This document shows, in pieces, positions 1 through 64,000 of a stretch of 64,000 nucleotides of DNA. The DNA comes from Fontimonas thermophila (GTDB lineage Bacteria; Pseudomonadota; Gammaproteobacteria; Nevskiales; Nevskiaceae). Each line of letters begins with the position of its first letter. Within the stretch, counting starts at the first letter, position 1. The stretch spans positions 124,001 through 188,000 of the forward strand of contig NZ_FOOC01000003.1 in assembly GCF_900113085.1 (NCBI RefSeq), written 5' to 3'. A program made the translations under genes and the position numbers. The notes under the pieces were generated by a model, which had not been told where the DNA came from, ran no database searches, and saw only the letters and a program-made list of their open reading frames with translations.

Positions 1-478
1 GTTGCTGGGCCGTCTCCGCCGCGAACATGCCCAGCGTCGCCACCGCTGCCTGGACGGCAGCCAGGCGCGGACTCAGCACCAGGCTGCAGCCGATCACCGG
101 TGGCACCAACAGGATGCCCAGGCCGCTGCCTATGCCGCCGGCGGCATAGACCAGCGTGCCGATCGTCAGCGTGTCCGCAAGACAGTGCAGATGAGCCTGT
201 ATACGCAGGCCCGGCCGGCGATAGGCGCCGAGCAGCAGCAAAACGAGCGCGAAGATGACGTAAACCAGGCAGCCGTAATAAAAGGCCGGGGCCGACAGGC
301 GCTGAAAGAATTCCGGCGCAAAACCGCTGCGGTACAGGGACAGCAAGGTCGCCACCAGGAGCAGGCGGTACGGCCCCAGCACCGCGAGGATGCGCCAGTC
401 CTCTAGGCGTGCCGGCTCGGTGAACGGCCGCGGCGCAGCCGGTTGTCGTGCACGGTGCGCGCTGAGGCGTTCACTCAC
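1..478 (-). CDS. pilS: Sensor histidine kinase PilS, N-terminal part
   Basis: This is the membrane sensor of the PilS-PilR two-component system, which controls type IV pilin transcription in gammaproteobacteria. Only the first 159 codons are in the window; the kinase domain lies beyond position 1. I translated the minus strand from a GTG at 478-476. The product begins VSERLSAHRARQ, has a polar N-terminus (about residues 1-28), then hydrophobic segments, and contains the stretch YAAGGIGSGLGILLVPP, typical of PilS transmembrane regions. The GTG overlaps the last codons of the upstream PP0621-family gene by 8 bases, which implies translational coupling and supports the start. Order PP0621 then pilS is the usual one in Pseudomonas and Xanthomonas. 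Assignment rests on recognised N-terminal sequence and context, since no kinase motif is visible here. Confidence 0.85.
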   Translation of the reverse strand, partial: MSERLSAHRARQPAAPRPFTEPARLEDWRILAVLGPYRLLLVATLLSLYRSGFAPEFFQRLSAPAFYYGCLVYVIFALVLLLLGAYRRPGLRIQAHLHCLADTLTIGTLVYAAGGIGSGLGILLVPPVIGCSLVLSPRLAAVQAAVATLGMFAAETAQQ

Positions 479-677
479 TGCAGCGGCCGCAGAGTCCCTG
501 GGTGTTGAGGGAACGCGCCGGAAGAAACGTACCGCATTTGTTGCAGCGCGCCATGGGTTCGTAGTGGTCGGCCGCGGGCGGTGGCGGTTTGTGCCGGAGT
601 TGGGTCCGTACCTGGCGCACGATGCGCCAGATCAGCCAGATCGCCGCGGCCAGCAGCAGCAGTCGTAGAAGATTCAT
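471..677 (-). CDS. PP0621-family small membrane zinc-ribbon-like protein
   Basis: A 68-residue protein. Residues 1-20 (MNLLRLLLLAAAIWLIWRIV) form one hydrophobic segment; the C-terminus carries two CxxC pairs (CNKCG and CGRC) spaced like a minimal zinc ribbon. This matches the PP0621 family, found directly upstream of pilS in pseudomonads and xanthomonads; its biochemical role is not known to me. I prefer the ATG at 677-675 to the longer open frame running to 863, because the extension is arginine-rich, unlike a real N-terminus, and would overlap the sucC leader and start. The stop overlaps the pilS start by 8 bases, so the two genes form an operon. Confidence 0.8.
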   Translation of the reverse strand: MNLLRLLLLAAAIWLIWRIVRQVRTQLRHKPPPPAADHYEPMARCNKCGTFLPARSLNTQGLCGRCSE

Positions 678-838
678 CGACAAAGCCCTCGATCCACCAC
701 CCATTCTAGGCCGTGGATGGCCGGTGCGTACCATGCGCCGGCGTGTTGCATTTTTGCGTCCACCGGATCGGTAAGCGAGAATGCCGCCCCGATCGCAATT
801 GACCCAGACAGACCTTTGGGGGCCGTGAGGAACATCGC

Positions 839-2005
839 ATGAATCTGCACGAGTATCAGGCAAAAGAAATTTTCGCGCGGTACGGCATTCCCGTTCCGCA
901 GGGGCAGCTCGCCGAGAGTCCGGAGGCGGCGCGTGCCGCCGCCAAGCAGCTCGGTGGCGAGCGGTTCGTCGTCAAGGCGCAAGTCCACGCCGGCGGTCGC
1001 GGCAAGGCCGGTGGTGTCAAGCTGGTCGAGGGTTACGACGCCGTCGAGGAAGCGGCCAAGAAAATGCTCGGGCAGCGTCTGGTGACCAAGCAGACCGGTG
1101 CCGAAGGGCTGCCCATCAACAGCGTCTGGATCGAGAAGCCGTCGGCAATCGCGCGCGAGCTATACGTCTCGGCGCTGGTCGATCGCTCGCGCGAGCGTAT
1201 CGTGTTCATGGCATCGGCGGCCGGCGGCATGGACATCGAGGAAGTTGCGGCCCATACGCCGGAGAGAATCAAGCATGTCTATGTGCATCCGGCTGCCGGT
1301 CTGCAGCCCTACCAGGCACGCCAGCTCGGCTTTTTCATGGGTCTGACCAAGGCCCAGGTCGATCAGTTTACGAGAATCTTGATGGGGCTATACCGCATCT
1401 TCACCGAGCTCGATGCCGCGCTGGTCGAAATCAACCCGTTGATCGTGACTGCCGACGGCGATGTGATGGCGCTTGACGCCAAGCTCAATTTCGACAGCAA
1501 CGCGCTCTTCCGGCAGAAAGCGATCGCCGAGATGCGCGACTTCTCCCAGGAGGATGAACGCGAACGCGAAGCCTCCAAATACGATCTCAATTACGTCACA
1601 CTCGATGGTGACATCGGCTGTATGGTCAACGGCGCGGGTCTGGCGATGGCGACGATGGACATCGTCAAACTGCACGGCGGACGCCCGGCGAACTTCCTCG
1701 ATGTCGGCGGCGGCACCACCGCCGAGAAGGTGACCGAAGCGTTCAAGCTCATCACCAAGAGCCCGGACGTCAAGGCCATCTTCATCAACATCTTCGGCGG
1801 TATCGTGCGCTGCGATCTGATCGCCGAGGGCATCATCCAGGCCTGCAGGCAGGTGGGTCTGAAGATTCCGGTGGTCGCGCGGCTGCAGGGCACCAACATG
1901 GACAAGGGTCGCGAGATGCTCAAGGCATCGGGATTGGCGATCACGCCGGTGGAGGATCTGACCGAAGCGGCCAAGACCGTCGTTGCTCTCGCCAAGGGCG
2001 CGTGA
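839..2005 (+). CDS. sucC: Succinyl-CoA synthetase (ADP-forming) beta subunit
   Basis: Beta subunit of the TCA-cycle enzyme that converts succinyl-CoA to succinate with ATP or GTP formation; acts as a heterotetramer with SucD in the cytoplasm. The 388-residue length is exactly that of the family. The start [20 protein letters not shown] is the conserved ATP-grasp opening, and the C-terminal [10 protein letters not shown] motif is present. An AGGA ribosome-binding site lies just before the ATG. sucD follows 48 bases downstream on the same strand, so the two are co-transcribed. Confidence 0.98.
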
Positions 2006-2053
2006 GTCTCTGCGCGCTTTGCGTCTTTGCGTCTTTCGTCTCGCGAGATTCCA

Positions 2054-2926
2054 ATGAGCATCCTGATCAACAAAGACACCAAAGTCATCTGCCAGGGTTT
2101 CACCGGCAAGCAAGGTACGTTTCATTCCGAGCAGGCCATCGCCTATGGCACCAAGCTGGTCGGCGGCGTCACGCCGGGACGTGGCGGGAGCACCCATCTC
2201 AACCTGCCGGTGTTCGATACCTGCCACGATGCCGTCGCGGCGACCGGTGCCGATGCGACGATGATCTATGTGCCGGCGCCGTTTGCCGCCGATGCGATTC
2301 TCGAGGCCGCCGATGCCGGCATCCGTGTGATCGTGTGCATCACCGAGGGCATCCCGGTCAACGACATGATCAAGGTCAAGGCCACGCTGCGTCACCAGTA
2401 TCCGAACGCGGTGCTGATCGGCCCCAACTGCCCGGGCGTGATCACGCCGGGCGAGTGCAAGATCGGCATCATGCCAGGCCACATCCACAAGCCGGGCCGG
2501 ATCGGCATCGTCTCCCGCTCCGGTACGCTGACCTACGAGACGGTTTATCAAACCACGCAGAACGGTCTGGGGCAGTCAACCTGCGTCGGCATCGGCGGTG
2601 ATCCGGTACGCGGTTTGGGCTTCATCGAAGTGATCGAGATGTTCGAAAAAGATCCGCAGACCGAGGGCATCATCATGGTGGGAGAGATCGGCGGCTCGTC
2701 CGAAGAAGAGGCGGCCGAGTACATCCGTGGGCATGTGAAGAAACCCGTCGTCGCCTACATTGCCGGGGTCACCGCACCGCCGGGCAAGCGCATGGGCCAT
2801 GCCGGCGCGATCATCTCCGGCGGCAAGGGCACCGCCGAAGAAAAGTTCGCGGCGCTCGAAGCCGCGGGCGTCAAGACCGTGCGTTCGCCGGCCGATCTGG
2901 GTGCGGCGATGAAGTCGCTGCTCTGA
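2054..2926 (+). CDS. sucD: Succinyl-CoA synthetase alpha subunit
   Basis: Alpha subunit of succinyl-CoA synthetase, carrying the phosphorylated active-site histidine and the CoA-binding Rossmann domain. The protein is 290 residues long from the ATG at 2054, beginning [21 protein letters not shown]. The catalytic histidine is His249 in [13 protein letters not shown]. The frame is open further upstream (to 2027), but that extension has no family counterpart. It follows sucC with a 48-base gap that holds no obvious terminator. Confidence 0.98.
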
Positions 2927-3011
2927 GCGCACGTCGCGGACGCGCAAGCACACGCGGGCGCACAGGTGCGATGCATCGCCGGTGCGCCTGCGCTGTCATA
3001 GTGGAGCCTGA

Positions 3012-4649
3012 ATGGCTGCGCAATTCAAGCTTGCACTCGCCCAGCTCAACCTCTGGGTCGGCGATGTCGAGGGCAACGTCCAGAAGATCATCGAGGCCGC
3101 GGTGTATGCCCGTGACCGGCTCGGGGCGAGCCTGCTCGCCTGTCCGGAACTGTCGCTGATCGGTTATCCGCCCGATGATTTGCTGCTGCGCTCGGCGATG
3201 CCGCGCGCAATCGAGGAGGGCGTGCAGCGTCTGTTGCACGAGATCGGCGGCATCACCGTCGTTTTCGGCCTGCCCGAATACACCCAAGAGGGCGCGCAGC
3301 GGGTGATCTACAACGCGGCCTATGTGATCCGCGACGGCCGCATCGTCGCGCGTACGCGCAAGCAGTTGCTGCCAAATTACGGCGTGTTCGACGAGCGCCG
3401 GCACTTCCGCCCGGGAACCGGTGGAACGCTGGTGTTCACGCATGAGGGCGTGAACATCGGCCTGTGCATCTGCGAGGACCTCTGGGGGCCGGGGCCGGCG
3501 GCGGCGGCGCGCGCTGCCGGCGCCGAGCTCCTGCTCAACATCAATGCATCACCGTTCGAGCTGAACAAGACGCAGGCCCGTCGGTGTGTCTTCGATCAGC
3601 GCGTTGCCGAGACGGGCTTGCCGATCGTTTACGTCAACTGCGTCGGTGGTCAGGACGATGTGCTTTTCGACGGCGATTCTTGTGCGGTCGGCGGCGACGG
3701 ATGCATCGGATTTGCTGCGCCGCTGTTCGAGGAGGGCGTTTTCGCGGTGACGTTCGCCGGTGGCCGTGTGCACGGGTCGGTGCGCGAAACCTTGCCGATC
3801 GAAGCGATTGTCTACAAAGGCCTCGTGCAGGCGGTGCGCGATTACGTGGACCGCAATGGCTTTCCGGGTGCACTGGTGGGGATGTCGGGCGGTATCGATT
3901 CGGCCGTCGTCGCGGCTATCGCCGCCGATGCCCTGGGCCCGGCGCGCGTCTGGGGGGTATCGCTGCCATCGCGGTACACGGCGGCGATGTCGAACGACGA
4001 TGCACGGCTCGAGGCCGAGGCACTCGGGATCCGGTATTCGCTGCTGCCGATCGAACCGATGTTCCAGACCGTCACCGCCACACTGTCCGAGACGTTTGCC
4101 GGATATCCGGTCGATCTGACCGAGGAGAACATCCAGTCGCGCTGCCGTGGCCTGCTGTTGATGGCGCTGTCGAACAAATTCGGTCACGTTGTCCTGACGA
4201 CCGGCAACAAGAGCGAGATGGCGGTCGGCTACGCGACGCTTTACGGAGACATGTGCGGGGGCTTTGCGCCGCTCAAGGACGTTTATAAGACCCTGGTTTA
4301 CAAACTGGCGTGTTACCGCAATGGGCTCTCGCCGGAACGTCCCGTGATTCCCGAGCGCGTGATTCTGCGGCCGCCGAGTGCGGAGCTGCGTCCCGACCAG
4401 AAAGACTCGGACTCGCTGCCCCCGTACGAGGTGCTGGATCCGGTGCTCGAGGCCTATGTCGAGGACCAGCTCTCGATTCCGGAAATCGTCGCCCGCGGCT
4501 TCGACGCATCCACGGTCAAACGCGTTGCGGCGCTGGTGCGTCGCTCAGAGTACAAGCGCAGACAGGCGCCGCCCGGCCCCAAGATCACGCGCTGCGCATT
4601 CGGGCGTGAGCGCAGATACCCGTTGACTGCCGTTTACGGGGATCTTTAA
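3012..4649 (+). CDS. nadE: Glutamine-dependent NAD+ synthetase
   Basis: Makes NAD+ from nicotinate adenine dinucleotide, ATP and glutamine (last step of NAD synthesis). It is the long two-domain form, 545 residues. The N-terminal nitrilase-type glutaminase shows the Glu46-Lys117-Cys154 triad ([32 protein letters not shown]). The C-terminal synthetase domain carries the ATP-pyrophosphatase loop SGGIDS at residues 292-297. A GGAG ribosome-binding site sits just before the ATG. It lies 85 bases after sucD on the same strand and is convergent with bamD, 6 bases away. Confidence 0.96.
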
Positions 4650-4655
4650 GGCCGA

Positions 4656-5528
4656 TCAGCCAGCCGGCGGTGGCGGTTCCACACCGCGGTCGCTGCCGAA
4701 CCAGCGGGACCAGAAGCCGCGCCGCTCCTGCCGTTCCTGGGGCAGGATCTCGCGCGGGGCAGTGGCGAGGTAGGCCTGGCGCAGCTTGCGCGCATCGCCG
4801 GCCTGTTCGCGCAGCCCCAGTGCGTCGTAGCTTGCCGCGAGTAAGTCCAGCGCCGTGAGTGTCGCCGGGGCGCCGGGATACTGCGCGATAATTTGCTCCG
4901 CGCGCTTGGCGGCGGCGATGTAGGCGCCACGGCGCATGTAGTACTCGACGATGGTCAGCTCGTGTGCGGCGAGGCGGTTGCGCAGCCAGATCATGCGCGC
5001 GCGGGCATCGCCGACATACGGGCTTTGCGGGTAGCGCTGGACCAGCAGGGCGAAGTCGTCGAAGGCGCGGCGCAGATTGCTGGTATCCCGGCGCACGGTG
5101 TCCAGGCCCAGGGCGTCGGAAAGACCGCGGTCGCGGTCGAAGTTCACCAGTCCCTTGATGTACTGCACGTAGGCGACGTGTTCGTGCCGCGGGTAATCGC
5201 GCAGGAAGCGATCCGCTTCGGCCAGCGCCTCGTCGGGCTGATAGTTGCGATACAGCGCGTAGATTTTCTCGACCTGCCCCTGTATCGCATAGTCGGTGAA
5301 CGGAAAGCGCAGAGACAATTGCGAGTAGCGCTGGATCGCGCCGGCGAAATCGTTCGATTCGAGCGTACGCCGGGCGAGCCGGTACAATTCCGCTGCCTGT
5401 AGGCGCTGTTCCCGTGCCGAGGTTTGTTCGGGCCGGAACGGGTTGGTCGGCGGCGGACGGTCGGGATCGGCGCTGCAGCCCACGAGGATGGCAGCCACTG
5501 CCGCGATGGCGGCGATGCGGGATTTCAT
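4656..5528 (-). CDS. bamD: Outer-membrane assembly lipoprotein BamD
   Basis: Essential lipoprotein of the BAM complex, which folds beta-barrel proteins into the outer membrane. The 290-residue product has a lipoprotein signal with the lipobox LVGC and lipidated Cys18. TPR repeats follow (for example the segment with LYRLARRTLESNDFAGAI and a later one with YIKGLVNFDRDRGL, both typical of BamD). The ATG at 5528 gives a compact signal peptide; the longer open frame to 5609 would overlap rluD and add a non-signal extension. It is divergent from rluD, the usual arrangement in gammaproteobacteria. The C-terminus after the last TPR is proline- and glycine-rich. Confidence 0.95.
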   Translation of the reverse strand: MKSRIAAIAAVAAILVGCSADPDRPPPTNPFRPEQTSAREQRLQAAELYRLARRTLESNDFAGAIQRYSQLSLRFPFTDYAIQGQVEKIYALYRNYQPDEALAEADRFLRDYPRHEHVAYVQYIKGLVNFDRDRGLSDALGLDTVRRDTSNLRRAFDDFALLVQRYPQSPYVGDARARMIWLRNRLAAHELTIVEYYMRRGAYIAAAKRAEQIIAQYPGAPATLTALDLLAASYDALGLREQAGDARKLRQAYLATAPREILPQERQERRGFWSRWFGSDRGVEPPPPAG

Positions 5529-5570
5529 CGAAAGCACTGGTTTCTGCGGAAAGAGCCGCGAGTATAGCCC

Positions 5571-6551
5571 ATGACCGTCGGCGAGCCCGAAGACGACAAC
5601 GAGCGGCACTTGAGCGTCGAGATCCCTCCCGAGCTGGACGGCAAACGTCTGGACGTGGCCTGTGCCCAGTTGTTCGATCAGTATTCGCGGTCGCGTCTGC
5701 AGGCCTGGATCGAGGCGGGCCGTCTATGCGTCGACGGGATCGTGACGACGCGTCCGCGCCTGCCGGTTGCTGCCGGGCAGCGCCTGGTGCTCGATGCCGA
5801 GCCAGAACCGGATTCGACCGTCCAAGCGCAGCCCATTGCGCTGACCATCGTGTACGCCGACCGCGATCTCGTCGTCATCGACAAGCCTGCCGGGCTGACC
5901 GTGCACCCGGGCGCTGGCCAGCGCGACGGCACACTGCAGAACGCCTTGCTGCACCATTTTCCGCAGACCGCCGCATTGCCGCGTGCCGGCATCGTGCATC
6001 GCCTAGACAAGGACACCTCCGGGCTGATGGTGGTGGCACTCACGCTCAAGGCACATGCCCGCCTGGTTGCCGCGCTACAGGCGCGCGCGGTGCACCGCGA
6101 GTACGATGCCCTGGTGCAGGGTGAACTCATCGCCGGCGGACGCATCGAGGCCCCGATCGGGCGTCATCCCCGCGATCGTCTGCGCATGGCCGTCGTCGAT
6201 CATGGGGGGCGCGAGGCGGTGACTCACTACCGCATCGAGGAGCGCTTTCGCCAGTTCACTCGGCTGCGGGTGCGGCTCGAGACCGGGCGCACCCACCAGA
6301 TCCGGGTGCATCTCGCCCATCTGCGGCATCCCATCGTCGGGGACCCGGTGTACGGCAGGGCGGTGCGCGGCAGTGGTCTTGCTGCGCCTCTGCGCGAAGC
6401 GCTGCACGCATTCCGCCGTCAGGCCCTGCACGCACGCGCGCTCGAATTCATCCACCCTGGGCACGGCAAGCCGATGCGGTGGGACGCAGAGCCGCCCGCA
6501 GACATGCAGGCCTTGTATGCCTTGTTGCGCGCGCATGCGGCTTTCGTCTGA
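5571..6551 (+). CDS. rluD: 23S rRNA pseudouridine synthase RluD
   Basis: Converts uridines 1911, 1915 and 1917 of 23S rRNA helix 69 to pseudouridine. The 326-residue length is typical. Residues about 14-75 form the S4-type RNA-binding domain (ELDGKRLDVACAQLF). The catalytic motif HRLDKDTSG lies at residues 143-151 with catalytic Asp146. RTHQIRVHLAHLRHPIVGDP is the conserved C-terminal motif. bamD is divergent 42 bases upstream and pgeF starts 4 bases downstream, the standard bamD / rluD-pgeF order. Confidence 0.96.
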   Translation: MTVGEPEDDNERHLSVEIPPELDGKRLDVACAQLFDQYSRSRLQAWIEAGRLCVDGIVTTRPRLPVAAGQRLVLDAEPEPDSTVQAQPIALTIVYADRDLVVIDKPAGLTVHPGAGQRDGTLQNALLHHFPQTAALPRAGIVHRLDKDTSGLMVVALTLKAHARLVAALQARAVHREYDALVQGELIAGGRIEAPIGRHPRDRLRMAVVDHGGREAVTHYRIEERFRQFTRLRVRLETGRTHQIRVHLAHLRHPIVGDPVYGRAVRGSGLAAPLREALHAFRRQALHARALEFIHPGHGKPMRWDAEPPADMQALYALLRAHAAFV

Positions 6552-6555
6552 TGGT

Positions 6556-7302
6556 ATGCATGAGATGATCGGCTTTGAGCCTGCGCACTGGCCAGCGCCG
6601 ACGCGTGTGCGTGCGGGCCAGACGCTGCGTACCGGCGGTGTCGGGCTGCCTCCCTATGATGATTTCAATCTTGCATCACACGTGGGCGACGATGCGCGCA
6701 CCGTCGCCGAGAATCGCCGGCGCCTGCGCGCGGCACTGCGGCTGCCATCCGAGCCGGTCTGGTTGCGCCAGGTGCACGATGTGGAGGTGATCGCCCTGCC
6801 GTGCGCGCAGTCCGAGCCGCAGGCAGACGCTGCCTGGACCGCCACGCCCGGCATCGTCTGTGCCGTACTCACCGCCGATTGTTTGCCGGTGCTGTTCTGT
6901 GCCGATGACGGCAGCGCCGTAGCCGCCGCGCATGCCGGGTGGCGCGGGCTGGCTGCCGGGGTGCTCGAGGCTACCGTGGCCGCGATGCCGGTGCCATCGG
7001 AGCGGATCATCGCGTGGATGGGGGCTGCCATCGGACCGGATGCCTTCGAAGTGGGCCCGGAGGTGCGCACACGCTTCATCGCCGACGATCCGACCCTCAG
7101 CCGCTGTTTCGTCGCCGGACGCGGGGATCGCTGGTTCGCCGATCTTTATGCGCTGGCGCGCGCACGGCTGCGCCGCGCCGGCGTCACCGCCGTTTACGGT
7201 GGTCATGCCTGCACCTACCGCGATGCTCGGCGCTATTTCTCATACCGGCGCGCACCGCGCTGCGGACGCATGGCCACGCTCATCTGGATCACGCCCGCGT
7301 AG
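6556..7302 (+). CDS. pgeF: Peptidoglycan editing factor PgeF (YfiH, laccase-domain protein)
   Basis: Member of the DUF152 / YfiH family; in E. coli it removes wrongly incorporated amino acids from peptidoglycan precursors, and other members have been described as polyphenol oxidases or purine nucleosidases. The 248-residue product keeps the metal-site motifs: RQVHDVEV, TADCLPVLFC and AAAHAGWRGLAAGVLE, which supply the His-Cys-His ligands. The ATG at 6556 (MHEMIGFEP) was chosen because it follows rluD by 4 bases; the longer frame overlaps rluD. clpB, which often follows in this neighbourhood, is absent here and the DUF1302 cluster begins instead. Confidence 0.93.
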   Translation: MHEMIGFEPAHWPAPTRVRAGQTLRTGGVGLPPYDDFNLASHVGDDARTVAENRRRLRAALRLPSEPVWLRQVHDVEVIALPCAQSEPQADAAWTATPGIVCAVLTADCLPVLFCADDGSAVAAAHAGWRGLAAGVLEATVAAMPVPSERIIAWMGAAIGPDAFEVGPEVRTRFIADDPTLSRCFVAGRGDRWFADLYALARARLRRAGVTAVYGGHACTYRDARRYFSYRRAPRCGRMATLIWITPA

Positions 7303-7345
7303 GGCACGGCGTTTTTCTTGCGCCCTGCACAACCGTCTGTTAAAA

Positions 7346-7384
7346 CTCATCAAGCTGTAAGCCACGCTTTCGTGGCTCATCAAG
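7346..7384. repeat. Small hairpin flanked by 9-base direct repeats
   Basis: The sequence CTCATCAAG occurs at 7346-7354 and again at 7376-7384. Between them is a 7-base-pair perfect hairpin (AGCCACG at 7360-7366, loop CTTT, CGTGGCT at 7371-7377). There is no T-run after it, so it does not look like a Rho-independent terminator. It lies in the 214-base gap between pgeF and the DUF1302 gene; nothing else is evident in that gap. Confidence 0.4.
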
Positions 7385-7516
7385 AACCGGATGCGAGCCG
7401 GATACACAGCTCGGTGCGAATGGAGGAGTGTTGCTGCCGCCGCAGATGCTGCCGGCGCCCTTCTCTCCAATCGCGGAAGACTAAAAGTTCGATCGAGAAC
7501 TTGACGGGAGCAGAGG

Positions 7517-9811
7517 ATGGCTTTGGGAAAACCACACATATTCCGGGCAGGCAGACGTTGCGGGTTTGCCCTCATGGCAGCTGTAATCGCAGGCGGCTAT
7601 AGCGAAACGGGCGCGGCATTGGAGTTCGACATCGGGGGAACGACTCTGCGTGTCGAGAATCTGGTCACGATCGGTGCGGCGATGCGGATGCAGGACCGCG
7701 ACGACGCGCTGGTGGGCAAATCCAATCTCAATCCCGGTTTGTGCGTGGCGCGCGATGGCGATGATGGTGTCAGCGGTCCGGATCCATCCGGCAACAACAC
7801 CTTCACCGGCGACACCTGCTCGGCGACACGGCCTTCCCAGGATGGAAATGGCACCGCCAACGATTTCTTCCTGCGCCAGCCCGGGGGGTTCCAGCCCAAC
7901 GGCGATAACGGCAATCTCAATTTCGACAAACGTGACATCGTCCATGCGACGGCGAAGCTGACGACCGACGTCAACGTCGATCTGTTCGGGTTCAACGTCT
8001 TCGCGCGCGGGATTTATTTCTTCGATGCGCAGTATGAGGACATGCGCGAGCGTCATCCCGATACGACCTTGCAGCCGTTCCGCACCGCTTATCCCGACGC
8101 TGCGATCAAGACCAACGGCAGGGATTTCGAGATGCTCGACTATTTCGTGAGCCGCACGTTCGAGGTCGCCGAGCGTCCGGTGAGCATCAAGATCGGCAAT
8201 CACGTGTTGAACTGGGGAGAAAGCGGCTTTCTCGCCCTCAACAGCCTCAACACCATCAACCCGCTGAACCAGGCTTTGCTGCGCATCCCGGGCTTCGACA
8301 TCAAGGAGCTGTTCCTGCCGGTGGGCATGGTCAATGTCAACGCCGACGTCATGGATGGGCTCAACGTCGAGGTGTTCTATCAGTACGACTGGAAGCCTTT
8401 CGTTCTCGATCCTGTGGGCAGCTTTTTCTCGAGCGCCGACATTCTCGGTGCCGGTGCGAGCTATGCAATGCTGTCCTTTGGCAAGGCGCCGGAGGATCCA
8501 CTCGAGCTTTACGCGCCGTTTCGCAATCCGGACGATCCGGCCGCGGTGCTCGGTTCGCGCTCCGACCGCACGATGGCGCGCAACTTCACCGAAGAGCGCC
8601 GGCGCCGTCCGGACGACGGCGGTCAGTATGGCCTCTCGCTCAAGACTTACCTCGAGGATCTCAACAACGGTACCGAGCTGGCGTTCTACTTCGCCAACTA
8701 TCACTCGCGCATCCCGACCGTGGGTATCATCGCCGCGGATGCGACCTGTCTGCCCGACCAGTCGCTGGGCAACCCGGTCACCAATCTCCTGAGCCTGTTC
8801 AATCCGGCTGGCAGCTGCCGGGTGCCGCCGGAGAACCTCACCGCTCTGCTCGCACAGCAGGCCGGGCAAGAAGTCACCTACATGCCGCGGCCCGAAGACG
8901 CCAACGATGCACTGCCGGTCGGTTCGATCAGCTACTTCGCCGAGTATCCGGAGGACATCCGCGTCTATGGCATTTCGTTCAACACCACGCTGGGCGACAT
9001 CGCCTGGTCGGGCGAATACGCCTTCCGCGACAACCTGCCGGTGCAGATCCACATCACCGATCTGGTTTTCGCCGGTTTGCAGCCGGCTTTCCCGGCCAAT
9101 GATTTTTCCCTGGGGGTGGCCACGCTGCCAGGCCGCCGCACGGCAGTGCCGGATTTCGTCTCGGTTTATCGCGGCGTCAGCTATGGTCCCGGCGACTACA
9201 TCCGTGGCTATGAACGGATGAAGGTCGGCCAGCTCGGCACGACTTTCATCAAAACCATTGGCGGCGACAATCCACTGGGCGCGAGCCAGATCGTCGCGCT
9301 GCTCGAGCTGGGCATGACCCAGGTCTTCGACATGCCGTCGATCGATGAGCTGCAGTTCCAGGGCGCGGGTGTGAATACGCACATCTCCAGTGGTGCCGAC
9401 GGCAGTGTCGGCATCAACCCGCGCGATGTGCGCACCGATCCCAATGATCCGACCACGAACGGCGGTACAGCGACATTGCGCCAGAACCCGACGGCGCATC
9501 CGGACCGTGCGGGTTTTGGTACCGAGATCTCGTATGGCTACCGCCTGGTTACGCTGACCCGGTACGACGACGCGATCTTTGGCATCAATTTCGAGTTGCT
9601 CGCCGCGCTGTTCCACGATGTCGAAGGGGTGGCACCTGGTCTGGGCCAGAATTTCGTCGAGGGGCGCAAGCAGATCCTCGCGGGTCTGCGCTGGGATTAC
9701 CTCTCGCGCTATACCGGCGAGATTCGCTACACCTGGTACACCGGCACCCACCGCCGTGATGCCATCCACGATCGCGACTATATTCTGGCCTGGGTCGGAT
9801 ACCAGTTCTGA
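7517..9811 (+). CDS. DUF1302 family outer-membrane-type protein
   Basis: A 764-residue protein with an N-terminal signal peptide (about residues 1-35), followed by EFDIGGTTLRVENLVTIGAAM and a long region of alternating aromatic and polar residues of the kind seen in outer-membrane beta-barrels. It ends in an aromatic residue (LAWVGYQF), as barrel proteins often do. The sequence pattern matches DUF1302, whose biochemical role is not established to my knowledge. The stop overlaps the ATG of the DUF1329 gene (TGATGG), so it heads a tightly coupled cluster with the DUF1329, YCF48-like and MMPL genes. Inferred role: an outer-membrane component acting with the permease, perhaps on hydrophobic compounds. 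Family call is firm; function is open. Confidence 0.85.
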   Translation: MALGKPHIFRAGRRCGFALMAAVIAGGYSETGAALEFDIGGTTLRVENLVTIGAAMRMQDRDDALVGKSNLNPGLCVARDGDDGVSGPDPSGNNTFTGDTCSATRPSQDGNGTANDFFLRQPGGFQPNGDNGNLNFDKRDIVHATAKLTTDVNVDLFGFNVFARGIYFFDAQYEDMRERHPDTTLQPFRTAYPDAAIKTNGRDFEMLDYFVSRTFEVAERPVSIKIGNHVLNWGESGFLALNSLNTINPLNQALLRIPGFDIKELFLPVGMVNVNADVMDGLNVEVFYQYDWKPFVLDPVGSFFSSADILGAGASYAMLSFGKAPEDPLELYAPFRNPDDPAAVLGSRSDRTMARNFTEERRRRPDDGGQYGLSLKTYLEDLNNGTELAFYFANYHSRIPTVGIIAADATCLPDQSLGNPVTNLLSLFNPAGSCRVPPENLTALLAQQAGQEVTYMPRPEDANDALPVGSISYFAEYPEDIRVYGISFNTTLGDIAWSGEYAFRDNLPVQIHITDLVFAGLQPAFPANDFSLGVATLPGRRTAVPDFVSVYRGVSYGPGDYIRGYERMKVGQLGTTFIKTIGGDNPLGASQIVALLELGMTQVFDMPSIDELQFQGAGVNTHISSGADGSVGINPRDVRTDPNDPTTNGGTATLRQNPTAHPDRAGFGTEISYGYRLVTLTRYDDAIFGINFELLAALFHDVEGVAPGLGQNFVEGRKQILAGLRWDYLSRYTGEIRYTWYTGTHRRDAIHDRDYILAWVGYQF

Positions 9812-11205
9812 TGGCGATAGCGCGGACCGACCGCCGCAGCAGTCCTTCGCGGCAACTGCGGCGGCCGTGGTGGATGATGCTCATCGCTGCGCTGGCGCTG
9901 CCGGCACTCGCCCGCATCGCGGAAGAGGATGCGGCGCGGCTGGGCACGGTACTGACACCGCTCGGTGCCGAGCGCGCGGGCACGGCGGACGGTGTCATTC
10001 CGGAGTGGGACGGCGGCCTGCGCGTGCCGCCGCCTTGTTTCAAGGGATCGGGCACACGGTATTGCGATCCATTCGCTGACGAGCAGCCGCTGTTTACGAT
10101 TCACGCCGGGAATCTCGCGCAGTACGCGGAGTATCTGAGCGCCGGCCAGGCGGCGCTGATCCGCAAGTTTCCCGACCGTTACCGGATGCCGGTCTATGCA
10201 ACCCGACGCACGTTCGCGAATCCGGACTTTGTCTATGAGGCCGCGCGCGCCAATGCCACCCGCGCCGAACTACAGGGCAATGGGGAAGCCTTGGTTGGTG
10301 CGGTTACCGGCACGCCGTTTCCCGTGCCGGTGAATGGACACGAGGTCATCTGGAATCACAAAACGCGGTATCGCGATCCTGTGTCGCTGCGCTGGAACAA
10401 CCAGTTCGCCGTGACCGCATCCGGTGACTACAGCCACACCCGTTTCCAGGAGGAAGTGCTGTTTGCATATGGCCGCCCGGGGGTGACGCCGGATGCACTC
10501 GACAACGTGATGCTCTATTTTCTGCAAGTGGCGACGGCGCCGCCGCGGCTGTCCGGTTCGATTCTGTTGATTCACGATACGCTGGATTCCATCCGGGAGG
10601 CGCGCCGGACGTGGCAGTACAGCCCGGGGCAAGGTCGGCTTCGGCGCGTGTACAACGTTGGCTACGACAGTCCTGTGCTCGGATCCGACGGTCTGCGCAC
10701 GAGCGACCAAGGCGATATGTTCAACGGTCCGATGGACCGCTATGAGTGGAAGCTGCTCGGTAAACAGCGCTTGTTCGTGCCGGCGAACGGCTACCGGCTG
10801 CACAGCGATACGCTGCGTTATGCCGACATCCTGGGACCGCACCATCTGAACATGGAGTTGACCCGCTACGAGCTGCGCCGTGTCTGGGTGGTCGAGGCCC
10901 GTCTGCGCGCCGGCGCTGCGCACCCATACAAGCGCCGACGCTTCTACGTCGATGAGGATGGCTGGCAGATTCGTGTCGTCGATCTCTATGATGCCAACGA
11001 AGAGCTCTGGCGCGTGCAAGAAGCGCACACCGTGGTGGCCTACGACAAGCTTTACGAGCGCACGGTGTGCGAAACGGTGTACGATCTTCAGAACAACCGA
11101 TATCTCGTGCAGGCACTCGACAACGAGGATCCGCAGGCCGTTGCCCGAGCATATGAAGTTGACCACTTCGATCCCCGCAGGGTTTCCAGGCGGATCCGGC
11201 CATGA
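9811..11205 (+). CDS. DUF1329 family secreted protein
   Basis: A 464-residue protein with an N-terminal hydrophobic segment (about residues 23-36, MMLIALALPALARIA with upstream arginines) that reads as a signal peptide. Recognisable family features include LGTVLTPLGAERAGTADGVI with a following PEWDGGL, and the late YDLQNNRYLVQALDNED segment. DUF1329 proteins are usually encoded beside DUF1302 and are thought to resemble LolB-type lipid-carrier folds; that is recollection, not something shown here. Start and stop overlap both neighbours (TGATGG with DUF1302; ATGA at 11202-11205 with the next frame), so it is translated as part of the same transcript. Confidence 0.85.
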   Translation: MAIARTDRRSSPSRQLRRPWWMMLIAALALPALARIAEEDAARLGTVLTPLGAERAGTADGVIPEWDGGLRVPPPCFKGSGTRYCDPFADEQPLFTIHAGNLAQYAEYLSAGQAALIRKFPDRYRMPVYATRRTFANPDFVYEAARANATRAELQGNGEALVGAVTGTPFPVPVNGHEVIWNHKTRYRDPVSLRWNNQFAVTASGDYSHTRFQEEVLFAYGRPGVTPDALDNVMLYFLQVATAPPRLSGSILLIHDTLDSIREARRTWQYSPGQGRLRRVYNVGYDSPVLGSDGLRTSDQGDMFNGPMDRYEWKLLGKQRLFVPANGYRLHSDTLRYADILGPHHLNMELTRYELRRVWVVEARLRAGAAHPYKRRRFYVDEDGWQIRVVDLYDANEELWRVQEAHTVVAYDKLYERTVCETVYDLQNNRYLVQALDNEDPQAVARAYEVDHFDPRRVSRRIRP

Positions 11206-11270
11206 GCGGGGTGGATGCTGTGGATTCGAGGACGTTCCGCGCCGGGGCGCGGAGGGAATGGGGAATCAGG

Positions 11271-12272
11271 ATGGACATGTACAGAAGTAGGCGGGCGACC
11301 GCCTGGATCGGCGGCATTGCGGCAGGTGTGTTGCTGGGGTGCGGCCTGGCGCTGGGCCAGGGGGAAACCGGGGACGGCACCGTCGAGACGGTGGTCAAGT
11401 CACTGCCGTCGGAAATCATGCCGATGACGCCGCGGAGCTTGCTGCTCGACATCGTCAATACCGGCCGGCATCTCATCGCCGTCGGTGATCGCGGCGCGGT
11501 GATCGTATCCAATGACGGACGCCAGTGGGCCCAGGTGCAGACGCCGACACGCTCGGCCCTCACCGCCGTGCACTTCCCCGATCCGGACCATGGCTGGGCC
11601 GTCGGTCACGACGCGGTGATCTTGCACACCGCGGATGGTGGCAGGACCTGGACGCTGCAGAACTTCGAGCCCGAGCTTGAAAAACCCTTTCTCGATGTAT
11701 TGTTCCTCGACGCGCAGCGCGGCTATGCGGTGGGCGCTTACGGGCTGTTCTACAAGACCGAGGACGGTGGTCAGACCTGGAGCGAGGTCGATACACCGAT
11801 CCGCGAGAACGAGTGGCACTTCAATTCGATCACGCGGCTCAACGATGGGACGCTGCTGATCGCTGGCGAGAACGGGACGCTGGCAACCTCCACGGATGGC
11901 GGTGTCACCTGGGCCGCCCAGCCATCTCCATACGAGAGCTCGTTCTTTGGCGCCACCGCGCGCGGTGAGAAGGGCGCAGTCATTTTCGGGTTGCGGGGCA
12001 ATGTGTTCGTCACCGACGACATTCACGGCGGACAATGGCACAAGGTCGATACCGGCTCGGTGGCCTCGATGTTCGGCGGCACGCAACTCGAAGACGGGCG
12101 GGTCGTTCTCGTCGGCCTCAACGGCAACATCATGGTTTCCGAAAATGGTCTCGAACGGGTCGAGTTGCTCAGATCCAATGCTGGAACGCCATTGTCCGCG
12201 GCGATCGGTTTCGGCGGCGAAGTGATCGCCGTCGGTGAATCCGGCGTGCAGCACATCGCGCTCAATCGATAG
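11271..12272 (+). CDS. YCF48/BNR-repeat secreted beta-propeller protein
   Basis: A 333-residue protein with a signal peptide (MDMYRSRRATAWIGGIAAGV then LLGCGLALGQG) followed by repeated blade motifs such as DHGWAVGHDAVILHTADGG, RGYAVGAYGLFYKTEDGG and TLATSTDGGVTW. These are the hallmark of the YCF48/HCF136 family, photosystem II assembly factors in phototrophs but also common beside RND-type permeases in heterotrophic bacteria. I chose the ATG at 11271 because it starts a compact signal peptide with a GGGG motif 7 bases upstream. An alternative ATG at 11202 overlaps the DUF1329 stop by 4 bases and would add 23 residues. It probably acts in the periplasm with the permease encoded next. Confidence 0.85.
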   Translation: MDMYRSRRATAWIGGIAAGVLLGCGLALGQGETGDGTVETVVKSLPSEIMPMTPRSLLLDIVNTGRHLIAVGDRGAVIVSNDGRQWAQVQTPTRSALTAVHFPDPDHGWAVGHDAVILHTADGGRTWTLQNFEPELEKPFLDVLFLDAQRGYAVGAYGLFYKTEDGGQTWSEVDTPIRENEWHFNSITRLNDGTLLIAGENGTLATSTDGGVTWAAQPSPYESSFFGATARGEKGAVIFGLRGNVFVTDDIHGGQWHKVDTGSVASMFGGTQLEDGRVVLVGLNGNIMVSENGLERVELLRSNAGTPLSAAIGFGGEVIAVGESGVQHIALNR

Positions 12273-12313
12273 CGGTAAGACCCGCTCATTCATCAAAAAC
12301 GGGGACACAGCTC

Positions 12314-14887
12314 ATGGCTGGCAAATCCATTTTTTCGCAGGAACGCATCCTCGCGGTCGTCGAGCCGATCATCTACGGCAAGCGCGTGTTGATGCTGATG
12401 CTGCTCGGTCTTTTGACGGCGCTGTTCGGGTGGTTCGCCGCCGGCACGCATGTCGATGCGGGGTTTGACAAATCGATTCCGCTCGAGCATCCCTACATGC
12501 AGGTGCTCAAGCATTACGAGGATGATTTCGGAGGCGCGAACACCGTGCTTGTCGCGCTGATCCAGAAAGACAAATCCAAGGATATTTATAACGAGCACTT
12601 CCTGACCAAGCTCAAGAAGGTCACCGACGAGATCTTCTTTCTCCCAGGCATCGACCGCTCGCGTGTGTCCTCGCTGTTCACCCCGGACGTGCGCTTCGTC
12701 GAAGTCGTCGAGGGCGGTTTTGCTGGCGGCAATGTGATTCCGGCCGAGTACCAGCCGACCGAGTACTACTTCAACCTGATCCGCGCCAACGTCGGCAAGG
12801 GTGGCCATGTCGGCCGTTACGTGTCCAAGGATCAGCGTGGCGCGATGGTGTTCGCGGAGCTGCTCGAAATCGATCCGGTGACCGGCAAGAAACTCGATTA
12901 CCGCGAAGTCGCCAAGCAGCTCGAGGAAAAAATCCGCCAGCAGTACCAGGATGACCAGGTCGATATCCACATCATCGGCTTTGCCAAGGTCATCGGCGAT
13001 GTCACCGATGCGGCCAACGAAGTGATCATGTTTTTCTTCGTGGCACTCGGCATGACCTTCATCCTGCTGATTCTGTACCTCGGCAGTTTCAAGCTGGCGA
13101 TTCTGCCCCTGGTCTGCTCGTTCATCGCGGTGATCTGGGAATTCGGTCTGCTCGCCGCGTCCGGCTTCGGACTCGATCCGTTCGCGATCCTGGTGCCGTT
13201 CCTGATTCTGTCGGTTTCGGTTTCGCACGGTGTGCAGTACACGAGCTCGTGGGTTTCTGAACTCGCAACCGGCAAGAATGGCTACGATGCTTCGCTCGAA
13301 ACTTTCCGCCGTCTGGCCATTCCGGGCACGACGGCGCTGATCACCGATCTCGCCGGTTTCTTGACGATTCTGTTGGTTCCGATCGACATCATCCGCGAGA
13401 TGGCGATCAACGCCTCTTACGGCATGTTTGCGATCATCATCACCAACAAGATCCTGATGCCGATCTGGCTCACCTACATGAGCGTCAAGGATGTCGAGAC
13501 GTTCGTGAAGAAGCAGGAAGCGCGCGAAGCGGTCCTCAACCCGCTGTTTCGCGCAATGACCGTCGTTACGCGTCCGGTGCCGGCGGCGGTCATCATCATC
13601 GCCGTGGCGGTGCTCTATGGCTGGGCGACGTGGAAAAGCGAGGGCATGTTGTATGGGGACACGCAGGAGGGGGTGCCTGAGTTGCGCCCGGATTCGCGCT
13701 ACAACAAGGATGCCAAGGCGATCACGTCCAATTTCACGATCGGCACGGACATCCTCAAGGTCATCGCTGAGACGGACCCGGAAGCCTGCATCAAGTATGA
13801 CGTGATGGAGCAGATCGACCGCTTCGGCTGGCACATGGAGAACGACCCGGCCGTGGCCTCGATCCTGTCACTGCCATGGGCGGCCAAGACGGTGAATTCG
13901 GCGTTCTCGGAGGCCTCCCCCAAATTCAAGGTGCTGCCGCGCAACCAGTACGTGATGGTGCAGGCGATCACGCCGATTCCGACGTCGTCGGGTCTGCTCA
14001 ATCCGAACTGCTCGGCAATGGCCATTTTCCTGTTCACGACCGATCACAAGGCCGAGACGCTGCAGCGCCTCACCGACAAGACCAAGGCATTCAACGCGGC
14101 CAATGCCAAGGCCTGGTACGAGCTGCACAAAGGCGCCGATCCGGCTTACTGCGAAGACAAGCTCAAGGTCCGCCGTGAGTGGGGTGACGCCAAGGTGGCC
14201 CTGAAAAAGACGATGGCGCGCCTCAAGGCCGAGAACTACAGCGATACCGACATCGAGGCCAACGCGGATGTTGTGGCGCTGCGCAAAAAAGCCGAAGACG
14301 CCAAGGCCAGGCTTGATGCGATGACCAAGCCTTGCCCGGTGAATTTCGCGCTGGCCAGCGCACAGGGCGGTGTCATGGCGGCCTCGAACGAGGTTGTCAA
14401 GGCCAAAGACAAACCCATCGTTTACTACGTCTACGCGGTCATCATTATTTTCCTTTGGCTGAGCTTCCGCACAGTGGCCGGTGTATTCTCGATACTCGTG
14501 CCGCTTTACGTCGTCTCGGCGCTGATCGTGGCGTTCATGGCGATCAAGGGGATTGGCATGAAGGTCGCGACACTGCCGGTGGCGGCGCTGGCGGTCGGTA
14601 TCGGCGTCGATTACGGCATCTACATCTACGCGACGATCGAAGAGTTCGTCAAAAAAGGCTTCAAGCTCGCGGATGCCTACTACGAAACCTTGCGTATGAC
14701 CGGCAAGCCAGTGATGTTCACCGGGCTGGTGCTATCCGGTTCGGTTGCGACCTGGTTGTGGTCGGGCCTGCAATTCCAGGCCGACATGGGGCTTTTGCTG
14801 ACTTTCGCTTTCTTCGCCAACATGATTGGCGCGGTCATCGTCTGTCCGGCGATCTGCCGGTATCTGATGAAGCTGCCCAACGGCTAG
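12314..14887 (+). CDS. MMPL/RND superfamily transporter permease
   Basis: An 857-residue inner-membrane protein of the MMPL/RND superfamily. It has an N-terminal helix near residues 25-40, a periplasmic loop, a first block of helices (about 240-410, including MFFFVALGMTFILLILYLGS), a second large periplasmic loop (about 440-700) containing lysine-rich, possibly coiled segments, and a C-terminal block of helices (VYAVIIIFLWLSFRT onward). GIGVDYGIYIYATIEEF is typical of the transmembrane proton-relay region in this superfamily. It ends the DUF1302 cluster, with a terminator at 14908-14942. The substrate is unknown; the cluster suggests export or insertion of a lipid or other hydrophobic molecule across the envelope. 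Confidence 0.88.
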   Translation: MAGKSIFSQERILAVVEPIIYGKRVLMLMLLGLLTALFGWFAAGTHVDAGFDKSIPLEHPYMQVLKHYEDDFGGANTVLVALIQKDKSKDIYNEHFLTKLKKVTDEIFFLPGIDRSRVSSLFTPDVRFVEVVEGGFAGGNVIPAEYQPTEYYFNLIRANVGKGGHVGRYVSKDQRGAMVFAELLEIDPVTGKKLDYREVAKQLEEKIRQQYQDDQVDIHIIGFAKVIGDVTDAANEVIMFFFVALGMTFILLILYLGSFKLAILPLVCSFIAVIWEFGLLAASGFGLDPFAILVPFLILSVSVSHGVQYTSSWVSELATGKNGYDASLETFRRLAIPGTTALITDLAGFLTILLVPIDIIREMAINASYGMFAIIITNKILMPIWLTYMSVKDVETFVKKQEAREAVLNPLFRAMTVVTRPVPAAVIIIAVAVLYGWATWKSEGMLYGDTQEGVPELRPDSRYNKDAKAITSNFTIGTDILKVIAETDPEACIKYDVMEQIDRFGWHMENDPAVASILSLPWAAKTVNSAFSEASPKFKVLPRNQYVMVQAITPIPTSSGLLNPNCSAMAIFLFTTDHKAETLQRLTDKTKAFNAANAKAWYELHKGADPAYCEDKLKVRREWGDAKVALKKTMARLKAENYSDTDIEANADVVALRKKAEDAKARLDAMTKPCPVNFALASAQGGVMAASNEVVKAKDKPIVYYVYAVIIIFLWLSFRTVAGVFSILVPLYVVSALIVAFMAIKGIGMKVATLPVAALAVGIGVDYGIYIYATIEEFVKKGFKLADAYYETLRMTGKPVMFTGLVLSGSVATWLWSGLQFQADMGLLLTFAFFANMIGAVIVCPAICRYLMKLPNG

Positions 14888-14907
14888 CATCACTGCGCAT
14901 CTTAGAG

Positions 14908-14942
14908 TGGGTCGGCCGCGATTTCCGGGCCGACCCATTTTT
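14908..14942. terminator. Rho-independent terminator between the MMPL gene and apaH
   Basis: A perfect 10-base-pair stem (TGGGTCGGCC at 14908-14917 with GGCCGACCCA at 14928-14937), a 10-base loop and five T residues at 14938-14942. It lies 20 bases after the MMPL stop and 66 bases from the apaH stop. The two genes converge, so it mainly ends the plus-strand cluster. Confidence 0.85.
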
Positions 14943-15007
14943 GTGTTTGCTTTTTGTGTCTGCGTCTGTGCGTGCAGCGCCGATTGAGCGCGCCCAAGGG
15001 TCTTGGA

Positions 15008-15820
15008 TCAACGGTGGCAGTCGCACTGGATGAGAGCGCCGTCTTCCAGGCGCAATGCCGTGAGCGCGCCGCCCCAGACACAGCCGGTGTCGAGACCCCA
15101 GACCCGGTATTGCGGCCATTCGATCTGGCCGAGCGCCGACCAGTGGCCGAAGACGATGCGTGTCGTTGCGGTGGCACGGCCGGGTGCGGCGAACCACGGC
15201 AGCAGTCCGGGGGGCTGGCGGCCCGGCGGTCCTTTTTCCTGATAATCGAAGCGGCCATCGGCGGTGCAATAGCGCGCCCGTGTGAGGCAGTTGATGACGA
15301 AGCGCAGACGCTCGACCCCACTGAGCGCGTCACTCCAGCGCGCTGGATCATTGCCGTACATCTGCGGCAGGAATTCGGCACGGGTACGGGGATCCCGCAG
15401 CACCGCTTCGGCCTCGGTCGCCAGTGCCAGCGTCTGTGCCAGCGACCATTGCGGCGCAAGGCCGGCATGGATCACCAGTGTATCGAGGGATGCATCGTAC
15501 CAGGCGAGCGGCTGGTGCGCGACGAAGTCGAGCAACTCTTCGGCATCCGGTGCGCCGATGACCTGCTCGAGGCCGTCGCGGGCTTCGCGCAAGCCCTGGG
15601 CGGCAGCGAGCAAGTGCAAATCGTGGTTGCCGAGCACGGTCGTTGCGACCGATCCCAGCCTGCGGACGAAGCGCAGGGTTTCGGCCGAGTCCGGGCCGCG
15701 CGCGACGAGATCGCCGGCCAGGATCAGCCGGTCTTGCGCAGGGTCGAAGCGGCAGCGGTCGAGCAGCCGGCGCAAGGGGTCGAGGCAGGCTTGGACGTCG
15801 CCAATCACATAAGTCGCCAT
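15008..15820 (-). CDS. apaH: Symmetrical bis(5'-nucleosyl)-tetraphosphatase
   Basis: Hydrolyses diadenosine tetraphosphate (Ap4A) to two ADP and removes Np4-type caps from RNA. The 270-residue product has the metallophosphatase motifs GDVQACLDPL, GDLVARGPDS and LGNHDLHLL at the N-terminus and the family-typical GLDTGCVWGG near the end. In many gammaproteobacteria apaH follows rsmA (ksgA) and apaG. Here it stands alone about 14 kb from rsmA and no apaG is seen in the window. Confidence 0.95.
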   Translation of the reverse strand: MATYVIGDVQACLDPLRRLLDRCRFDPAQDRLILAGDLVARGPDSAETLRFVRRLGSVATTVLGNHDLHLLAAAQGLREARDGLEQVIGAPDAEELLDFVAHQPLAWYDASLDTLVIHAGLAPQWSLAQTLALATEAEAVLRDPRTRAEFLPQMYGNDPARWSDALSGVERLRFVINCLTRARYCTADGRFDYQEKGPPGRQPPGLLPWFAAPGRATATTRIVFGHWSALGQIEWPQYRVWGLDTGCVWGGALTALRLEDGALIQCDCHR

Positions 15821-15974
15821 GTCGAAATCAAACGCGCAAAATTCATTGCAGGATCCTGATTCGGCCGACAGACGGTAGGGATACGGATCTTCTTCAGCTT
15901 TGACGCGGAGCTTCGCCGCCGCTCATAGTAGTCGCACCTCCGGCCGAGGGGTCGGATTTTGACAGGAGCGTGCC

Positions 15975-16178
15975 ATGTTGAAGAAGTGTCTCGAGCTTTT
16001 CCGCGCGTTTGCCAAGGACGAAGAGGGTGCTACCGCGATCGAATACGGTCTGATCGTGGGCTTGATCGCCATTGCGCTGATCGCGGTTCTGCTGCTCGTT
16101 GGTGGCGAGCAGGGTCTGGGCGGTCTGTTCAATACCGTCGCGACCGAAGTGCAGAACGCCAGCAGCACTACACCTTAA
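15975..16178 (+). CDS. flp: Flp-type IVb pilin
   Basis: The structural subunit of the tad pilus, 67 residues. The leader ends before the prepilin cleavage motif: EEG followed by ATAIEYGLIVGLIAIALIA, with the glutamate at +5 and tyrosine at +6 that define the Flp family, then one hydrophobic helix and a short C-terminus. A GGAG ribosome-binding site (15963-15966) precedes the ATG. It heads the tad locus; TadV/CpaA, which would cleave the leader, is encoded immediately downstream. The 154-base gap upstream of it probably carries the locus promoter, though no clear consensus boxes stand out. Confidence 0.95.
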   Translation: MLKKCLELFRAFAKDEEGATAIEYGLIVGLIAIALIAVLLLVGGEQGLGGLFNTVATEVQNASSTTP

Positions 16179-16186
16179 GGCCTACA

Positions 16187-16663
16187 ATTGACGCAGTCGC
16201 GGCGACCGAACTGCAGGGGCTGGCCCGGTGGCTCGTCGCAGTCTGGGCCGTGGTGATCGCGGTCGGGGATGTTTGTACCCGACGCATTCCCAATACCCTC
16301 CTGCTGGCTGCAGCAGTGGCCGTGGCGCTGGTGTGGCTATACCAGGGCCGCGGCCCTTTCGGCGTCACCGTATCTGACGGCCTGCTCGGCGCGGCGCTCT
16401 GCGCCGCGCCGTGGCTGCCCGGTTGGCGCTGGAGGCGGGTCGGTGCCGGCGATGTCAAGTACGCCGCCTGCATCGGTCTGTTACTCGGCTGGTTGCCGGG
16501 TTTACGGGTCATGCTGTATGCCGGCGTAATCTTGGGCATCATGGCAGGGCTTGCATGGCTGCGCAGTTCCGGCGGATCCCGGCTGCCGATGGGGCTGGCG
16601 CTGTCGGCGGGCTTGCTGATCGAGTTGTCGGGCGTCGGCCGGTACGTCTTGCCGCAGGCCTGA
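16187..16663 (+). CDS. cpaA: A24 prepilin peptidase (TadV/CpaA), non-ATG start
   Basis: Membrane aspartyl protease that cleaves the Flp prepilin leader. The frame shows the family signature: a first helix ending GDVCTRRIPN, with the catalytic aspartate in GD, and a second catalytic aspartate in GAGDVKYAACIGLLLG, plus several hydrophobic helices. It is about 158 residues from the proposed start. No ATG, GTG or TTG exists in frame between the flp stop and the first helix except a GTG inside that helix. The most plausible start is ATT at 16187, with TAAGG (16176-16180) placed 6 bases before it and overlapping the flp stop. The gene identity is firm; the start is not. Confidence 0.85.
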   Translation: MDAVAATELQGLARWLVAVWAVVIAVGDVCTRRIPNTLLLAAAVAVALVWLYQGRGPFGVTVSDGLLGAALCAAPWLPGWRWRRVGAGDVKYAACIGLLLGWLPGLRVMLYAGVILGIMAGLAWLRSSGGSRLPMGLALSAGLLIELSGVGRYVLPQA

Positions 16664-16715
16664 GGCCGTGCGCGAGGCGGGCGCGGTGCGCGCGCTTTCG
16701 CTGGAGCGGGATGCA

Positions 16716-17219
16716 ATGACTGTGCAGGGACGGATCAACGACACAGGGCGACAGCGCGGCGGTGCCGCGGTGGAATTCACCTTTGTTTTTCCGGTGCTAT
16801 TCCTGCTGGTTTACGGCATCGTCGTCTATTCGTACATCTATGTCGTCCAGCAGGCGATTACCTATGCCGTGCAGGTGGGTGCCGAGGCCGCGGTGGCGGT
16901 CGATCCGGCGGTGGACAGTGCCGACACCCTCAAGAAGACGACGGCGCAGGCCGCCGCTTACAGTGCACTGTCATGGCTGCCGGCGCACCAGCTGCAGACG
17001 CGGATCGGCGGGAAAAACGGTATCGCCGCGGAAATCTGCCCGGCCGGCGGTACCATGCTGGGCGTGACCTGCCCGCTGGACAGCAATGCCATCGTCGTGC
17101 GCATCACCTATACCATCGCCACGCCGCAGCCGCTGTTTCCGGTGATCAGCCTGCCCTTCGTCGGGCCGGCTCCACCGATGCCGGCACAGCTTTCAGCGGC
17201 GGCCGTGGCGCGGATCTAG
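16716..17219 (+). CDS. tadE: TadE-like minor pilin
   Basis: A 167-residue protein with the TadE signature RQRGGAAVEFTFVFPVLFLL, a pseudopilin-like N-terminal helix, then a mostly beta C-terminal part with two cysteines (CPAG and TCPL) that could form a disulfide. TadE and TadF are minor pseudopilins needed for Flp pilus assembly. I chose the ATG at 16716, preceded by GGAG at 16703; a GTG at 16668 would also be in frame. It sits between the prepilin peptidase and cpaB in the tad operon. Confidence 0.88.
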   Translation: MTVQGRINDTGRQRGGAAVEFTFVFPVLFLLVYGIVVYSYIYVVQQAITYAVQVGAEAAVAVDPAVDSADTLKKTTAQAAAYSALSWLPAHQLQTRIGGKNGIAAEICPAGGTMLGVTCPLDSNAIVVRITYTIATPQPLFPVISLPFVGPAPPMPAQLSAAAVARI

Positions 17220-17256
17220 GACAACCTGGGGGACATCCGATGAACGGGAGTATGCG

Positions 17257-18123
17257 ATGAGCAGCACCACGCTCAAGGTGGTTGCGGTGGTTTCGGTGCT
17301 GTTGGCGGTCGTGCTGGCGGTGATCGGTTTCCAGATCAGCCACAACTACGCCGAGCAGGCGCAGCAGGCACAGCAGCAGGTGCGCCAGCAGCAGGTGCAG
17401 CAGACGCTGGCCGTCGTCGCCCTCAAGCCCTTGCCGGCCTACGAACCGATTGCGCGCGATGCTGTCGCGCTGGTCCCGGTGGCGATCGCTCCACCAGGAC
17501 TCTACGGCAGTATCGACGATGTCATCGGTAAAGTGCCGCTGGTGGACATCGATGCCGGAGCGCCGGTGACCCAGCGTTACTTCAAGGAGGGCAATCTGCT
17601 CGCGCGCATCATTCCGCCGGGGCATCAGGCCGTTTCGATCGAGGTCAACGACGTGGTTGCAGTCGGCGGCTTCGTGCGTCCGGGCGACATCGTCGACGTG
17701 CTGGTCTATCTGCGCGGCACGGGGGGTAGCGGGGGGAGCGGCGAGGCACAGTCGCGCGTACTGCTCGAGGCGGTGCGGGTGCTGGCTTACCAGGAACGCA
17801 TCATCGACCGTCCCGAGGGCATCAAGGAAGACGACAAGCAGCGTGCGGCTTCACGGGTTCGGACCGCGGTCATCGCCGTGCCGGAGAAAGACACCACGAA
17901 GCTGATGCTGGGTTCAAGCCTCGGTGAGCTGCGGCTTGCCCTGCACAGCCAGAATCCGGATCTCGCCGCTGCGCCGGCCGACGCCCAGCGTTCCGGTCCG
18001 CTGGACAAGGCAATCAGCATTGCCGAGCTGGCGCGGATCAAGCCACCGCCATCGGCCAGCGCGCCCAGGCCGCGCATCGAAATCTTGCGCGGTAATACCC
18101 GCGAAGTCGTGACCACACAATAA
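17257..18123 (+). CDS. cpaB: Flp pilus assembly protein CpaB/RcpC
   Basis: A 288-residue protein with an N-terminal membrane anchor (about residues 6-24), a short Gln-rich stretch (EQAQQAQQQVRQQQVQQ), then a SAF-type domain (VVALKPLPAYEPIARDAVAL) and the RcpC beta-rich domain containing GHQAVSIEVNDVVAVGGFV and PGDIVDVLVYLRG. CpaB/RcpC works with the secretin at the outer membrane of the tad apparatus. It lies 11 bases upstream of the secretin gene. Confidence 0.93.
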   Translation: MSSTTLKVVAVVSVLLAVVLAVIGFQISHNYAEQAQQAQQQVRQQQVQQTLAVVALKPLPAYEPIARDAVALVPVAIAPPGLYGSIDDVIGKVPLVDIDAGAPVTQRYFKEGNLLARIIPPGHQAVSIEVNDVVAVGGFVRPGDIVDVLVYLRGTGGSGGSGEAQSRVLLEAVRVLAYQERIIDRPEGIKEDDKQRAASRVRTAVIAVPEKDTTKLMLGSSLGELRLALHSQNPDLAAAPADAQRSGPLDKAISIAELARIKPPPSASAPRPRIEILRGNTREVVTTQ

Positions 18124-18134
18124 AAAGGCCCGCC

Positions 18135-19484
18135 ATGATCCAGGCACCGATTCGCAGACTTATCCGCTTTTGCACGCACCTTTGCACGGTTGCGGTTTTC
18201 GCGGTCACCGCCGTTGCGGGGGCATCCGATACCGGTGGTCATGTCGTGCTCGTCGAGAAAGGAACACATCGGCTGCATCGCGCATCTGGCGAGGTCACCC
18301 GCGTGGCGGTCGGAAGCCCTGATATCGCCGACGTCAGCGTGATCAATCGCCGCGAGCTGCTGATCACCGGCAAAGCCCTGGGTGTGACCAGCCTGTTGGT
18401 CTGGACCAAGGGCGTCCAGACCCCGCAGGAGTACCGTATCCGCGTCGGTGCCGTGAAAGATCCCGTGCAGGCAACACAGGCCGATCCCGAGCTCGCCCGT
18501 GCGATCATCGACGAGGGACGCAGCCTCTCGGGCCGTCTGCCCAATCTGCTCGCACACCGCCGTGCGATGCTTTCGGCCCAGGTGCCCAAGGAGGGGGCAA
18601 TGGCCGACCGCAGCAGCGTTGAACTCGAGACGCAGGTGATGACCTCGGTGAAAATCGCCGACGTCGCCCGCAGCACGCTGCAGCGGTATGGCTTGCATGG
18701 CAGCAAAACCGGCCGCAACACCTCGGGTGGCGTGTTTGCGCCCGGCAGCCTCGGTGGCGTCCGCCAGGATGCCAGCGGCATCACGTTCACGCAGACGCTG
18801 CCGATCCAGAACGCCTTCAACCTGGTCCTGGCCGATCCCGGCCGTGGTCTGCTCGGCATCATCAGCCTGCTCGAGAGCAAGGGATTGGTGCGCACACTCG
18901 CCGAGCCGAGTCTGCTCGCGATGAGCGGTCAGACCGCGAGCTATCTGGCCGGTGGCGAGTTTCCGGTACCGGTCACCCAGGGCGGGGCGACCTCTGGTGG
19001 GATTTCGGTCGAGTACAAGGAGTTTGGCGTGCGGTTGAGTCTGTCCCCGACCGTGCTCGCGCGCGACCGCATCGCCCTGAAGGTCGCTCCGGAAGTCAGC
19101 GACCTTGATTTTTCCGCGGGGATCCAGATCGGGGGGGTGTCGGTGCCGGCACTCAAGGTTCGTCGTACCGAGACGACGATCGAACTGGGTGACGGCGAGA
19201 GCTTCGTGATTTCCGGGCTGGTGAGCAGCAGCCTTGCCAACAACATCGACAAGCTGCCCTGGCTCGGCGACATCCCGGTGCTGGGCGCCTTTTTCAAATC
19301 CACAAATTTGCAGCGCGAGGATCGCGAATTGATCATGGTGGTGACACCGCGTCTGGTGCGGCCACTGGCGCGCGAGGCGCGCCTGCCCAGGCTGCCCGGC
19401 GCCGAGTACGACCGTTACGAGCCCAGCCCGGCGCGCAATATTTTCCTCGAACGCGGTGATTTCGACTCCGGTTTCAGCCGCTAG
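18135..19484 (+). CDS. rcpA: Tad secretin RcpA/CpaC
   Basis: The outer-membrane channel through which the Flp pilus emerges. The 449-residue product has a signal peptide, an N-terminal pilus-formation/BON-like domain (VGSPDIADVSVINRRELLIT with GKALGVTSLLVW), then the secretin core with VRTLAEPSLLAMSGQTASYL, GGEFPVPV, and the late PWLGDIPVLGAFFKST and LIMVVTPRLVRP motifs. Order cpaB-rcpA-tadZ is standard. No separate rcpB gene is seen. Confidence 0.95.
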   Translation: MIQAPIRRLIRFCTHLCTVAVFAVTAVAGASDTGGHVVLVEKGTHRLHRASGEVTRVAVGSPDIADVSVINRRELLITGKALGVTSLLVWTKGVQTPQEYRIRVGAVKDPVQATQADPELARAIIDEGRSLSGRLPNLLAHRRAMLSAQVPKEGAMADRSSVELETQVMTSVKIADVARSTLQRYGLHGSKTGRNTSGGVFAPGSLGGVRQDASGITFTQTLPIQNAFNLVLADPGRGLLGIISLLESKGLVRTLAEPSLLAMSGQTASYLAGGEFPVPVTQGGATSGGISVEYKEFGVRLSLSPTVLARDRIALKVAPEVSDLDFSAGIQIGGVSVPALKVRRTETTIELGDGESFVISGLVSSSLANNIDKLPWLGDIPVLGAFFKSTNLQREDRELIMVVTPRLVRPLAREARLPRLPGAEYDRYEPSPARNIFLERGDFDSGFSR

Positions 19485-19539
19485 TCCAACCATTCATGGT
19501 GACTAGAATGCGCGGATCGAACCATCGGGATGCGAGAAC

Positions 19540-20730
19540 ATGAAAACCCAGGCCATCGTGGTCGCCGACGATCCCGTTTACCTGAGCTGGCTTGAGAACG
19601 CCGCCGGGCAGGGGGCCGAGTTTTCACTGGTGCGGCCGCTCGACGCCGAGGATCTGATCGAGCGCGTACAGGCGATGGGGCGTATCGACGTCGCCTTCTT
19701 CCAGTTCGAAAGCAGCAATCTCGACAGCCGCGTCAGCATGATGGAGCGTCTGGTCGAGCGCATGCCGGATCTACCGGTTGCTGGCCTCGGGGCCGACAGC
19801 AATCCCGACATCGTGCTCGCGGCGATGCGCGCCGGTGCGCGCGATTTTTTCGTGCTGCGCCGTGACGAGAGCGATGTCGCAGCACTGATGTCCAAGCTGC
19901 TGCGCCGAGCCGCGCCGGCGGCGCGAGCCGTGCAGAAACAGGGCCGGATGTTCGGCGTGTTTGCGGCGCATCCCACCGACATCGTCGCCTTTGTTGCCGA
20001 GCATCTGGCACTCGCTGCCGTCGATATGCTGCCGCACAACGAGCCGGTTTTGCTGGTGGATATGGCCACTCCCGCCGGTGCCGCGGCGATCTTCCTCAAC
20101 ATCAACCAGTCTTACAGCGTTCTCGACGCAATCAACGATGTCTATCGGTGTGACCAGACGCTGGTCGATACCGCTTTTTCCAAGCACCCGAGCGGACTCT
20201 ACCTGCTGAGTTTGCCGGAGGATCTGGTCGGCAGACCGCAGGTGAATTTCGAGGAATTCGCCAAGCTGCTGCAGGTCGTGCGCGGTCTGTTCGGCTGTGT
20301 CATCGTCACCTTCGATGGGCATCTGCCCCTGCCAGCCATCGCCAGCATCATCACCCAGGCGGACCGTTCGGTGCTGTTGTCCGACCAGTCGATCATCAAG
20401 TCGCGGCACTGCAAGTATCTATTGCGGGCGCTGCGGCTCGAGGACTGCCCGCTCGATCGCACCGCACTGGTCGTCGACAACTACCGTCGCCGGCTCGGGC
20501 TGGAGCCGGAGAATCTGGCCCAGATCCTCGATCTGCCCGTACTCGGCACCTTGGCTTGCAGCCATGGCCATGCGCGTATCCAGGCGATGAATGCCGGCGA
20601 GCCGCTGTTCACGCTCGCGCCCAAGGATCCGTTCTGCGCCGATGTGCGCCGGCTCACGGCGGCCCTCTTGGGGGGGCAGGCACGGATGGAGCCCGCTGCA
20701 CGTGGTTTTCTGAGCCGCCTGCTCGGTTGA
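19540..20730 (+). CDS. tadZ: TadZ/CpaE-like pilus assembly ATPase-fold protein
   Basis: A 396-residue protein that localises the tad machinery to the pole in known systems. The N-terminal part (about 1-120) looks like an atypical receiver domain; the rest is a MinD/ParA-like fold with recognisable pieces such as EPVLLVDMATPAG and later VIVTFDG. The Walker A motif expected near residues 130-145 is not there: the sequence reads GVFAAHPTDIV with no KGGxGKT. It probably does not hydrolyse ATP in the usual way. It lies 55 bases after rcpA and 7 bases before tadA. Confidence 0.88.
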   Translation: MKTQAIVVADDPVYLSWLENAAGQGAEFSLVRPLDAEDLIERVQAMGRIDVAFFQFESSNLDSRVSMMERLVERMPDLPVAGLGADSNPDIVLAAMRAGARDFFVLRRDESDVAALMSKLLRRAAPAARAVQKQGRMFGVFAAHPTDIVAFVAEHLALAAVDMLPHNEPVLLVDMATPAGAAAIFLNINQSYSVLDAINDVYRCDQTLVDTAFSKHPSGLYLLSLPEDLVGRPQVNFEEFAKLLQVVRGLFGCVIVTFDGHLPLPAIASIITQADRSVLLSDQSIIKSRHCKYLLRALRLEDCPLDRTALVVDNYRRRLGLEPENLAQILDLPVLGTLACSHGHARIQAMNAGEPLFTLAPKDPFCADVRRLTAALLGGQARMEPAARGFLSRLLG

Positions 20731-20737
20731 TGCGTGG

Positions 20738-21982
20738 ATGCGTCCGGATTCGCAGATGAACGCGCCCTCGTCAGATCCGCAGATCACCCGTTTCAGGCTG
20801 TCGGATCAGTACCAGCAGCTGAAGAACAATTTTCACCGCCACCTGATCCAGCAGATCGAGGAGCGCAATCTCGATATCGACCATTGGGACGCGCAGAAGG
20901 TCGAGCGTTTCGTCACCGAGCAGATGCGTCGTTATGTCATCGAACAGCGTCTGCCGATCAATCAGCGTGAGTCCGAGGCGCTCGCGCGCGATGCCCGCGA
21001 TGAGCTGATGGGGTATGGCCCGATCCAGGCGCTGATCGACGATGACAGCGTCAATGACATCGTCGTCAATGGCCCCAATACCGTGTTCGTCGAACGTGAC
21101 GGCCGGCTGTACAGCGCGCCGGTGCGTTTCTTCAACGACGCCCACGTCGTGCGTGTGATCCAGCGCATTCTTGCCCCGATCGGCCGACGCGTCGATGAAT
21201 CGACGCCGATGGTCGATGCGCGCCTTCCCGACGGTTCCCGCGTCAACGCCATCATTCCGCCGATCGCTCTTGATGGCCCGTGTCTGTCGATCCGCAAATT
21301 CCGCAGGCAGCCACTGAGTGCGGATGATCTGTTGCGCTTGGGCACGCTCAGCGCTGCCGAGCTGCAGTTTCTCAAAGAGCGTGTCGAGAAACGGACCAAT
21401 CTGATCGTTGTCGGTGGAACCGGCTCGGGCAAGACCACGTTCCTGAACCTGCTATCCCAGTGGATTCCGCACGACGAGCGCGTGATCACCGTCGAGGACG
21501 CCGCCGAGCTGCGGTTACAACATCCGCATGTCGTGCGCCTGGAAACCCGTCCGCCCAATCTCGAGGGCGAACGCGCGGTGACGGCGCGGGATCTCGTGCG
21601 CAATGCGCTGCGCATGCGTCCAGACCGCATCATCGTCGGCGAGGTGCGTGGCGACGAAGTCCTGGACATGCTCCAGGCGATGAACACCGGGCACGACGGT
21701 TCGATGACGACGCTGCATGCCAACAGCACGCGCGATGCCATCCATCGCCTCGAGCTGCTCGCGGGGTTCGCCGGTTACACCGGCAGTGAGATCACCTTCC
21801 GGGGGCAGATCGCCTCCGCGATCCAGTTGATGGTCCACGTCAGCCGGCTCAAGGGCGGCGAACGGCGTGTCATGTCGATCACCGAGGTTCTGGGTACGCG
21901 CGGTCACGAAATGATCATGCGCGATCTGTTCCGGTATGACCTCGAACGTGGCGAGCACGTCGATTGCAGGGAGCGTGGGTGA
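20738..21982 (+). CDS. tadA: Tad pilus secretion ATPase TadA/CpaF
   Basis: The hexameric type II/IV secretion ATPase that powers Flp pilus assembly. The 414-residue product contains the CpaF N-terminal domain (DELMGYGPIQALIDDDSVND), Walker A GGTGSGKTTF with Lys232, Walker B-region RMRPDRIIVGEVRG and the conserved AMNTGHDGSMTTLHANS. An alternative ATG at 20756 has a GGA 7 bases upstream and would remove six residues. The stop overlaps the tadB ATG (TGATGG), so the two are coupled. Confidence 0.95.
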   Translation: MRPDSQMNAPSSDPQITRFRLSDQYQQLKNNFHRHLIQQIEERNLDIDHWDAQKVERFVTEQMRRYVIEQRLPINQRESEALARDARDELMGYGPIQALIDDDSVNDIVVNGPNTVFVERDGRLYSAPVRFFNDAHVVRVIQRILAPIGRRVDESTPMVDARLPDGSRVNAIIPPIALDGPCLSIRKFRRQPLSADDLLRLGTLSAAELQFLKERVEKRTNLIVVGGTGSGKTTFLNLLSQWIPHDERVITVEDAAELRLQHPHVVRLETRPPNLEGERAVTARDLVRNALRMRPDRIIVGEVRGDEVLDMLQAMNTGHDGSMTTLHANSTRDAIHRLELLAGFAGYTGSEITFRGQIASAIQLMVHVSRLKGGERRVMSITEVLGTRGHEMIMRDLFRYDLERGEHVDCRERG

Positions 21983-22902
21983 TGGCCTTGGTCGCGGTCT
22001 TTGTGTGCGCGCTTGCCCTCGCGGCGCTGGCCATCGTTTTGTTCATCCGCGCCGGCCGCCGCGAGCGCGAGGAGGAAATCCTGCTGCGCCTGCGGGCAAT
22101 GGGCGGCGATGAATCCGCTTACGTCATGCGGTCCGCAGACCAGGTGCGCAATCCGGTGCTGCGGGCGCTCTGTCACTTCGTGTGGCGCACCGGTGCTGAG
22201 CTGACGCCGGATACGATCGTGCGCATTCTGCTCGTGCTGGTGGCGCTCGGTGTCGTCGCCGTGGTCGTGCTCGGTGTTTTCGGCGGGCTGTCGGCGACCG
22301 CATTCCTGCTGGTCTTCGGCTGGGCCTGGCTCAACCGGCAGGCGGCACGGCGGCGCGCACAAATCGTCGAGCAGCTTCCGGCTTTTCTCGAGGGGGTGAT
22401 CCGGGTGCTGGGCGCCGGCAACACGCTCGATGAGGCCATTTCCGCCGCTGCACGTGAGAGCCCGGATCCGATCCGCCCGCTGTTCTTGAGTGTCGGCCGG
22501 CAAGTACGGCTCGGTGCACCGATCGAGTCCGTGCTGATGGAGGCGGCCGAGATCCATCAGTTGCGCGATCTCAAGGTGATCGCCCTGGCCGCCGCGATCA
22601 ACCGCAAATACGGCGGCAGTCTGCGCAACGTGCTGCGCAGCCTGATCCAGGCCGTGCGCGCCCGCGACATGGCGGCCCGCGAATTGCGCGCTCTGACTGC
22701 GGAGACCCGCTTCTCGGCGATGGTGCTGTCCATCATCCCCGTTGGATTGATGCTCTACATCTTCGCCCAGAATCCCGATTACTACCGCACGATGTGGAAC
22801 GATGCCGTTGGCCGCTGGCTGCTGATCGGTTCGGTGATCCTGCAGCTCGTCGGCGTGCTGGTGATCTACCGCATGATGCGCTCGACCGAGGATCCAACAT
22901 GA
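21982..22902 (+). CDS. tadB: Tad pilus inner-membrane protein TadB
   Basis: A 306-residue GspF-family membrane protein that forms the inner-membrane platform with TadC. Hydrophobic helices lie near residues 4-22, 76-110 and two at the C-terminus. The T2SF core contains QLPAFLEGVIRVLGAGNTLD and later KYGGSLRNVLRSL. The start at 21982 overlaps the tadA stop by one base; the longer frame from 21964 would begin inside tadA. The stop overlaps the tadC ATG (ATGA). Confidence 0.93.
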   Translation: MALVAVFVCALALAALAIVLFIRAGRREREEEILLRLRAMGGDESAYVMRSADQVRNPVLRALCHFVWRTGAELTPDTIVRILLVLVALGVVAVVVLGVFGGLSATAFLLVFGWAWLNRQAARRRAQIVEQLPAFLEGVIRVLGAGNTLDEAISAAARESPDPIRPLFLSVGRQVRLGAPIESVLMEAAEIHQLRDLKVIALAAAINRKYGGSLRNVLRSLIQAVRARDMAARELRALTAETRFSAMVLSIIPVGLMLYIFAQNPDYYRTMWNDAVGRWLLIGSVILQLVGVLVIYRMMRSTEDPT

Positions 22903-23840
22903 GCCCGACGGTTTTCGCCGGTCTGGTGGCCGCGGCCATCCTCGTCGCTGCGGTTGCGCTGGGTGCCGTCGCGGTGCTGGTGATGCGCGTCCGCACCGAG
23001 GCGCAGATACGCCGGCGGCTGTCGCCGGAAGTCGGCGGCGACGTGGTAATCGACGAGCGTGCGGACGCGCCGCTGCTGTCGACGATGGCGCGCGGAGGAC
23101 GTGCGCTCGAGGGTGTCATCGATGCCGAAGGCGAAAGCGCGCGTTTGCTGTTGCAGGCCGGTTGGCGCGGGTCGGAGCAGCGGCTGCTCTGGTATGCCTT
23201 CCAGGCCGCGTTGCCGTTCGCGCTCGGCGGACTCGTGCTGCTGTTCTGGGTGACCAGCGACGTGCACAACAAAGCGCTCGTCGTGCCTCTGCTGGCGCTC
23301 GCCGCGGCGATTCTGGCCTTTCTGCTGCCGCGCTGGATCCTGCGTTCGGTGGCCTCCGCGCGCCAGCGCCGGATCAAGAACGAGGTCCCGTTGTTCATCC
23401 ACTTGCTGCTGTTGTTGTTCGAAGCGGGGCTGTCCACCCGTCAGGCTCTGGCGAGCCTGGTCCGTGAGGGTGGTGGGGTACTGCCGGAGATCGGCCGCGA
23501 GCTGGAACTGGCCATTCGCCAGTTGGAGGCGGGTGCCGACATCGGCGAGGTCATGAAGAACCTCTCCGAGACGCTCGATGTCGATGATTTGACGACAGTG
23601 TTCGCCGTTCTGCGCCAGGTTGACCGCTACGGTGGCGAGATCCGCGAACCGCTGCTCGATGCCCTCGAGGTGATCGAGGAGCGGCGTGGGCTGGATTTGC
23701 GCGAAAAGGTGAATCTGTTGTCAGGACGCATGACCGTGGTCATGGTCGGGTTCTTTTTTCCGGCGCTCCTGGCCTTCGTCGCCGGCCCGGCGTTCGTTGC
23801 GATCATCCGCGCATTGGGGCAGGTCAGTGGCCGTGAATAG
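22899..23840 (+). CDS. tadC: Tad pilus inner-membrane protein TadC
   Basis: A 313-residue partner of TadB in the tad platform. It starts with one N-terminal helix (VFAGLVAAAILVAAVALGAV), has a central pair of helices, and a C-terminal T2SF core with PLFIHLLLLLFEAGLSTRQA and LREKVNLLSGRMTVVMVGFF. The ATG overlaps the tadB stop (ATGA). I chose this start because the longer frame from 22794 lies inside tadB. Confidence 0.93.
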   Translation: MSPTVFAGLVAAAILVAAVALGAVAVLVMRVRTEAQIRRRLSPEVGGDVVIDERADAPLLSTMARGGRALEGVIDAEGESARLLLQAGWRGSEQRLLWYAFQAALPFALGGLVLLFWVTSDVHNKALVVPLLALAAAILAFLLPRWILRSVASARQRRIKNEVPLFIHLLLLLFEAGLSTRQALASLVREGGGVLPEIGRELELAIRQLEAGADIGEVMKNLSETLDVDDLTTVFAVLRQVDRYGGEIREPLLDALEVIEERRGLDLREKVNLLSGRMTVVMVGFFFPALLAFVAGPAFVAIIRALGQVSGRE

Positions 23841-24528
23841 GATCATGACCGTTTTGGCGGCGATCGGTACGCTCACCCTGGGTGCCTGTGCCTTGCCGCA
23901 GCGCATCGATGCATCCGCTGACGCGCCTGCCGGCGCGTCCGGCACCGAGATCGACCGCGAGCTGTACGGCCAGCTGATCCGTTCGATGCTCGATCAGGGG
24001 CAGTACTATGCCGCGCTCGCCCATGTGCAGCAGCGCCAGCGCAGCGGGGGGGGCGACCGCACCGAGCTGCGCTATCTGGAGGCCGAGGCACGTCGGGGTC
24101 TGGGCCAGGTGGAGGCAGCCAGAACCCTGTATGAAGGCTTGTTGAAGACGGCTTATGCTGCCCGCGCCTATCACGGGTTGGGTTTGCTGTACGCCGGGTC
24201 CGACTTGGATCGGGCGATCGGTTATCTGCGCGAGGCGGCGGTCCGCGCGCCGACCGATGCCGATGTCCGCAACGATCTCGGTTATGCGCTGCTCAAGGCG
24301 CGCCGCGACGCCGAGGCCTTGCACGAGCTGGCCACCGCGGTCGAGCTTGCGCCGGAGTCCGAAAAAGCGCGCAATAATCTCATGCTGCTGCTGATGGTGC
24401 GCGGCGATGAGGCGGCCGTGAACCGCGTCGCCCGCGAGGCAGCGGTGCCGGCTGAGACGATGGCGCGCCTGCGCAAGCAGGCCGCAGAGTTGAGGGCCCC
24501 GCGCGGGGCGACAGGAGGCAGGCCATGA
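23833..24528 (+). CDS. tadD: TPR lipoprotein TadD
   Basis: Pilotin-like TPR lipoprotein of the tad system, probably helping the secretin reach the outer membrane. The product is 231 residues from a GTG at 23833, with a lipobox LGAC and lipidated Cys19, then several TPR units (AARTLYEGLLKTAYAARAYH, DLDRAIGYLREAAVRAPTDA, ALHELATAVELAPESEKARN). The GTG overlaps tadC by 8 bases and puts an arginine before the hydrophobic segment; the ATG at 23845 is an alternative that lacks that charge. Confidence 0.9.
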   Translation: MNRIMTVLAAIGTLTLGACALPQRIDASADAPAGASGTEIDRELYGQLIRSMLDQGQYYAALAHVQQRQRSGGGDRTELRYLEAEARRGLGQVEAARTLYEGLLKTAYAARAYHGLGLLYAGSDLDRAIGYLREAAVRAPTDADVRNDLGYALLKARRDAEALHELATAVELAPESEKARNNLMLLLMVRGDEAAVNRVAREAAVPAETMARLRKQAAELRAPRGATGGRP

Positions 24529-24812
24529 ACCAGCAGACCGGAAGGACTTGGGTGCTCGCACTCGCACTGGCGGCGACGTGCGCAGTCGCGGTAGCGGCAG
24601 AGCCCACGCAGGCGCCGCGGGTCGGTGATGCGACGCGCGCCTGGCTCGAGCTGCAGGCGAGCGGCAACGCCGCGCTGGGTACGCTGCGGCCGCTGCCGGG
24701 CGAGATTGCCGACAAAGCCTACCAGCGTTACCTCAAGAGCTTCGACAACCGTATTCCCGACAGCTATGCGCGCGAAAGCTTCGTGTCGGCGTCGGGTTCC
24801 GGTGGTTCCTGA
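24525..24812 (+). CDS. DUF3613 small secreted protein
   Basis: A 95-residue protein with a signal peptide (about residues 1-25, ending AVAVAAEP) and a conserved core WLELQASGNAALGTLRPLPG followed by EIADKAYQRYLKSF. This matches DUF3613, a family regularly found inside tad loci with no assigned function. The ATG overlaps the tadD stop (ATGA), so it is part of the operon. Confidence 0.88.
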   Translation: MNQQTGRTWVLALALAATCAVAVAAEPTQAPRVGDATRAWLELQASGNAALGTLRPLPGEIADKAYQRYLKSFDNRIPDSYARESFVSASGSGGS

Positions 24813-24825
24813 TCGTCCGCACGCG

Positions 24826-26550
24826 ATGCTTCGTCACCAGCAAACCGGTGCGGTCGCCGTGTTCGCGGCGATTGCCGTCGGTGCAGGGCTGGTTGCGCTG
24901 GCTCTGGCGGTGGACGTCGGCCGCCTCTATGTCGCCCAGCGCGAGCTGCAGCGCATGGCCGATACCGCCGCACTCGATGCGGCACGGGTGGCGGGCGGCT
25001 GCATGGGCGTACCGGCCGATCCGCAGGCAGCGGCCTACGGCGAAACCTTGGCCAGCGTCGCGCGCAATGGTGGGCGCGCGCGCGAGGTCGAGCCTTTGGC
25101 CGTTGTCCTGGGACGCGACGTGCTTGCTGCCGACGGGCGCCATTATTTCGCGCCCGCCCAGACAGAGGAAACGGTGCACGCCGTGCAGGTGACACTGACC
25201 CGGCCGGCGCCGCAGCGGGTGCTGCCATTGGGACCCCCGGCTGGCCGGTTGGTGGCGCGGGCGGCGGCACGCTCGCGACCCTACGCCAGCGTGCACGTGG
25301 GCAGCCGTCTCGTGGCCCTCGATCCAGAAGGACTCAATCCGCTTCTCGACCGTGCTTTCGGCGGCAACGGTCTGCACGTCAGCGCCGTGGGTTACACCAG
25401 CCTGTTCGAGGCCAGCGTGCCGCTCGATTCCTTGATCGACACCCTGACACCGGGTGCGGTCGATCGACTGCGCTTCCGCGAGGAGACCGTGCCTGGGCTT
25501 CTGCGCACGATGGCCGATACCTTGGCCGCCTCCGGCAACGAGGCGGCGGCGATGGCCGCGCGCGAGATCGCAGCGAGTGCCGATCGCTCGCAGGGGATCG
25601 CTCCGGAGGAAGTCATCAGCGTCCAGCGCGAGTCGGCGCAACTCGTCGGCAGCGCGCTGATTGGCGCCGGCCAGCTCACCTTGCTCACCGCCCAGGCCAC
25701 CAGCGAGTCGGCCGCGATCGAATTTTTGTATACGCTGCCGCCACCGCTGGGTGACAGCCGTGCCTTGGTGCGCTTCATCGATCCGGGGCGGATCGCGCTG
25801 CTTTCACCCCTGATGCCGGGCGAGACGCCGCGCTATGCAAGCAATACCCAGGGCGTGCTCGTCGCGGAGGTGATTCCGCAGAGTATCGCACTGGGTGGGG
25901 CGATGCGCTTGCCGGTCTGGGTCCAGGTCGCCCAAGCCACTGCCGAAGTCACCGATATCCAGTGCGCGCGCAGCGACTTTCCGCGTGACGTCGTCACCGT
26001 CGATGCCCGTGCCAGCGTGAGCCGGATGGGTATCGGTGAATTCGATGACATCGAAGGTCCCGCGCCGCAGCCGCGTCCGGCAACGCTGTTCGATGCGCCG
26101 CTGGCGGCGGGGTTTTTGGGGATCCCGGTGCCGGTGCACGTGCAGGTCCGCGCCTATGCGGTCGCCGATGTGCCGGGCGATCGGCGCCAGCTCGTCTTCG
26201 AAGGACCGTTTCCGTCGCCTCCCCAGACCATCGGCGGACCGGACACCGCCGCCATCCTTCAGGCGCTTGCGCTGCTGCCGTCGCAGCTCGATGTCCAGGT
26301 GCAAATCGTGCCGGTCGGCGCCCCCGGTGGGCCGGCGCTCGGAGCGGTGGATGCAAGCGTGCGCCGTTTGATTGAAGGCGCACAACAGCGCCTGGAGGCT
26401 GCGTTGCGGGCACAGATCAGCGAGCTGCTGATCGACGCCGGTGATGAGATCGTCGTTGGCGCGCTTAGCCGTACCGGGTTGACGCTGGGTGGCGCGGATG
26501 TGCGCGTCACCGACGTGGTGGCCAAGGAACCGTATCTGTTCGCCCGTTAG
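24826..26550 (+). CDS. tadG: TadG-like Flp pilus assembly protein
   Basis: A 574-residue protein whose N-terminus has the TadG/TadE-type motif RHQQTGAVAVFAAIAVGAGL followed by a hydrophobic helix and DVGRLYVAQRELQRMADTAA with LDAARVAG, which is the signature of TadG-related proteins (Pfam TadG_N and DUF2134). The remaining 500 residues are periplasmic and without a motif I can name; no von Willebrand A metal site is seen. It begins 13 bases after the DUF3613 stop. I chose the ATG at 24826 because the longer frame overlaps the previous gene. Confidence 0.82.
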   Translation: MLRHQQTGAVAVFAAIAVGAGLVALALAVDVGRLYVAQRELQRMADTAALDAARVAGGCMGVPADPQAAAYGETLASVARNGGRAREVEPLAVVLGRDVLAADGRHYFAPAQTEETVHAVQVTLTRPAPQRVLPLGPPAGRLVARAAARSRPYASVHVGSRLVALDPEGLNPLLDRAFGGNGLHVSAVGYTSLFEASVPLDSLIDTLTPGAVDRLRFREETVPGLLRTMADTLAASGNEAAAMAAREIAASADRSQGIAPEEVISVQRESAQLVGSALIGAGQLTLLTAQATSESAAIEFLYTLPPPLGDSRALVRFIDPGRIALLSPLMPGETPRYASNTQGVLVAEVIPQSIALGGAMRLPVWVQVAQATAEVTDIQCARSDFPRDVVTVDARASVSRMGIGEFDDIEGPAPQPRPATLFDAPLAAGFLGIPVPVHVQVRAYAVADVPGDRRQLVFEGPFPSPPQTIGGPDTAAILQALALLPSQLDVQVQIVPVGAPGGPALGAVDASVRRLIEGAQQRLEAALRAQISELLIDAGDEIVVGALSRTGLTLGGADVRVTDVVAKEPYLFAR

Positions 26551-26571
26551 GGCGCCGAACCCGAGGATCAC

Positions 26572-29500
26572 ATGCGCCCGGACCGGCGTATGGACAAGCA
26601 GCCGTGGCTGACCGGACTCGCCGGGGTGTGCCTGATCCTGCTGGCGGCGCAGGCATTGCTGTGCCTGTGGCAGGCGCGTGCGCTGCAGTTGCGTCTGGAT
26701 CATGCCCATGTCGCGGCGGAGGCGGCGCGGGCGCTGCAGCCCGAGCTCGTACGCCCAGCGGGGTTACGCAGCCTGCGTCCAGTCGTCGATGCCCTCTTGC
26801 AGCGCCCCGATCTCGGTTTGCGTTTTCTCGCGGTGCAGGACGCCGAGGGGGTCGTGCTCGCACGGGCGGGTTGGCTCGAAGCGCTCCGCCTGCCACTGTT
26901 GCCGCAGCGGCTGCAGGAGCAGTGGCGCGACACGCTCTACGCAGTGTGGGGCAGCTACGGCAGTCGCTCCATCCGGGGGCGTGACGGGCGACTGCTCGGG
27001 AGCATCGAGTACAGCCTCGAACCCGGAGCGGTCGAAGGCGTGCGCGTCGAGGCGGTGGCGGCCCTGCGTCTGGCTGGCTGGATTTCTGCGGGACTCACCC
27101 TGCCATTGGCCGCCATGGTCGCGATCGGTCTGTACCGGCAGCGCCGCGCAAAACCGGAGTGGCTCGGGCGTGCCGATCCCGATCGCCCAGTCTCTGGCAA
27201 TGGATGGGGGGCGAGCGATGTCGGCGAGTTTCGCGACCGCGCCGGGGAGGTCATGGATGCACTGCAGTACGCCCTGATCGTGACCGACCGTGAAGGGGTG
27301 GTGCGCTATCTCAACAAGACGGCGGAGCATCTGACCGGCTGGTCGATGGCGGATGCGCAGGGCCGCCTGCTGTATTCGATCTTTCATCTCGTCGATGGCG
27401 CCGGAGCGGTGCTGCCCGGACCCGCCGATGGCGCGCTGCGCGAGGGTCGTCCCCAGGCGATGCAGTCCGGCTGGCTGCGCCGCCGTCATGGCGAGACGGT
27501 ACCGATCGAGATGACCGCGTATCCGATGCGCAACCGCCAACGCCTGCTCGACGGCATCACCCTGCTGTTCCGCGACACCACACCGCAGCAGCAGGCACTG
27601 CAGTCATTGCGACGCGAGGCCCGATTGTCACAAGCGGTGGTCGATCACCTCGAAGAAGGTTTGCTGATCACCGACATGGCCGGGGTGGTGCATTCGGCCA
27701 ATGCCCGTGCCGAACGCATGTTCGGTTATTCGCGCGACGAGCTGGTCGGGGCGACCGTGACCAAGCTGATGCCGGTGCCTTTCCTCAACGCACCGACGAT
27801 CCGGATCACCGACTATGTTGCCAGCCGCAACGTCGGCAAGCTACCCAAGGTGGTCGGTTGGCGCAAGGATGCGACGACATTTCCGATCGAGCTGTGGGTA
27901 CAGCCGATGCGCGTCGAGAGTGCGGACGGTCTGGTCGTCGTCGTGCGTGACATCAGCGAGCGTCTGCGCGGCGAGAATCTGGCGATGCGCCTGGGGCGGC
28001 TGCTCGACAACGCCAGCGAGGAGGTCTACATCTTCGAGGCGCAGTCGCTTTATTTTCTCGAGGTCAGCCGCACCGCCCAGCGCAATCTCGGTTATTCGCC
28101 GGAACAGCTGGCGCGGATGACGCCGCTTGACATCAGCGCGGAGCTGAGCGAGGAGAGTTTCCACCACTTCCTTGCCGATCTGCGCGGGGGCGATAAGGAT
28201 CATCTCGTTTACCGGTGTCGGCACAAACGCGCCGATGGCAGCAGTTATCCGGTCGAGGTCCGGCTGAATTTTTCCCGCGACGAAGAACCGCCGGTGTTCA
28301 TGGCCATCGCCACCGATATCGGCGATCGCTTGCTGGCCGAGGAGAGACTCAGCCAGCTTGCGCATTTCGATGCGCTGACCGGATTGCCCAACCGCGTGAT
28401 GCTGCATGACCGGTTGCAGCAGGCGCTGCTGGCGGCCCAGCGTGGGCCGCGGCTGCTCGGTGTTTTCTTCCTCGACCTGGACCGCTTCAAACAGATCAAC
28501 GATCTGCACGGTCATGCAGTCGGCGACCAGGTGCTCAAGGCGGTGGCGGATCGCTTGCGTTCGGCCGTACGGCCGAGTGACACCGTCGCCCGGCTGTCGG
28601 GCGATGAGTTCGTGATTCTGGCGCCGGGCCTGCGCAGCGCCGAGGATGCCCAGTTCGTTGCCGCAAAACTGCTCGACCGGTTTGCCCAGCCGCTGGATCT
28701 GCCGGGTCTTGCGATCACCTGCCGGCCCAGTATCGGAATCACGCTGTACCCGCTCGACGACAGCGATGCCGATGGCTTGCTGCGTCATGCCGATAACGCG
28801 ATGTACCAGGCCAAGCAGGCCGGGCGCGGATGCTGGCGCTTGTTCACCGCCGAGATCGATCCCGGGCGCCGCCGTCAGTTCGATCTCGAACGTGAGATCC
28901 ATGCGGCCGTCGCGCTCAACCAGTTCCACTTGATGAGCGCACCGGTGCTCGATGCCGAAGGTCGGGCTCATGCGCTGCTCGCCGCGCTGCGCTGGCAGCA
29001 TCCGCGCCATGGTGTGATCGAGGGAACCGAACTCTGGCAGGCCGCCAGCCGCGCCGGCCTCGTCGCCGATCTCGAGCTCTGGCAGATCTGTCGGGCCTGC
29101 GAACAACTCGACGCCGCAGCGCAGGAAAAGTTACCGCTGCTGCCTTATCTGCTGCCGGTATCGGGCTGGCAGCTACGCGATCGCCAGTTCATCGCCCATC
29201 TCGGCGACTTGCTGGCACGCTACCGCGTGCCAGCGGCTTGCCTGGTGTTCGCGGTGACCCCGGACGGTCTCATCGAAGCCAGCGACCGCCATGCCGATAC
29301 CGGGCAACTGCTGCGCGCTGGCGTGCGCCTGGCTCTGCGCGATTTCAACCTGATGCCGGCATCACCGTCCCTGCCGCTGGCCTATGTGCTCGCCGGGGCG
29401 TCGGTGCTGCACGTGCCCGAACGCGTGCAGGCTCTGCGCGCCGCGTTGCCGCGGCAGACCGTGATCATCGCCACTGGCGTATCGACGCCGGAAGAACTGC

Positions 29501-29616
29501 GCCGGTGCCATGCCGCCGGGATTGCCTGTGCTGCGGGCCCCGCAGTGGCCGGTGATCTGGATCCGTCAGCGCTGGCCGCCTGGCTGCGCAACAGCCGTAT
29601 CGATGACGCCGTGTGA
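26572..29616 (+). CDS. PAS-GGDEF-degenerate EAL membrane signalling protein
   Basis: A 1014-residue protein. Two membrane helices (about residues 11-28 and 163-185) bracket a periplasmic sensor region. Three PAS-like domains follow (about 225-340, 350-465, 470-590), for example LNKTAEHLTGWSMADAQGRL and NARAERMFGYSRDELVGATV. The GGDEF domain (about 605-765) has the active-site variant SGDEF at 676-680 and an intact inhibitory site RPSD at 667-670, so diguanylate cyclase activity is likely. The C-terminal EAL domain is degenerate: the EAL position reads LLAALRW and the DDFGTG loop reads RDFNLM, so the catalytic Glu and Asp residues are lost. The gene starts 21 bases after tadG and may be transcribed with the tad operon. 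It is convergent with the usp gene. Confidence 0.9.
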   Translation: MRPDRRMDKQPWLTGLAGVCLILLAAQALLCLWQARALQLRLDHAHVAAEAARALQPELVRPAGLRSLRPVVDALLQRPDLGLRFLAVQDAEGVVLARAGWLEALRLPLLPQRLQEQWRDTLYAVWGSYGSRSIRGRDGRLLGSIEYSLEPGAVEGVRVEAVAALRLAGWISAGLTLPLAAMVAIGLYRQRRAKPEWLGRADPDRPVSGNGWGASDVGEFRDRAGEVMDALQYALIVTDREGVVRYLNKTAEHLTGWSMADAQGRLLYSIFHLVDGAGAVLPGPADGALREGRPQAMQSGWLRRRHGETVPIEMTAYPMRNRQRLLDGITLLFRDTTPQQQALQSLRREARLSQAVVDHLEEGLLITDMAGVVHSANARAERMFGYSRDELVGATVTKLMPVPFLNAPTIRITDYVASRNVGKLPKVVGWRKDATTFPIELWVQPMRVESADGLVVVVRDISERLRGENLAMRLGRLLDNASEEVYIFEAQSLYFLEVSRTAQRNLGYSPEQLARMTPLDISAELSEESFHHFLADLRGGDKDHLVYRCRHKRADGSSYPVEVRLNFSRDEEPPVFMAIATDIGDRLLAEERLSQLAHFDALTGLPNRVMLHDRLQQALLAAQRGPRLLGVFFLDLDRFKQINDLHGHAVGDQVLKAVADRLRSAVRPSDTVARLSGDEFVILAPGLRSAEDAQFVAAKLLDRFAQPLDLPGLAITCRPSIGITLYPLDDSDADGLLRHADNAMYQAKQAGRGCWRLFTAEIDPGRRRQFDLEREIHAAVALNQFHLMSAPVLDAEGRAHALLAALRWQHPRHGVIEGTELWQAASRAGLVADLELWQICRACEQLDAAAQEKLPLLPYLLPVSGWQLRDRQFIAHLGDLLARYRVPAACLVFAVTPDGLIEASDRHADTGQLLRAGVRLALRDFNLMPASPSLPLAYVLAGASVLHVPERVQALRAALPRQTVIIATGVSTPEELRRCHAAGIACAAGPAVAGDLDPSALAAWLRNSRIDDAV

Positions 29617-29620
29617 GCAT

Positions 29621-30058
29621 CTACGGCGTTGACAGGCAGACCGTCAGCACGTCGCAGTGCGCGCGCTGTACCACGTCCTCCTCGGTATGGCTGAACAGCG
29701 CGGCCAGGCCGTGGCGCGGATGATGACCGACGACGATCAGGTCGGCGCCGAGCTCGCGTGCCGCGCGATGGATTTCCGCCGCCACGCCGCCGCTGGTGAC
29801 GCGCAGCGCGGTCACGGACAGCGCGTTGCGTGCGCACAGCTCGCGTAACCGCGTTTCGGCCTGGCGTTGCAACTGCATCGACAGATCCGGCGGCGCTGCC
29901 ATCAGCGCCTCGCCGGTTTCCAGCGGGATGTATTCGACCACGTGCACGATCGAAAGCCGTGCGCCGAACTGATGCGCGAGCGCCTGGGCGCGGCGCGCCA
30001 CGCCCTCGCCATGCTCGTCCAGTGCGATCGCGGCAAGCAGATGCTGATACGTGGACAT
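29621..30058 (-). CDS. Universal stress protein (UspA family)
   Basis: A 145-residue single-domain USP: MSTYQHLLAAIALDEHGEGV at the start, central VVEYIP, and LIVVGHHPRHGLAALF near the end. The ATP-binding families keep a Gly-Ser/Thr at the end of this loop; here it reads LFSHTEEDVV, so nucleotide binding is doubtful. The ATG at 30058 was chosen because upstream codons of the longer frame run antisense across rsmA and pdxA and read as arginine-rich junk. The gene takes the place downstream of rsmA where apaG is often found. Confidence 0.9.
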   Translation of the reverse strand: MSTYQHLLAAIALDEHGEGVARRAQALAHQFGARLSIVHVVEYIPLETGEALMAAPPDLSMQLQRQAETRLRELCARNALSVTALRVTSGGVAAEIHRAARELGADLIVVGHHPRHGLAALFSHTEEDVVQRAHCDVLTVCLSTP

Positions 30059-30150
30059 CGTGGTGCTCCGATGACGGTCGCCCGCGTCCAGTTTCCGGCT
30101 TTCGATGCGCGTTTTCCAGTCGGGGTACGAGGACAGCCGGATGGGTAGGG

Positions 30151-30933
30151 TCAGCCGGTGTGCAGCAGGTTCGCGAGCCGTGCGAAGTCGCGCGCATGCA
30201 GGGTTTCGGCGCGCGCGCGCGGGTCGATGCCGGCGCGGGCGATCGTTCGTGCATCGGCCAGTCCTTTGAGCGCATTCGCAAGAGTCTTGCGGCGCTGGCC
30301 GAAGGCAGAAGCGACCACACGGTCGAACAGCGGGAGGTCGCAGACCGTGAAGTCGGGTGTCCGTGGTCGCAGGCGTACGACCGCCGAATCGACCTTGGGC
30401 GGAGGCCGGAAAGCGCCAGGACCGACGTGAAACAGCGAGCTGACCGCGCAGCGCGCGGTCAGGGCGACCGAGAGCCGCCCGTATGCGGGATCGCCGGGTG
30501 CGGCTGCCATGCGATCGACGACCTCTTTCTGCAACATGAAGTGCATGTCGGTGATCGCCTCGGACTGGCCCAGCAGGTGGAAGAGCAGCGGCGTCGAGAT
30601 GTTGTACGGGAGATTGCCGACCAGGCGGATGCGCGTGCCCGGTGGTGCGAGCGCGCGGTAATCGACGGTCAGCGCGTCGGCCTCGATCACGTGCAGACCC
30701 GGATGATTGTTGCATCGGCTGCGCAGCAGCGGAATCACGTCGCGGTCGATTTCGACGACGGTCAGCCGTCCGAGTCGCTGCAGCAGCGGGATGGTCAGTG
30801 CGCCCAGACCTGGCCCGATCTCGACGATTGCCTCGTCCGGCTGTGGGTCGAGCGCGCGCAGGATGCGTTCGATGACACCGGGATCGTGCAGGAAGTGCTG
30901 CCCGAAGCGGCGCTTGGCGACGTGATCGGTCAT
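30151..30933 (-). CDS. rsmA: 16S rRNA (adenine1518/1519-N6)-dimethyltransferase
   Basis: KsgA/RsmA dimethylates A1518 and A1519 of 16S rRNA during 30S maturation. The 260-residue protein shows [13 protein letters not shown], the SAM motif [15 protein letters not shown], and the catalytic NLPYNIST. Its ATG overlaps the pdxA stop (ATGA), and the order surA-pdxA-rsmA is the standard operon. Confidence 0.96.
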
Positions 30934-31934
30934 TCCGGCCGGGACCGTTCGGCAAGCTCGATGGCGAGCCGCAATGCCGCGCGCAGGCTGCCGCTGTCGG
31001 CGCGTCCGCTGCCGGCGAGCTCGAGCGCGGTGCCGTGGTCGACCGAGGTGCGCAGAATCGGCAGACCCAATGTGACGTTGACCGCTTCACCAAAGCCCGC
31101 GTGTTTGAGCACGGGCAGCCCTTGGTCGTGATACATGGCGAGTACCGCGTCGGCGCTGCCGAGCAGGCGCGGAGTGAACAGCGTATCTGCCGGCAACGGT
31201 CCCAGCAGTTGCATGTTTTCGTGACGCAGCCGCTCGAGCACGGGGGCGATGATCTCGATTTCCTCGCGCCCCAGATGGCCGGACTCGCCGGCATGCGGAT
31301 TGAGTCCGCAGACCAGGACACGCGGATCGGGCAGACCGAACTTCGTGCGCAGGTCGGTGATCAGGGTGCGCAGCACCGACTCGAGCAGATCCGGTGTGAT
31401 CGCATCGGCAACGGCGCGCAGCGGCAGGTGGGTCGTCGCCAGTGCCACGCGCAGCAGCGGCGCTGCGCCGGTGGTGACCAGCATCATCACCGGGCGTGTG
31501 ACGCCGCAGCGTTGCGCGATGAATTCGGTATGCCCGCTAAACGGGAAGCCGGCATCGTTGATGATGCCCTTGTGCACCGGTCCGGTGACCCATGCGTCGG
31601 CGGCGCCGGCCAGACACGCGGCGGCGGCGGCGGCGAGCGTTTCAAGGACGTAGCCGGCATTGGCCGGATCGAGCCGCCCCGGTACCACGGGGGTGGCCAG
31701 GCGGTGCGCGAGCACGGGCAAGGTACCCGCGGCGTGCGCGCGCCGTGGCGCGTCGGTCTGGTAATCAGTGAGACGTAAGGAAAGGCCGAGCCTGCGTGCG
31801 CGGTCGTGCAGCAGCGCCGGATCGCAGACGGCAACGAGCTGGGCCGGCCAGGTCTGTTGCGCAAGCGCGCAGACCAGATCGGGCCCGATGCCAGCCGGTT
31901 CCCCTGGGGTGATCAGGATGCGCGGGATGCCCAC
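30930..31934 (-). CDS. pdxA: 4-hydroxythreonine-4-phosphate dehydrogenase
   Basis: Enzyme of the deoxyxylulose-5-phosphate-dependent pyridoxal phosphate pathway, a homodimeric NAD-dependent metal enzyme. The 334-residue protein begins [20 protein letters not shown] and contains [30 protein letters not shown] and [12 protein letters not shown], which carry the metal-binding histidines. It follows surA by 12 bases and overlaps rsmA by 4. Confidence 0.96.
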
Positions 31935-31946
31935 GCGTTCCCCGTA

Positions 31947-33275
31947 TCACGATGCCTTCTGCGCCGCCGTCTCTGCGTCGCTGGGCATACGGTACTCGAC
32001 GTAGGCTTCGCTGCGCAGGCGGCGCAGCCAGGTGTCGTATTCCTCGGCAGCCTTGCGGTTGGCGATCGCGGCGCGTGCACGTGCGCGCCGCGTCTCATCG
32101 GTGGTGTCGCGTGTGCGCCGCTCGATGACGCTGGCGATGTGCCAGCCGAACTGGGTCCGAAACGGCGGCGACAGCTCGCCCGGCTCAAGTTGGTCGATGC
32201 GGACCTGGAATTCCGGAGCGAAGACCCCTGGCGGCTGGAAACCCAGGTCACCGCCATTGTTCTTGGAGCCGGGATCGTCGGAATATTCCTTGGCGAGCTT
32301 GGCGAAGTCTTCGCCGGCCTGCAGACGGTTGTACAGGTCGCGTGCGAGCAGGCGGGCCTGGTCGTCGTTGCGCACCGCATTGGTCTGGATCAGGATGTGA
32401 CGCGCACGGGTTTCGACCACGGTCGTGCGCTCGCCGCCGCCGCGCCGGTCCACGAGCTTGATGATGTGGTAGCCGCCCGAGGTTTCGATCAGATCGCTGA
32501 TCTGACCCGGCGCGAGCTTGGCAGCGGTACGCGCGAAGGTCTGCGGCAGATCGACGCCGCGGCGCCAGTCGAGGTCGCCACCCTGAAGCGCCTGCTGACC
32601 GTCCGAATGCGCGATCGCGACCTGGGCGAAGTCTTCGCCGGCGCGCAGGCGCTGGAGCAGGGCCTCGGCACGCTTGCGCGCGGCTTCGCGTACCTCCGCG
32701 CTGGCGCCTTCGGGCACGGCGACGAGGATATGGGAGAGGCGGTATTCGACGTCGGCATCGGTGCCCTGGCTGGCCAGCAGCATGTCGATGTCCTGATCGG
32801 TGACCGTCACGCGGCTGTCGACCTCGCGCGCGCGCAGGCGCTGGATCATCACCTCGTCGCGGATTTGCTCGCGCACGGCCAGGTAGTCCATGCCGTCCTT
32901 GCGCACCGCCTCGGCGAATTCGGCGAGGCTCATGTTGTTCTGACGCGCGATGTTGGTCAGCACCTCGTTGAGTTCGCGATCGTCGACGCGGATGCCGGCC
33001 TGCTGCGCACGCTGGGTCTGCAGCCGCGTCAGGATCAGCCGTTCCAGTACCTGTGCGCGCAGTGCCTCCTCATCCGGAGCACGGATGCCGCGTTCGCGGA
33101 TCTGCCGGCGCGCATCTTCCATGGCCTGGTCGAGTTCGCTCTGCAGGATGACGCCCTGGTCGACGATGACGAGGATGCGGTCCAGCAGTTCGGCGGCGGC
33201 GACGGGGCGCAGCGCCATGAGTGCCAACAGCAGGGCGGTGATCAGGCGGACGGGCGCAAAAGAGAACAGCTTCAT
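31947..33275 (-). CDS. surA: Periplasmic chaperone and peptidyl-prolyl isomerase SurA
   Basis: Chaperone for outer-membrane proteins on their way to the BAM complex; LptD is one of its main clients in E. coli. The 442-residue product has a signal peptide ending PVAAAELLDRI, the N-terminal chaperone domain (LDRILVIVDQGVILQSELDQ), and two parvulin domains (HILVAVPEGAS and HILIQTNAVRND). I chose the ATG at 33275 (MKLFSFAPVR); another at 33284 would add three residues. It lies between lptD and pdxA as usual. Confidence 0.95.
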   Translation of the reverse strand: MKLFSFAPVRLITALLLALMALRPVAAAELLDRILVIVDQGVILQSELDQAMEDARRQIRERGIRAPDEEALRAQVLERLILTRLQTQRAQQAGIRVDDRELNEVLTNIARQNNMSLAEFAEAVRKDGMDYLAVREQIRDEVMIQRLRAREVDSRVTVTDQDIDMLLASQGTDADVEYRLSHILVAVPEGASAEVREAARKRAEALLQRLRAGEDFAQVAIAHSDGQQALQGGDLDWRRGVDLPQTFARTAAKLAPGQISDLIETSGGYHIIKLVDRRGGGERTTVVETRARHILIQTNAVRNDDQARLLARDLYNRLQAGEDFAKLAKEYSDDPGSKNNGGDLGFQPPGVFAPEFQVRIDQLEPGELSPPFRTQFGWHIASVIERRTRDTTDETRRARARAAIANRKAAEEYDTWLRRLRSEAYVEYRMPSDAETAAQKAS

Positions 33276-33347
33276 GGGGACCATCGGACGGGCGGAAAGC
33301 AGGCATTATCGCGCATTGCGGCCGACGAGCGTGCCGGCCAGGATGGG

Positions 33348-35522
33348 TTATTCGACCGCATCGGTGCGAAAGAGGTTCGGCGGCCTCGAGCCGATGCGCG
33401 CCAGTCCCTTGAGTTCGAGCAGCAGGTAGATGCCCGAGTTGCGCTCGCCACTGGTGTTGGCGACATAGCGGCGATAAGACGTGCGCAGCGCCCAGCAGCA
33501 GGTTTCGTACTGGATGCTGGCGATGGTGTCGAGGGATTCCCGGTCACGCAGCGAGTAGCGCCAGCGGCCGAGCAGGCTCAGGTTGTTCCACAGGGGGGTC
33601 GAGACGATCACGTCAGTCTGTTCCAGCAGATTGGCGCGGTAGCGGTAAGCCAGCTCGGCGCGCCGGCGGTCCGAACGGTAACGCAGTCCGACGCTGGAGC
33701 GGGTGAAATCGGCATCCTCCGGCGACCATTGTGTATCCCAGTAGGTCCCCCAGCGCTCGCTGAGAGCGTAGTCGAAGGCGGCGATGAAGTCCGTGGCTCC
33801 CCGGTCGGGAGGGGGTTCATCGGGCAGCCGCACGCGTGGGGATTGGAAACGGAACAGCTGGCCGATCGTCGCGCTGGCGCGCAGGATTCCGCTGTCGGGG
33901 TCGAGCTGGCGGCCGGTTACCGCAAACGCGAAATGGTTGGCGTCGGAGATGCGGTCTTCGCCGGAGAAACGGTTGCGTGCGAACAGCTGGGTAACGTCGA
34001 AGTCGGGTTCGCCGCTGTCGAAGATCGGCAGCTGCGATTGATCCTCATAGGGTACGTACAGGTAGAACAGACGCGGTTCCAGGGTCTGTGGTGCACCGGA
34101 GGGCGTGATGCGATCGAAGCGCAGGCCGTACTCGGCGCTGAAGATCGGCAGTGCGCGATCCGGGCGGCTGGGTTGCCCCGGCGCGGTGCCGGTCAGCTCG
34201 TAGGCGGTGTAACGAAAATCGACCTGCGACCTGGCAAACCAGGCGATGCGGTCTTTTTCCATGCGCAGGTACGGATGCAGATCGATGCGCTGACCCTCGA
34301 CGGATCCCGGACGCACGAAATTCGCATACTCGGTGACAGCGCCCAGACGGGTATCCCAGATCGCGTTGCGCGTCAGTGCGTCGATGCGGATCTGCGGCAG
34401 GCGTCGGTATGGATCATCGACCGGATCGAGATTGCTCGCGATCGTCTGGTAATCCTGGAACAGCATCTGCACCGTATAGGCAGCCGGGGCGTGGTAGGTG
34501 AAACGCGCACTGCGCTCCAGATGCGTGATCGAACTCAAATCGACGTTGCCGCCGAGATCCTCGAAGTAGGCGGGGTCGCTGGTCTCGGCATAGTGGATGT
34601 CCACGCCCAGGCGCGAGCCCACAATTCCGCGATGTACGAGTTCGGTGTAGGTGCGGCGCTCGCCGGTGATGCGATCATTGCCCAGAAACTCATAGCCCAG
34701 ACGACCCTCGGCACTGCGCAGCAGGTAGCGGCCTTCGGCATCGATCTGCGTGCCGCGATCGGACATCAGGCGTGGCGCGAGCGTCGCGTCGTAGTTGGGC
34801 GCGAGGTTGAAATAGACCGGCACGCGCAGATCCCAGCCGGTTTTGTCGGATCGGCCAACCGTGGGGAAGAGCAGGCCGGTGCGGCGGCGGTCGTCGATCG
34901 GGAACTGGAACCACGGGGCATACAGGATCGGCACGCCGAAGAAGCGCAGGCGGGCATGGCGCGCGGTGCCCAGCCCCTGTTCGTGATCGAGCTTGATGGC
35001 GCTGGCCTCCAGGTACCAGGCGTCGGATCCGGGGGCGCAGGTGGTATAGCGCACGTCGTCGAGCCGCGCCACGCCATCCTGGCCGATACGCACGTGGCCC
35101 GATTCGCCCCGCGCCGAGCGCTGTGTCAGTACGAATTCGGTTCCTTCGAAACGCCCGCTGTCGTCGTCGAGGTCAAAGTGCGCCGACTGCGCGCGGATCA
35201 GGAGCTGACGGTTGCGGAACGTGGAAGGGGCGTCGATCTCGACCAAGCGCTCACGCTCGTCGTATTCCAGCGCCGGGGCGGTGAATTCCTTGTCCCCCTG
35301 GCGCAGCTGTACCGAGCCGCTCAAGCGCGAGCGGCCATCGGCGCTCAAATCCACATGGTCGGCGTCGAGGACCAGGCGCGGATCGGCGGGAGCATCGAGC
35401 GCCGGCAGAGTGTCGGTGAGTTGCGTGCACCCCTCTTGCGTGACTTGCGCGTGCGCGGGCGCGGCCAGCGCGGCGGCAAGGATCAACCCGATCAGTGGAC
35501 GGACAGGCAAGGTCGGCTGCAA
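33348..35522 (-). CDS. lptD: LPS-assembly outer-membrane protein LptD, TTG start
   Basis: Beta-barrel that inserts lipopolysaccharide into the outer leaflet together with LptE. From the TTG at 35522 it has 724 residues: a signal peptide MQPTLPVRPLIGLILAAALA ending AHAQ, an OstA-like jellyroll (ADHVDLSADGRSRLSGSVQL onward), and a long barrel with PFYLNLAPN-type strands (here VPVYFNLAPNYDATLAPRLM). Cysteines lie near the N-terminus (EGCTQL) and in the late TTCAPGS and ETCCWAL segments, but I did not match them to the E. coli disulfide pairs. No ATG exists in frame before the signal peptide; the open frame continues to 36746 only as an antisense shadow of amgK. It is divergent from amgK with a 105-base gap. 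Confidence 0.93.
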   Translation of the reverse strand: MQPTLPVRPLIGLILAAALAAPAHAQVTQEGCTQLTDTLPALDAPADPRLVLDADHVDLSADGRSRLSGSVQLRQGDKEFTAPALEYDERERLVEIDAPSTFRNRQLLIRAQSAHFDLDDDSGRFEGTEFVLTQRSARGESGHVRIGQDGVARLDDVRYTTCAPGSDAWYLEASAIKLDHEQGLGTARHARLRFFGVPILYAPWFQFPIDDRRRTGLLFPTVGRSDKTGWDLRVPVYFNLAPNYDATLAPRLMSDRGTQIDAEGRYLLRSAEGRLGYEFLGNDRITGERRTYTELVHRGIVGSRLGVDIHYAETSDPAYFEDLGGNVDLSSITHLERSARFTYHAPAAYTVQMLFQDYQTIASNLDPVDDPYRRLPQIRIDALTRNAIWDTRLGAVTEYANFVRPGSVEGQRIDLHPYLRMEKDRIAWFARSQVDFRYTAYELTGTAPGQPSRPDRALPIFSAEYGLRFDRITPSGAPQTLEPRLFYLYVPYEDQSQLPIFDSGEPDFDVTQLFARNRFSGEDRISDANHFAFAVTGRQLDPDSGILRASATIGQLFRFQSPRVRLPDEPPPDRGATDFIAAFDYALSERWGTYWDTQWSPEDADFTRSSVGLRYRSDRRRAELAYRYRANLLEQTDVIVSTPLWNNLSLLGRWRYSLRDRESLDTIASIQYETCCWALRTSYRRYVANTSGERNSGIYLLLELKGLARIGSRPPNLFRTDAVE

Positions 35523-35627
35523 GGTGGCTGTGGTTTTTCCAATCAGCGCGCAAGTATCGGCGTTGCCGCAGCGCCGGTGCAATCGGCCGCTGGTGTAAGC
35601 TTCGCCGCGCCCGTACCGATTCACCCC

Positions 35628-37371
<1,744 letters not shown>

Positions 37372-37439
37372 TCCGTGCCGCGGAACGCAGACGTGTGCGG
37401 CGATGCTAAAGTGCGCGCCCGATCTCATCCGCACGCCCC

Positions 37440-38786
37440 ATGACCGAAACGCCTGCACCGGCTCTGCCTTCCCCGGAACAGCTCGATCGCCATGTCGCGC
37501 TGGCGCTGGATGCCGCACGCGCGGGCGGGGCGACACAGGCTGAAGCCAGCGTCAGCGCCAGCCGGGGGCTGTCGGTGAGCGTCCGCAAAGGCGAGGTCGA
37601 GAGCCTGGAATTCCAGCAGGACCGCGATCTGGGGATCACGGTTTACATCGGTCACCGCAAGGGCAATGCCAGCACCGGCGATTTGTCCGATGCCGGCATC
37701 CGCGCTGCGGTGCAGGCGGCGCTCGACATCGCACGCGCCACCGGCGAGGACCCGTGCAATGGCCTGGCCGATGCCGAGCGCATGGCGCGCGTATTTCCGG
37801 ACCTGGACCTCGATCATCCTTGGGATCTGGATGCCACGGCCGCGATCGATCTCGCCGCGGCCTGCGAGGCCGCCGCATTCGCCGCCGATCCGCGGGTCAG
37901 CGGCAGCGAGGGCGCGAGCGTCAGCTCGCACCGTGGCGTCAGCGTCTATGCCAACACGCATGGTTTTCTCGGCCACCGCAGTGCAACCCATCACAGCATC
38001 GGCTGTGCGGTGGTCGCCGGTCGTGGCGAGGCGATACAGCGGGATTACTGGTACAGCAGTGCCCGCTGCGCCGATGATTTGATGGAGGCCGCGGCGGTCG
38101 GCCGCAAGGCTGGCTTACGTGCGGCGGCGCGTCTGGGCGCGCGCAAGCTGGGAACCTGCACCGCCCCGGTGCTGTTCCCGCCCGAGCTGGCGCGTGGACT
38201 CTGGGGGCATCTGATCAGCGCGATGTCCGGCGGCGCACTCTACCGCAAGGCGAGTTTTCTGCTCGGCCGTCTCGGTCAGCCGGTGTGCGCGCCGCAGGTG
38301 ACGCTGCTGCAGCGGCCGCTGCTGCCGCGAGGAGCCGGCAGCGCCGCCTACGACAACGAGGGCGTGGCGACGCAGGATCGCACGCTCGTCGAGCGCGGGG
38401 TGCTGCAGGGCTGGCTGCTCGGCAGCTATTCCGCGCGCAAGCTGGGCTTGTCGACGACCGGCAACGCCGGCGGCGTGTTCAACCTGATCGTCGAGCCGGG
38501 CACGGATGATTTCGAGGCGCTGCTCCGGCGCATGGACCGCGGCCTGCTGCTGTGCGAGCTGCTCGGCCAGGGGGTGAACCTCGTCACCGGCGATTATTCA
38601 CGCGGCGCTGCCGGCTTCTGGGTCGAACATGGCGAAATCGCCTATCCGGTCGAGGAACTGACCATCGCCGGCAATCTCGCCGACATGTTCAGGCACATCG
38701 TCGCCATCGGGTGCGACGTCGATACGCTGCACAATGTGCGCACCGGCTCGGTGTTGATCGAGCGCATGACCATCGCCGGACACTAA
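37440..38786 (+). CDS. pmbA: Metalloprotease PmbA (TldE)
   Basis: Partner subunit of the TldD-TldE metalloprotease, which processes peptides such as microcins and CcdA. The 448-residue length and features (VEASVSASRGLSVSVRKGEV-like start, here QAEASVSASRGLSVSVRKGE; LSTTGNAGGVFNLIVEPG; GYSRGAAGFWVE-like GDYSRGAAGFWVEHGEIAYP) fit PmbA. PmbA itself lacks the HExxxH zinc site found in TldD, and none is seen here. tldD is not in the window. The gene is convergent with the GNAT gene, 14 bases away. Confidence 0.94.
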   Translation: MTETPAPALPSPEQLDRHVALALDAARAGGATQAEASVSASRGLSVSVRKGEVESLEFQQDRDLGITVYIGHRKGNASTGDLSDAGIRAAVQAALDIARATGEDPCNGLADAERMARVFPDLDLDHPWDLDATAAIDLAAACEAAAFAADPRVSGSEGASVSSHRGVSVYANTHGFLGHRSATHHSIGCAVVAGRGEAIQRDYWYSSARCADDLMEAAAVGRKAGLRAAARLGARKLGTCTAPVLFPPELARGLWGHLISAMSGGALYRKASFLLGRLGQPVCAPQVTLLQRPLLPRGAGSAAYDNEGVATQDRTLVERGVLQGWLLGSYSARKLGLSTTGNAGGVFNLIVEPGTDDFEALLRRMDRGLLLCELLGQGVNLVTGDYSRGAAGFWVEHGEIAYPVEELTIAGNLADMFRHIVAIGCDVDTLHNVRTGSVLIERMTIAGH

Positions 38787-38800
38787 AAACCGCCCGGCGC

Positions 38801-39238
38801 TCAGAGCGCGCGGCGAAACTGGACGATCCGCCAGATCTCCTCGAAGCCGACGCAAGTCCAGTAGCGCTGGGTGGCGATGTCGTCGATCTCGGCGTCGGCG
38901 GCCATTTCGGTGCAGCCGGCCTCGCGGAACCAGTCCATCGCCCGGGCGAGCAAGGCCTTGCCGATCCCCTGCCGTCGCCATTTCGGGATCACGAACAAGC
39001 CCTCGACATAACCGACCGGGGAGCTGGCGCAGCCATCGACGCTGCTGCGCAGAGAGAGTTCGATGAAGCCGAGGACCTGATCGCCGTCGGCGACCGCGAC
39101 GAAGCAGATCTGGTCGGATGCGCGGGCGATCGCGTTCATCTCGCGCTCGTGCTCGGCGTCGTCGAGCCCGCTGTAGAGCGAGTCGCGCAGGCGCTTCCAC
39201 TGCGCGAACAGCTCCGGAGTGACGACTCTCAGGTCCAT
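38801..39238 (-). CDS. GNAT acetyltransferase, AAC(6')-like
   Basis: A 145-residue GNAT-fold enzyme. The acetyl-CoA loop is RRQGIGKALL (motif A, Q/RxxGxG/A), preceded by YVEGLFVIPKW, and the N-terminal segment WKRLRDSLYSGLDDAEHE resembles aminoglycoside 6'-N-acetyltransferases of the AAC(6')-I group. Many chromosomal relatives have no proven role in resistance, so the substrate is unknown. Start at 39238 (MDLRVVTPE) is chosen by family length; an ATG at 39247 would add three residues. Confidence 0.8.
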   Translation of the reverse strand: MDLRVVTPELFAQWKRLRDSLYSGLDDAEHEREMNAIARASDQICFVAVADGDQVLGFIELSLRSSVDGCASSPVGYVEGLFVIPKWRRQGIGKALLARAMDWFREAGCTEMAADAEIDDIATQRYWTCVGFEEIWRIVQFRRAL

Positions 39239-39470
39239 GGGGGGCATGATCCATCGGGCGCAAGTCCCGCCAAGGCCGTCAGGATAGCGCGGTCCGTTGG
39301 TGCCGACAGCGGCGTCTGCGCGATGACACCGTGCCCATGGGCGCTTGGTCGGGTGCGCGGTGCCATCGGTGTCGTCCATACTGCGTCTGCGGCCGGACCC
39401 CGCTCTCCATCGAGTCCGGCCGGTCTTTTGCCCGCTGATGGATTTTCCGCCCGCTTGGTGAGCAGTGACG

Positions 39471-40664
39471 ATGTCCGGTGAGTCGATGCGTGTGCGCCTG
39501 CCCGGTGCGATCTGGGCGCTGGGTCTGGTGAGCCTGTGCATGGACATGTCATCGGAGATGATCCATGCGCTGTTGCCGGTATTCATGGTCAGCGTGCTCG
39601 GCGTCGGTGTGGCCGCCGTGGGATGGGTCGAGGGCATCGCCGAGGCGACGGCGGCGATCGTCAAGCTCTACGCAGGCGTGCTCAGCGACCGGCTCGGCCG
39701 GCGCAAGCCGCTGGCCTTGCTCGGGTACGGTCTTGCCGCGCTGACCAAGCCGCTGTTTCCGCTCGCAGGGAGCTTGGGCACCGTGCTCGCTGCGCGTTTC
39801 ATCGATCGTATCGGCAAGGGCATCCGCGGTGCGCCGCGGGATGCGCTGGTCGCCGCGCTCGCCCCGCCGGCGCTGCGCGGGGCGGCGTTCGGCCTGCGCC
39901 AGTCGCTCGATACCGCCGGTGCTTTCATCGGTCCAGCACTCGGTCTGTGGCTGATGCTCGTTTTTGCGGGCGATTTCCGCGCCGTGTTCTGGGTCGCCGT
40001 CGTGCCCGCCTTCGCCGCGGTGGCCGTGCTCGCCCTGGGAGTGCGCGAACCGGCGCCGGTATCGCCATCACCGGCATCGTCACACGGCTGGGATTTGCGC
40101 GAGGCGCGCACGCTGGGCCCGGCTTACCGGCGTGTGCTGCTCATCGGTGCCGTGTTCACGCTCGCACGTTTTTCGGAAGCCTTCCTCGTGCTGCGCGGCC
40201 ACGCACTGGGGTTGCCCGATGCCCAGACACCGTGGGTGCTGATCGCGCTCAATGCCGCCTACATGTTCAGCGCCTATCCGGCCGGTGCGCTGTCTGACCG
40301 GCTGCCGCGCGAGCGCCTGCTGGGCTGGGGGTTGATTCTGCTCGTCGTGGCCGACGTCGTGTTGGCCCTGGCCGCGGACTGGACGGCGCTGTTCGCCGGC
40401 ATCGCGGTATGGGGTCTGCATCTGGGGTTCACGCAGGGGTTGCTCGCGGCACTGGTCGCGGATACCGCGCCGCCACAGCGCCACGGCGCGGCCTTCGGGC
40501 TGTTTCATCTCGTCACGGGTATCGCCCTTTTGCTGGCGAGCCTGCTCGCCGGGTGGCTCTGGGAAGCCTGGGGTCCTGAGGCGACGTTTGCCGCCGGCGC
40601 GGGATGGGCGCTCGCTGCCTGGCTCTTGCTGCTGCGCCGGCCGCGGGATTCGGCCGGCGGCTGA
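39471..40664 (+). CDS. Major facilitator superfamily transporter
   Basis: A 397-residue protein with about twelve hydrophobic helices. MFS motif A is clear after helix 2 (GVLSDRLGRRKPLALLGYG) and a second copy appears mid-protein (GALSDRLPRERLLGW). Signature ARFIDRIGKGIRGAPRDALV is shared with a group of bacterial MFS exporters. The ATG at 39471 has GGTGAG 8 bases upstream; an in-frame GTG at 39465 is also possible. The substrate cannot be read from the sequence. It is convergent with desT. Confidence 0.88.
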   Translation: MSGESMRVRLPGAIWALGLVSLCMDMSSEMIHALLPVFMVSVLGVGVAAVGWVEGIAEATAAIVKLYAGVLSDRLGRRKPLALLGYGLAALTKPLFPLAGSLGTVLAARFIDRIGKGIRGAPRDALVAALAPPALRGAAFGLRQSLDTAGAFIGPALGLWLMLVFAGDFRAVFWVAVVPAFAAVAVLALGVREPAPVSPSPASSHGWDLREARTLGPAYRRVLLIGAVFTLARFSEAFLVLRGHALGLPDAQTPWVLIALNAAYMFSAYPAGALSDRLPRERLLGWGLILLVVADVVLALAADWTALFAGIAVWGLHLGFTQGLLAALVADTAPPQRHGAAFGLFHLVTGIALLLASLLAGWLWEAWGPEATFAAGAGWALAAWLLLLRRPRDSAGG

Positions 40665-41363
40665 TCAGCCGCTCTTGCTGCGGCTGCTGTCCCATTGCGC
40701 AGCGCCGAGAATGACCAGGCGCATCTGCTTTTCGGCATCACGGTAAATGCGCTTAAGCGCCGCACGGTCGGTGGGCGGTGTATCGAGCAGCAGTTCGGTC
40801 GCGGCGATGATGACATGCACCATCAGCCCGGCCAGCACCTGCAGGTCGTCGGCACTGAACCGCCCCAGCGCCGGGAAGCGCGACAGGTCCACGGCCAGCT
40901 CGCCGATCCACAGGCGGATCTCTTTGCGGATCGCCATGCGCAGCGCCGAAGAGCCGGAAAAGCGCTCCTTGGCGATGAAGCGGAAATGCGCGCGGTGGGC
41001 GCCAGCGTAGTCCAGGAATGTCGTCACCGAGGCGCGGATGATGTGGGTGGCCGGTAAGCCGCCCTCGCGGGCCTGACGCATGAGCTGGTGCAGCGACGCG
41101 AAGGAATCCTCGATCAGTGCATGGCCGAGATCTTCCATGCCGGAGAAATGCCGGTAGAACGCCGCCGGTGTGATGCCCGCGGTTTTGGTCACTTCGCGCA
41201 GACTCAGACTGCTGAAGCTGCGTTCGCCTTCGAGCAGCTGCAAGGCGGCGTCGAGCAGGGCACGGCGTGTGCGCTGCTTGCGGGCATCGCGGCCGTCGCC
41301 GGGGATTTGCGTTTCTTCACCGCGGCGTCGGTGGCTGCGCGTCTTGCGGATCATGGTGAACAT
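40665..41363 (-). CDS. desT: TetR-family fatty-acid regulator, DesT-like
   Basis: A 232-residue TetR repressor. The HTH segment reads SLREVTKTAGITPAAFYRHF (about residues 55-75), preceded by ARKQRTRRALLDAALQLLEG, as in the DesT/FabR group that senses the saturated/unsaturated acyl-CoA ratio. It is divergent from a reductase-desaturase pair, the same order as desT-desCB in Pseudomonas aeruginosa. Two near-palindromic sites of the DesT/FabR type lie in the intergenic region (41431-41448 and 41470-41487). Starting at the second ATG (41354) would shorten it by three residues. Confidence 0.9.
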   Translation of the reverse strand: MFTMIRKTRSHRRRGEETQIPGDGRDARKQRTRRALLDAALQLLEGERSFSSLSLREVTKTAGITPAAFYRHFSGMEDLGHALIEDSFASLHQLMRQAREGGLPATHIIRASVTTFLDYAGAHRAHFRFIAKERFSGSSALRMAIRKEIRLWIGELAVDLSRFPALGRFSADDLQVLAGLMVHVIIAATELLLDTPPTDRAALKRIYRDAEKQMRLVILGAAQWDSSRSKSG

Positions 41364-41430
41364 AGGCTACCACGCATCGAGTCTGGATTGGCGCAGTAAA
41401 CCAATGAAAAACATGCGTTAAAGAGATTTA

Positions 41431-41448
41431 AGTAAACGATTGTTGACT
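41431..41448. promoter_or_regulatory. DesT-type operator 1
   Basis: AGTAAACGATTGTTGACT: arms AGTAAAC and GTTGACT with one mismatch around a 4-base spacer. It closely follows the form of the P. aeruginosa DesT site as I recall it (AGTGAACGCTTGTTGACT). It covers the predicted -35 box of the desC promoter (41443-41448), so bound repressor would block polymerase. Confidence 0.8.
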
Positions 41449-41472
41449 CAATGCGCGTGGATCTCTTAAAGT
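41443..41472 (+). promoter_or_regulatory. Predicted sigma-70 promoter of desC-desB
   Basis: TTGACT at 41443-41448 and TAAAGT at 41467-41472, separated by 18 bases, 26 bases upstream of the desC ATG. The two operators overlap the -35 and -10 boxes respectively. Confidence 0.6.
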
Positions 41473-41487
41473 AAACACACGTTTACT
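41470..41487. promoter_or_regulatory. DesT-type operator 2
   Basis: AGTAAACACACGTTTACT: perfect 7-base arms AGTAAAC and GTTTACT around ACAC. It overlaps the end of the predicted -10 box and lies 11 bases before the desC ATG, immediately ahead of the GGAG ribosome-binding site. A lone half-site AGTAAAC also occurs at 41395-41401. Confidence 0.82.
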
Positions 41488-41498
41488 GGAGCGATGAG

Positions 41499-42560
41499 AT
41501 GACGTTACAGCCGCGAATTCCCGGACTGCGCCTGCTGGCCCGCGCCGCCACAGGGCTGACCTATCCGCTGGCACCAGCGGACTATCTGCTGCCGTTCACC
41601 CAAGGCAGTGCGCGCATCGAGGCGGTCACAAAGCCTGCGCCCGGCGTGGTGACGCTGACCCTGCGTCCGCGGCAGCGGCTCGTGCATCGCGCAGGTCAGT
41701 TCGTGCGCGTCGGCGTGGACATCGATGGTGTGCGCCACACCCGCTGCTATTCGGTTTCGTCGCCGCCGGAGCGCACCGACGGCCGGTTCACGATCACCGT
41801 GAAAGCCATCGCCGGCGGACGTGTATCGACGTATCTGGCCGAGCGTGTCGAAGTGGGCGAGCGCCTGTGGGTGGATGCGCCGTCCGGTGATTTCGTTCTG
41901 CCGGAGATGCTGCCGGAACGACTGCTGTTCATCGCCGCCGGCAGCGGCATCACGCCGATCATGAGCATGCTCGCAAGCCTGGATGCGCGTGCCGCGATGC
42001 CGGACGTGGTTCTGATCCACGCCGCATCGACCGAGCCCGATCTCATCTTTGCCGCGGAACTCGCCGCGCTGGCGGCACGACATCCCAGCTTGCACCTGCA
42101 CCGCGTCCTCAGCCGGGATGGTGGACGCCTGACCAGGGAGCGTCTGGCCGCGCTGTGTCCGGACTGGAGTCAGCGCGAAACCTGGGCCTGCGGGCCGGAG
42201 GGGTTGCTGGCGTGGCTCGAAGACCACTGGCAGGGCGCCGGTGTCGGGGCGCGTCTGCACGTCGAGCGCTTCCGGCCACGGTGGACTTCGAACCTGTCGG
42301 GCGAAGCCGGCCGCGTGTCTTTCCGGCGCAGCGGATGCGTGGTGCCGAGCCGTGGCGACCGCAGTGTGCTGGAACTCGCCGAAGCCAGCGGCCTTGCGCC
42401 TGCGCATGGCTGCCGCATGGGTATCTGCCACGGGTGCACGGCCACGCTCAAATCCGGCCGCGTGCGCGATCTGCGCAACGGCCAGACCTTTGGCGACGAA
42501 GGCGATCGTGTGCAGATCTGTGTCTGCGCGCCGGTCGGCGACGTCGAAATCGAACTGTGA
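41499..42560 (+). CDS. desC: Ferredoxin reductase for acyl desaturation, DesC-like
   Basis: A 353-residue flavin/iron-sulfur reductase that would pass electrons from NADPH to the desaturase encoded next. The FAD-binding domain has RCYSVSSPP, the nucleotide-binding domain has FIAAGSGITPIMSML and WACGPEGLLAWL, and the C-terminal plant-type [2Fe-2S] domain has CRMGICHGC with a later CVCAP cysteine. GGAG stands 7 bases before the ATG. Divergent desT and the two operators place it under DesT control. desB starts 22 bases downstream. Confidence 0.9.
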   Translation: MTLQPRIPGLRLLARAATGLTYPLAPADYLLPFTQGSARIEAVTKPAPGVVTLTLRPRQRLVHRAGQFVRVGVDIDGVRHTRCYSVSSPPERTDGRFTITVKAIAGGRVSTYLAERVEVGERLWVDAPSGDFVLPEMLPERLLFIAAGSGITPIMSMLASLDARAAMPDVVLIHAASTEPDLIFAAELAALAARHPSLHLHRVLSRDGGRLTRERLAALCPDWSQRETWACGPEGLLAWLEDHWQGAGVGARLHVERFRPRWTSNLSGEAGRVSFRRSGCVVPSRGDRSVLELAEASGLAPAHGCRMGICHGCTATLKSGRVRDLRNGQTFGDEGDRVQICVCAPVGDVEIEL

Positions 42561-42582
42561 ACCCCCGTCATCGGAGCCTGGA

Positions 42583-43665
42583 ATGACTGCCTACACCCAC
42601 CTTTCGCCGGCCGAGATCGAGGCTTTCGGCCGGGAACTCGACGCAATCCGCGACGAGGTCAAGGCCAGCCTCGGCGCGCGCGACGCGGCTTACATCCGCC
42701 GCCTGATCCGCATTCAGCGCATGCTCGATCTGTCCGGGCGCGCGTTGTTGTTTGCCGGTGTGCTGCCGCCTGCGTGGCTGGCCGGCACGGCACTGCTGTC
42801 GGTGGCCAAGATCCTCGAAAACATGGAGATCGGCCACAACGTCATGCATGCGCAGTGGGACTGGATGAGGGATCCCAAAATCCACTCCTCCACCTGGGAG
42901 TGGGACACCGCCTGTCCGGCCGCGCAATGGAAGCATTCCCACAACTACATGCATCACACCTACACCAACGTCGTCGGCATGGATCGCGACGTCGGTTACG
43001 GCATTCTGCGCATGTCGCCGAAGCAGCGCTGGCGGGTGTGGAATCTCGGCCAGCCGGTTTACAACGCCTGGCTTGCCATCCTGTTCCAGTACGGCGTGGC
43101 GCTGCACGACGTGGAATTCGACCGGGTCGTGCAAGGCAAAAAGACCTGGCGCGAGGCCTGGACCCAACTGAAAGCCATCGCGCGCAAGACCAGTCGGCAG
43201 ACGCTCAAGGATTACGTGCTGTTCCCGGTGCTCGCCGGCCCGTTCTTCGCATACGTCTTCGCCGGCAATCTCACGGCCAATCTCGTGCGCAACCTCTGGG
43301 CCTACGCGATCATCTTCTGCGGTCATTTTCCGGCCGGCGCGCACACTTTCGAGCCCGAGGCGGTGGCCAACGAAACCCGCGGGCACTGGTATCTGCGGCA
43401 GCTGCTCGGTTCCTGCAACATCCGCGGCGGCAAGCTGTTCCACATCCTCTCTGGCAATCTGAGTCACCAGATCGAGCACCACCTGTTCCCGGACCTGCCG
43501 AGCAACCGCTACGCCGAGATCGCGCCACGCGTGCAGGCGCTGTGCGCGAAGTACGGGTTGCCATATAACAGCGCCTCTTTCACACGCCAGTTCGGTACGA
43601 CGCTCTGGCGCGTCCTGCGCTTGAGCCTGCCCGGCGGGCAGTCGCTGGAGCCGGCACCGGCCTGA
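42583..43665 (+). CDS. desB: Acyl-CoA fatty-acid desaturase, DesB-like
   Basis: Integral-membrane di-iron desaturase that introduces a double bond into saturated acyl chains, giving an aerobic route to unsaturated membrane lipids. The 360-residue protein has the three histidine boxes: HNVMH at 85-89, HSHNYMHH at 118-125 (within that, HNYMHH), and HQIEHH at 295-300. Hydrophobic segments flank them. The ATG at 42583 follows a GGAG-like signal (TCGGAGCCTGGA); the frame is open upstream only through desC. It is co-transcribed with desC and followed by a likely terminator. Confidence 0.92.
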   Translation: MTAYTHLSPAEIEAFGRELDAIRDEVKASLGARDAAYIRRLIRIQRMLDLSGRALLFAGVLPPAWLAGTALLSVAKILENMEIGHNVMHAQWDWMRDPKIHSSTWEWDTACPAAQWKHSHNYMHHTYTNVVGMDRDVGYGILRMSPKQRWRVWNLGQPVYNAWLAILFQYGVALHDVEFDRVVQGKKTWREAWTQLKAIARKTSRQTLKDYVLFPVLAGPFFAYVFAGNLTANLVRNLWAYAIIFCGHFPAGAHTFEPEAVANETRGHWYLRQLLGSCNIRGGKLFHILSGNLSHQIEHHLFPDLPSNRYAEIAPRVQALCAKYGLPYNSASFTRQFGTTLWRVLRLSLPGGQSLEPAPA

Positions 43666-43686
43666 GGGTTGCGTCGGGGTGGCGGG

Positions 43687-43730
43687 GCGGGTCGCGTATG
43701 GCTGGCTTTCCCGCCCCGGCCCGCTTTTTT
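43687..43730 (+). terminator. Likely terminator after desB
   Basis: GCGGGTC at 43687-43693 can pair with GGCCCGC at 43718-43724 (one G-U pair) and is followed by six T residues at 43725-43730. A second possible stem (GGGGCGGG with CCCGCCCC) overlaps it. The loop is long, so the exact fold is uncertain. Confidence 0.5.
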
Positions 43731-43844
43731 CATAAGGATATGAACCCGATCGCGGCATTTTTCGTCTAGGATGCGCACCGTCGCCGCCGCAACCTTCCGG
43801 CTGGTTGCGGGGCGCCCTACATCGTGACAACCGGCAGGAGAGAT

Positions 43845-44621
43845 ATGGCGGCCATCGGTACCGAGCGGGTTCTCAGCGTGCGGCACTGGAACGATACGCT
43901 GTTCAGTTTCCGGACCACACGTGATCCCGCCTTGCGTTTCCGCAACGGACAATTCGTGATGATCGGCCTCGAGGTCAACGGCCGGCCGCTGATGCGGGCC
44001 TACAGCATCGCCAGCGCCAATCACGAAGACCATCTGGAGTTCTTCAGCATCAAGGTGCCGAACGGCCCGCTGACCTCGCTGCTGCAGAACGTACGCCCTG
44101 GGCAGGAGATCCTGGTCAGCCGCAAGCCGACCGGCACGCTGCTGCTCGACGATCTCAAGCCGGGCAAGCATCTCTATCTGCTGAGCACAGGGACCGGCCT
44201 GGCGCCGTTCCTGAGCCTGGTCAAAGACCCCGAGATGTACGAGCGATTCGAGAAAATCGTGCTCGTGCATGGGGTGCGCATCGTCAGCGAACTGGCGTAC
44301 GAAGAGTATTTCACGCGAACCTTGCCCAACGATGAGCTGTTCGGCGAGTGGGTGCGCGAAAAACTGATCTACTACCCGACGGTGACCCGCGAACCCTATC
44401 GCAACCGCGGCCGACTCACCGACCTCATCGAATCGGGCAAGCTGTTCGCCGACATCGGCCTGCCGCCGCTCGATCCGGCCACTGACCGGGCGATGATCTG
44501 CGGCAGTCCGACGATGCTCGCGGATACCTCGCGCATCCTCGATACGCGTGGTTTTGCCATCTCCCCGCACATCGGCACGCCCGGCGATTACGTCATCGAG
44601 CGCGCCTTCGTCGAGAAGTAG
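43845..44621 (+). CDS. fpr: Ferredoxin-NADP+ reductase
   Basis: A 258-residue flavoprotein that exchanges electrons between NADPH and ferredoxin or flavodoxin, with roles in oxidative stress and iron release. The FAD motif RAYSIASAN, the NADP motif LLSTGTGLAPFLSL and the C-terminal CGSPTML are present, and it ends ERAFVEK as Fpr proteins do. AGGAG stands 5 bases before the ATG at 43845. It stands alone between the des operon and the iron region; the 194 bases after its stop (44622-44815) show no gene or clear signal. Confidence 0.94.
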   Translation: MAAIGTERVLSVRHWNDTLFSFRTTRDPALRFRNGQFVMIGLEVNGRPLMRAYSIASANHEDHLEFFSIKVPNGPLTSLLQNVRPGQEILVSRKPTGTLLLDDLKPGKHLYLLSTGTGLAPFLSLVKDPEMYERFEKIVLVHGVRIVSELAYEEYFTRTLPNDELFGEWVREKLIYYPTVTREPYRNRGRLTDLIESGKLFADIGLPPLDPATDRAMICGSPTMLADTSRILDTRGFAISPHIGTPGDYVIERAFVEK

Positions 44622-44815
44622 GGCGCACACAACCTCGGACGATGGCGGGACGCTGTCCGCGTCTGTTGCCCTTTTGGGCGTCTTGTCGCTCGGCGACACA
44701 GCCTGCACCCGGGGCTGTAGTAGCCCGCCCCTCATCCAGCGGAGGCAGGTTTTTGTCAGAACCGGTGAGTGATCGTTTGAGGATGCAAATATGACTCCGG
44801 TACGCGCCGGCGGAT

Positions 44816-45103
44816 TCAGCCGTCTGCGCCGGCCTGCTGCAGCCAGGCCAGTGCCTGGACGAGCAGCCAGCCGCTGGTGGTGAGTCCGCCGAGCCAGATC
44901 AGCAAGGCCGGCCACTGGCCGAGCAGGCCGAGCGCTACGCCGGGTGCGAGGCAGGCGACGGCGAGCGTTCGGCGCACCGGGGTTGGGATCGGTGCGGTGC
45001 GCAGGCGCAGGCTGCGCAGGCGCTTGGGATCGCGTAGCGCCAGGATCAGCAGCGGGATGCCGCTTATGGCGAGCGCGATGGCGGCGCAGGGCGTCGTCGT
45101 CAT
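44816..45103 (-). CDS. DUF3325-like small membrane protein
   Basis: A 95-residue protein with three hydrophobic segments (about residues 5-22, 45-61 and 64-85) separated by an arginine-rich loop (LRDPKRLRSLRLR). Size, topology and position after a PepSY protein match DUF3325, a family found in iron-transport clusters with no known biochemical role. Its ATG overlaps the PepSY stop (ATGA), so it is the last gene of the operon. Confidence 0.7.
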   Translation of the reverse strand: MTTTPCAAIALAISGIPLLILALRDPKRLRSLRLRTAPIPTPVRRTLAVACLAPGVALGLLGQWPALLIWLGGLTTSGWLLVQALAWLQQAGADG

Positions 45104-46695
45104 GCCTTCTGTGCCTCGATCTGCGAAGCGGGGGTCCGGATCAGGGCGGCCGGCCGCGGGCGCAGACTCCATAGACAGAACAGGCCACCGCCGATGAAGG
45201 CGAGATCCAGTGCAATCACCGTCGCCAATCCTGCGTTGAAAGCGTCGATCCAGCCAATGCCGCCGCACATCCAGCGCAGCAGGGGAAGGCCGACCAGGGC
45301 CAAGCCGGTGCTGCCCAGCAGGATGTCGCGGATGCGCGCAGGATCCCGCAGACGCCACGCCAGGATGGCGGCGATCGCTGCCGCGCCGAAGAAGGCGGCG
45401 AACATCACCGGTTCCAGCGCCGGCCAGATCCGGCGCGCGGGGAAGTACGCCCACGCCGCCGCCACCAGCGAAAGCGGCAGTCCGTAGGCGACCCAGCAGG
45501 TCAGGCGCGCCAGTGCACGCCAGATCGGCTGCTCGCTGCGGCGCTGCGTCCACAGCAGCAGTCCGGTGATGCTCACGTAGGCGCCGGCGAAGCCGAGCGC
45601 GAACCAGACGGTCTTGGACAGCACTCCGGCGAAGTTGCCGAAATGCAGCGGTGCCATCAGCGCGAACAGGGTCCCGCCCGTCGAGGGCACCAGACCCAGG
45701 TTGGGTTTGGCGTAGCGGAATTCGCCGGTGGCGCCGCTATAGACGTAAGTCGGGCCGGTGAGCGCACCTTCGCGGTAGTTCATGAACACCGTCACCAGGC
45801 TGTCGGCACGTCCCCAATGCTGGATTGAGACGAATGTGGGTTCGGCGTCGCTGCGGGCGCGGACGTCGGCGAGTATCGCATCGAGATCGGCCATCGGCGC
45901 CGGTGTCGCATCGACCTGTGGCGGGTTGCCGACGAGGGTCTCGATCAGCTTGTCCTGATCGCCACCGAATACGACCATCGCCACTGCCGGGATGCCGAGC
46001 GCGCTGCCGAAGCTGAAGTAGCTGCCGGTGAACGCCAGGATGAAAGCAAACGGCAGATTCCAGGTGCCAGCGATGACGTGGCTGTCGCGGGCCTTGAGCA
46101 GGGTTTCGCCCCTGCGGCGCAGGGTGAACAGCTCGCGGATGAGATGGCGGTGGACGACGAAGCCGCTCACCGCCGCAACCAGCATGGCCAGGCCGAGTAC
46201 GCCGGTGAGCAGCAGACCCCAGGGATCGGGGATGTGCAGGTTGACGTGCAGCCCGACAATGAATTCGGACAAGGCGTTGGCGACGTCGGTTGCTTCGATG
46301 TCCGCGTCGGTGCCTTCGCGCCGGTCCAGGATCTCGCCACTGCGCGGATCGATCTCGGCGGCGACGCCGCGCTCGCGCGGCTTGCCATCCTCGTCCGTTT
46401 CGTGTCTGTGGAAGAACACGTACAGGCGATTCCCGGCGCGCGGGAAGAAGAAGGCTTCCTCGTGGAACTGCGGGTCCACGCTGGCCGCGAAGTCGCGGAC
46501 CATGCGATCGGTCCCGGGCGGGAAGGGATCGGCGATGTGCGTTGACAGCGGGCTGGACCAGTCGGCGATTTCCTTTGCAAACACCGCGATGGTGCCGGTC
46601 AGGATCACGGCGTACAGCAGCAGGCCGAGGGCCACGGCCGACCAGCCGTGGATGGCGAGCAGTGTTTTCGTACGTTCCTGTGAAAGCCGGATCAT
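45100..46695 (-). CDS. PepSY-associated transmembrane protein (iron-uptake type)
   Basis: A 531-residue inner-membrane protein. The first helix is preceded by HGWSAVALGLLLYAVILTGT, the usual PepSY_TM opening; a periplasmic PepSY-like region with RSGEILDRREGTDADIEA follows, then paired helices, and a C-terminal set of helices. Such proteins are often encoded next to TonB receptors, and some act as ferric-siderophore reductases. The ATG at 46695 (MIRLSQERTKT) overlaps the stop of the upstream small protein (ATGA). Upstream codons of the longer frame shadow that small protein. Confidence 0.85.
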   Translation of the reverse strand: MIRLSQERTKTLLAIHGWSAVALGLLLYAVILTGTIAVFAKEIADWSSPLSTHIADPFPPGTDRMVRDFAASVDPQFHEEAFFFPRAGNRLYVFFHRHETDEDGKPRERGVAAEIDPRSGEILDRREGTDADIEATDVANALSEFIVGLHVNLHIPDPWGLLLTGVLGLAMLVAAVSGFVVHRHLIRELFTLRRRGETLLKARDSHVIAGTWNLPFAFILAFTGSYFSFGSALGIPAVAMVVFGGDQDKLIETLVGNPPQVDATPAPMADLDAILADVRARSDAEPTFVSIQHWGRADSLVTVFMNYREGALTGPTYVYSGATGEFRYAKPNLGLVPSTGGTLFALMAPLHFGNFAGVLSKTVWFALGFAGAYVSITGLLLWTQRRSEQPIWRALARLTCWVAYGLPLSLVAAAWAYFPARRIWPALEPVMFAAFFGAAAIAAILAWRLRDPARIRDILLGSTGLALVGLPLLRWMCGGIGWIDAFNAGLATVIALDLAFIGGGLFCLWSLRPRPAALIRTPASQIEAQKA

Positions 46696-47000
46696 GGGGC
46701 GCTGTGCAGCAGGTGCTGGGCGATCAGCGCGGCGTGCAGCAGGCCGATCCCCGCGATGAAAATCCAGGCGCGGGTCAGGCGGCGCGCGAGACAGGCGCAG
46801 AAGAACAGTGCGGCCCAGATCGCCGGGAACAGCAGGATCGGCAGCACCAGGTTGTCGATCTGGGCCGGCCCGGCGGGCAACCACAGCGCGCTGCCGGCCA
46901 TGACCAGGCAGGCGACGGCAAAGACCACGGGGCCGGCGAGCACGACTCGCGACCAGAGGCTGTGCCTGGAGGAGGTGTCGGCGGGGGATGCGGAGGTCAT
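46692..47000 (-). CDS. Small membrane protein, first gene of the PepSY operon
   Basis: A 102-residue protein with three hydrophobic segments (RVVLAGPVVFAVACLVMAGS; LVLPILLFPAIWAALFFCAC; IFIAGIGLLHAALIAQHLL). It may belong to DUF3649, a family that precedes PepSY and DUF3325 genes in iron-uptake operons, but I could not confirm the match. The ATG at 47000 lies 32 bases downstream of a Fur-box-like site; a TTG at 47018 would add six residues. Confidence 0.65.
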   Translation of the reverse strand: MTSASPADTSSRHSLWSRVVLAGPVVFAVACLVMAGSALWLPAGPAQIDNLVLPILLFPAIWAALFFCACLARRLTRAWIFIAGIGLLHAALIAQHLLHSAP

Positions 47001-47031
47001 TGCGGGACGAACGGGCAAGCCCGCCGATTGT

Positions 47032-47052
47032 AAATGAGAAAAACTTGCATTT
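47032..47052. promoter_or_regulatory. Fur-box-like site upstream of the PepSY operon
   Basis: A 21-base element with outer arms AAATG (47032-47036) and CATTT (47048-47052), and the Fur-like core AATGAGAA on the left. It is the most AT-rich patch of the region and lies 31 bases before the start of the 102-residue gene, on the side from which that minus-strand operon is read. It would give iron-dependent repression by Fur. Confidence 0.65.
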
Positions 47053-47133
47053 GCATCATCGAAAGGTGAGCCCGCCGGGTCGGTGGCCGTGTGTCCTGCT
47101 TGCGCGCGGTGCCGGCGGCAACGGGCGGTGGTG

Positions 47134-47280
47134 CTACGACACCCCCTGGTAACCGAGCCAGGCCGCCAGCAGTGGTACGAGCAGCCAAAGCAAGCCCTTG
47201 ATCAGAAAGAACCAGAAGCCGAGCTGGGCGAACCGCGCCCAGCGCCGGTGCGGTGGGTCGCGGACCAGTGATCGTTTCAT
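47134..47280 (-). CDS. 48-residue membrane microprotein coupled to hugZ
   Basis: Read directly from the minus strand: MKRSLVRDPPHRRWARFAQL, then a hydrophobic stretch GFWFFLIKGLLWLLVPLLAA, then WLGYQGVS and a TAG stop. That is a basic N-terminus, one membrane helix of about 22 residues and a short tail. Its ATG overlaps the hugZ stop by four bases (ATGA), the same coupling used by every gene pair upstream in the operon, which argues strongly that it is translated. I know no name for it. It is the last gene of the heme operon, and the Fur-box-like site follows about 80 bases downstream. Confidence 0.75.
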   Translation of the reverse strand: MKRSLVRDPPHRRWARFAQLGFWFFLIKGLLWLLVPLLAAWLGYQGVS

Positions 47281-48029
47281 GCCGCGACGGCCCGTGCGCG
47301 GCGCACCAGCGCGACCATCGCCGCGCGCACATCGGCCACGGTGCTGACCGGGATATCGAAATCGATGCGCAGCAGGCGTTTGCCGAGCATGAGATCAAAG
47401 CCCTCGCCATCGATCGCGGACAGCCGCGGAACGGCTTCCCCTGGCTCGATGCCGTGCAGACGGCAGTAATCGCGCAGCGCATCGACGTGGTCGCCGTTCA
47501 TGTGCGCAATCATCCCCGCTTCTTCCTGAGCCGTGAACGGGTGGGTGCGGCGGATCATCTCCGCGCTGACCCAGTGGATTCTGCCGAAGCCACCGATGTA
47601 GCGGGCCTTGACCGGCTCGATGCGGTAGAACGCGAAGTCGTGCGCGCGCTGGTAGTCCACGGCGTGCGGGAAGCGCCGGTAATAGCGTTCGGCCACATCG
47701 TCGATATCGGTCTCGACGCGGGATGCATCGCCGACCAAGGTCAGGCGACCGCTGGCCTGGATGTCGTCGCTCCCCTCGATCAGGGTCAGCGAGACGCGTG
47801 CATCGGCCTTGATGTTCTTTGTGTGCTGGGCGAGATCGCTGATCAGCATCACCGGTCGATTGTTCCGATCGGGGACGAAAGTGACGACCGAGCCGAACGG
47901 ATAGCCGGGGAGCTCCAGCGACAGCGTCGAAAGAATGCCCTGGGCGCTGCGTGCGTAGAGCGCGCGGGCCTCGCGGGCGATGTCGGCATGGCTGTTCATG
48001 GCGGCAGTGGATGATGGTGTTGGGATCAT
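47277..48029 (-). CDS. hugZ: HugZ-like heme-utilisation protein
   Basis: A 250-residue split-barrel (PNPOx-fold) protein of the HugZ group, which binds and degrades heme in Campylobacter and Helicobacter. It shows RSAQGILSTLSLELPGYPFG, GSVVTFVPD, GDASRVETD, YIGGFGRIHWV and a C-terminal DUF2470-like domain (MIAHMNGDHVDALRDYCR). The ATG at 48029 overlaps the stop of the HmuY-like gene (ATGA) and is favoured by coupling; an internal ATG at 47999 (MNSHADIAREAR) matches the usual family N-terminus and is a real alternative. It would release iron from heme brought in by the receptor encoded upstream. Confidence 0.88.
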   Translation of the reverse strand: MIPTPSSTAAMNSHADIAREARALYARSAQGILSTLSLELPGYPFGSVVTFVPDRNNRPVMLISDLAQHTKNIKADARVSLTLIEGSDDIQASGRLTLVGDASRVETDIDDVAERYYRRFPHAVDYQRAHDFAFYRIEPVKARYIGGFGRIHWVSAEMIRRTHPFTAQEEAGMIAHMNGDHVDALRDYCRLHGIEPGEAVPRLSAIDGEGFDLMLGKRLLRIDFDIPVSTVADVRAAMVALVRRARAVAA

Positions 48030-49360
48030 GGTGGGGGCAGGGCGGCGAACTCGAACGAGGGATGGCCCGACTCGCCGGCATCACCGTAGTAGTCGAGCAT
48101 GCGCAGTTTCCAGTAGTGGCCATCGCGGCCGCGGACCACATAGACGACATCGCGCGGCGAGATGTGATGCATGCCGTTCCCCTTGTCGCAGAAGCCGGAG
48201 TAGTAATACCAGCCGTAGTCGCCATCGGCGCCGAAGGCGCATTCGCCGCCGCGTTCGCGCGGCGGGTAGGTGACGAAGGCGAGCGCGCCGTCTGCGTCGC
48301 TGTGCCACTGCGCGTCGGCGGGCACCGCAGTGCGCGCCGACCAGTCGTCGCGCAGCAGATCGTGGATGGCGACGATGCCGGCGCCGGAGCTGCCGCCATT
48401 GAGCTTGATGTCGGTGCGCCGGATCGCGAGGTCCCAGCCGGCGGCATCGCGCGCCGGTGCGTTCGGCGCCACCTGCTGCGCGTGACTCAGATCCAGATAG
48501 ACCCAGGCGTTCTCGTCGGCGGCATCGACGTCGGCGCGCATGCCGCCGGCGGTCGGTGTGAAAACGGCGCGGCCCAGCGGCGCGACTGCGCCGCCGACGT
48601 CGCTGCAGGGGCTGCCGTCGATTTCGAGGAAGTCGTACTGCGGATGCGCGGAGGCACCGGTGGCGTCGTAGTAGCCGGTCATGCGCAGCTTGTAGTAGCG
48701 GCATTCGACGGTGCGCAGCACATAGCCGACGTTGGCGCGCGCGCTGATCGCCGAGCCGGCGAGATAGCCGCTGTAGCGGTACCAGCCGTAGTCGCCGGCA
48801 CCGGTGAGGGGATCGGGATCGGCGTCGGCCTGCGGATGCGTGCTCATCGCATAGGCCGTCGTGTCGAGCGGATCGGATGGGTTGCCGCCGACGCTGCCTT
48901 CGGCGTCGGTGACGTATTCGACCTCGCCGGGCGGTGGCGCCGCGTCGATGCTCGCGAACGGGTAGCTTTCGCCCGCAGCGACCTTGTGCGCGTACACGGC
49001 CGCGTCGATGCCGCCGGGCGGCGCACCGGAAACGCCGCCGTTGAGTTTGATGTCGACACCGCGGTGGGCGAGGTCCCAGGCATCGCTCGCCGCCGGGTCC
49101 GGCGGGAACACCTGCGTCTGCGTGTCGAGGTCGATGTAGACCCAGTCGTCGCCGCTGGCATCGACCGCGGCCTGGTAATGGCCGTCGGCATGCTGCGTGA
49201 AGACCGCCTGCGTGCCGCCGGGACCGGGCAGCTCCGTTCCGGGCTGCGTGCCGGGATCGTCAGCGTCGGGATTCGGCGAGATGTCGCCGGCACAGGCGGC
49301 GAGCGCCAGGGCGGCGGATGCGCAGCATGCGCGCCAGCGGCCAGTCGTGAGCGTGCTCAT
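48026..49360 (-). CDS. Lipoprotein with two HmuY-like domains
   Basis: A 444-residue lipoprotein: lipobox LAAC with Cys23, a short Pro/Asp-rich linker, then two tandem HmuY-like repeats. Repeat one contains WVYIDLDTQTQVFPP and WDLAHRGVDIKLNGG; repeat two contains WVYLDLSHAQQVAPN and WDLAIRRTDIKLNGG. Each ends with a matching YGWYRYSGY / YGWYYYSGF and KLRMTGYYD / KLRMLDYYG segment. HmuY proteins are surface hemophores in Bacteroidetes; a protein with two copies in a gammaproteobacterium could hold two hemes. Start at 49360 overlaps the receptor stop (ATGA), and the stop overlaps hugZ. Confidence 0.85.
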   Translation of the reverse strand: MSTLTTGRWRACCASAALALAACAGDISPNPDADDPGTQPGTELPGPGGTQAVFTQHADGHYQAAVDASGDDWVYIDLDTQTQVFPPDPAASDAWDLAHRGVDIKLNGGVSGAPPGGIDAAVYAHKVAAGESYPFASIDAAPPPGEVEYVTDAEGSVGGNPSDPLDTTAYAMSTHPQADADPDPLTGAGDYGWYRYSGYLAGSAISARANVGYVLRTVECRYYKLRMTGYYDATGASAHPQYDFLEIDGSPCSDVGGAVAPLGRAVFTPTAGGMRADVDAADENAWVYLDLSHAQQVAPNAPARDAAGWDLAIRRTDIKLNGGSSGAGIVAIHDLLRDDWSARTAVPADAQWHSDADGALAFVTYPPRERGGECAFGADGDYGWYYYSGFCDKGNGMHHISPRDVVYVVRGRDGHYWKLRMLDYYGDAGESGHPSFEFAALPPP

Positions 49361-51573
49361 TCGAAGCTCCATCGCAGTTCCAGGGAGACCGATCGCGGCT
49401 GGATCGGCAGGTACGCGGGATCGCCCGCATCGAAGAGGTTGTCGATGCCCAGCGCGAGCGCGCAGCACCGCCAGCGCGTCCACTCGGCGCGCGCATCGAA
49501 CAGCGCGTAGGCGCTCGCGCGGCCGGCCGCAATCGGCGCGCCGCCGGTATCGACGTCGAGCCCGAACACGCGCTCACCGATCCACACCCCGCGCAGGCCC
49601 AGCGCGTAGTCGGGCTGCTCGAAGCGCAGCGCAGCGTTGGCGCGGTGCTCGGGCCGTCCGCTCAGCGGCCGGCCGCTCGCCTCGTCCTCGCTGTGCAGCC
49701 AGCCATAGCCGAGCCGCAGCTCCAGCGGCGACCATGGCCGCAGCTGCAGCTGCAGCTGCAGATCGGCGCCGTAGAGCCGCGCCGAAGCGACGTTGCGGTA
49801 GCTGTAGACGATCGGCGGACCGTTCTGGACCTGCACGATCTCGATCAGATCTTCGACGGCGCTGTGATGCGCGCTCAGCGCGAGGCTGGCGTCGCGGCGC
49901 GCAAACCAGGTGAGGCCGAGGTTGTAGGCGACGCTGCGCTCGGGCTCGAGCGCGGGATTGCCATCGACGCGATAGCCGATCGCTGGATTGTCGAAGCGCA
50001 GCAGCAGCTGCTTGAAATCGGGCGCGCGATAGCCGTGGCCGTAACCGGCGCGCAGGATCCAGTCGCGCGCAAGCTCGTAGCGCAGCGACAGCTTTGGCGA
50101 CAGCTGCTCGCCGAACTGAGAATCGCGGTCGTAGCGCGCGCCGGCGACGAGCGCGAGCGCGCCGTCGCGCAGCGCGAGTTCGTCCTGAGCGAACACGGAC
50201 TGGCGGTCGCGTTCGCCGGTCGTACCGAGGCGGTCGGCCTCCAGCGTCTCAAGCTGCGCCTCGGCGCCGAGCGTGACGCGGTGCAGGCCGATGCGATGGT
50301 CGAGTTGCGCCGCGCCGCTCCAGAGTTCATCCAGCGTCTCCTCGTCGATCGCCTCGCCGCCGCCGCGCGGCTGCTGCAGGTACTGGTCGAAGTAGCGGTT
50401 GAAATAGCCGTCCAGCCGCAGCTCGGTGGCGCCGCCGAGGGCGATGCGTGGCGCGATGCCGGCGCGCACTTCCTCGATGCGCTTGCGGGTGTCGTGGACC
50501 GCGCCGCCGGTACCGTCATCGACGCGGCGGCTGTCGTCGAGCGCGTAGGCGAGGTCCGCGTCGAGATCGAATTCGGCGTGCGGGCTCCAGCGCGCCGTGC
50601 CCTGAGCGGAGCGGCTGTCGCCGGCGATGCCGTCGCGGCCGGCGGTGGCCGGGTCGAGGTCGTAGGGCTCGGTATGCAGGACGCCGCCGCCGATGCGTCC
50701 GCCCAGGCGCTCGCCCAGCGCCCAGCCGGCGTTGCCGAAGAGCTCGGCATTGGCTTCGTCGTCCGCGCGCAGCGTCAGCGCGCCGGCCTCGCCACCGCGC
50801 CGGCGCGTGATCAGGTTGATCACGCCGCCGAGGGCATCGGCGCCGTAGAGCGCGGACGAGGGCCCGCGCACGATCTCGATGCGCTCGATGCCGTCCAGGC
50901 GCAGGCGCGTCAGGTCGATGGCGCCGTTGATGCGGCCGATCATGCGCCGCCCGTCGATGAGGACCAGCACGTGCTCGGAGGCCAGCCCCTGGATCTCGAT
51001 GCGCGTGCCGCGCCCGGCCAAGCGCGAGGCATGGATGCCGCCTTCGCGTTCGAGCAGTTCGGCGAGATCGCGTGCACCGCTGTTGCGGATGTCGGCCGCG
51101 GTGATCAACTGCACATCGACCGGCGCGTCGGACAGGCGATGGGCAGTGCGCGTGCCGGTGACGACGATCGTGTCGAGCGCAGTCAAGGGTTGCGCGTTCT
51201 CGGCGCCGGCCGCGCGCAGCGGCTCGACCGCGATCGTCGCGACGTCCTCCTGCGCCCGCGCCGAACCCCACCACAGGCCGGCGGCGAGGATCGACACCGA
51301 GGTGATCGTCCACAGCGGGCGGCGCAGCCGATCGTGCTGCCGCGTCGCGGCCGCCAGGCCCGCGGCACCGGCGCAGGCGGCCGCGTGCAGCAGCCAGCGA
51401 GCGAAGGCGGCGCCGCTGCCGTGGCTCTCGATCCAGACCAGCAGCGCCGCGGCGGCGAGGGGTGCGCTGAGCAGGCGCCACTCCAGCGCCTCGTCGGCGC
51501 GCCGACGTCGGTCCGGCGGCGTCAGCCAGCAGGCGGTGGCGGCCAGCATCAGCAGGCTGGCGAACAAATCCAT
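49357..51573 (-). CDS. TonB-dependent heme/iron receptor with N-terminal membrane extension
   Basis: A 738-residue outer-membrane receptor. The plug domain begins near TIVVTGTRTAHRLSDAPVDV and contains RIEIVRGPSSALYGADALGG with VINLITRR; the barrel includes LSPKLSLRYELARDWILRAG, YGHGYRAPDFKQLLLRF, and ends VSLELRWSFE. Unusually, about 85 residues precede the apparent signal region: three hydrophobic segments (residues 1-17, 33-47, 57-76) around an arginine-rich loop, then LRRPLWTITSVSILAAGLWW and GSARAQ as a signal-like helix. No usable start codon lies just before that helix, so the extension seems truly fused. The gene heads the heme operon, and a Fur-box-like site lies 74 bases upstream. 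Confidence 0.88.
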   Translation of the reverse strand: MDLFASLLMLAATACWLTPPDRRRRADEALEWRLLSAPLAAAALLVWIESHGSGAAFARWLLHAAACAGAAGLAAATRQHDRLRRPLWTITSVSILAAGLWWGSARAQEDVATIAVEPLRAAGAENAQPLTALDTIVVTGTRTAHRLSDAPVDVQLITAADIRNSGARDLAELLEREGGIHASRLAGRGTRIEIQGLASEHVLVLIDGRRMIGRINGAIDLTRLRLDGIERIEIVRGPSSALYGADALGGVINLITRRRGGEAGALTLRADDEANAELFGNAGWALGERLGGRIGGGVLHTEPYDLDPATAGRDGIAGDSRSAQGTARWSPHAEFDLDADLAYALDDSRRVDDGTGGAVHDTRKRIEEVRAGIAPRIALGGATELRLDGYFNRYFDQYLQQPRGGGEAIDEETLDELWSGAAQLDHRIGLHRVTLGAEAQLETLEADRLGTTGERDRQSVFAQDELALRDGALALVAGARYDRDSQFGEQLSPKLSLRYELARDWILRAGYGHGYRAPDFKQLLLRFDNPAIGYRVDGNPALEPERSVAYNLGLTWFARRDASLALSAHHSAVEDLIEIVQVQNGPPIVYSYRNVASARLYGADLQLQLQLRPWSPLELRLGYGWLHSEDEASGRPLSGRPEHRANAALRFEQPDYALGLRGVWIGERVFGLDVDTGGAPIAAGRASAYALFDARAEWTRWRCCALALGIDNLFDAGDPAYLPIQPRSVSLELRWSFE

Positions 51574-51646
51574 GCGCGAAAGTCCCCAAGATCAGCAACA
51601 GCCGAAGGCCTGGGCCTCGCAGCGGGCGCCGCGAACCTGGGGGTGA

Positions 51647-51663
51647 CGAATGATAACCATTCG
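51647..51663. promoter_or_regulatory. Fur-box-like palindrome between receptor and PNPOx gene
   Basis: CGAATGATAACCATTCG, a perfect 6-base inverted repeat with a 5-base centre, close to the Fur pattern (AATGATAA / CATT). It lies in the 164-base gap between the receptor (start 51573, minus) and the PNPOx-fold gene (start 51738, plus), so it could control both directions. Confidence 0.7.
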
Positions 51664-51737
51664 CAACAGAGCCGGCAATGCCGCTGCTGCGACCGGCGCC
51701 GATGGTCGGCGCGTGCGCCCGCGCATTACGATGCGCC

Positions 51738-52229
51738 ATGCCCGATTCCTCTTCCGTCCTCATCGACGCGGATACCGCGCGCTTCCTGCTCAGCGGCCTG
51801 TCGATCGGCGTTGCCGCGCGCGACGCAGCGGGGCGGCCGTCGATTGCCCGTGCCTGCGGCCTGCGTCTGCCGCCGGACCGCTCGAGCCTGCGCGTGCTGG
51901 TTGTGCGCGACCAGGCGCTGGATCTGCTCGCCGACGTCGAGGCGCTCGGCATGGCCGCCGCGGTGTTCTCGGAGGTGAGCAGCCATCGCACGCTGCAGAT
52001 CAAGTCGACGCAGACCCGCGTCGAGCCGGCGGACGGCGACGATCTGGCGGCGCTCGACGCCCAGGTCGAGCGCTTCGCCGCGACGCTCGATGCGATCGGT
52101 CATGCGCCGGAATTCACTGCCGCGCTGCTCGGCCAGCGCGGCCAGGCGATCGCCGCGATCGTGATGCGCCCGGAGCAGGTGTATTCGCAGACGCCCGGCC
52201 CCGGTGCCGGCGCCAGGCTCAAGGGCTGA
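51738..52229 (+). CDS. PNPOx-fold (split-barrel) protein divergent from the heme receptor
   Basis: A 163-residue protein of the pyridoxamine-phosphate-oxidase-like split-barrel superfamily: LSIGVAARDAAGRPSIARAC and VFSEVSSHRTLQIKSTQTRV are typical strands. It has no identifiable cofactor motif, so FMN, heme or F420 binding cannot be told apart. The ATG at 51738 (MPDSSSVLIDADT) was chosen; an upstream ATG at 51678 is possible. It is followed at once by a second split-barrel gene (2 bases after its stop), and shares a Fur-box-like site with the receptor. Confidence 0.78.
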   Translation: MPDSSSVLIDADTARFLLSGLSIGVAARDAAGRPSIARACGLRLPPDRSSLRVLVVRDQALDLLADVEALGMAAAVFSEVSSHRTLQIKSTQTRVEPADGDDLAALDAQVERFAATLDAIGHAPEFTAALLGQRGQAIAAIVMRPEQVYSQTPGPGAGARLKG

Positions 52230-52231
52230 CG

Positions 52232-53569
52232 ATGCATCTCAGCGTGGACGATATCCGCGCCTGCCTGGACGGCGGCGTGCCGTCGTTGCTGGCGACCTGT
52301 TCGGCCGACGGCGTGCCCAACGTCACCTACGTGTCGCAGCTGCACCGCGTCGATGCGATGCACGTCGCCGCCTCATTCCAGTTCTTTAACAAGACGCGCG
52401 AGAACATCCTCGCCAATCCCAGCGCCGTCGCCGAAGTGATCGATCCGCGCACCGCCGCGCGCTACCGGCTGCAGCTGCGCTACCGCCACACGGAGTCGGC
52501 CGGTCCGCTGTTCGAGAGCATGAAGGCCAAGCTCTCCGGCATCGCCGCGCTGACCGGCATGAGCGGCATTTTCAAGCTGCAGGGCGCCGACGTTTACGAA
52601 GTGCTCGCGATCACCGCCGTGCCCAATCCGGCCTTGCCGCGACCCCCCGGCGGCAATCTGCTGCCGGGCCTGCGCCGCGTCAGCGAGCGGCTCGCCGCGC
52701 AGACGCGCATGGACGCGCTGTTCGACACGCTGCTGCAGGAGCTGGAAGCCGCGCTCGGCATCGGCCACGCGATGCTGCTGCTGTGCGAGGCCGGCGCGCG
52801 CAAGCTGTACACGGTGGCGACGCGCGGCTATCCCAGCTCCGGCGTCGGTGCCGAAGTGCCGTTCGGTGCCGGCGTCATCGGCATCTGCGCCGAGCAGCGC
52901 GCGCCGATTCGCATCGCCTACATGACGGCCGAGTACGCCTACGGACGCGCGCTGCGCGAGTCGGCGCTGGCGCACGGCATGCTCGAATCTCTGGAGACGC
53001 AGATCCCGTTTCCCGGCATGCCGGCGCCGCACAGCCAGCTCGCCGTGCCGGTGATCGGCGGCGGTGAGCTGTTCGGCGTGCTCTACGCGGAGAGCGCGCA
53101 GGACCGGCGCTTCGGCTACGACGAGGAAGACGCGCTGGTCGCGCTGGCGGCCCAGCTCGCCGGCCTGCTGCGGGCGCTGCGCGAGGCGGCCGACGACGAT
53201 GCCGCCGTTCCCACCGCTGCGGCGGTGCCGCCGCAGGCCGGGCGTCCTGCGCTCGTCGTGCGTCACTACCGCGCCGACCACAGCGTCTTCTTCGACGACG
53301 CCTATCTGATCAAGGGCGTGGCCGGCGCCATCCTGTGGAAGCTGCTCGGCGCCCATGCCGCCGACGGGCGCGTCGAGTTCAGCAACCGCGAGCTGCGCCT
53401 CGACGCCTCGCTCAAGCTGCCGGAGATCGTCGACAACCTGGAGGCGCGCCTGATCCTGCTGCGCAAGCGCCTGGCCGAGCGCTGCGGCCACATCGGCATC
53501 GAGCCGACCGGCCGCGGCCGCTTCCGCTTGCGCGTCGAGCGGCCGCTGCAGCTCGAAGAGTTCGACTGA
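52232..53569 (+). CDS. PNPOx-GAF-winged-helix-like fusion protein
   Basis: A 445-residue fusion. Residues 1-140 are a split barrel (SLLATCSADGVPNVTYVSQL, VSQLHRVDAMHVAASFQFFN, RYRLQLRYRH). Residues about 155-320 form a GAF domain (RMDALFDTLLQELEAALGIG; LAVPVIGGGELFGVLYAESA). After a Pro/Ala linker the last 80 residues (VEFSNRELRLDASLKLPEIV; ARLILLRKRLAERCGHIGIE) look like a winged-helix output of the OmpR C-terminal type, but this is a resemblance only. It may sense a redox or gas ligand and control neighbouring genes. It starts 2 bases after the previous split-barrel gene and is convergent with the hemerythrin gene. Confidence 0.8.
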   Translation: MHLSVDDIRACLDGGVPSLLATCSADGVPNVTYVSQLHRVDAMHVAASFQFFNKTRENILANPSAVAEVIDPRTAARYRLQLRYRHTESAGPLFESMKAKLSGIAALTGMSGIFKLQGADVYEVLAITAVPNPALPRPPGGNLLPGLRRVSERLAAQTRMDALFDTLLQELEAALGIGHAMLLLCEAGARKLYTVATRGYPSSGVGAEVPFGAGVIGICAEQRAPIRIAYMTAEYAYGRALRESALAHGMLESLETQIPFPGMPAPHSQLAVPVIGGGELFGVLYAESAQDRRFGYDEEDALVALAAQLAGLLRALREAADDDAAVPTAAAVPPQAGRPALVVRHYRADHSVFFDDAYLIKGVAGAILWKLLGAHAADGRVEFSNRELRLDASLKLPEIVDNLEARLILLRKRLAERCGHIGIEPTGRGRFRLRVERPLQLEEFD

Positions 53570-53579
53570 GCGCGGCGCT

Positions 53580-54251
53580 TCAGGCGAAGGCGGCGCGCAG
53601 GCGGCTGCGATCGGCGTCCGCCAGGCGCGGCAGCAGCATCGACAGCAGGCCGTCGAACGCCTCGCGCGGCGCTACCGCGCGGATATGGCCGAGCAGCGCC
53701 TCGCGCTCCGGCGCGCTGATCGCCGGCACCATCAGGCCGAGGATGCGCGCGTGTTCGTCCGGCGGGATCGAGGCCACCAGCAGCTGCTCGATCTCGTGGA
53801 TCTCGGTATCGCTGTAGCACTCCCACAGCACGGCGTTGTTGTAGGACTCCTCGACCAGCATGTGCTCGAAGTTCTCGGCGACGAAGGCGCTGAACTGGTG
53901 ATACAGCGCTTCGAGGCGCGACTCGCGGCAGCCCGCCTCCGCGGCGCGCACGCGCTCGATCTCGCGGCGCAGCGCGGCGATCCCCTCGACGTGATGCAGG
54001 TGGTCGGACGCGGTCTTGTGCGACGAGCCCGGGCGGCGTGCCTCCATCGCCGCGTGCATGAAGCGGTCCTCGTGCTTGAGGTGCGAGGCGCACAGATCGA
54101 GCAGCCCCTCGAGCTGCGCGAGCGTGCCGCGCAGCTGGGTTTCGTCGGCAGGATCGCTGCGGCCCAGCGCGGTCAGCGTCTCGGCCATGTGCGCGCGCAG
54201 CGCGCGGTGGATCTTGCTGTAAACGTTGTAGCGGGGAGAACATTCGCTCAT
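53580..54251 (-). CDS. Hemerythrin-like di-iron protein
   Basis: A 223-residue helical protein with hemerythrin-type metal ligands: HLKHEDRFMHAAME, then DHLHHVEGI, then ENFEHMLVEES. The family binds two irons and handles O2 or NO, or stores iron. The ATG at 54251 (MSECSPRYNVYSKIHRALRA) is supported by the fact that the long upstream continuation of the frame is an antisense shadow of msrA and the DUF4331 gene. It lies 10 bases from the stop of the PNPOx-GAF gene and is divergent from msrA (168-base gap). Confidence 0.82.
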   Translation of the reverse strand: MSECSPRYNVYSKIHRALRAHMAETLTALGRSDPADETQLRGTLAQLEGLLDLCASHLKHEDRFMHAAMEARRPGSSHKTASDHLHHVEGIAALRREIERVRAAEAGCRESRLEALYHQFSAFVAENFEHMLVEESYNNAVLWECYSDTEIHEIEQLLVASIPPDEHARILGLMVPAISAPEREALLGHIRAVAPREAFDGLLSMLLPRLADADRSRLRAAFA

Positions 54252-54419
54252 GGTCGGCTCCGGAAGTGGTGCGGGATGGCGGCATCCTAGGTCGGCGCCG
54301 CCCGGCCGGTTGCTAAATCTTCCGTAATCCGACGCTAAAACTTTGCTAAAACGTGACGCGCCGCACGCGAACCCGAACACACCCGCGCGGTCGAAGCGCG
54401 CACACGATCGGAGATGTAG

Positions 54420-55052
54420 ATGAGCCTGTTCTCGAAATCGCGCGGTGAGGACCACCCGCTGACGCCGGCGGAGTTTCCCGATCCGGATCTCGACATCGGC
54501 GTCGACGCCGGTGCGCGGCAGTCGGCAGTGCTCGCCGGCGGCTGCTTCTGGTGCGTGGAGACGGTGTTTCGCCAGCTCGATGGCGTGCTCGACGTCGTCA
54601 GCGGCTACGCCGGCGATTCGGCGCAGACTGCCGACTACAAGACCGTCTGCAGCGGGGTGACCAACCACGCCGAAGTCGTGCGCGTGGAGTTCGACGCAGC
54701 GAAGATCAGCTACGGGCAGTTGCTCAAGGTGTTTTTCTCGGTTGCCCACGATCCGACCCATCTCAATCGCCAGGGCAACGACGTCGGCCGGCAGTACCGC
54801 TCCGCGGTGTTCTACGCCGACGATGCCCAGCGCGAGGTCGCCGAGCGCTACATCCGCAAGCTGGAGGCCGCCAAGGCCTTCGCTGCGCCGATCGTCACGT
54901 CTCTGGAGCGGCTGGAGGCTTTCCACAAGGCCGAGGACTATCACCAGGACTATGCGGCGCGCAATCCCGGGCAGCCCTACATCCGGGCGGTGGCCCTGCC
55001 CAAGCGCGAAAAAGTCCGGCATTACTTCGCCGACCGGCTCAAGCCGCAGTAG
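54420..55052 (+). CDS. msrA: Peptide-methionine (S)-S-oxide reductase
   Basis: Repairs oxidised methionine in proteins. The 210-residue product has the catalytic GGCFWCVETVF motif, SGYAGD, and VFFSVAHDPTHLNRQGNDVG with QYRSAVFY. Family-typical length with a short N-terminal extension. ATG preceded by GGAG (54410-54413). It stands alone beside the hemerythrin gene, consistent with an oxidative-stress role. Confidence 0.96.
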   Translation: MSLFSKSRGEDHPLTPAEFPDPDLDIGVDAGARQSAVLAGGCFWCVETVFRQLDGVLDVVSGYAGDSAQTADYKTVCSGVTNHAEVVRVEFDAAKISYGQLLKVFFSVAHDPTHLNRQGNDVGRQYRSAVFYADDAQREVAERYIRKLEAAKAFAAPIVTSLERLEAFHKAEDYHQDYAARNPGQPYIRAVALPKREKVRHYFADRLKPQ

Positions 55053-55163
55053 CGACTGGACCGGGCCGGCAGGCCCGGCGCCGCAGCGGCTGCATCCATT
55101 TGCCGCCGGCGCGCGTAACCCCTGAAGTCCAACTTCGCGGACGAAGACCAGGAGAACCGTGCC

Positions 55164-56696
55164 ATGGCTACACCAAAACTCGTCCTCGGCGCCGTCGCCG
55201 GCGTGCTCGCCGGCGCCGTCGGGCTCGCCCACGCGTCCAGTCACCGGGAGGCGCCCTTCATCACGACGGCGCCCAAGGTCGATGGCACCGACTTCTACAT
55301 GTTCCGGAGCTACGAGCCGGGGCGCGAGGACACGGTGGTCATCATCGCCAACTATCTGCCGCTGCAGGACGCCTACGGCGGGCCGAACTACTTCTCGCTC
55401 GATCCCAACGCGCTGTACGAAATCCACATCGACAACAGCGGCGACGGCGTCGAGGACATCACCTTCCAGTTCCGTTTCCAGACCCAGGTGAAGGGCCTGG
55501 CCGTGGCCGCCGGCAACAAGATGGTGCCGGTGCCGCTGGCCAACATCGGCACGATCGCGCCGGGCGACTCGGCGGCGCAGAACGTCGTCGAGACCTACAC
55601 CCTCGACATCGTGCGCGGCGACCGCCGCAGCGGCATGCGCATGCCGGTGCTGGGGGCCGGCGGCGCGCGCAACCTCGGCAAACCGATCGACAACATCGGC
55701 ACCAAGTCGATTCCCGATTACCCGACCTACGCCGATTCGTTCATCCACGACATCGCCATTCCCGGCTGCACGGGCGATGCGCGCGTCTTCGTCGGTCAGC
55801 GCCGCGAGGGCTTCGTCGTCAACCTCGGCGAAACCTTCGACCTCGTGAACATCGCCGTGCCGGTCGAGGAGCTCGGTCCGCAGGGGCAGGATGCGCGCGC
55901 GCTGGAGCCGAACACGATCGCCGACAAGAACGTGACCTCGCTCGCGCTCGAAGTGCCGGCCGCCTGCCTGCGCGGATCGACGCCGATCATCGGCGGCTGG
56001 ACCACCGCAAGCCTGCGCCAGGCTCGGGTGATCAACCCGCAGCCGCAGCGCACCTCCGCCGGTGCGCCGCCGACCAACACCGGTGCCGCGCTCGAAGGCG
56101 GCGCCTGGGCCCAGGTGTCGCGGCTCGGCTCGCCGCTGGTCAACGAGGTGGTGATCGGCCTGCCGGACAAGGACTTGTTCAATGCCACCGAGCCCAAGGA
56201 CGATGCGGCGCGCTTTGCCGATTACGTCTTCAACCCGACGCTGCCTGAGCTCCTCGAGATCCTGTTCGGCGCGGCTGGCGTCAAGGCCCCGGACGTGTTC
56301 CCGCGCACCGACCTGATCGCCGCGTTCCTGACCGGCATCGACGGCCTGACCAAGGTGCAGGGGTCGAACACGGTGCCGTCCGAGATGCTGCGTCTGAACC
56401 TCGACATCGATCCGACGCCGCGTGCGGAGCAGGACGATCTGGGCGTGCTCGGCGGCGATCTCGCCGGCTTTCCCAACGGTCGCCGGCCGATCGACGACGT
56501 CGTCGACATCGCGCTGCGCGTCGCGATGGGCGTGCTGATCCCCGAGAACGTGGACCCGGCCTCGCTGGACTCGCGCCGCCTCAAGTACACCGACGGCGCG
56601 CGCCCCGATCCGGACGCCTACCTCGGCCGCTTCCCGTTCCTCGACCACCCGCTGCCGGGTTCGCCGAACGAGGCCGCCATGCTCGCCCGGAGGTAA
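55164..56696 (+). CDS. DUF4331 secreted protein
   Basis: A 510-residue protein with a signal peptide (VLGAVAGVLAGAVGLAHASS) directly followed by the family opening SHREAPFITTAPKVDGTDFY, then MFRSYEPGREDTVVIIANYL. Calcium- or metal-binding-like acidic loops occur (HIDNSGDGVEDITF). DUF4331 is widespread but has no known function. It is the first gene of a run that includes a 73-residue lipoprotein (3 bases downstream), a TPR protein and a HupE-like protein, all on the plus strand with tight spacing. It is preceded by a 111-base gap after msrA; AGGAG stands before the ATG. Confidence 0.85.
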   Translation: MATPKLVLGAVAGVLAGAVGLAHASSHREAPFITTAPKVDGTDFYMFRSYEPGREDTVVIIANYLPLQDAYGGPNYFSLDPNALYEIHIDNSGDGVEDITFQFRFQTQVKGLAVAAGNKMVPVPLANIGTIAPGDSAAQNVVETYTLDIVRGDRRSGMRMPVLGAGGARNLGKPIDNIGTKSIPDYPTYADSFIHDIAIPGCTGDARVFVGQRREGFVVNLGETFDLVNIAVPVEELGPQGQDARALEPNTIADKNVTSLALEVPAACLRGSTPIIGGWTTASLRQARVINPQPQRTSAGAPPTNTGAALEGGAWAQVSRLGSPLVNEVVIGLPDKDLFNATEPKDDAARFADYVFNPTLPELLEILFGAAGVKAPDVFPRTDLIAAFLTGIDGLTKVQGSNTVPSEMLRLNLDIDPTPRAEQDDLGVLGGDLAGFPNGRRPIDDVVDIALRVAMGVLIPENVDPASLDSRRLKYTDGARPDPDAYLGRFPFLDHPLPGSPNEAAMLARR

Positions 56697-56699
56697 GCC

Positions 56700-56921
56700 A
56701 TGCGTCTGCTCAGACTCTGCGTTCCACTGCTCGCAGCCGGCATGCTTGCGGCCTGCGGTGATGACGACGATCCGCCTGCGCCGCAGGCCTCGGCGACCGC
56801 GCGCGTGCTCGCGATCGCCGCGCAGGACGACGAGGTCGGCGAGCCGTTCCCGGTGAACGACGGTGCGTTCGTCTTCGACGACACCGCCGAGACCACCGAG
56901 CCGGTGTCGATCAATCGCTGA
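56700..56921 (+). CDS. Small lipoprotein after the DUF4331 gene
   Basis: A 73-residue protein with the lipobox LAAC and Cys19, followed by an acidic stretch (GDDDDPPAPQ) and a short tail rich in Asp, Glu and Thr. No domain is recognised. It starts 3 bases after the DUF4331 stop and ends one base before the GTG of the TPR gene, so it belongs to the operon. The acidic tail could bind a metal ion; this is only a guess. Confidence 0.75.
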   Translation: MRLLRLCVPLLAAGMLAACGDDDDPPAPQASATARVLAIAAQDDEVGEPFPVNDGAFVFDDTAETTEPVSINR

Positions 56922-56922
56922 C

Positions 56923-58071
56923 GTGACGGCAACCGCGCCGATCCGGAACCCCCGCCGCTGGCGGGGGTTCTGTTTGGCCCTGGCGCTCGTCGCCGGGTCG
57001 GCGCACGCCGCGCCCTACCGGCCGGCGAACGACGACGAGATTCTCGAACGCCTGCCGCCGCGCGCCGCGCCCGCGCCGCGCGCGGCGGTTCCCGATGCGG
57101 CGCTCGCCGCCCGTGCCGCACGTGTGTTCATCGAGCGGGCGCGGCGCAGTGACGATCCACGCGACTACGGTTACGCGCAGGGCTTGCTGCAGCCCTGGTG
57201 GTCGGCGCCCGATGCGCCCGACGAGATTCTGCTCCTGCGCGCCACGCTGCAGCAGCACCAGCACGCCTTCGATGCGGCGCTGGCCGATCTCGATCGCGTG
57301 CTCGAACGCAGCCCCGACAAGGCCCAGGCCTGGCTGACGCGCGCGACCATCCATCGCGTGCGCGGAGCGCTCGATGCCGCCGCCGCCGACTGTGAGCGGC
57401 TGCGGACGGTCGCGCCCGGTGTCGTGGCCGAGCTGTGCCGCCTCGCGGCGGCCGCGCCGCGCGACCCGCAGGGCGCGGGTGCAGCGCTCGATGCGCTCGC
57501 CGCCGCGGCGGCCACGCAGCCGGACCCGATCTACGCCTGGTATCAGGCCGAACGCGCCGCCGCCGCGCAGCGGCGCGGCGACCTTGCCGCCGCCGAGGCT
57601 GCATTCACCGCCGGTCTGGCGCGCGCGCCCTGGGACATCGGTCTGCGCGCGGCCTACGCCGATCTGCTGCTCGACAGCGGTCGCGCCGCAGCGGCGGCCG
57701 CGCTGCTGGACGGCGCTGCCGCCAGCGACACGCTGCGCCTGCGCGCGCTGCTGGCGGATCGCGCGCTCGGCAACGAGGCGCGCGCTGCCGAGCTCACGGC
57801 CGCACTCGCCGATGCCTACGCGGCACTGCGCCGCCGCGGCGATGCACCGCACCTGCGCGAGGAGGCGCTGTTCGAGCTCAAGGTCCGCGCGGATGCGGCG
57901 CGCGCACTCACGCTCGCGCAGGCCAACTGGCGCGATCAGCGCGAACTCGCCGATGCGCGCCTGCTGCTCGCCGCCGCACAGGCCGCCGGCGATGCGCGCG
58001 CCATCGCCGGCCTGCGCGACTGGTGTGCGGCCAACGGCGTGCGCGACGCCTGGCTGGAGACGCGCTGGTGA
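56923..58071 (+). CDS. TPR-repeat periplasmic protein, GTG start
   Basis: A 382-residue protein starting at GTG 56923, with a signal peptide (RRWRGFCLALALVAGSAHAA) and several TPR-like units (AFDAALADLDRVLERSPDKA; AQAWLTRATIHRVRGALDAA; LAAAEAAFTAGLARAPWDIG). It is extremely alanine- and arginine-rich. A perfect 11-base-pair hairpin lies inside codons 8-16 (see the separate entry). The stop overlaps the GTG start of the HupE-like gene (GTGA). It probably acts as a scaffold for the DUF4331 and HupE products. Confidence 0.8.
   Translation: MTATAPIRNPRRWRGFCLALALVAGSAHAAPYRPANDDEILERLPPRAAPAPRAAVPDAALAARAARVFIERARRSDDPRDYGYAQGLLQPWWSAPDAPDEILLLRATLQQHQHAFDAALADLDRVLERSPDKAQAWLTRATIHRVRGALDAAAADCERLRTVAPGVVAELCRLAAAAPRDPQGAGAALDALAAAAATQPDPIYAWYQAERAAAAQRRGDLAAAEAAFTAGLARAPWDIGLRAAYADLLLDSGRAAAAAALLDGAAASDTLRLRALLADRALGNEARAAELTAALADAYAALRRRGDAPHLREEALFELKVRADAARALTLAQANWRDQRELADARLLLAAAQAAGDARAIAGLRDWCAANGVRDAWLETRW
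56946..56970 (+). terminator. Strong hairpin inside the TPR gene, possible attenuator
   Basis: GAACCCCCGCC (56946-56956), loop GCT, GGCGGGGGTTC (56960-56970), a perfect 11-base-pair stem with a 3-base loop, followed by TGTTT. It begins 25 bases after the small-lipoprotein stop but lies within the coding sequence of the TPR gene. It could end part of the transcripts or slow the ribosome. The T-run is weak, so termination is not certain. Confidence 0.5.
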
Positions 58072-59198
58072 GCGGCGTCCTGCGTTCACTGCTGGTCCTG
58101 GGCGCCGCACTCGCGCTGTGGGCGGCGCCGGCGGCCGCGCATCGCCCGAGCGATGCGTTCCTGACGCTGGCGCTCGACGGCGAGCGCGTCAGCGGTCAGC
58201 TCGAAATCGCGCTGCGCGACGTCGACGTGCTGGTCGCCGCCGATGCCGACGGCGATCGCCAGCTGACCTGGGGCGAGCTGCGCGCCAGCAGCCCGCTGCT
58301 CGCCGCCGCGGTCGGTACCGGCGTGCAGCTGCAGGCCGACGGCCGCGCCTGCACGCTCGCGGTCCGCGATCTGCAGGTGCACGCGCGCAGCGACGGCCGC
58401 TACGCCTGGCTCGAACTCGCCGGCCAGTGCCCGGCTGCGCCGCGCGTGCTCGCGCTCGAGTACCGCCTGCTGTTCGATCTCGACCCGACCCATCGCGGGC
58501 TGCTGCGCCTCGCGGCCGGTGCTCAGGACTGGACCGCGGTGTTCGGTCCCGACAGCGCGCGCCGCGAGTGGTCGCTGGGCACGGCCTCCGCCGGCACCGC
58601 GTTTCGCGACTATCTCGTCGAAGGCGTGCGCCACATCTGGATCGGCATCGACCACATCCTGTTCCTGCTGGCGCTGCTGCTGCCGGCGGTGCTGGTCTGG
58701 CGCGGCGCCGGCTGGCAGCCGGTAACGCGCCTGCGTCCGGCGCTGTTCGACGTCATCGCCACGGTCACCGCGTTCACGCTGGCACATTCGATCACGCTGA
58801 CGCTGGCGGCACTCGATGTCCTGCGCCTGCCCGGCGCGGCGGTCGAGGCGACGATCGCGGCCTCGGTCACGCTGGCCGCGGTCAACAACCTGCGGCCGCT
58901 GGTCTGGCGCCGGCGCTGGCTGCTGGCCTTCGCCTTCGGCCTGATCCACGGCTTCGGCTTCGCCTCGGTGCTCGGCGAGCTGGGTCTGCCGACCGGGCTG
59001 CGCGTGCTGAGCCTGCTCGCGTTCAACCTCGGCGTGGAGCTGGGCCAGCTCGCGATCGTGCTCGTCGCCGTACCGCTCGCCTACCTGCTGCGTGCGAGCC
59101 GCTTCTACCGCATCGGGGTGCTCGGCCTCGGCTCTGCAGCGGTCGCCGCGATCGGCGCGCTCTGGTGCCTGCAGCGCCTGGGCATCATCGGCGGCTGA
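58068..59198 (+). CDS. HupE/UreJ-like membrane protein with EF-hand-like loop
   Basis: A 376-residue protein. A signal peptide is followed by a periplasmic domain of about 170 residues that contains an EF-hand-like loop at residues 59-70 (DADGDRQLTWGE: Asp at 1, 3, 5 and Glu at 12). The C-terminal membrane part carries HIWIGIDHILFLLALLLP and FGLIHGFGFASVLGEL, the histidine-rich helices of the HupE/UreJ family, whose members include nickel or cobalt permeases. The GTG start overlaps the stop of the TPR gene (GTGA). It is convergent with a TonB receptor 3 bases away. The substrate is likely a metal, but not proven. Confidence 0.85.
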   Translation: MSGVLRSLLVLGAALALWAAPAAAHRPSDAFLTLALDGERVSGQLEIALRDVDVLVAADADGDRQLTWGELRASSPLLAAAVGTGVQLQADGRACTLAVRDLQVHARSDGRYAWLELAGQCPAAPRVLALEYRLLFDLDPTHRGLLRLAAGAQDWTAVFGPDSARREWSLGTASAGTAFRDYLVEGVRHIWIGIDHILFLLALLLPAVLVWRGAGWQPVTRLRPALFDVIATVTAFTLAHSITLTLAALDVLRLPGAAVEATIAASVTLAAVNNLRPLVWRRRWLLAFAFGLIHGFGFASVLGELGLPTGLRVLSLLAFNLGVELGQLAIVLVAVPLAYLLRASRFYRIGVLGLGSAAVAAIGALWCLQRLGIIGG

Positions 59199-59201
59199 GC
59201 C

Positions 59202-61202
59202 TCAGAACGTCGCCCGCACGGTGGCGCGCAACAGCCGCGGCAGCGCCGGATGGAAATGCCGATCTGCGACCGGCGCGGCTTCGCCGGCCAGGCGCGACTC
59301 GTAGAAGTACTCGATGTCGGCATCGTCGGCATCGAAGGCGTTGAGCAGCTCGATGCGCAGATCCAGCTTGGGTGTCGCCGCCCAGCGCAGCAGCAGATCG
59401 GCACGCGTGCTGTCGCGCGCCGACACGCTGCCGTCCTCGATCAGCGGTGCGCCGTCGAAGTGACGGACCTGCACGCCGAGCTGCAGCGCCGGCGTCACGC
59501 GCACGCCGACGGCGGCGCGACCGGCACGCGGAATCGCATTGGGCACGCGATCGGCGCCCGCTGCGTCGTCGAGGCGCGTGCGCGTCACGGTCCAGTCGGC
59601 GTCGAAGCCGAGCCACTCGAACGGGTGATAGCGCAGAGCGAGTTCGGCGCCGCGACGGCGGCTGGCGTTGTTCGGCTCGGTCTGGCCGGCATCGCCGACA
59701 TAGACCAGCTCGGAATCGAGCTGCAGTGTCCACAGCGCCAGCGCGAGTTCGAGATCGGGCAAGGCCGTGCTGCGCAGACCGAACTCCGCGCCGCGCGCCG
59801 CGGCCAGCGGATCGAAGCCTTCCGAGCCGTCGTCGCCGCGCGCATCGTTGCTGTGAAAGCCGCGGCCGGCGTTGACGTAGAACTGCGTCGCCGCCCATGG
59901 GCCGAGAATCAGGCTCAGCTTGGGGCTCCACTGCAGCTCGTCGCCGCTGCGGTCGGGCAGGCCGCTGCGTGAGCGCACGTCGTAGGCGTAGCGGTCCAGA
60001 CGCGTGCCGGCGATCACTTGTAGCCACGGGCTGGCCGACAGTTCCAGGCCGGCGAAACCGCCCAGGCGCCAGTCGTCGATGGCGTCGCGGCGCACCGTTT
60101 CCAGGCGTGTGCGCGCGGCGCTGCGGTACAGGCCGACGTCGCCGATGCGGTCGAAGCGCGTGTCCACACCGGCGACCAGCGCGGCATCGCGCCCGAGCAG
60201 CGTCAGCGGCTGGCGCCGGTCGATGCGTGCCCCGTAGTAGCGGCGCGCGTCGAACTGCTCGAACTGGTCGCCGTTGACGGCGTCGTCGAGGAAGTAGGTG
60301 AAGTTCGAGAACAGCTGCAGCCGGTAATCGACCGCGTAGGCAGTGGCCGACCACTGCGCATCCGCGGTGTTCTGCCAGTGCGATGCCGACAGCATGTAGC
60401 GATGCGTGTCACCGCCACTGGTCGGGTCGACGAAGCCGAAGCGGTCGAGGCGACCGTCGGCGACCGCGCGCCCGGGAATCTGATCGCTGGCGGTCCAGCG
60501 ATTGTCGTAGGCGCTGAGGCTCAGGCTGCTGCCGGCCTCGGCGCTTTCGCGGACATAGCGCAGCAGCCCGCGCGCGGAGCGTTGATCCATCGGCAGCGCC
60601 CAGGGGCCATCGTTGACGCTGTAGTCGGCACCCATCGTCAGCGTGCCGCCGGCGCCGCGCCGGCTGCCGGCGACCAGGCCGCGGCGCTCGCCGTATTCGC
60701 CGACGCTGACCTGCAGCAGTGTCGGCGTATCGTCGACCCAGCGCAGCTCGGCGCTGCCGGCGGTGACGAAATCGCCGTCGCGCAGGCTGTAGCTGCCCTT
60801 GCGGTAGTCGTAACCGGCCACCAGCTCCGGGATCAGGAAATTGAGGTCCAGATAACCCTGGCCGTGACCATGCGAGGACAGGTTCAGCGGCACGCCGTCG
60901 ATCGACACCGCGAAATCGGTGCCGTGGTCGAGATTGAAGCCGCGCGCGAAATACTGATTGGCCTTGCCTTCGCCGCTGTGCTGGGTGGTGATGAAGCCCG
61001 GGATCAGCTCCAGCAGATCGCCCGCGCGCTGGCTCGCGTGCGCGTCCAGCTCGGGCCGGTCGATCTGCCCCGCTGAGGCCGCCGGCGTCGCGCCGGGGTC
61101 GGCGCTGCCGCGTACCTCGATCGGTTCGAGCTGGACCGGCGCGTCCGGTACGTGCGCGCGTGCGCACAGCGTTACGAGGCAGGCAGCGACCAACAGCGGC
61201 AT
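59202..61202 (-). CDS. TonB-dependent receptor
   Basis: A 666-residue outer-membrane receptor with a signal peptide (MPLLVAACLVTLCARAHVPD), plug features PIEVRGSADPGA, RAGDLLELIPGFITTQHSGE and FARGFNLDHGTDFAVSIDGV, and a barrel ending FHPALPRLLRATVRATF. ATG at 61202 chosen to give a normal signal peptide; the open frame reaches 61301 without a plausible start. It lies convergent to the HupE-like gene, so it may import the substrate that HupE handles. No Fur-like palindrome is seen in the 147 bases upstream. Confidence 0.9.
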   Translation of the reverse strand: MPLLVAACLVTLCARAHVPDAPVQLEPIEVRGSADPGATPAASAGQIDRPELDAHASQRAGDLLELIPGFITTQHSGEGKANQYFARGFNLDHGTDFAVSIDGVPLNLSSHGHGQGYLDLNFLIPELVAGYDYRKGSYSLRDGDFVTAGSAELRWVDDTPTLLQVSVGEYGERRGLVAGSRRGAGGTLTMGADYSVNDGPWALPMDQRSARGLLRYVRESAEAGSSLSLSAYDNRWTASDQIPGRAVADGRLDRFGFVDPTSGGDTHRYMLSASHWQNTADAQWSATAYAVDYRLQLFSNFTYFLDDAVNGDQFEQFDARRYYGARIDRRQPLTLLGRDAALVAGVDTRFDRIGDVGLYRSAARTRLETVRRDAIDDWRLGGFAGLELSASPWLQVIAGTRLDRYAYDVRSRSGLPDRSGDELQWSPKLSLILGPWAATQFYVNAGRGFHSNDARGDDGSEGFDPLAAARGAEFGLRSTALPDLELALALWTLQLDSELVYVGDAGQTEPNNASRRRGAELALRYHPFEWLGFDADWTVTRTRLDDAAGADRVPNAIPRAGRAAVGVRVTPALQLGVQVRHFDGAPLIEDGSVSARDSTRADLLLRWAATPKLDLRIELLNAFDADDADIEYFYESRLAGEAAPVADRHFHPALPRLLRATVRATF

Positions 61203-61349
61203 TCGATACACGGCGAGGCTCCCCGGCGCAGTGGCTGATGTGCTGGATACGCAGGTGCCGGCGCGGTGGACGCAGCGCCTGGGGCCGTGGGTCGATGGCA
61301 AGTCCCGGCGTGGCTACAATCCCTGTCCATACACGCTCCAGACACCGTC

Positions 61350-62402
61350 ATGCAGCTGTTCGCGCATCCGGAATTCGACCATCACGAGACGGTCTGCTTC
61401 TGCCACGACGAGCGCAGCGGTCTGCGCGCGCTGATCGCGGTTCACAACACCGCCCTCGGCAAGGGCCTGGGCGGTTGCCGCATGTGGCCCTACCGCAGCG
61501 AGGACGAGGCCCTCACCGACGTGCTGCGCCTGTCGCGCGGCATGACCTACAAGGCCGCGCTCGCCGGGCTGCCGCAGGGCGGCGGCAAGAGCGTCATCAT
61601 CGGCGATCCGCGCCGCGACAAGACGCCGGAGCTGATGCGCGCGATGGGCCGTGCGGTCGATCGCCTCAATGGCGCCTACGTCGTCGCCGAGGATTCCGGC
61701 ACCAGCGTCGCCGACATGCGCCTGATGGCCGAGGTCACGCGTCACGTCGGCGGACTCGCCGACGACAAGGCGCAGGCGGCCGGGCGCACCGGCGATCCGT
61801 CGCCGGCGACGGCCTTCGGCGTCTTCATCGGCATCCAGGCCGCGGTCAAGCACCGCTACGGCCGCGACGATCTGCGCGGCCTGCGCGTCGCCGTGCAGGG
61901 CGTCGGCAACGTCGGCTACCGCCTGTGCCGGCATCTGCACGAGGCCGGCGCGCAGCTCTGGGTCACCGATCTGCACGCGCCGGCGGTGGAGCGCTGCGTC
62001 AGGGAGTTCGGCGCAACGGCGGTGGACATGGACCGCATCGTCGCGCTCGAGGTCGACGTGTTCGCGCCCTGCGCGCTGGGCGCCGTGCTCAACGACGCCA
62101 GCATCGCGCAGCTCCGGGCCGGCGTCGTCGCCGGTGCCGCGAACAACCAGCTGGCGCGGCCCGAGCACGACCACGCGCTGATGGCGCGCGGCATCCTCTA
62201 CGCGCCGGATTACTGCATCAATGCCGGCGGCATCATCGACATCCACTACGAGGGACCGGACTACGACGCTGCGGTGGTCGAGGCGCACCTGCGGCGCATC
62301 GGCACCACGCTGAGCGCGATCTTCGAGCGCGCGCAGGCGGAACAACGGCCGACCGGCGAGATCGCCGATCGCATGGCCGAAGAACGCTTCAAGCGCGCCT
62401 GA
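61350..62402 (+). CDS. Leucine/glutamate-family amino-acid dehydrogenase
   Basis: A 350-residue NAD-dependent oxidative deaminase of the Glu/Leu/Phe/Val family. It has GKGLGGCRMWPY, the catalytic MTYKAALAGLPQGGGKSVII segment, and the NAD-binding loop VAVQGVGNVGYRLCRHL, and is closest in form to leucine dehydrogenases. Probable role: reversible deamination of branched-chain amino acids. It stands between the receptor gene (divergent, 147 bases) and pncC (9 bases downstream). Confidence 0.88.
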   Translation: MQLFAHPEFDHHETVCFCHDERSGLRALIAVHNTALGKGLGGCRMWPYRSEDEALTDVLRLSRGMTYKAALAGLPQGGGKSVIIGDPRRDKTPELMRAMGRAVDRLNGAYVVAEDSGTSVADMRLMAEVTRHVGGLADDKAQAAGRTGDPSPATAFGVFIGIQAAVKHRYGRDDLRGLRVAVQGVGNVGYRLCRHLHEAGAQLWVTDLHAPAVERCVREFGATAVDMDRIVALEVDVFAPCALGAVLNDASIAQLRAGVVAGAANNQLARPEHDHALMARGILYAPDYCINAGGIIDIHYEGPDYDAAVVEAHLRRIGTTLSAIFERAQAEQRPTGEIADRMAEERFKRA

Positions 62403-62411
62403 GACACACCC

Positions 62412-62894
62412 ATGCAGCAGCGCGTCGCCGACATTGCCCAGGAACTGCTCGCCCGCGGCGAGTGGCTCGCCGTCGCCGAGTCCTGCACCGGCGGCCTCAT
62501 TGCCAAGACGCTGACGGACGTTGCCGGCTCCTCGGCCTGGTTCGAGCGCGGCTACGTGACGTATTCCAATCGCGCCAAGCAGGCGCTGCTCGGCGTGCCC
62601 GAGGCAGTGATCCTGCACCACGGCGCGGTCAGCGAGGCGACGGTGCTGGCGATGGCCGGCGGCGTGCTGGTGCAGGCGCCGGTGCAGTGGGCGCTCGCGG
62701 TCACCGGCATCGCCGGACCTGGCGGCGGCAGCAGCGACAAGCCGGTCGGCACCGTCTGGATCGGTTGCGCGCAGCGCGACGGCGCCTGCGCGGCGCATCA
62801 TTTCCGCTTCGACGGCGATCGCGAGTCGGTGCGCATGCAGACCGCGCGCACCGCCCTGGACATCCTGCTCGACCGCCTGCGCCATGCTGGCTGA
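62412..62894 (+). CDS. pncC: Nicotinamide-nucleotide amidohydrolase PncC
   Basis: Deamidates nicotinamide mononucleotide to nicotinate mononucleotide in NAD recycling. The 160-residue protein corresponds to the CinA C-terminal domain: VAESCTGGLIAKTLTDVAGS, YVTYSNRAKQALLGVP, ALAVTGIAGPGGGSSDKPVG and VWIG. pncC/cinA directly upstream of recA is common. Its end overlaps the thpR start by 11 bases. Confidence 0.95.
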   Translation: MQQRVADIAQELLARGEWLAVAESCTGGLIAKTLTDVAGSSAWFERGYVTYSNRAKQALLGVPEAVILHHGAVSEATVLAMAGGVLVQAPVQWALAVTGIAGPGGGSSDKPVGTVWIGCAQRDGACAAHHFRFDGDRESVRMQTARTALDILLDRLRHAG

Positions 62895-63489
62895 ACCGAA
62901 GCGGCCGGCCATCAACCGGCTGTTTTTCGCGCTGTGGCCCAGTGCGGCGGTGCGCCAGGCCTGCGCTGAGGCGGCGCGCGGCCTGCGCATGCGCATGCAG
63001 CCGACCGGCTACCTGAGCCCGCCGGACCGTTACCACATCACGCTGCTGTTTCTCGGCGACTTCGTGCCGGCCGACAAGGAAGCGGCCGCGCGTCAGGCGG
63101 CGAGCCTGGTGCGCTCGCCGCCGTTCGCGCTGCGCCTCGATCAGGCCGGCAGCTTCCGCAATCGCGCGATCCCGTGGTGGCTGGGGATGCGCGAGCTGCC
63201 GCCGCAGCTGGAGCGCCTGCACGAGCGGCTGCGCGACGCCATGCTGCGCGTCGGCGTCACCCCCGACCGCATGCGCTTCGTGCCGCATCTGACCGTGGTG
63301 CGCGACGCCGGCAAGCCGCTGCCGCCGACGCCGGTGACGCCGATCGACTGGGCGGTCGACGAGTTCGTGCTGGTGCGCAGCCGGCTCGACCGCAATCCGG
63401 TCGAGTACGAGCTGCTCGGCCGCTGGCCGCTCACCGGCGCGCCGGACGAGGGCGCCGCGGCGCCGGATCAGCTCGCCTTGCCGCTGTAG
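62884..63489 (+). CDS. thpR: RNA 2',3'-cyclic phosphodiesterase ThpR
   Basis: A 201-residue 2H phosphoesterase. Both HxTx motifs are present: YHITLLFLGD and FVPHLTVVRD. The family opens 2',3'-cyclic phosphates and ligates tRNA halves in vitro. The start (ATG at 62884) overlaps pncC. recA follows after 256 bases. Confidence 0.92.
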   Translation: MLAEPKRPAINRLFFALWPSAAVRQACAEAARGLRMRMQPTGYLSPPDRYHITLLFLGDFVPADKEAAARQAASLVRSPPFALRLDQAGSFRNRAIPWWLGMRELPPQLERLHERLRDAMLRVGVTPDRMRFVPHLTVVRDAGKPLPPTPVTPIDWAVDEFVLVRSRLDRNPVEYELLGRWPLTGAPDEGAAAPDQLALPL

Positions 63490-63745
63490 CCCGGGAAGCG
63501 CGCAGCGCTGCCCGCGGCTGCCAGCGTCCCGGCCGGCGCTGCGCGCTCGCCGGGCGACGACCGGGCCTCGAAGCGGCAGGCGGGCCGGCGGCACGGCGCC
63601 CCCCGCTGTGGAAGAATACGGCGCCTCGGACGGATGCCGTGATTCGGTTCACAGAACCGCTGCCGCTGCGAGGGCATGGGGGCTCATGATTTGAGCCCGG
63701 CAAACGGCACACTTTCCGCCACACACACAAAACACGCAGGACTCC

Positions 63746-64000
63746 ATGGACGACAACCGCAAGAAGGCGCTGGAAGCAGCGCTGTCGCAGATCGAGCGCC
63801 AGTTCGGCAAGGGCGCGATCATGAAGATGACCCCGGGCGAGCAGCTGCGCGACGTCGAAACCGTCTCCACCGGCTCGCTGGCGCTGGACGTGGCGCTGGG
63901 CATCGGCGGCCTGCCCAAGGGCCGCGTCGTCGAGATCTACGGACCGGAATCCTCCGGCAAGACCACGCTGACGCTGCACGCGATCGCCGAGTGCCAGAAG
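63746..64000 (+). CDS. recA: Recombinase RecA, N-terminal part
   Basis: First 85 codons of RecA, cut by the window edge. It starts [20 protein letters not shown], has the conserved [20 protein letters not shown], and Walker [11 protein letters not shown]. RecA forms filaments on single-stranded DNA for homologous recombination and triggers LexA cleavage. Upstream, CTGTGGAAGAATACGG (63606-63621) resembles a LexA box with one mismatch in the outer bases, but it is 125 bases from the ATG and unproven. Confidence 0.97.

Follow-up and report, generated by a model that had tools for sequence, protein, structure and literature searches.

We analyzed a 64-kb stretch of the Fontimonas thermophila genome (NZ_FOOC01000003.1, 124,001–188,000), referred to here as the window, and all positions follow its numbering. 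Two forward-strand genes, P0001 and P0002, run divergently from a TonB receptor gene that belongs to a set of heme-uptake genes, and they converge on a gene for a hemerythrin-like protein, P0003. The features of the locus are as follows:

47277–48029, minus strand: HugZ-like protein (open reading frame)
48026–49483, minus strand: HmuY-like protein, adjoining the receptor (open reading frame and Pfam)
49357–51573, minus strand: TonB receptor, divergent from P0001 (open reading frame and Pfam)
51646–51664, no strand assigned: Fur-like site between the receptor and P0001 (13/19 matches to a Fur consensus)
51727–51732, plus strand: TACGAT, putative −10 element 5 nt upstream of the P0001 start codon (candidate leaderless-type promoter)
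51738–52229, plus strand: P0001, predicted stand-alone split-barrel protein, 163 aa (profiles, predicted structure, alignment)
52232–53569, plus strand: P0002, 445 aa, PNPOx split barrel, GAF and predicted winged-helix-like C-terminal domain (Pfam, alignment, AlphaFold2)
52253–52522, plus strand: PNPOx_N match in P0002, residues 8–97 (Pfam)
52703–53164, plus strand: GAF domain of P0002, residues 158–311 (Pfam, structure search)
53243–53566, plus strand: C-terminal domain of P0002, residues 338–445 (predicted as three strands, helix, strand, two helices and a hairpin)
53580–54251, minus strand: P0003, hemerythrin-like protein, 223 aa, convergent with P0002 (Pfam, alignment, co-occurrence)

Domain composition of P0001 and P0002

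A Pfam scan of P0001 returned no match, and a profile scan of the family alignment recovered PNPOx_N at E ≤ 0.01 in 7 of 56 members (best, 2.6e-4). The AlphaFold2 model of P0001 has a mean pLDDT of 93.8, and a Foldseek search of the PDB placed HupZ first (1.1e-7), with Rv1155 and further PNPOx-like proteins next in rank. Structure comparison with VIA gave a Z score of 13.0 against HupZ (rmsd 3.0 over 123 residues), 10.1 against HugZ, and 9.3 against HutZ. On the basis of these Foldseek and VIA matches, P0001 is confirmed, as a prediction, to be a stand-alone split barrel, which bears out the first-pass annotation of such a protein beside the receptor. The likeness to the heme-binding split barrels HupZ, HutZ, and HugZ is one of fold, whereas sequence identity to P0001 in the structure alignments is just 14–17%. 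The hallmarks of the HugZ heme oxygenase are a DUF2470 (HugZ) domain and a conserved heme-binding His. Unlike HugZ and HutZ, neither P0001 nor P0002 matches DUF2470, and no His is conserved in ≥85% of the rows of either family alignment. In P0001, Q87, K89, P153, G154, A157, and G158 are identical in 74/74 aligned rows; every residue of Q87, K89, and the C-terminal QTPGPxAG is retained in 72–74 of the 74.

In P0002, Pfam identified the GAF domain (1.9e-12) and a PNPOx_N match (1.8e-5) that, at 25.6 bits, lies just below the curated cut-off of 28.1. Each family matched 62/62 members of the P0002 alignment, P0002 itself counted, at E ≤ 1, with best values of 2.7e-17 for GAF and 7.7e-12 for PNPOx_N. 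The barrels of P0001 and P0002 share hardly any sequence likeness: aligning the two family profiles matched only 29 columns (probability 4.9%, p 0.008), so a shared origin of the two barrels rests on fold. The AlphaFold2 model of P0002 (overall pLDDT 86.6) has a GAF fold for which the nearest VIA match is PtsP (3trc; Z 21.4, rmsd 2.3, 163 residues), with 3mmh, the free Met-R-sulfoxide reductase, also retrieved (Z 21.0). PtsP/NifA-type GAF sensors are the nearest relatives of this domain by both sequence and fold, but P0002 falls far below their family cut-offs and has different N- and C-terminal domains. Free Met-R-sulfoxide reductase carries its catalytic Cys in the GAF domain; the GAF region of P0002, by contrast, has no Cys column conserved at ≥60% among the 62 aligned proteins, and no His or Cys is invariant anywhere in that alignment.

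The C-terminal domain of P0002 is the candidate output domain. DSSP assignment of the AlphaFold2 model (pLDDT 73–94 per block across residues 341–445) gives the order E-E-E-H-E-H-H-E-E for residues 341–435. Winged-helix regulators of the OmpR/PhoB type (Trans_reg_C) are built from N-terminal strands, α1, a strand, α2, α3, and a C-terminal hairpin. By AlphaFold2 secondary structure, the predicted element order of residues 338–445 is that of the OmpR/PhoB winged helix. Unlike OmpR and PhoB, P0002 has no receiver domain and no Pfam or significant profile match to this class. PF00486 was absent from the families matched at E ≤ 1 by any of the 62 family members, and none of four matches to PDB profiles (E 0.78–2) was a DNA-binding protein. 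Alignment to an OmpR profile using hhalign gave a p of 0.19 over 26–35 columns (query Neff 2.6), with a MarR control at 0.3. VIA matches to the whole P0002 model likewise included no winged helix, in a search that barely covered this part of the protein. Of the architecture read by the first-pass annotation, the second barrel and the GAF domain are borne out, and the winged-helix-like end is a prediction from topology. Within this domain, R386, R389, N402, R406, R413, R428, and G429 are retained in 78–80 of 81 aligned rows (the alignment omits L187, where P0002 is annotated in pieces), and K/R residues number 19 vs 16 D/E. The conserved Arg pattern is compatible with nucleic-acid binding, which it does not prove.

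Pairing, distribution, and gene neighborhoods

In the window, P0001 ends 2 bp before the start of P0002 on the same strand, and this operon layout recurs across the family. We assembled 89 loci from 73 related loci, 14 longer genome stretches, three plasmid loci, and the window, after dropping L016 (the same place as L092) and L088 (a partial match with no P0002 by HMM); some are close relatives. Gene order is conserved. All but one of these loci (L043) have P0001 together with P0002, giving 88; according to the gene caller, P0001 lies directly upstream in 84, overlapping P0002 by 4 bp in 70 of them. The P0001 profile also matched 18/18 further loci, of which 16 are new places (L091 is counted in the 89 already, and L169 and L181 denote one place).

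The pair is uncommon and patchily distributed. Of 61 related genomes, 15 carry P0001 and P0002, always together, and a sample of 274 genomes from the class has P0002 in 7, Fontimonas thermophila being included in both counts. Among 299 genomes drawn from the phylum, the P0002 C-terminal domain was found in 7 at E ≤ 1e-33, plus one borderline match; in six of the seven (all but Fontimonas thermophila), the locus also has the remainder of P0002 and P0001. P0002 is further present on 20 plasmid records, large plasmids among them. Titles of the hosts with the pair indicate alpha-, beta-, and gammaproteobacteria. Existing annotations describe such pairs as a "pyridoxamine 5'-phosphate oxidase family" or "hypothetical" protein next to a "GAF domain-containing protein," and pairs labeled in this manner occur also on rhizobial and Azospirillum plasmids. 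Two P0002 loci carry titles from outside Pseudomonadota (L051 and L063; a Holophagaceae MAG and "Oceanobacillus sp. HTM 045"), which may reflect transfer, faulty binning, or mislabeling. At another locus (L170, G273:C9), the P0002 coding sequence spans two frames, perhaps through pseudogenization or misassembly.

As the first-pass annotation had noted, the split-barrel genes face a hemerythrin gene. P0003 matches PF01814 at 26.2 bits (cut-off, 25.3), and H15, H57, E61, H84, H87, H130, and E134 are invariant in 22/22 aligned proteins; by analogy with the family, these conserved residues are probably metal ligands. A hemerythrin domain with His/Glu ligands is shared with the di-iron repair proteins RIC/YtfE, but P0003 scores only 15.8 bits against TIGR03652, for which the cut-off is 204.7. 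P0003 is co-inherited with the pair: among the 61 related genomes, a homolog (E ≤ 1e-10) is present in 13 of 15 with the pair and 0 of 46 without it (Fisher p 1.6e-11, relatedness of genomes ignored). In all 13, P0003 shares a contig with P0002, at most ~8 kb away. Within the fetched stretches (~6 kb per side of the pair, some shorter), a P0003 homolog appears at 33/89 loci, at 29 of which it is downstream of and antiparallel to P0002 and at 20 the next gene. Because the other 56 loci have no homolog in the fetched stretch, P0003 cannot be the general target of the pair.

Other redox-related genes also lie nearby. As a raw count, 69/89 fetched stretches contain a gene for a hemerythrin, a cytochrome c, or the HxH COX1-like protein. 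The COX1-like family comprises small membrane proteins (104–163 aa) that resemble one COX1 segment, score below the Pfam cut-off, and share an invariant HxHxN..GW; they occur at 24 loci (e.g., L017:5320–5688 and L026:7403–7819). They could be minimal heme proteins. Cytochrome c genes accompany the pair at 21 loci (CxxCH in 20), an E1 alpha/E1 beta TPP-dependent dehydrogenase pair at 18 (e.g., L082:7574–8530), an FAD oxidase at 9, and MsrA at 7; the remaining clusters reach at most 9 loci. Family scans covered 6 of the 70 unclassified +1/+2 neighbors, as well as two proteins of the E1 clusters. For the plasmids, nine of the 20 records were retrieved, and seven of these were annotated: catalase or catalase-like genes lie in three of the seven regions, cytochrome c genes in two, and the rest are mixed.

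Upstream regions were inspected for promoters and operators. TANNNT occurs 4–12 nt ahead of the P0001 start at 17/83 loci, whereas a background taken from far upstream (0.31 hits per position, all 83 loci together) predicts ~3. This excess suggests that some members of the family transcribe the pair without a leader. A common operator sought in the P0001 and P0003 promoters of 31 loci did not emerge: the same-locus mean score was 10.35 vs 10.17 for 150 cross-locus control pairs, with scores of ≥14 in 6.5% of same-locus and 2% of cross-locus pairs. Likewise, no clear motif was found among dyads and direct repeats upstream of P0001 at 68 loci. The fifteen best of several thousand upstream words occurred at 4–15 of the 68 loci, the top z being 6.7 (a palindrome, at 5 loci), and several were G+C-rich.

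Candidate functions of the pair

Given the near-unbroken, coupled pairing, we argue that P0001 and P0002 are two subunits of one machine. In our best reading, to which we give even credence, the pair is a one-component regulator that responds to redox and has an obligate split barrel as its partner. This reading is preferred because the barrel–GAF–winged-helix order reads as sensor, relay, and output and because the linked genes often encode metalloproteins that react with O2, NO, or redox agents. In the following scheme, we infer the assembly of a complex, its cofactor, its binding to DNA, and its target genes. P0001 and P0002 would be the two subunits of a cytosolic, one-component-type transcription regulator that responds either to redox state itself or to some small redox-active compound. 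P0001 would be the obligate partner barrel, and a single coupled message would supply both proteins. In P0002, the N-terminal barrel would pair with P0001 (or with itself) and bind a flavin-like or other redox cofactor, and the GAF domain would relay the state of the barrel or bind a second small ligand. The C-terminal winged helix would bind DNA and adjust the expression of redox metalloprotein genes, here P0003. PaiB-like FMN-binding regulators offer a case of a split barrel used in gene regulation. Counting against a regulator are the lack of a C-terminal sequence match to a winged helix, the failed operator searches, the scant likeness of the two barrels, and the frequent absence of P0003.

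A more specific version of the regulator is possible, if doubtful. P0001, marked by the invariant QxK strand and the QTPGPxAG tail, might be a dedicated sensor subunit that pairs with the P0002 barrel and shares one cofactor with it. Through the GAF domain, the state of this cofactor might reach a winged helix that governs a hemerythrin and other metalloproteins reactive toward O2 or NO. The pair would then represent a new class of bacterial sensor, for redox state or a gas, built on two unlike split barrels. The parts of the module are of known kinds, and the portions of the literature searched contained no description of the combination or of its obligate partner barrel, in agreement with the earlier statement that no described system has this layout. 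If true, the redox-responsive regulator would enlarge the known repertoire of bacterial redox sensing by a family whose two-barrel input is unusual. It would also assign a testable role to pairs now labeled hypothetical or PNPOx-family plus GAF in alpha-, beta-, and gammaproteobacteria and provide a regulatory context for the P0003-type hemerythrin subfamily.

Instead of regulating transcription, the pair could be a flavin- or heme-dependent enzyme complex, a reductase or oxidase that supports redox metalloproteins, with the GAF and C-terminal domains serving regulation and assembly and binding no DNA. Among the fold neighbors of P0001 are enzymes and proteins that bind cofactors (Rv1155, Rv2074, HupZ, and NohD), the neighboring genes often encode electron-transfer or di-iron proteins, no DNA site was found, and the P0002 C-terminal domain has no sequence match to a DNA-binding family. 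We nonetheless consider an enzyme complex unlikely: P0002 has no invariant His or Cys, and its GAF domain and Arg-patterned C-terminal domain come with no recognized catalytic signature.

Nitric oxide, heme uptake, and the divergent receptor

The first-pass annotation read the pair as a sensor of heme, NO, or redox state with its own output domain. Sensor-like domains and a probable output domain are present, and redox state remains the best part of that guess; the links to denitrification and heme uptake did not hold. An NO sensor of denitrifying cells would fit the hemerythrin and COX1-like neighbors and the several host genera that include denitrifiers, but nirK/nirS genes above cut-off show no association with the module (3/15 genomes with it vs 6/46 without; Fisher p 0.68), and the Fontimonas thermophila genome contains neither. 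FNR-like boxes are absent near the pair in the window, and intergenic matches lie near just 3/89 loci. A link to denitrification was not seen, and an NO sensor is improbable.

The first-pass annotation further proposed a coupling to heme uptake through a Fur-like site shared with the divergent receptor. The site at 51646–51664 exists, is one of two as good (13/19) in the window, and reaches a score met or exceeded in ~0.4% of mononucleotide-shuffled 265-bp upstream stretches; it has no counterpart above 12/19 upstream of the other 82 pairs examined. Matches of 12/19 are in slight excess (9/83 pairs vs 2.4% of mononucleotide shuffles). The site is probably the receptor's own. Only in Fontimonas thermophila do the receptor, HmuY-like, and HugZ-like genes adjoin the pair. 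At one of the 14 related-genome stretches, congener G004, homologs of HugZ, HmuY, and the receptor occur in order ~5 kb off, with five genes between; this is the only receptor homolog (E ≤ 1e-5) in the fetched stretches of the other 88 loci. Congener G003 has no heme-uptake homologs across 220000–256000 of its contig (36 kb). As a general feature, the heme-uptake link was rejected, since neither the receptor neighborhood nor the Fur-like site is conserved and no His or Cys is invariant in P0002. A heme (or heme-iron) sensor controlling the divergent uptake genes, which the shared intergenic region, the 12/19 excess, the G004 locus, and the several heme-binding split-barrel relatives would favor, is highly improbable against these same observations.

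The heme-uptake proteins of the window have features of their own. The TonB receptor reading frame has ~115 N-terminal residues ahead of the plug part, and residues 37–114 give a weak, sub-cut-off match to MerC (6.4e-4), as though the receptor had gained a small membrane protein by fusion. The HmuY-like protein has two HmuY stretches in a single chain. The Fontimonas thermophila genome itself is 2.73 Mb at 99.6% completeness, and those of ten congeners span 3.2–4.7 Mb.
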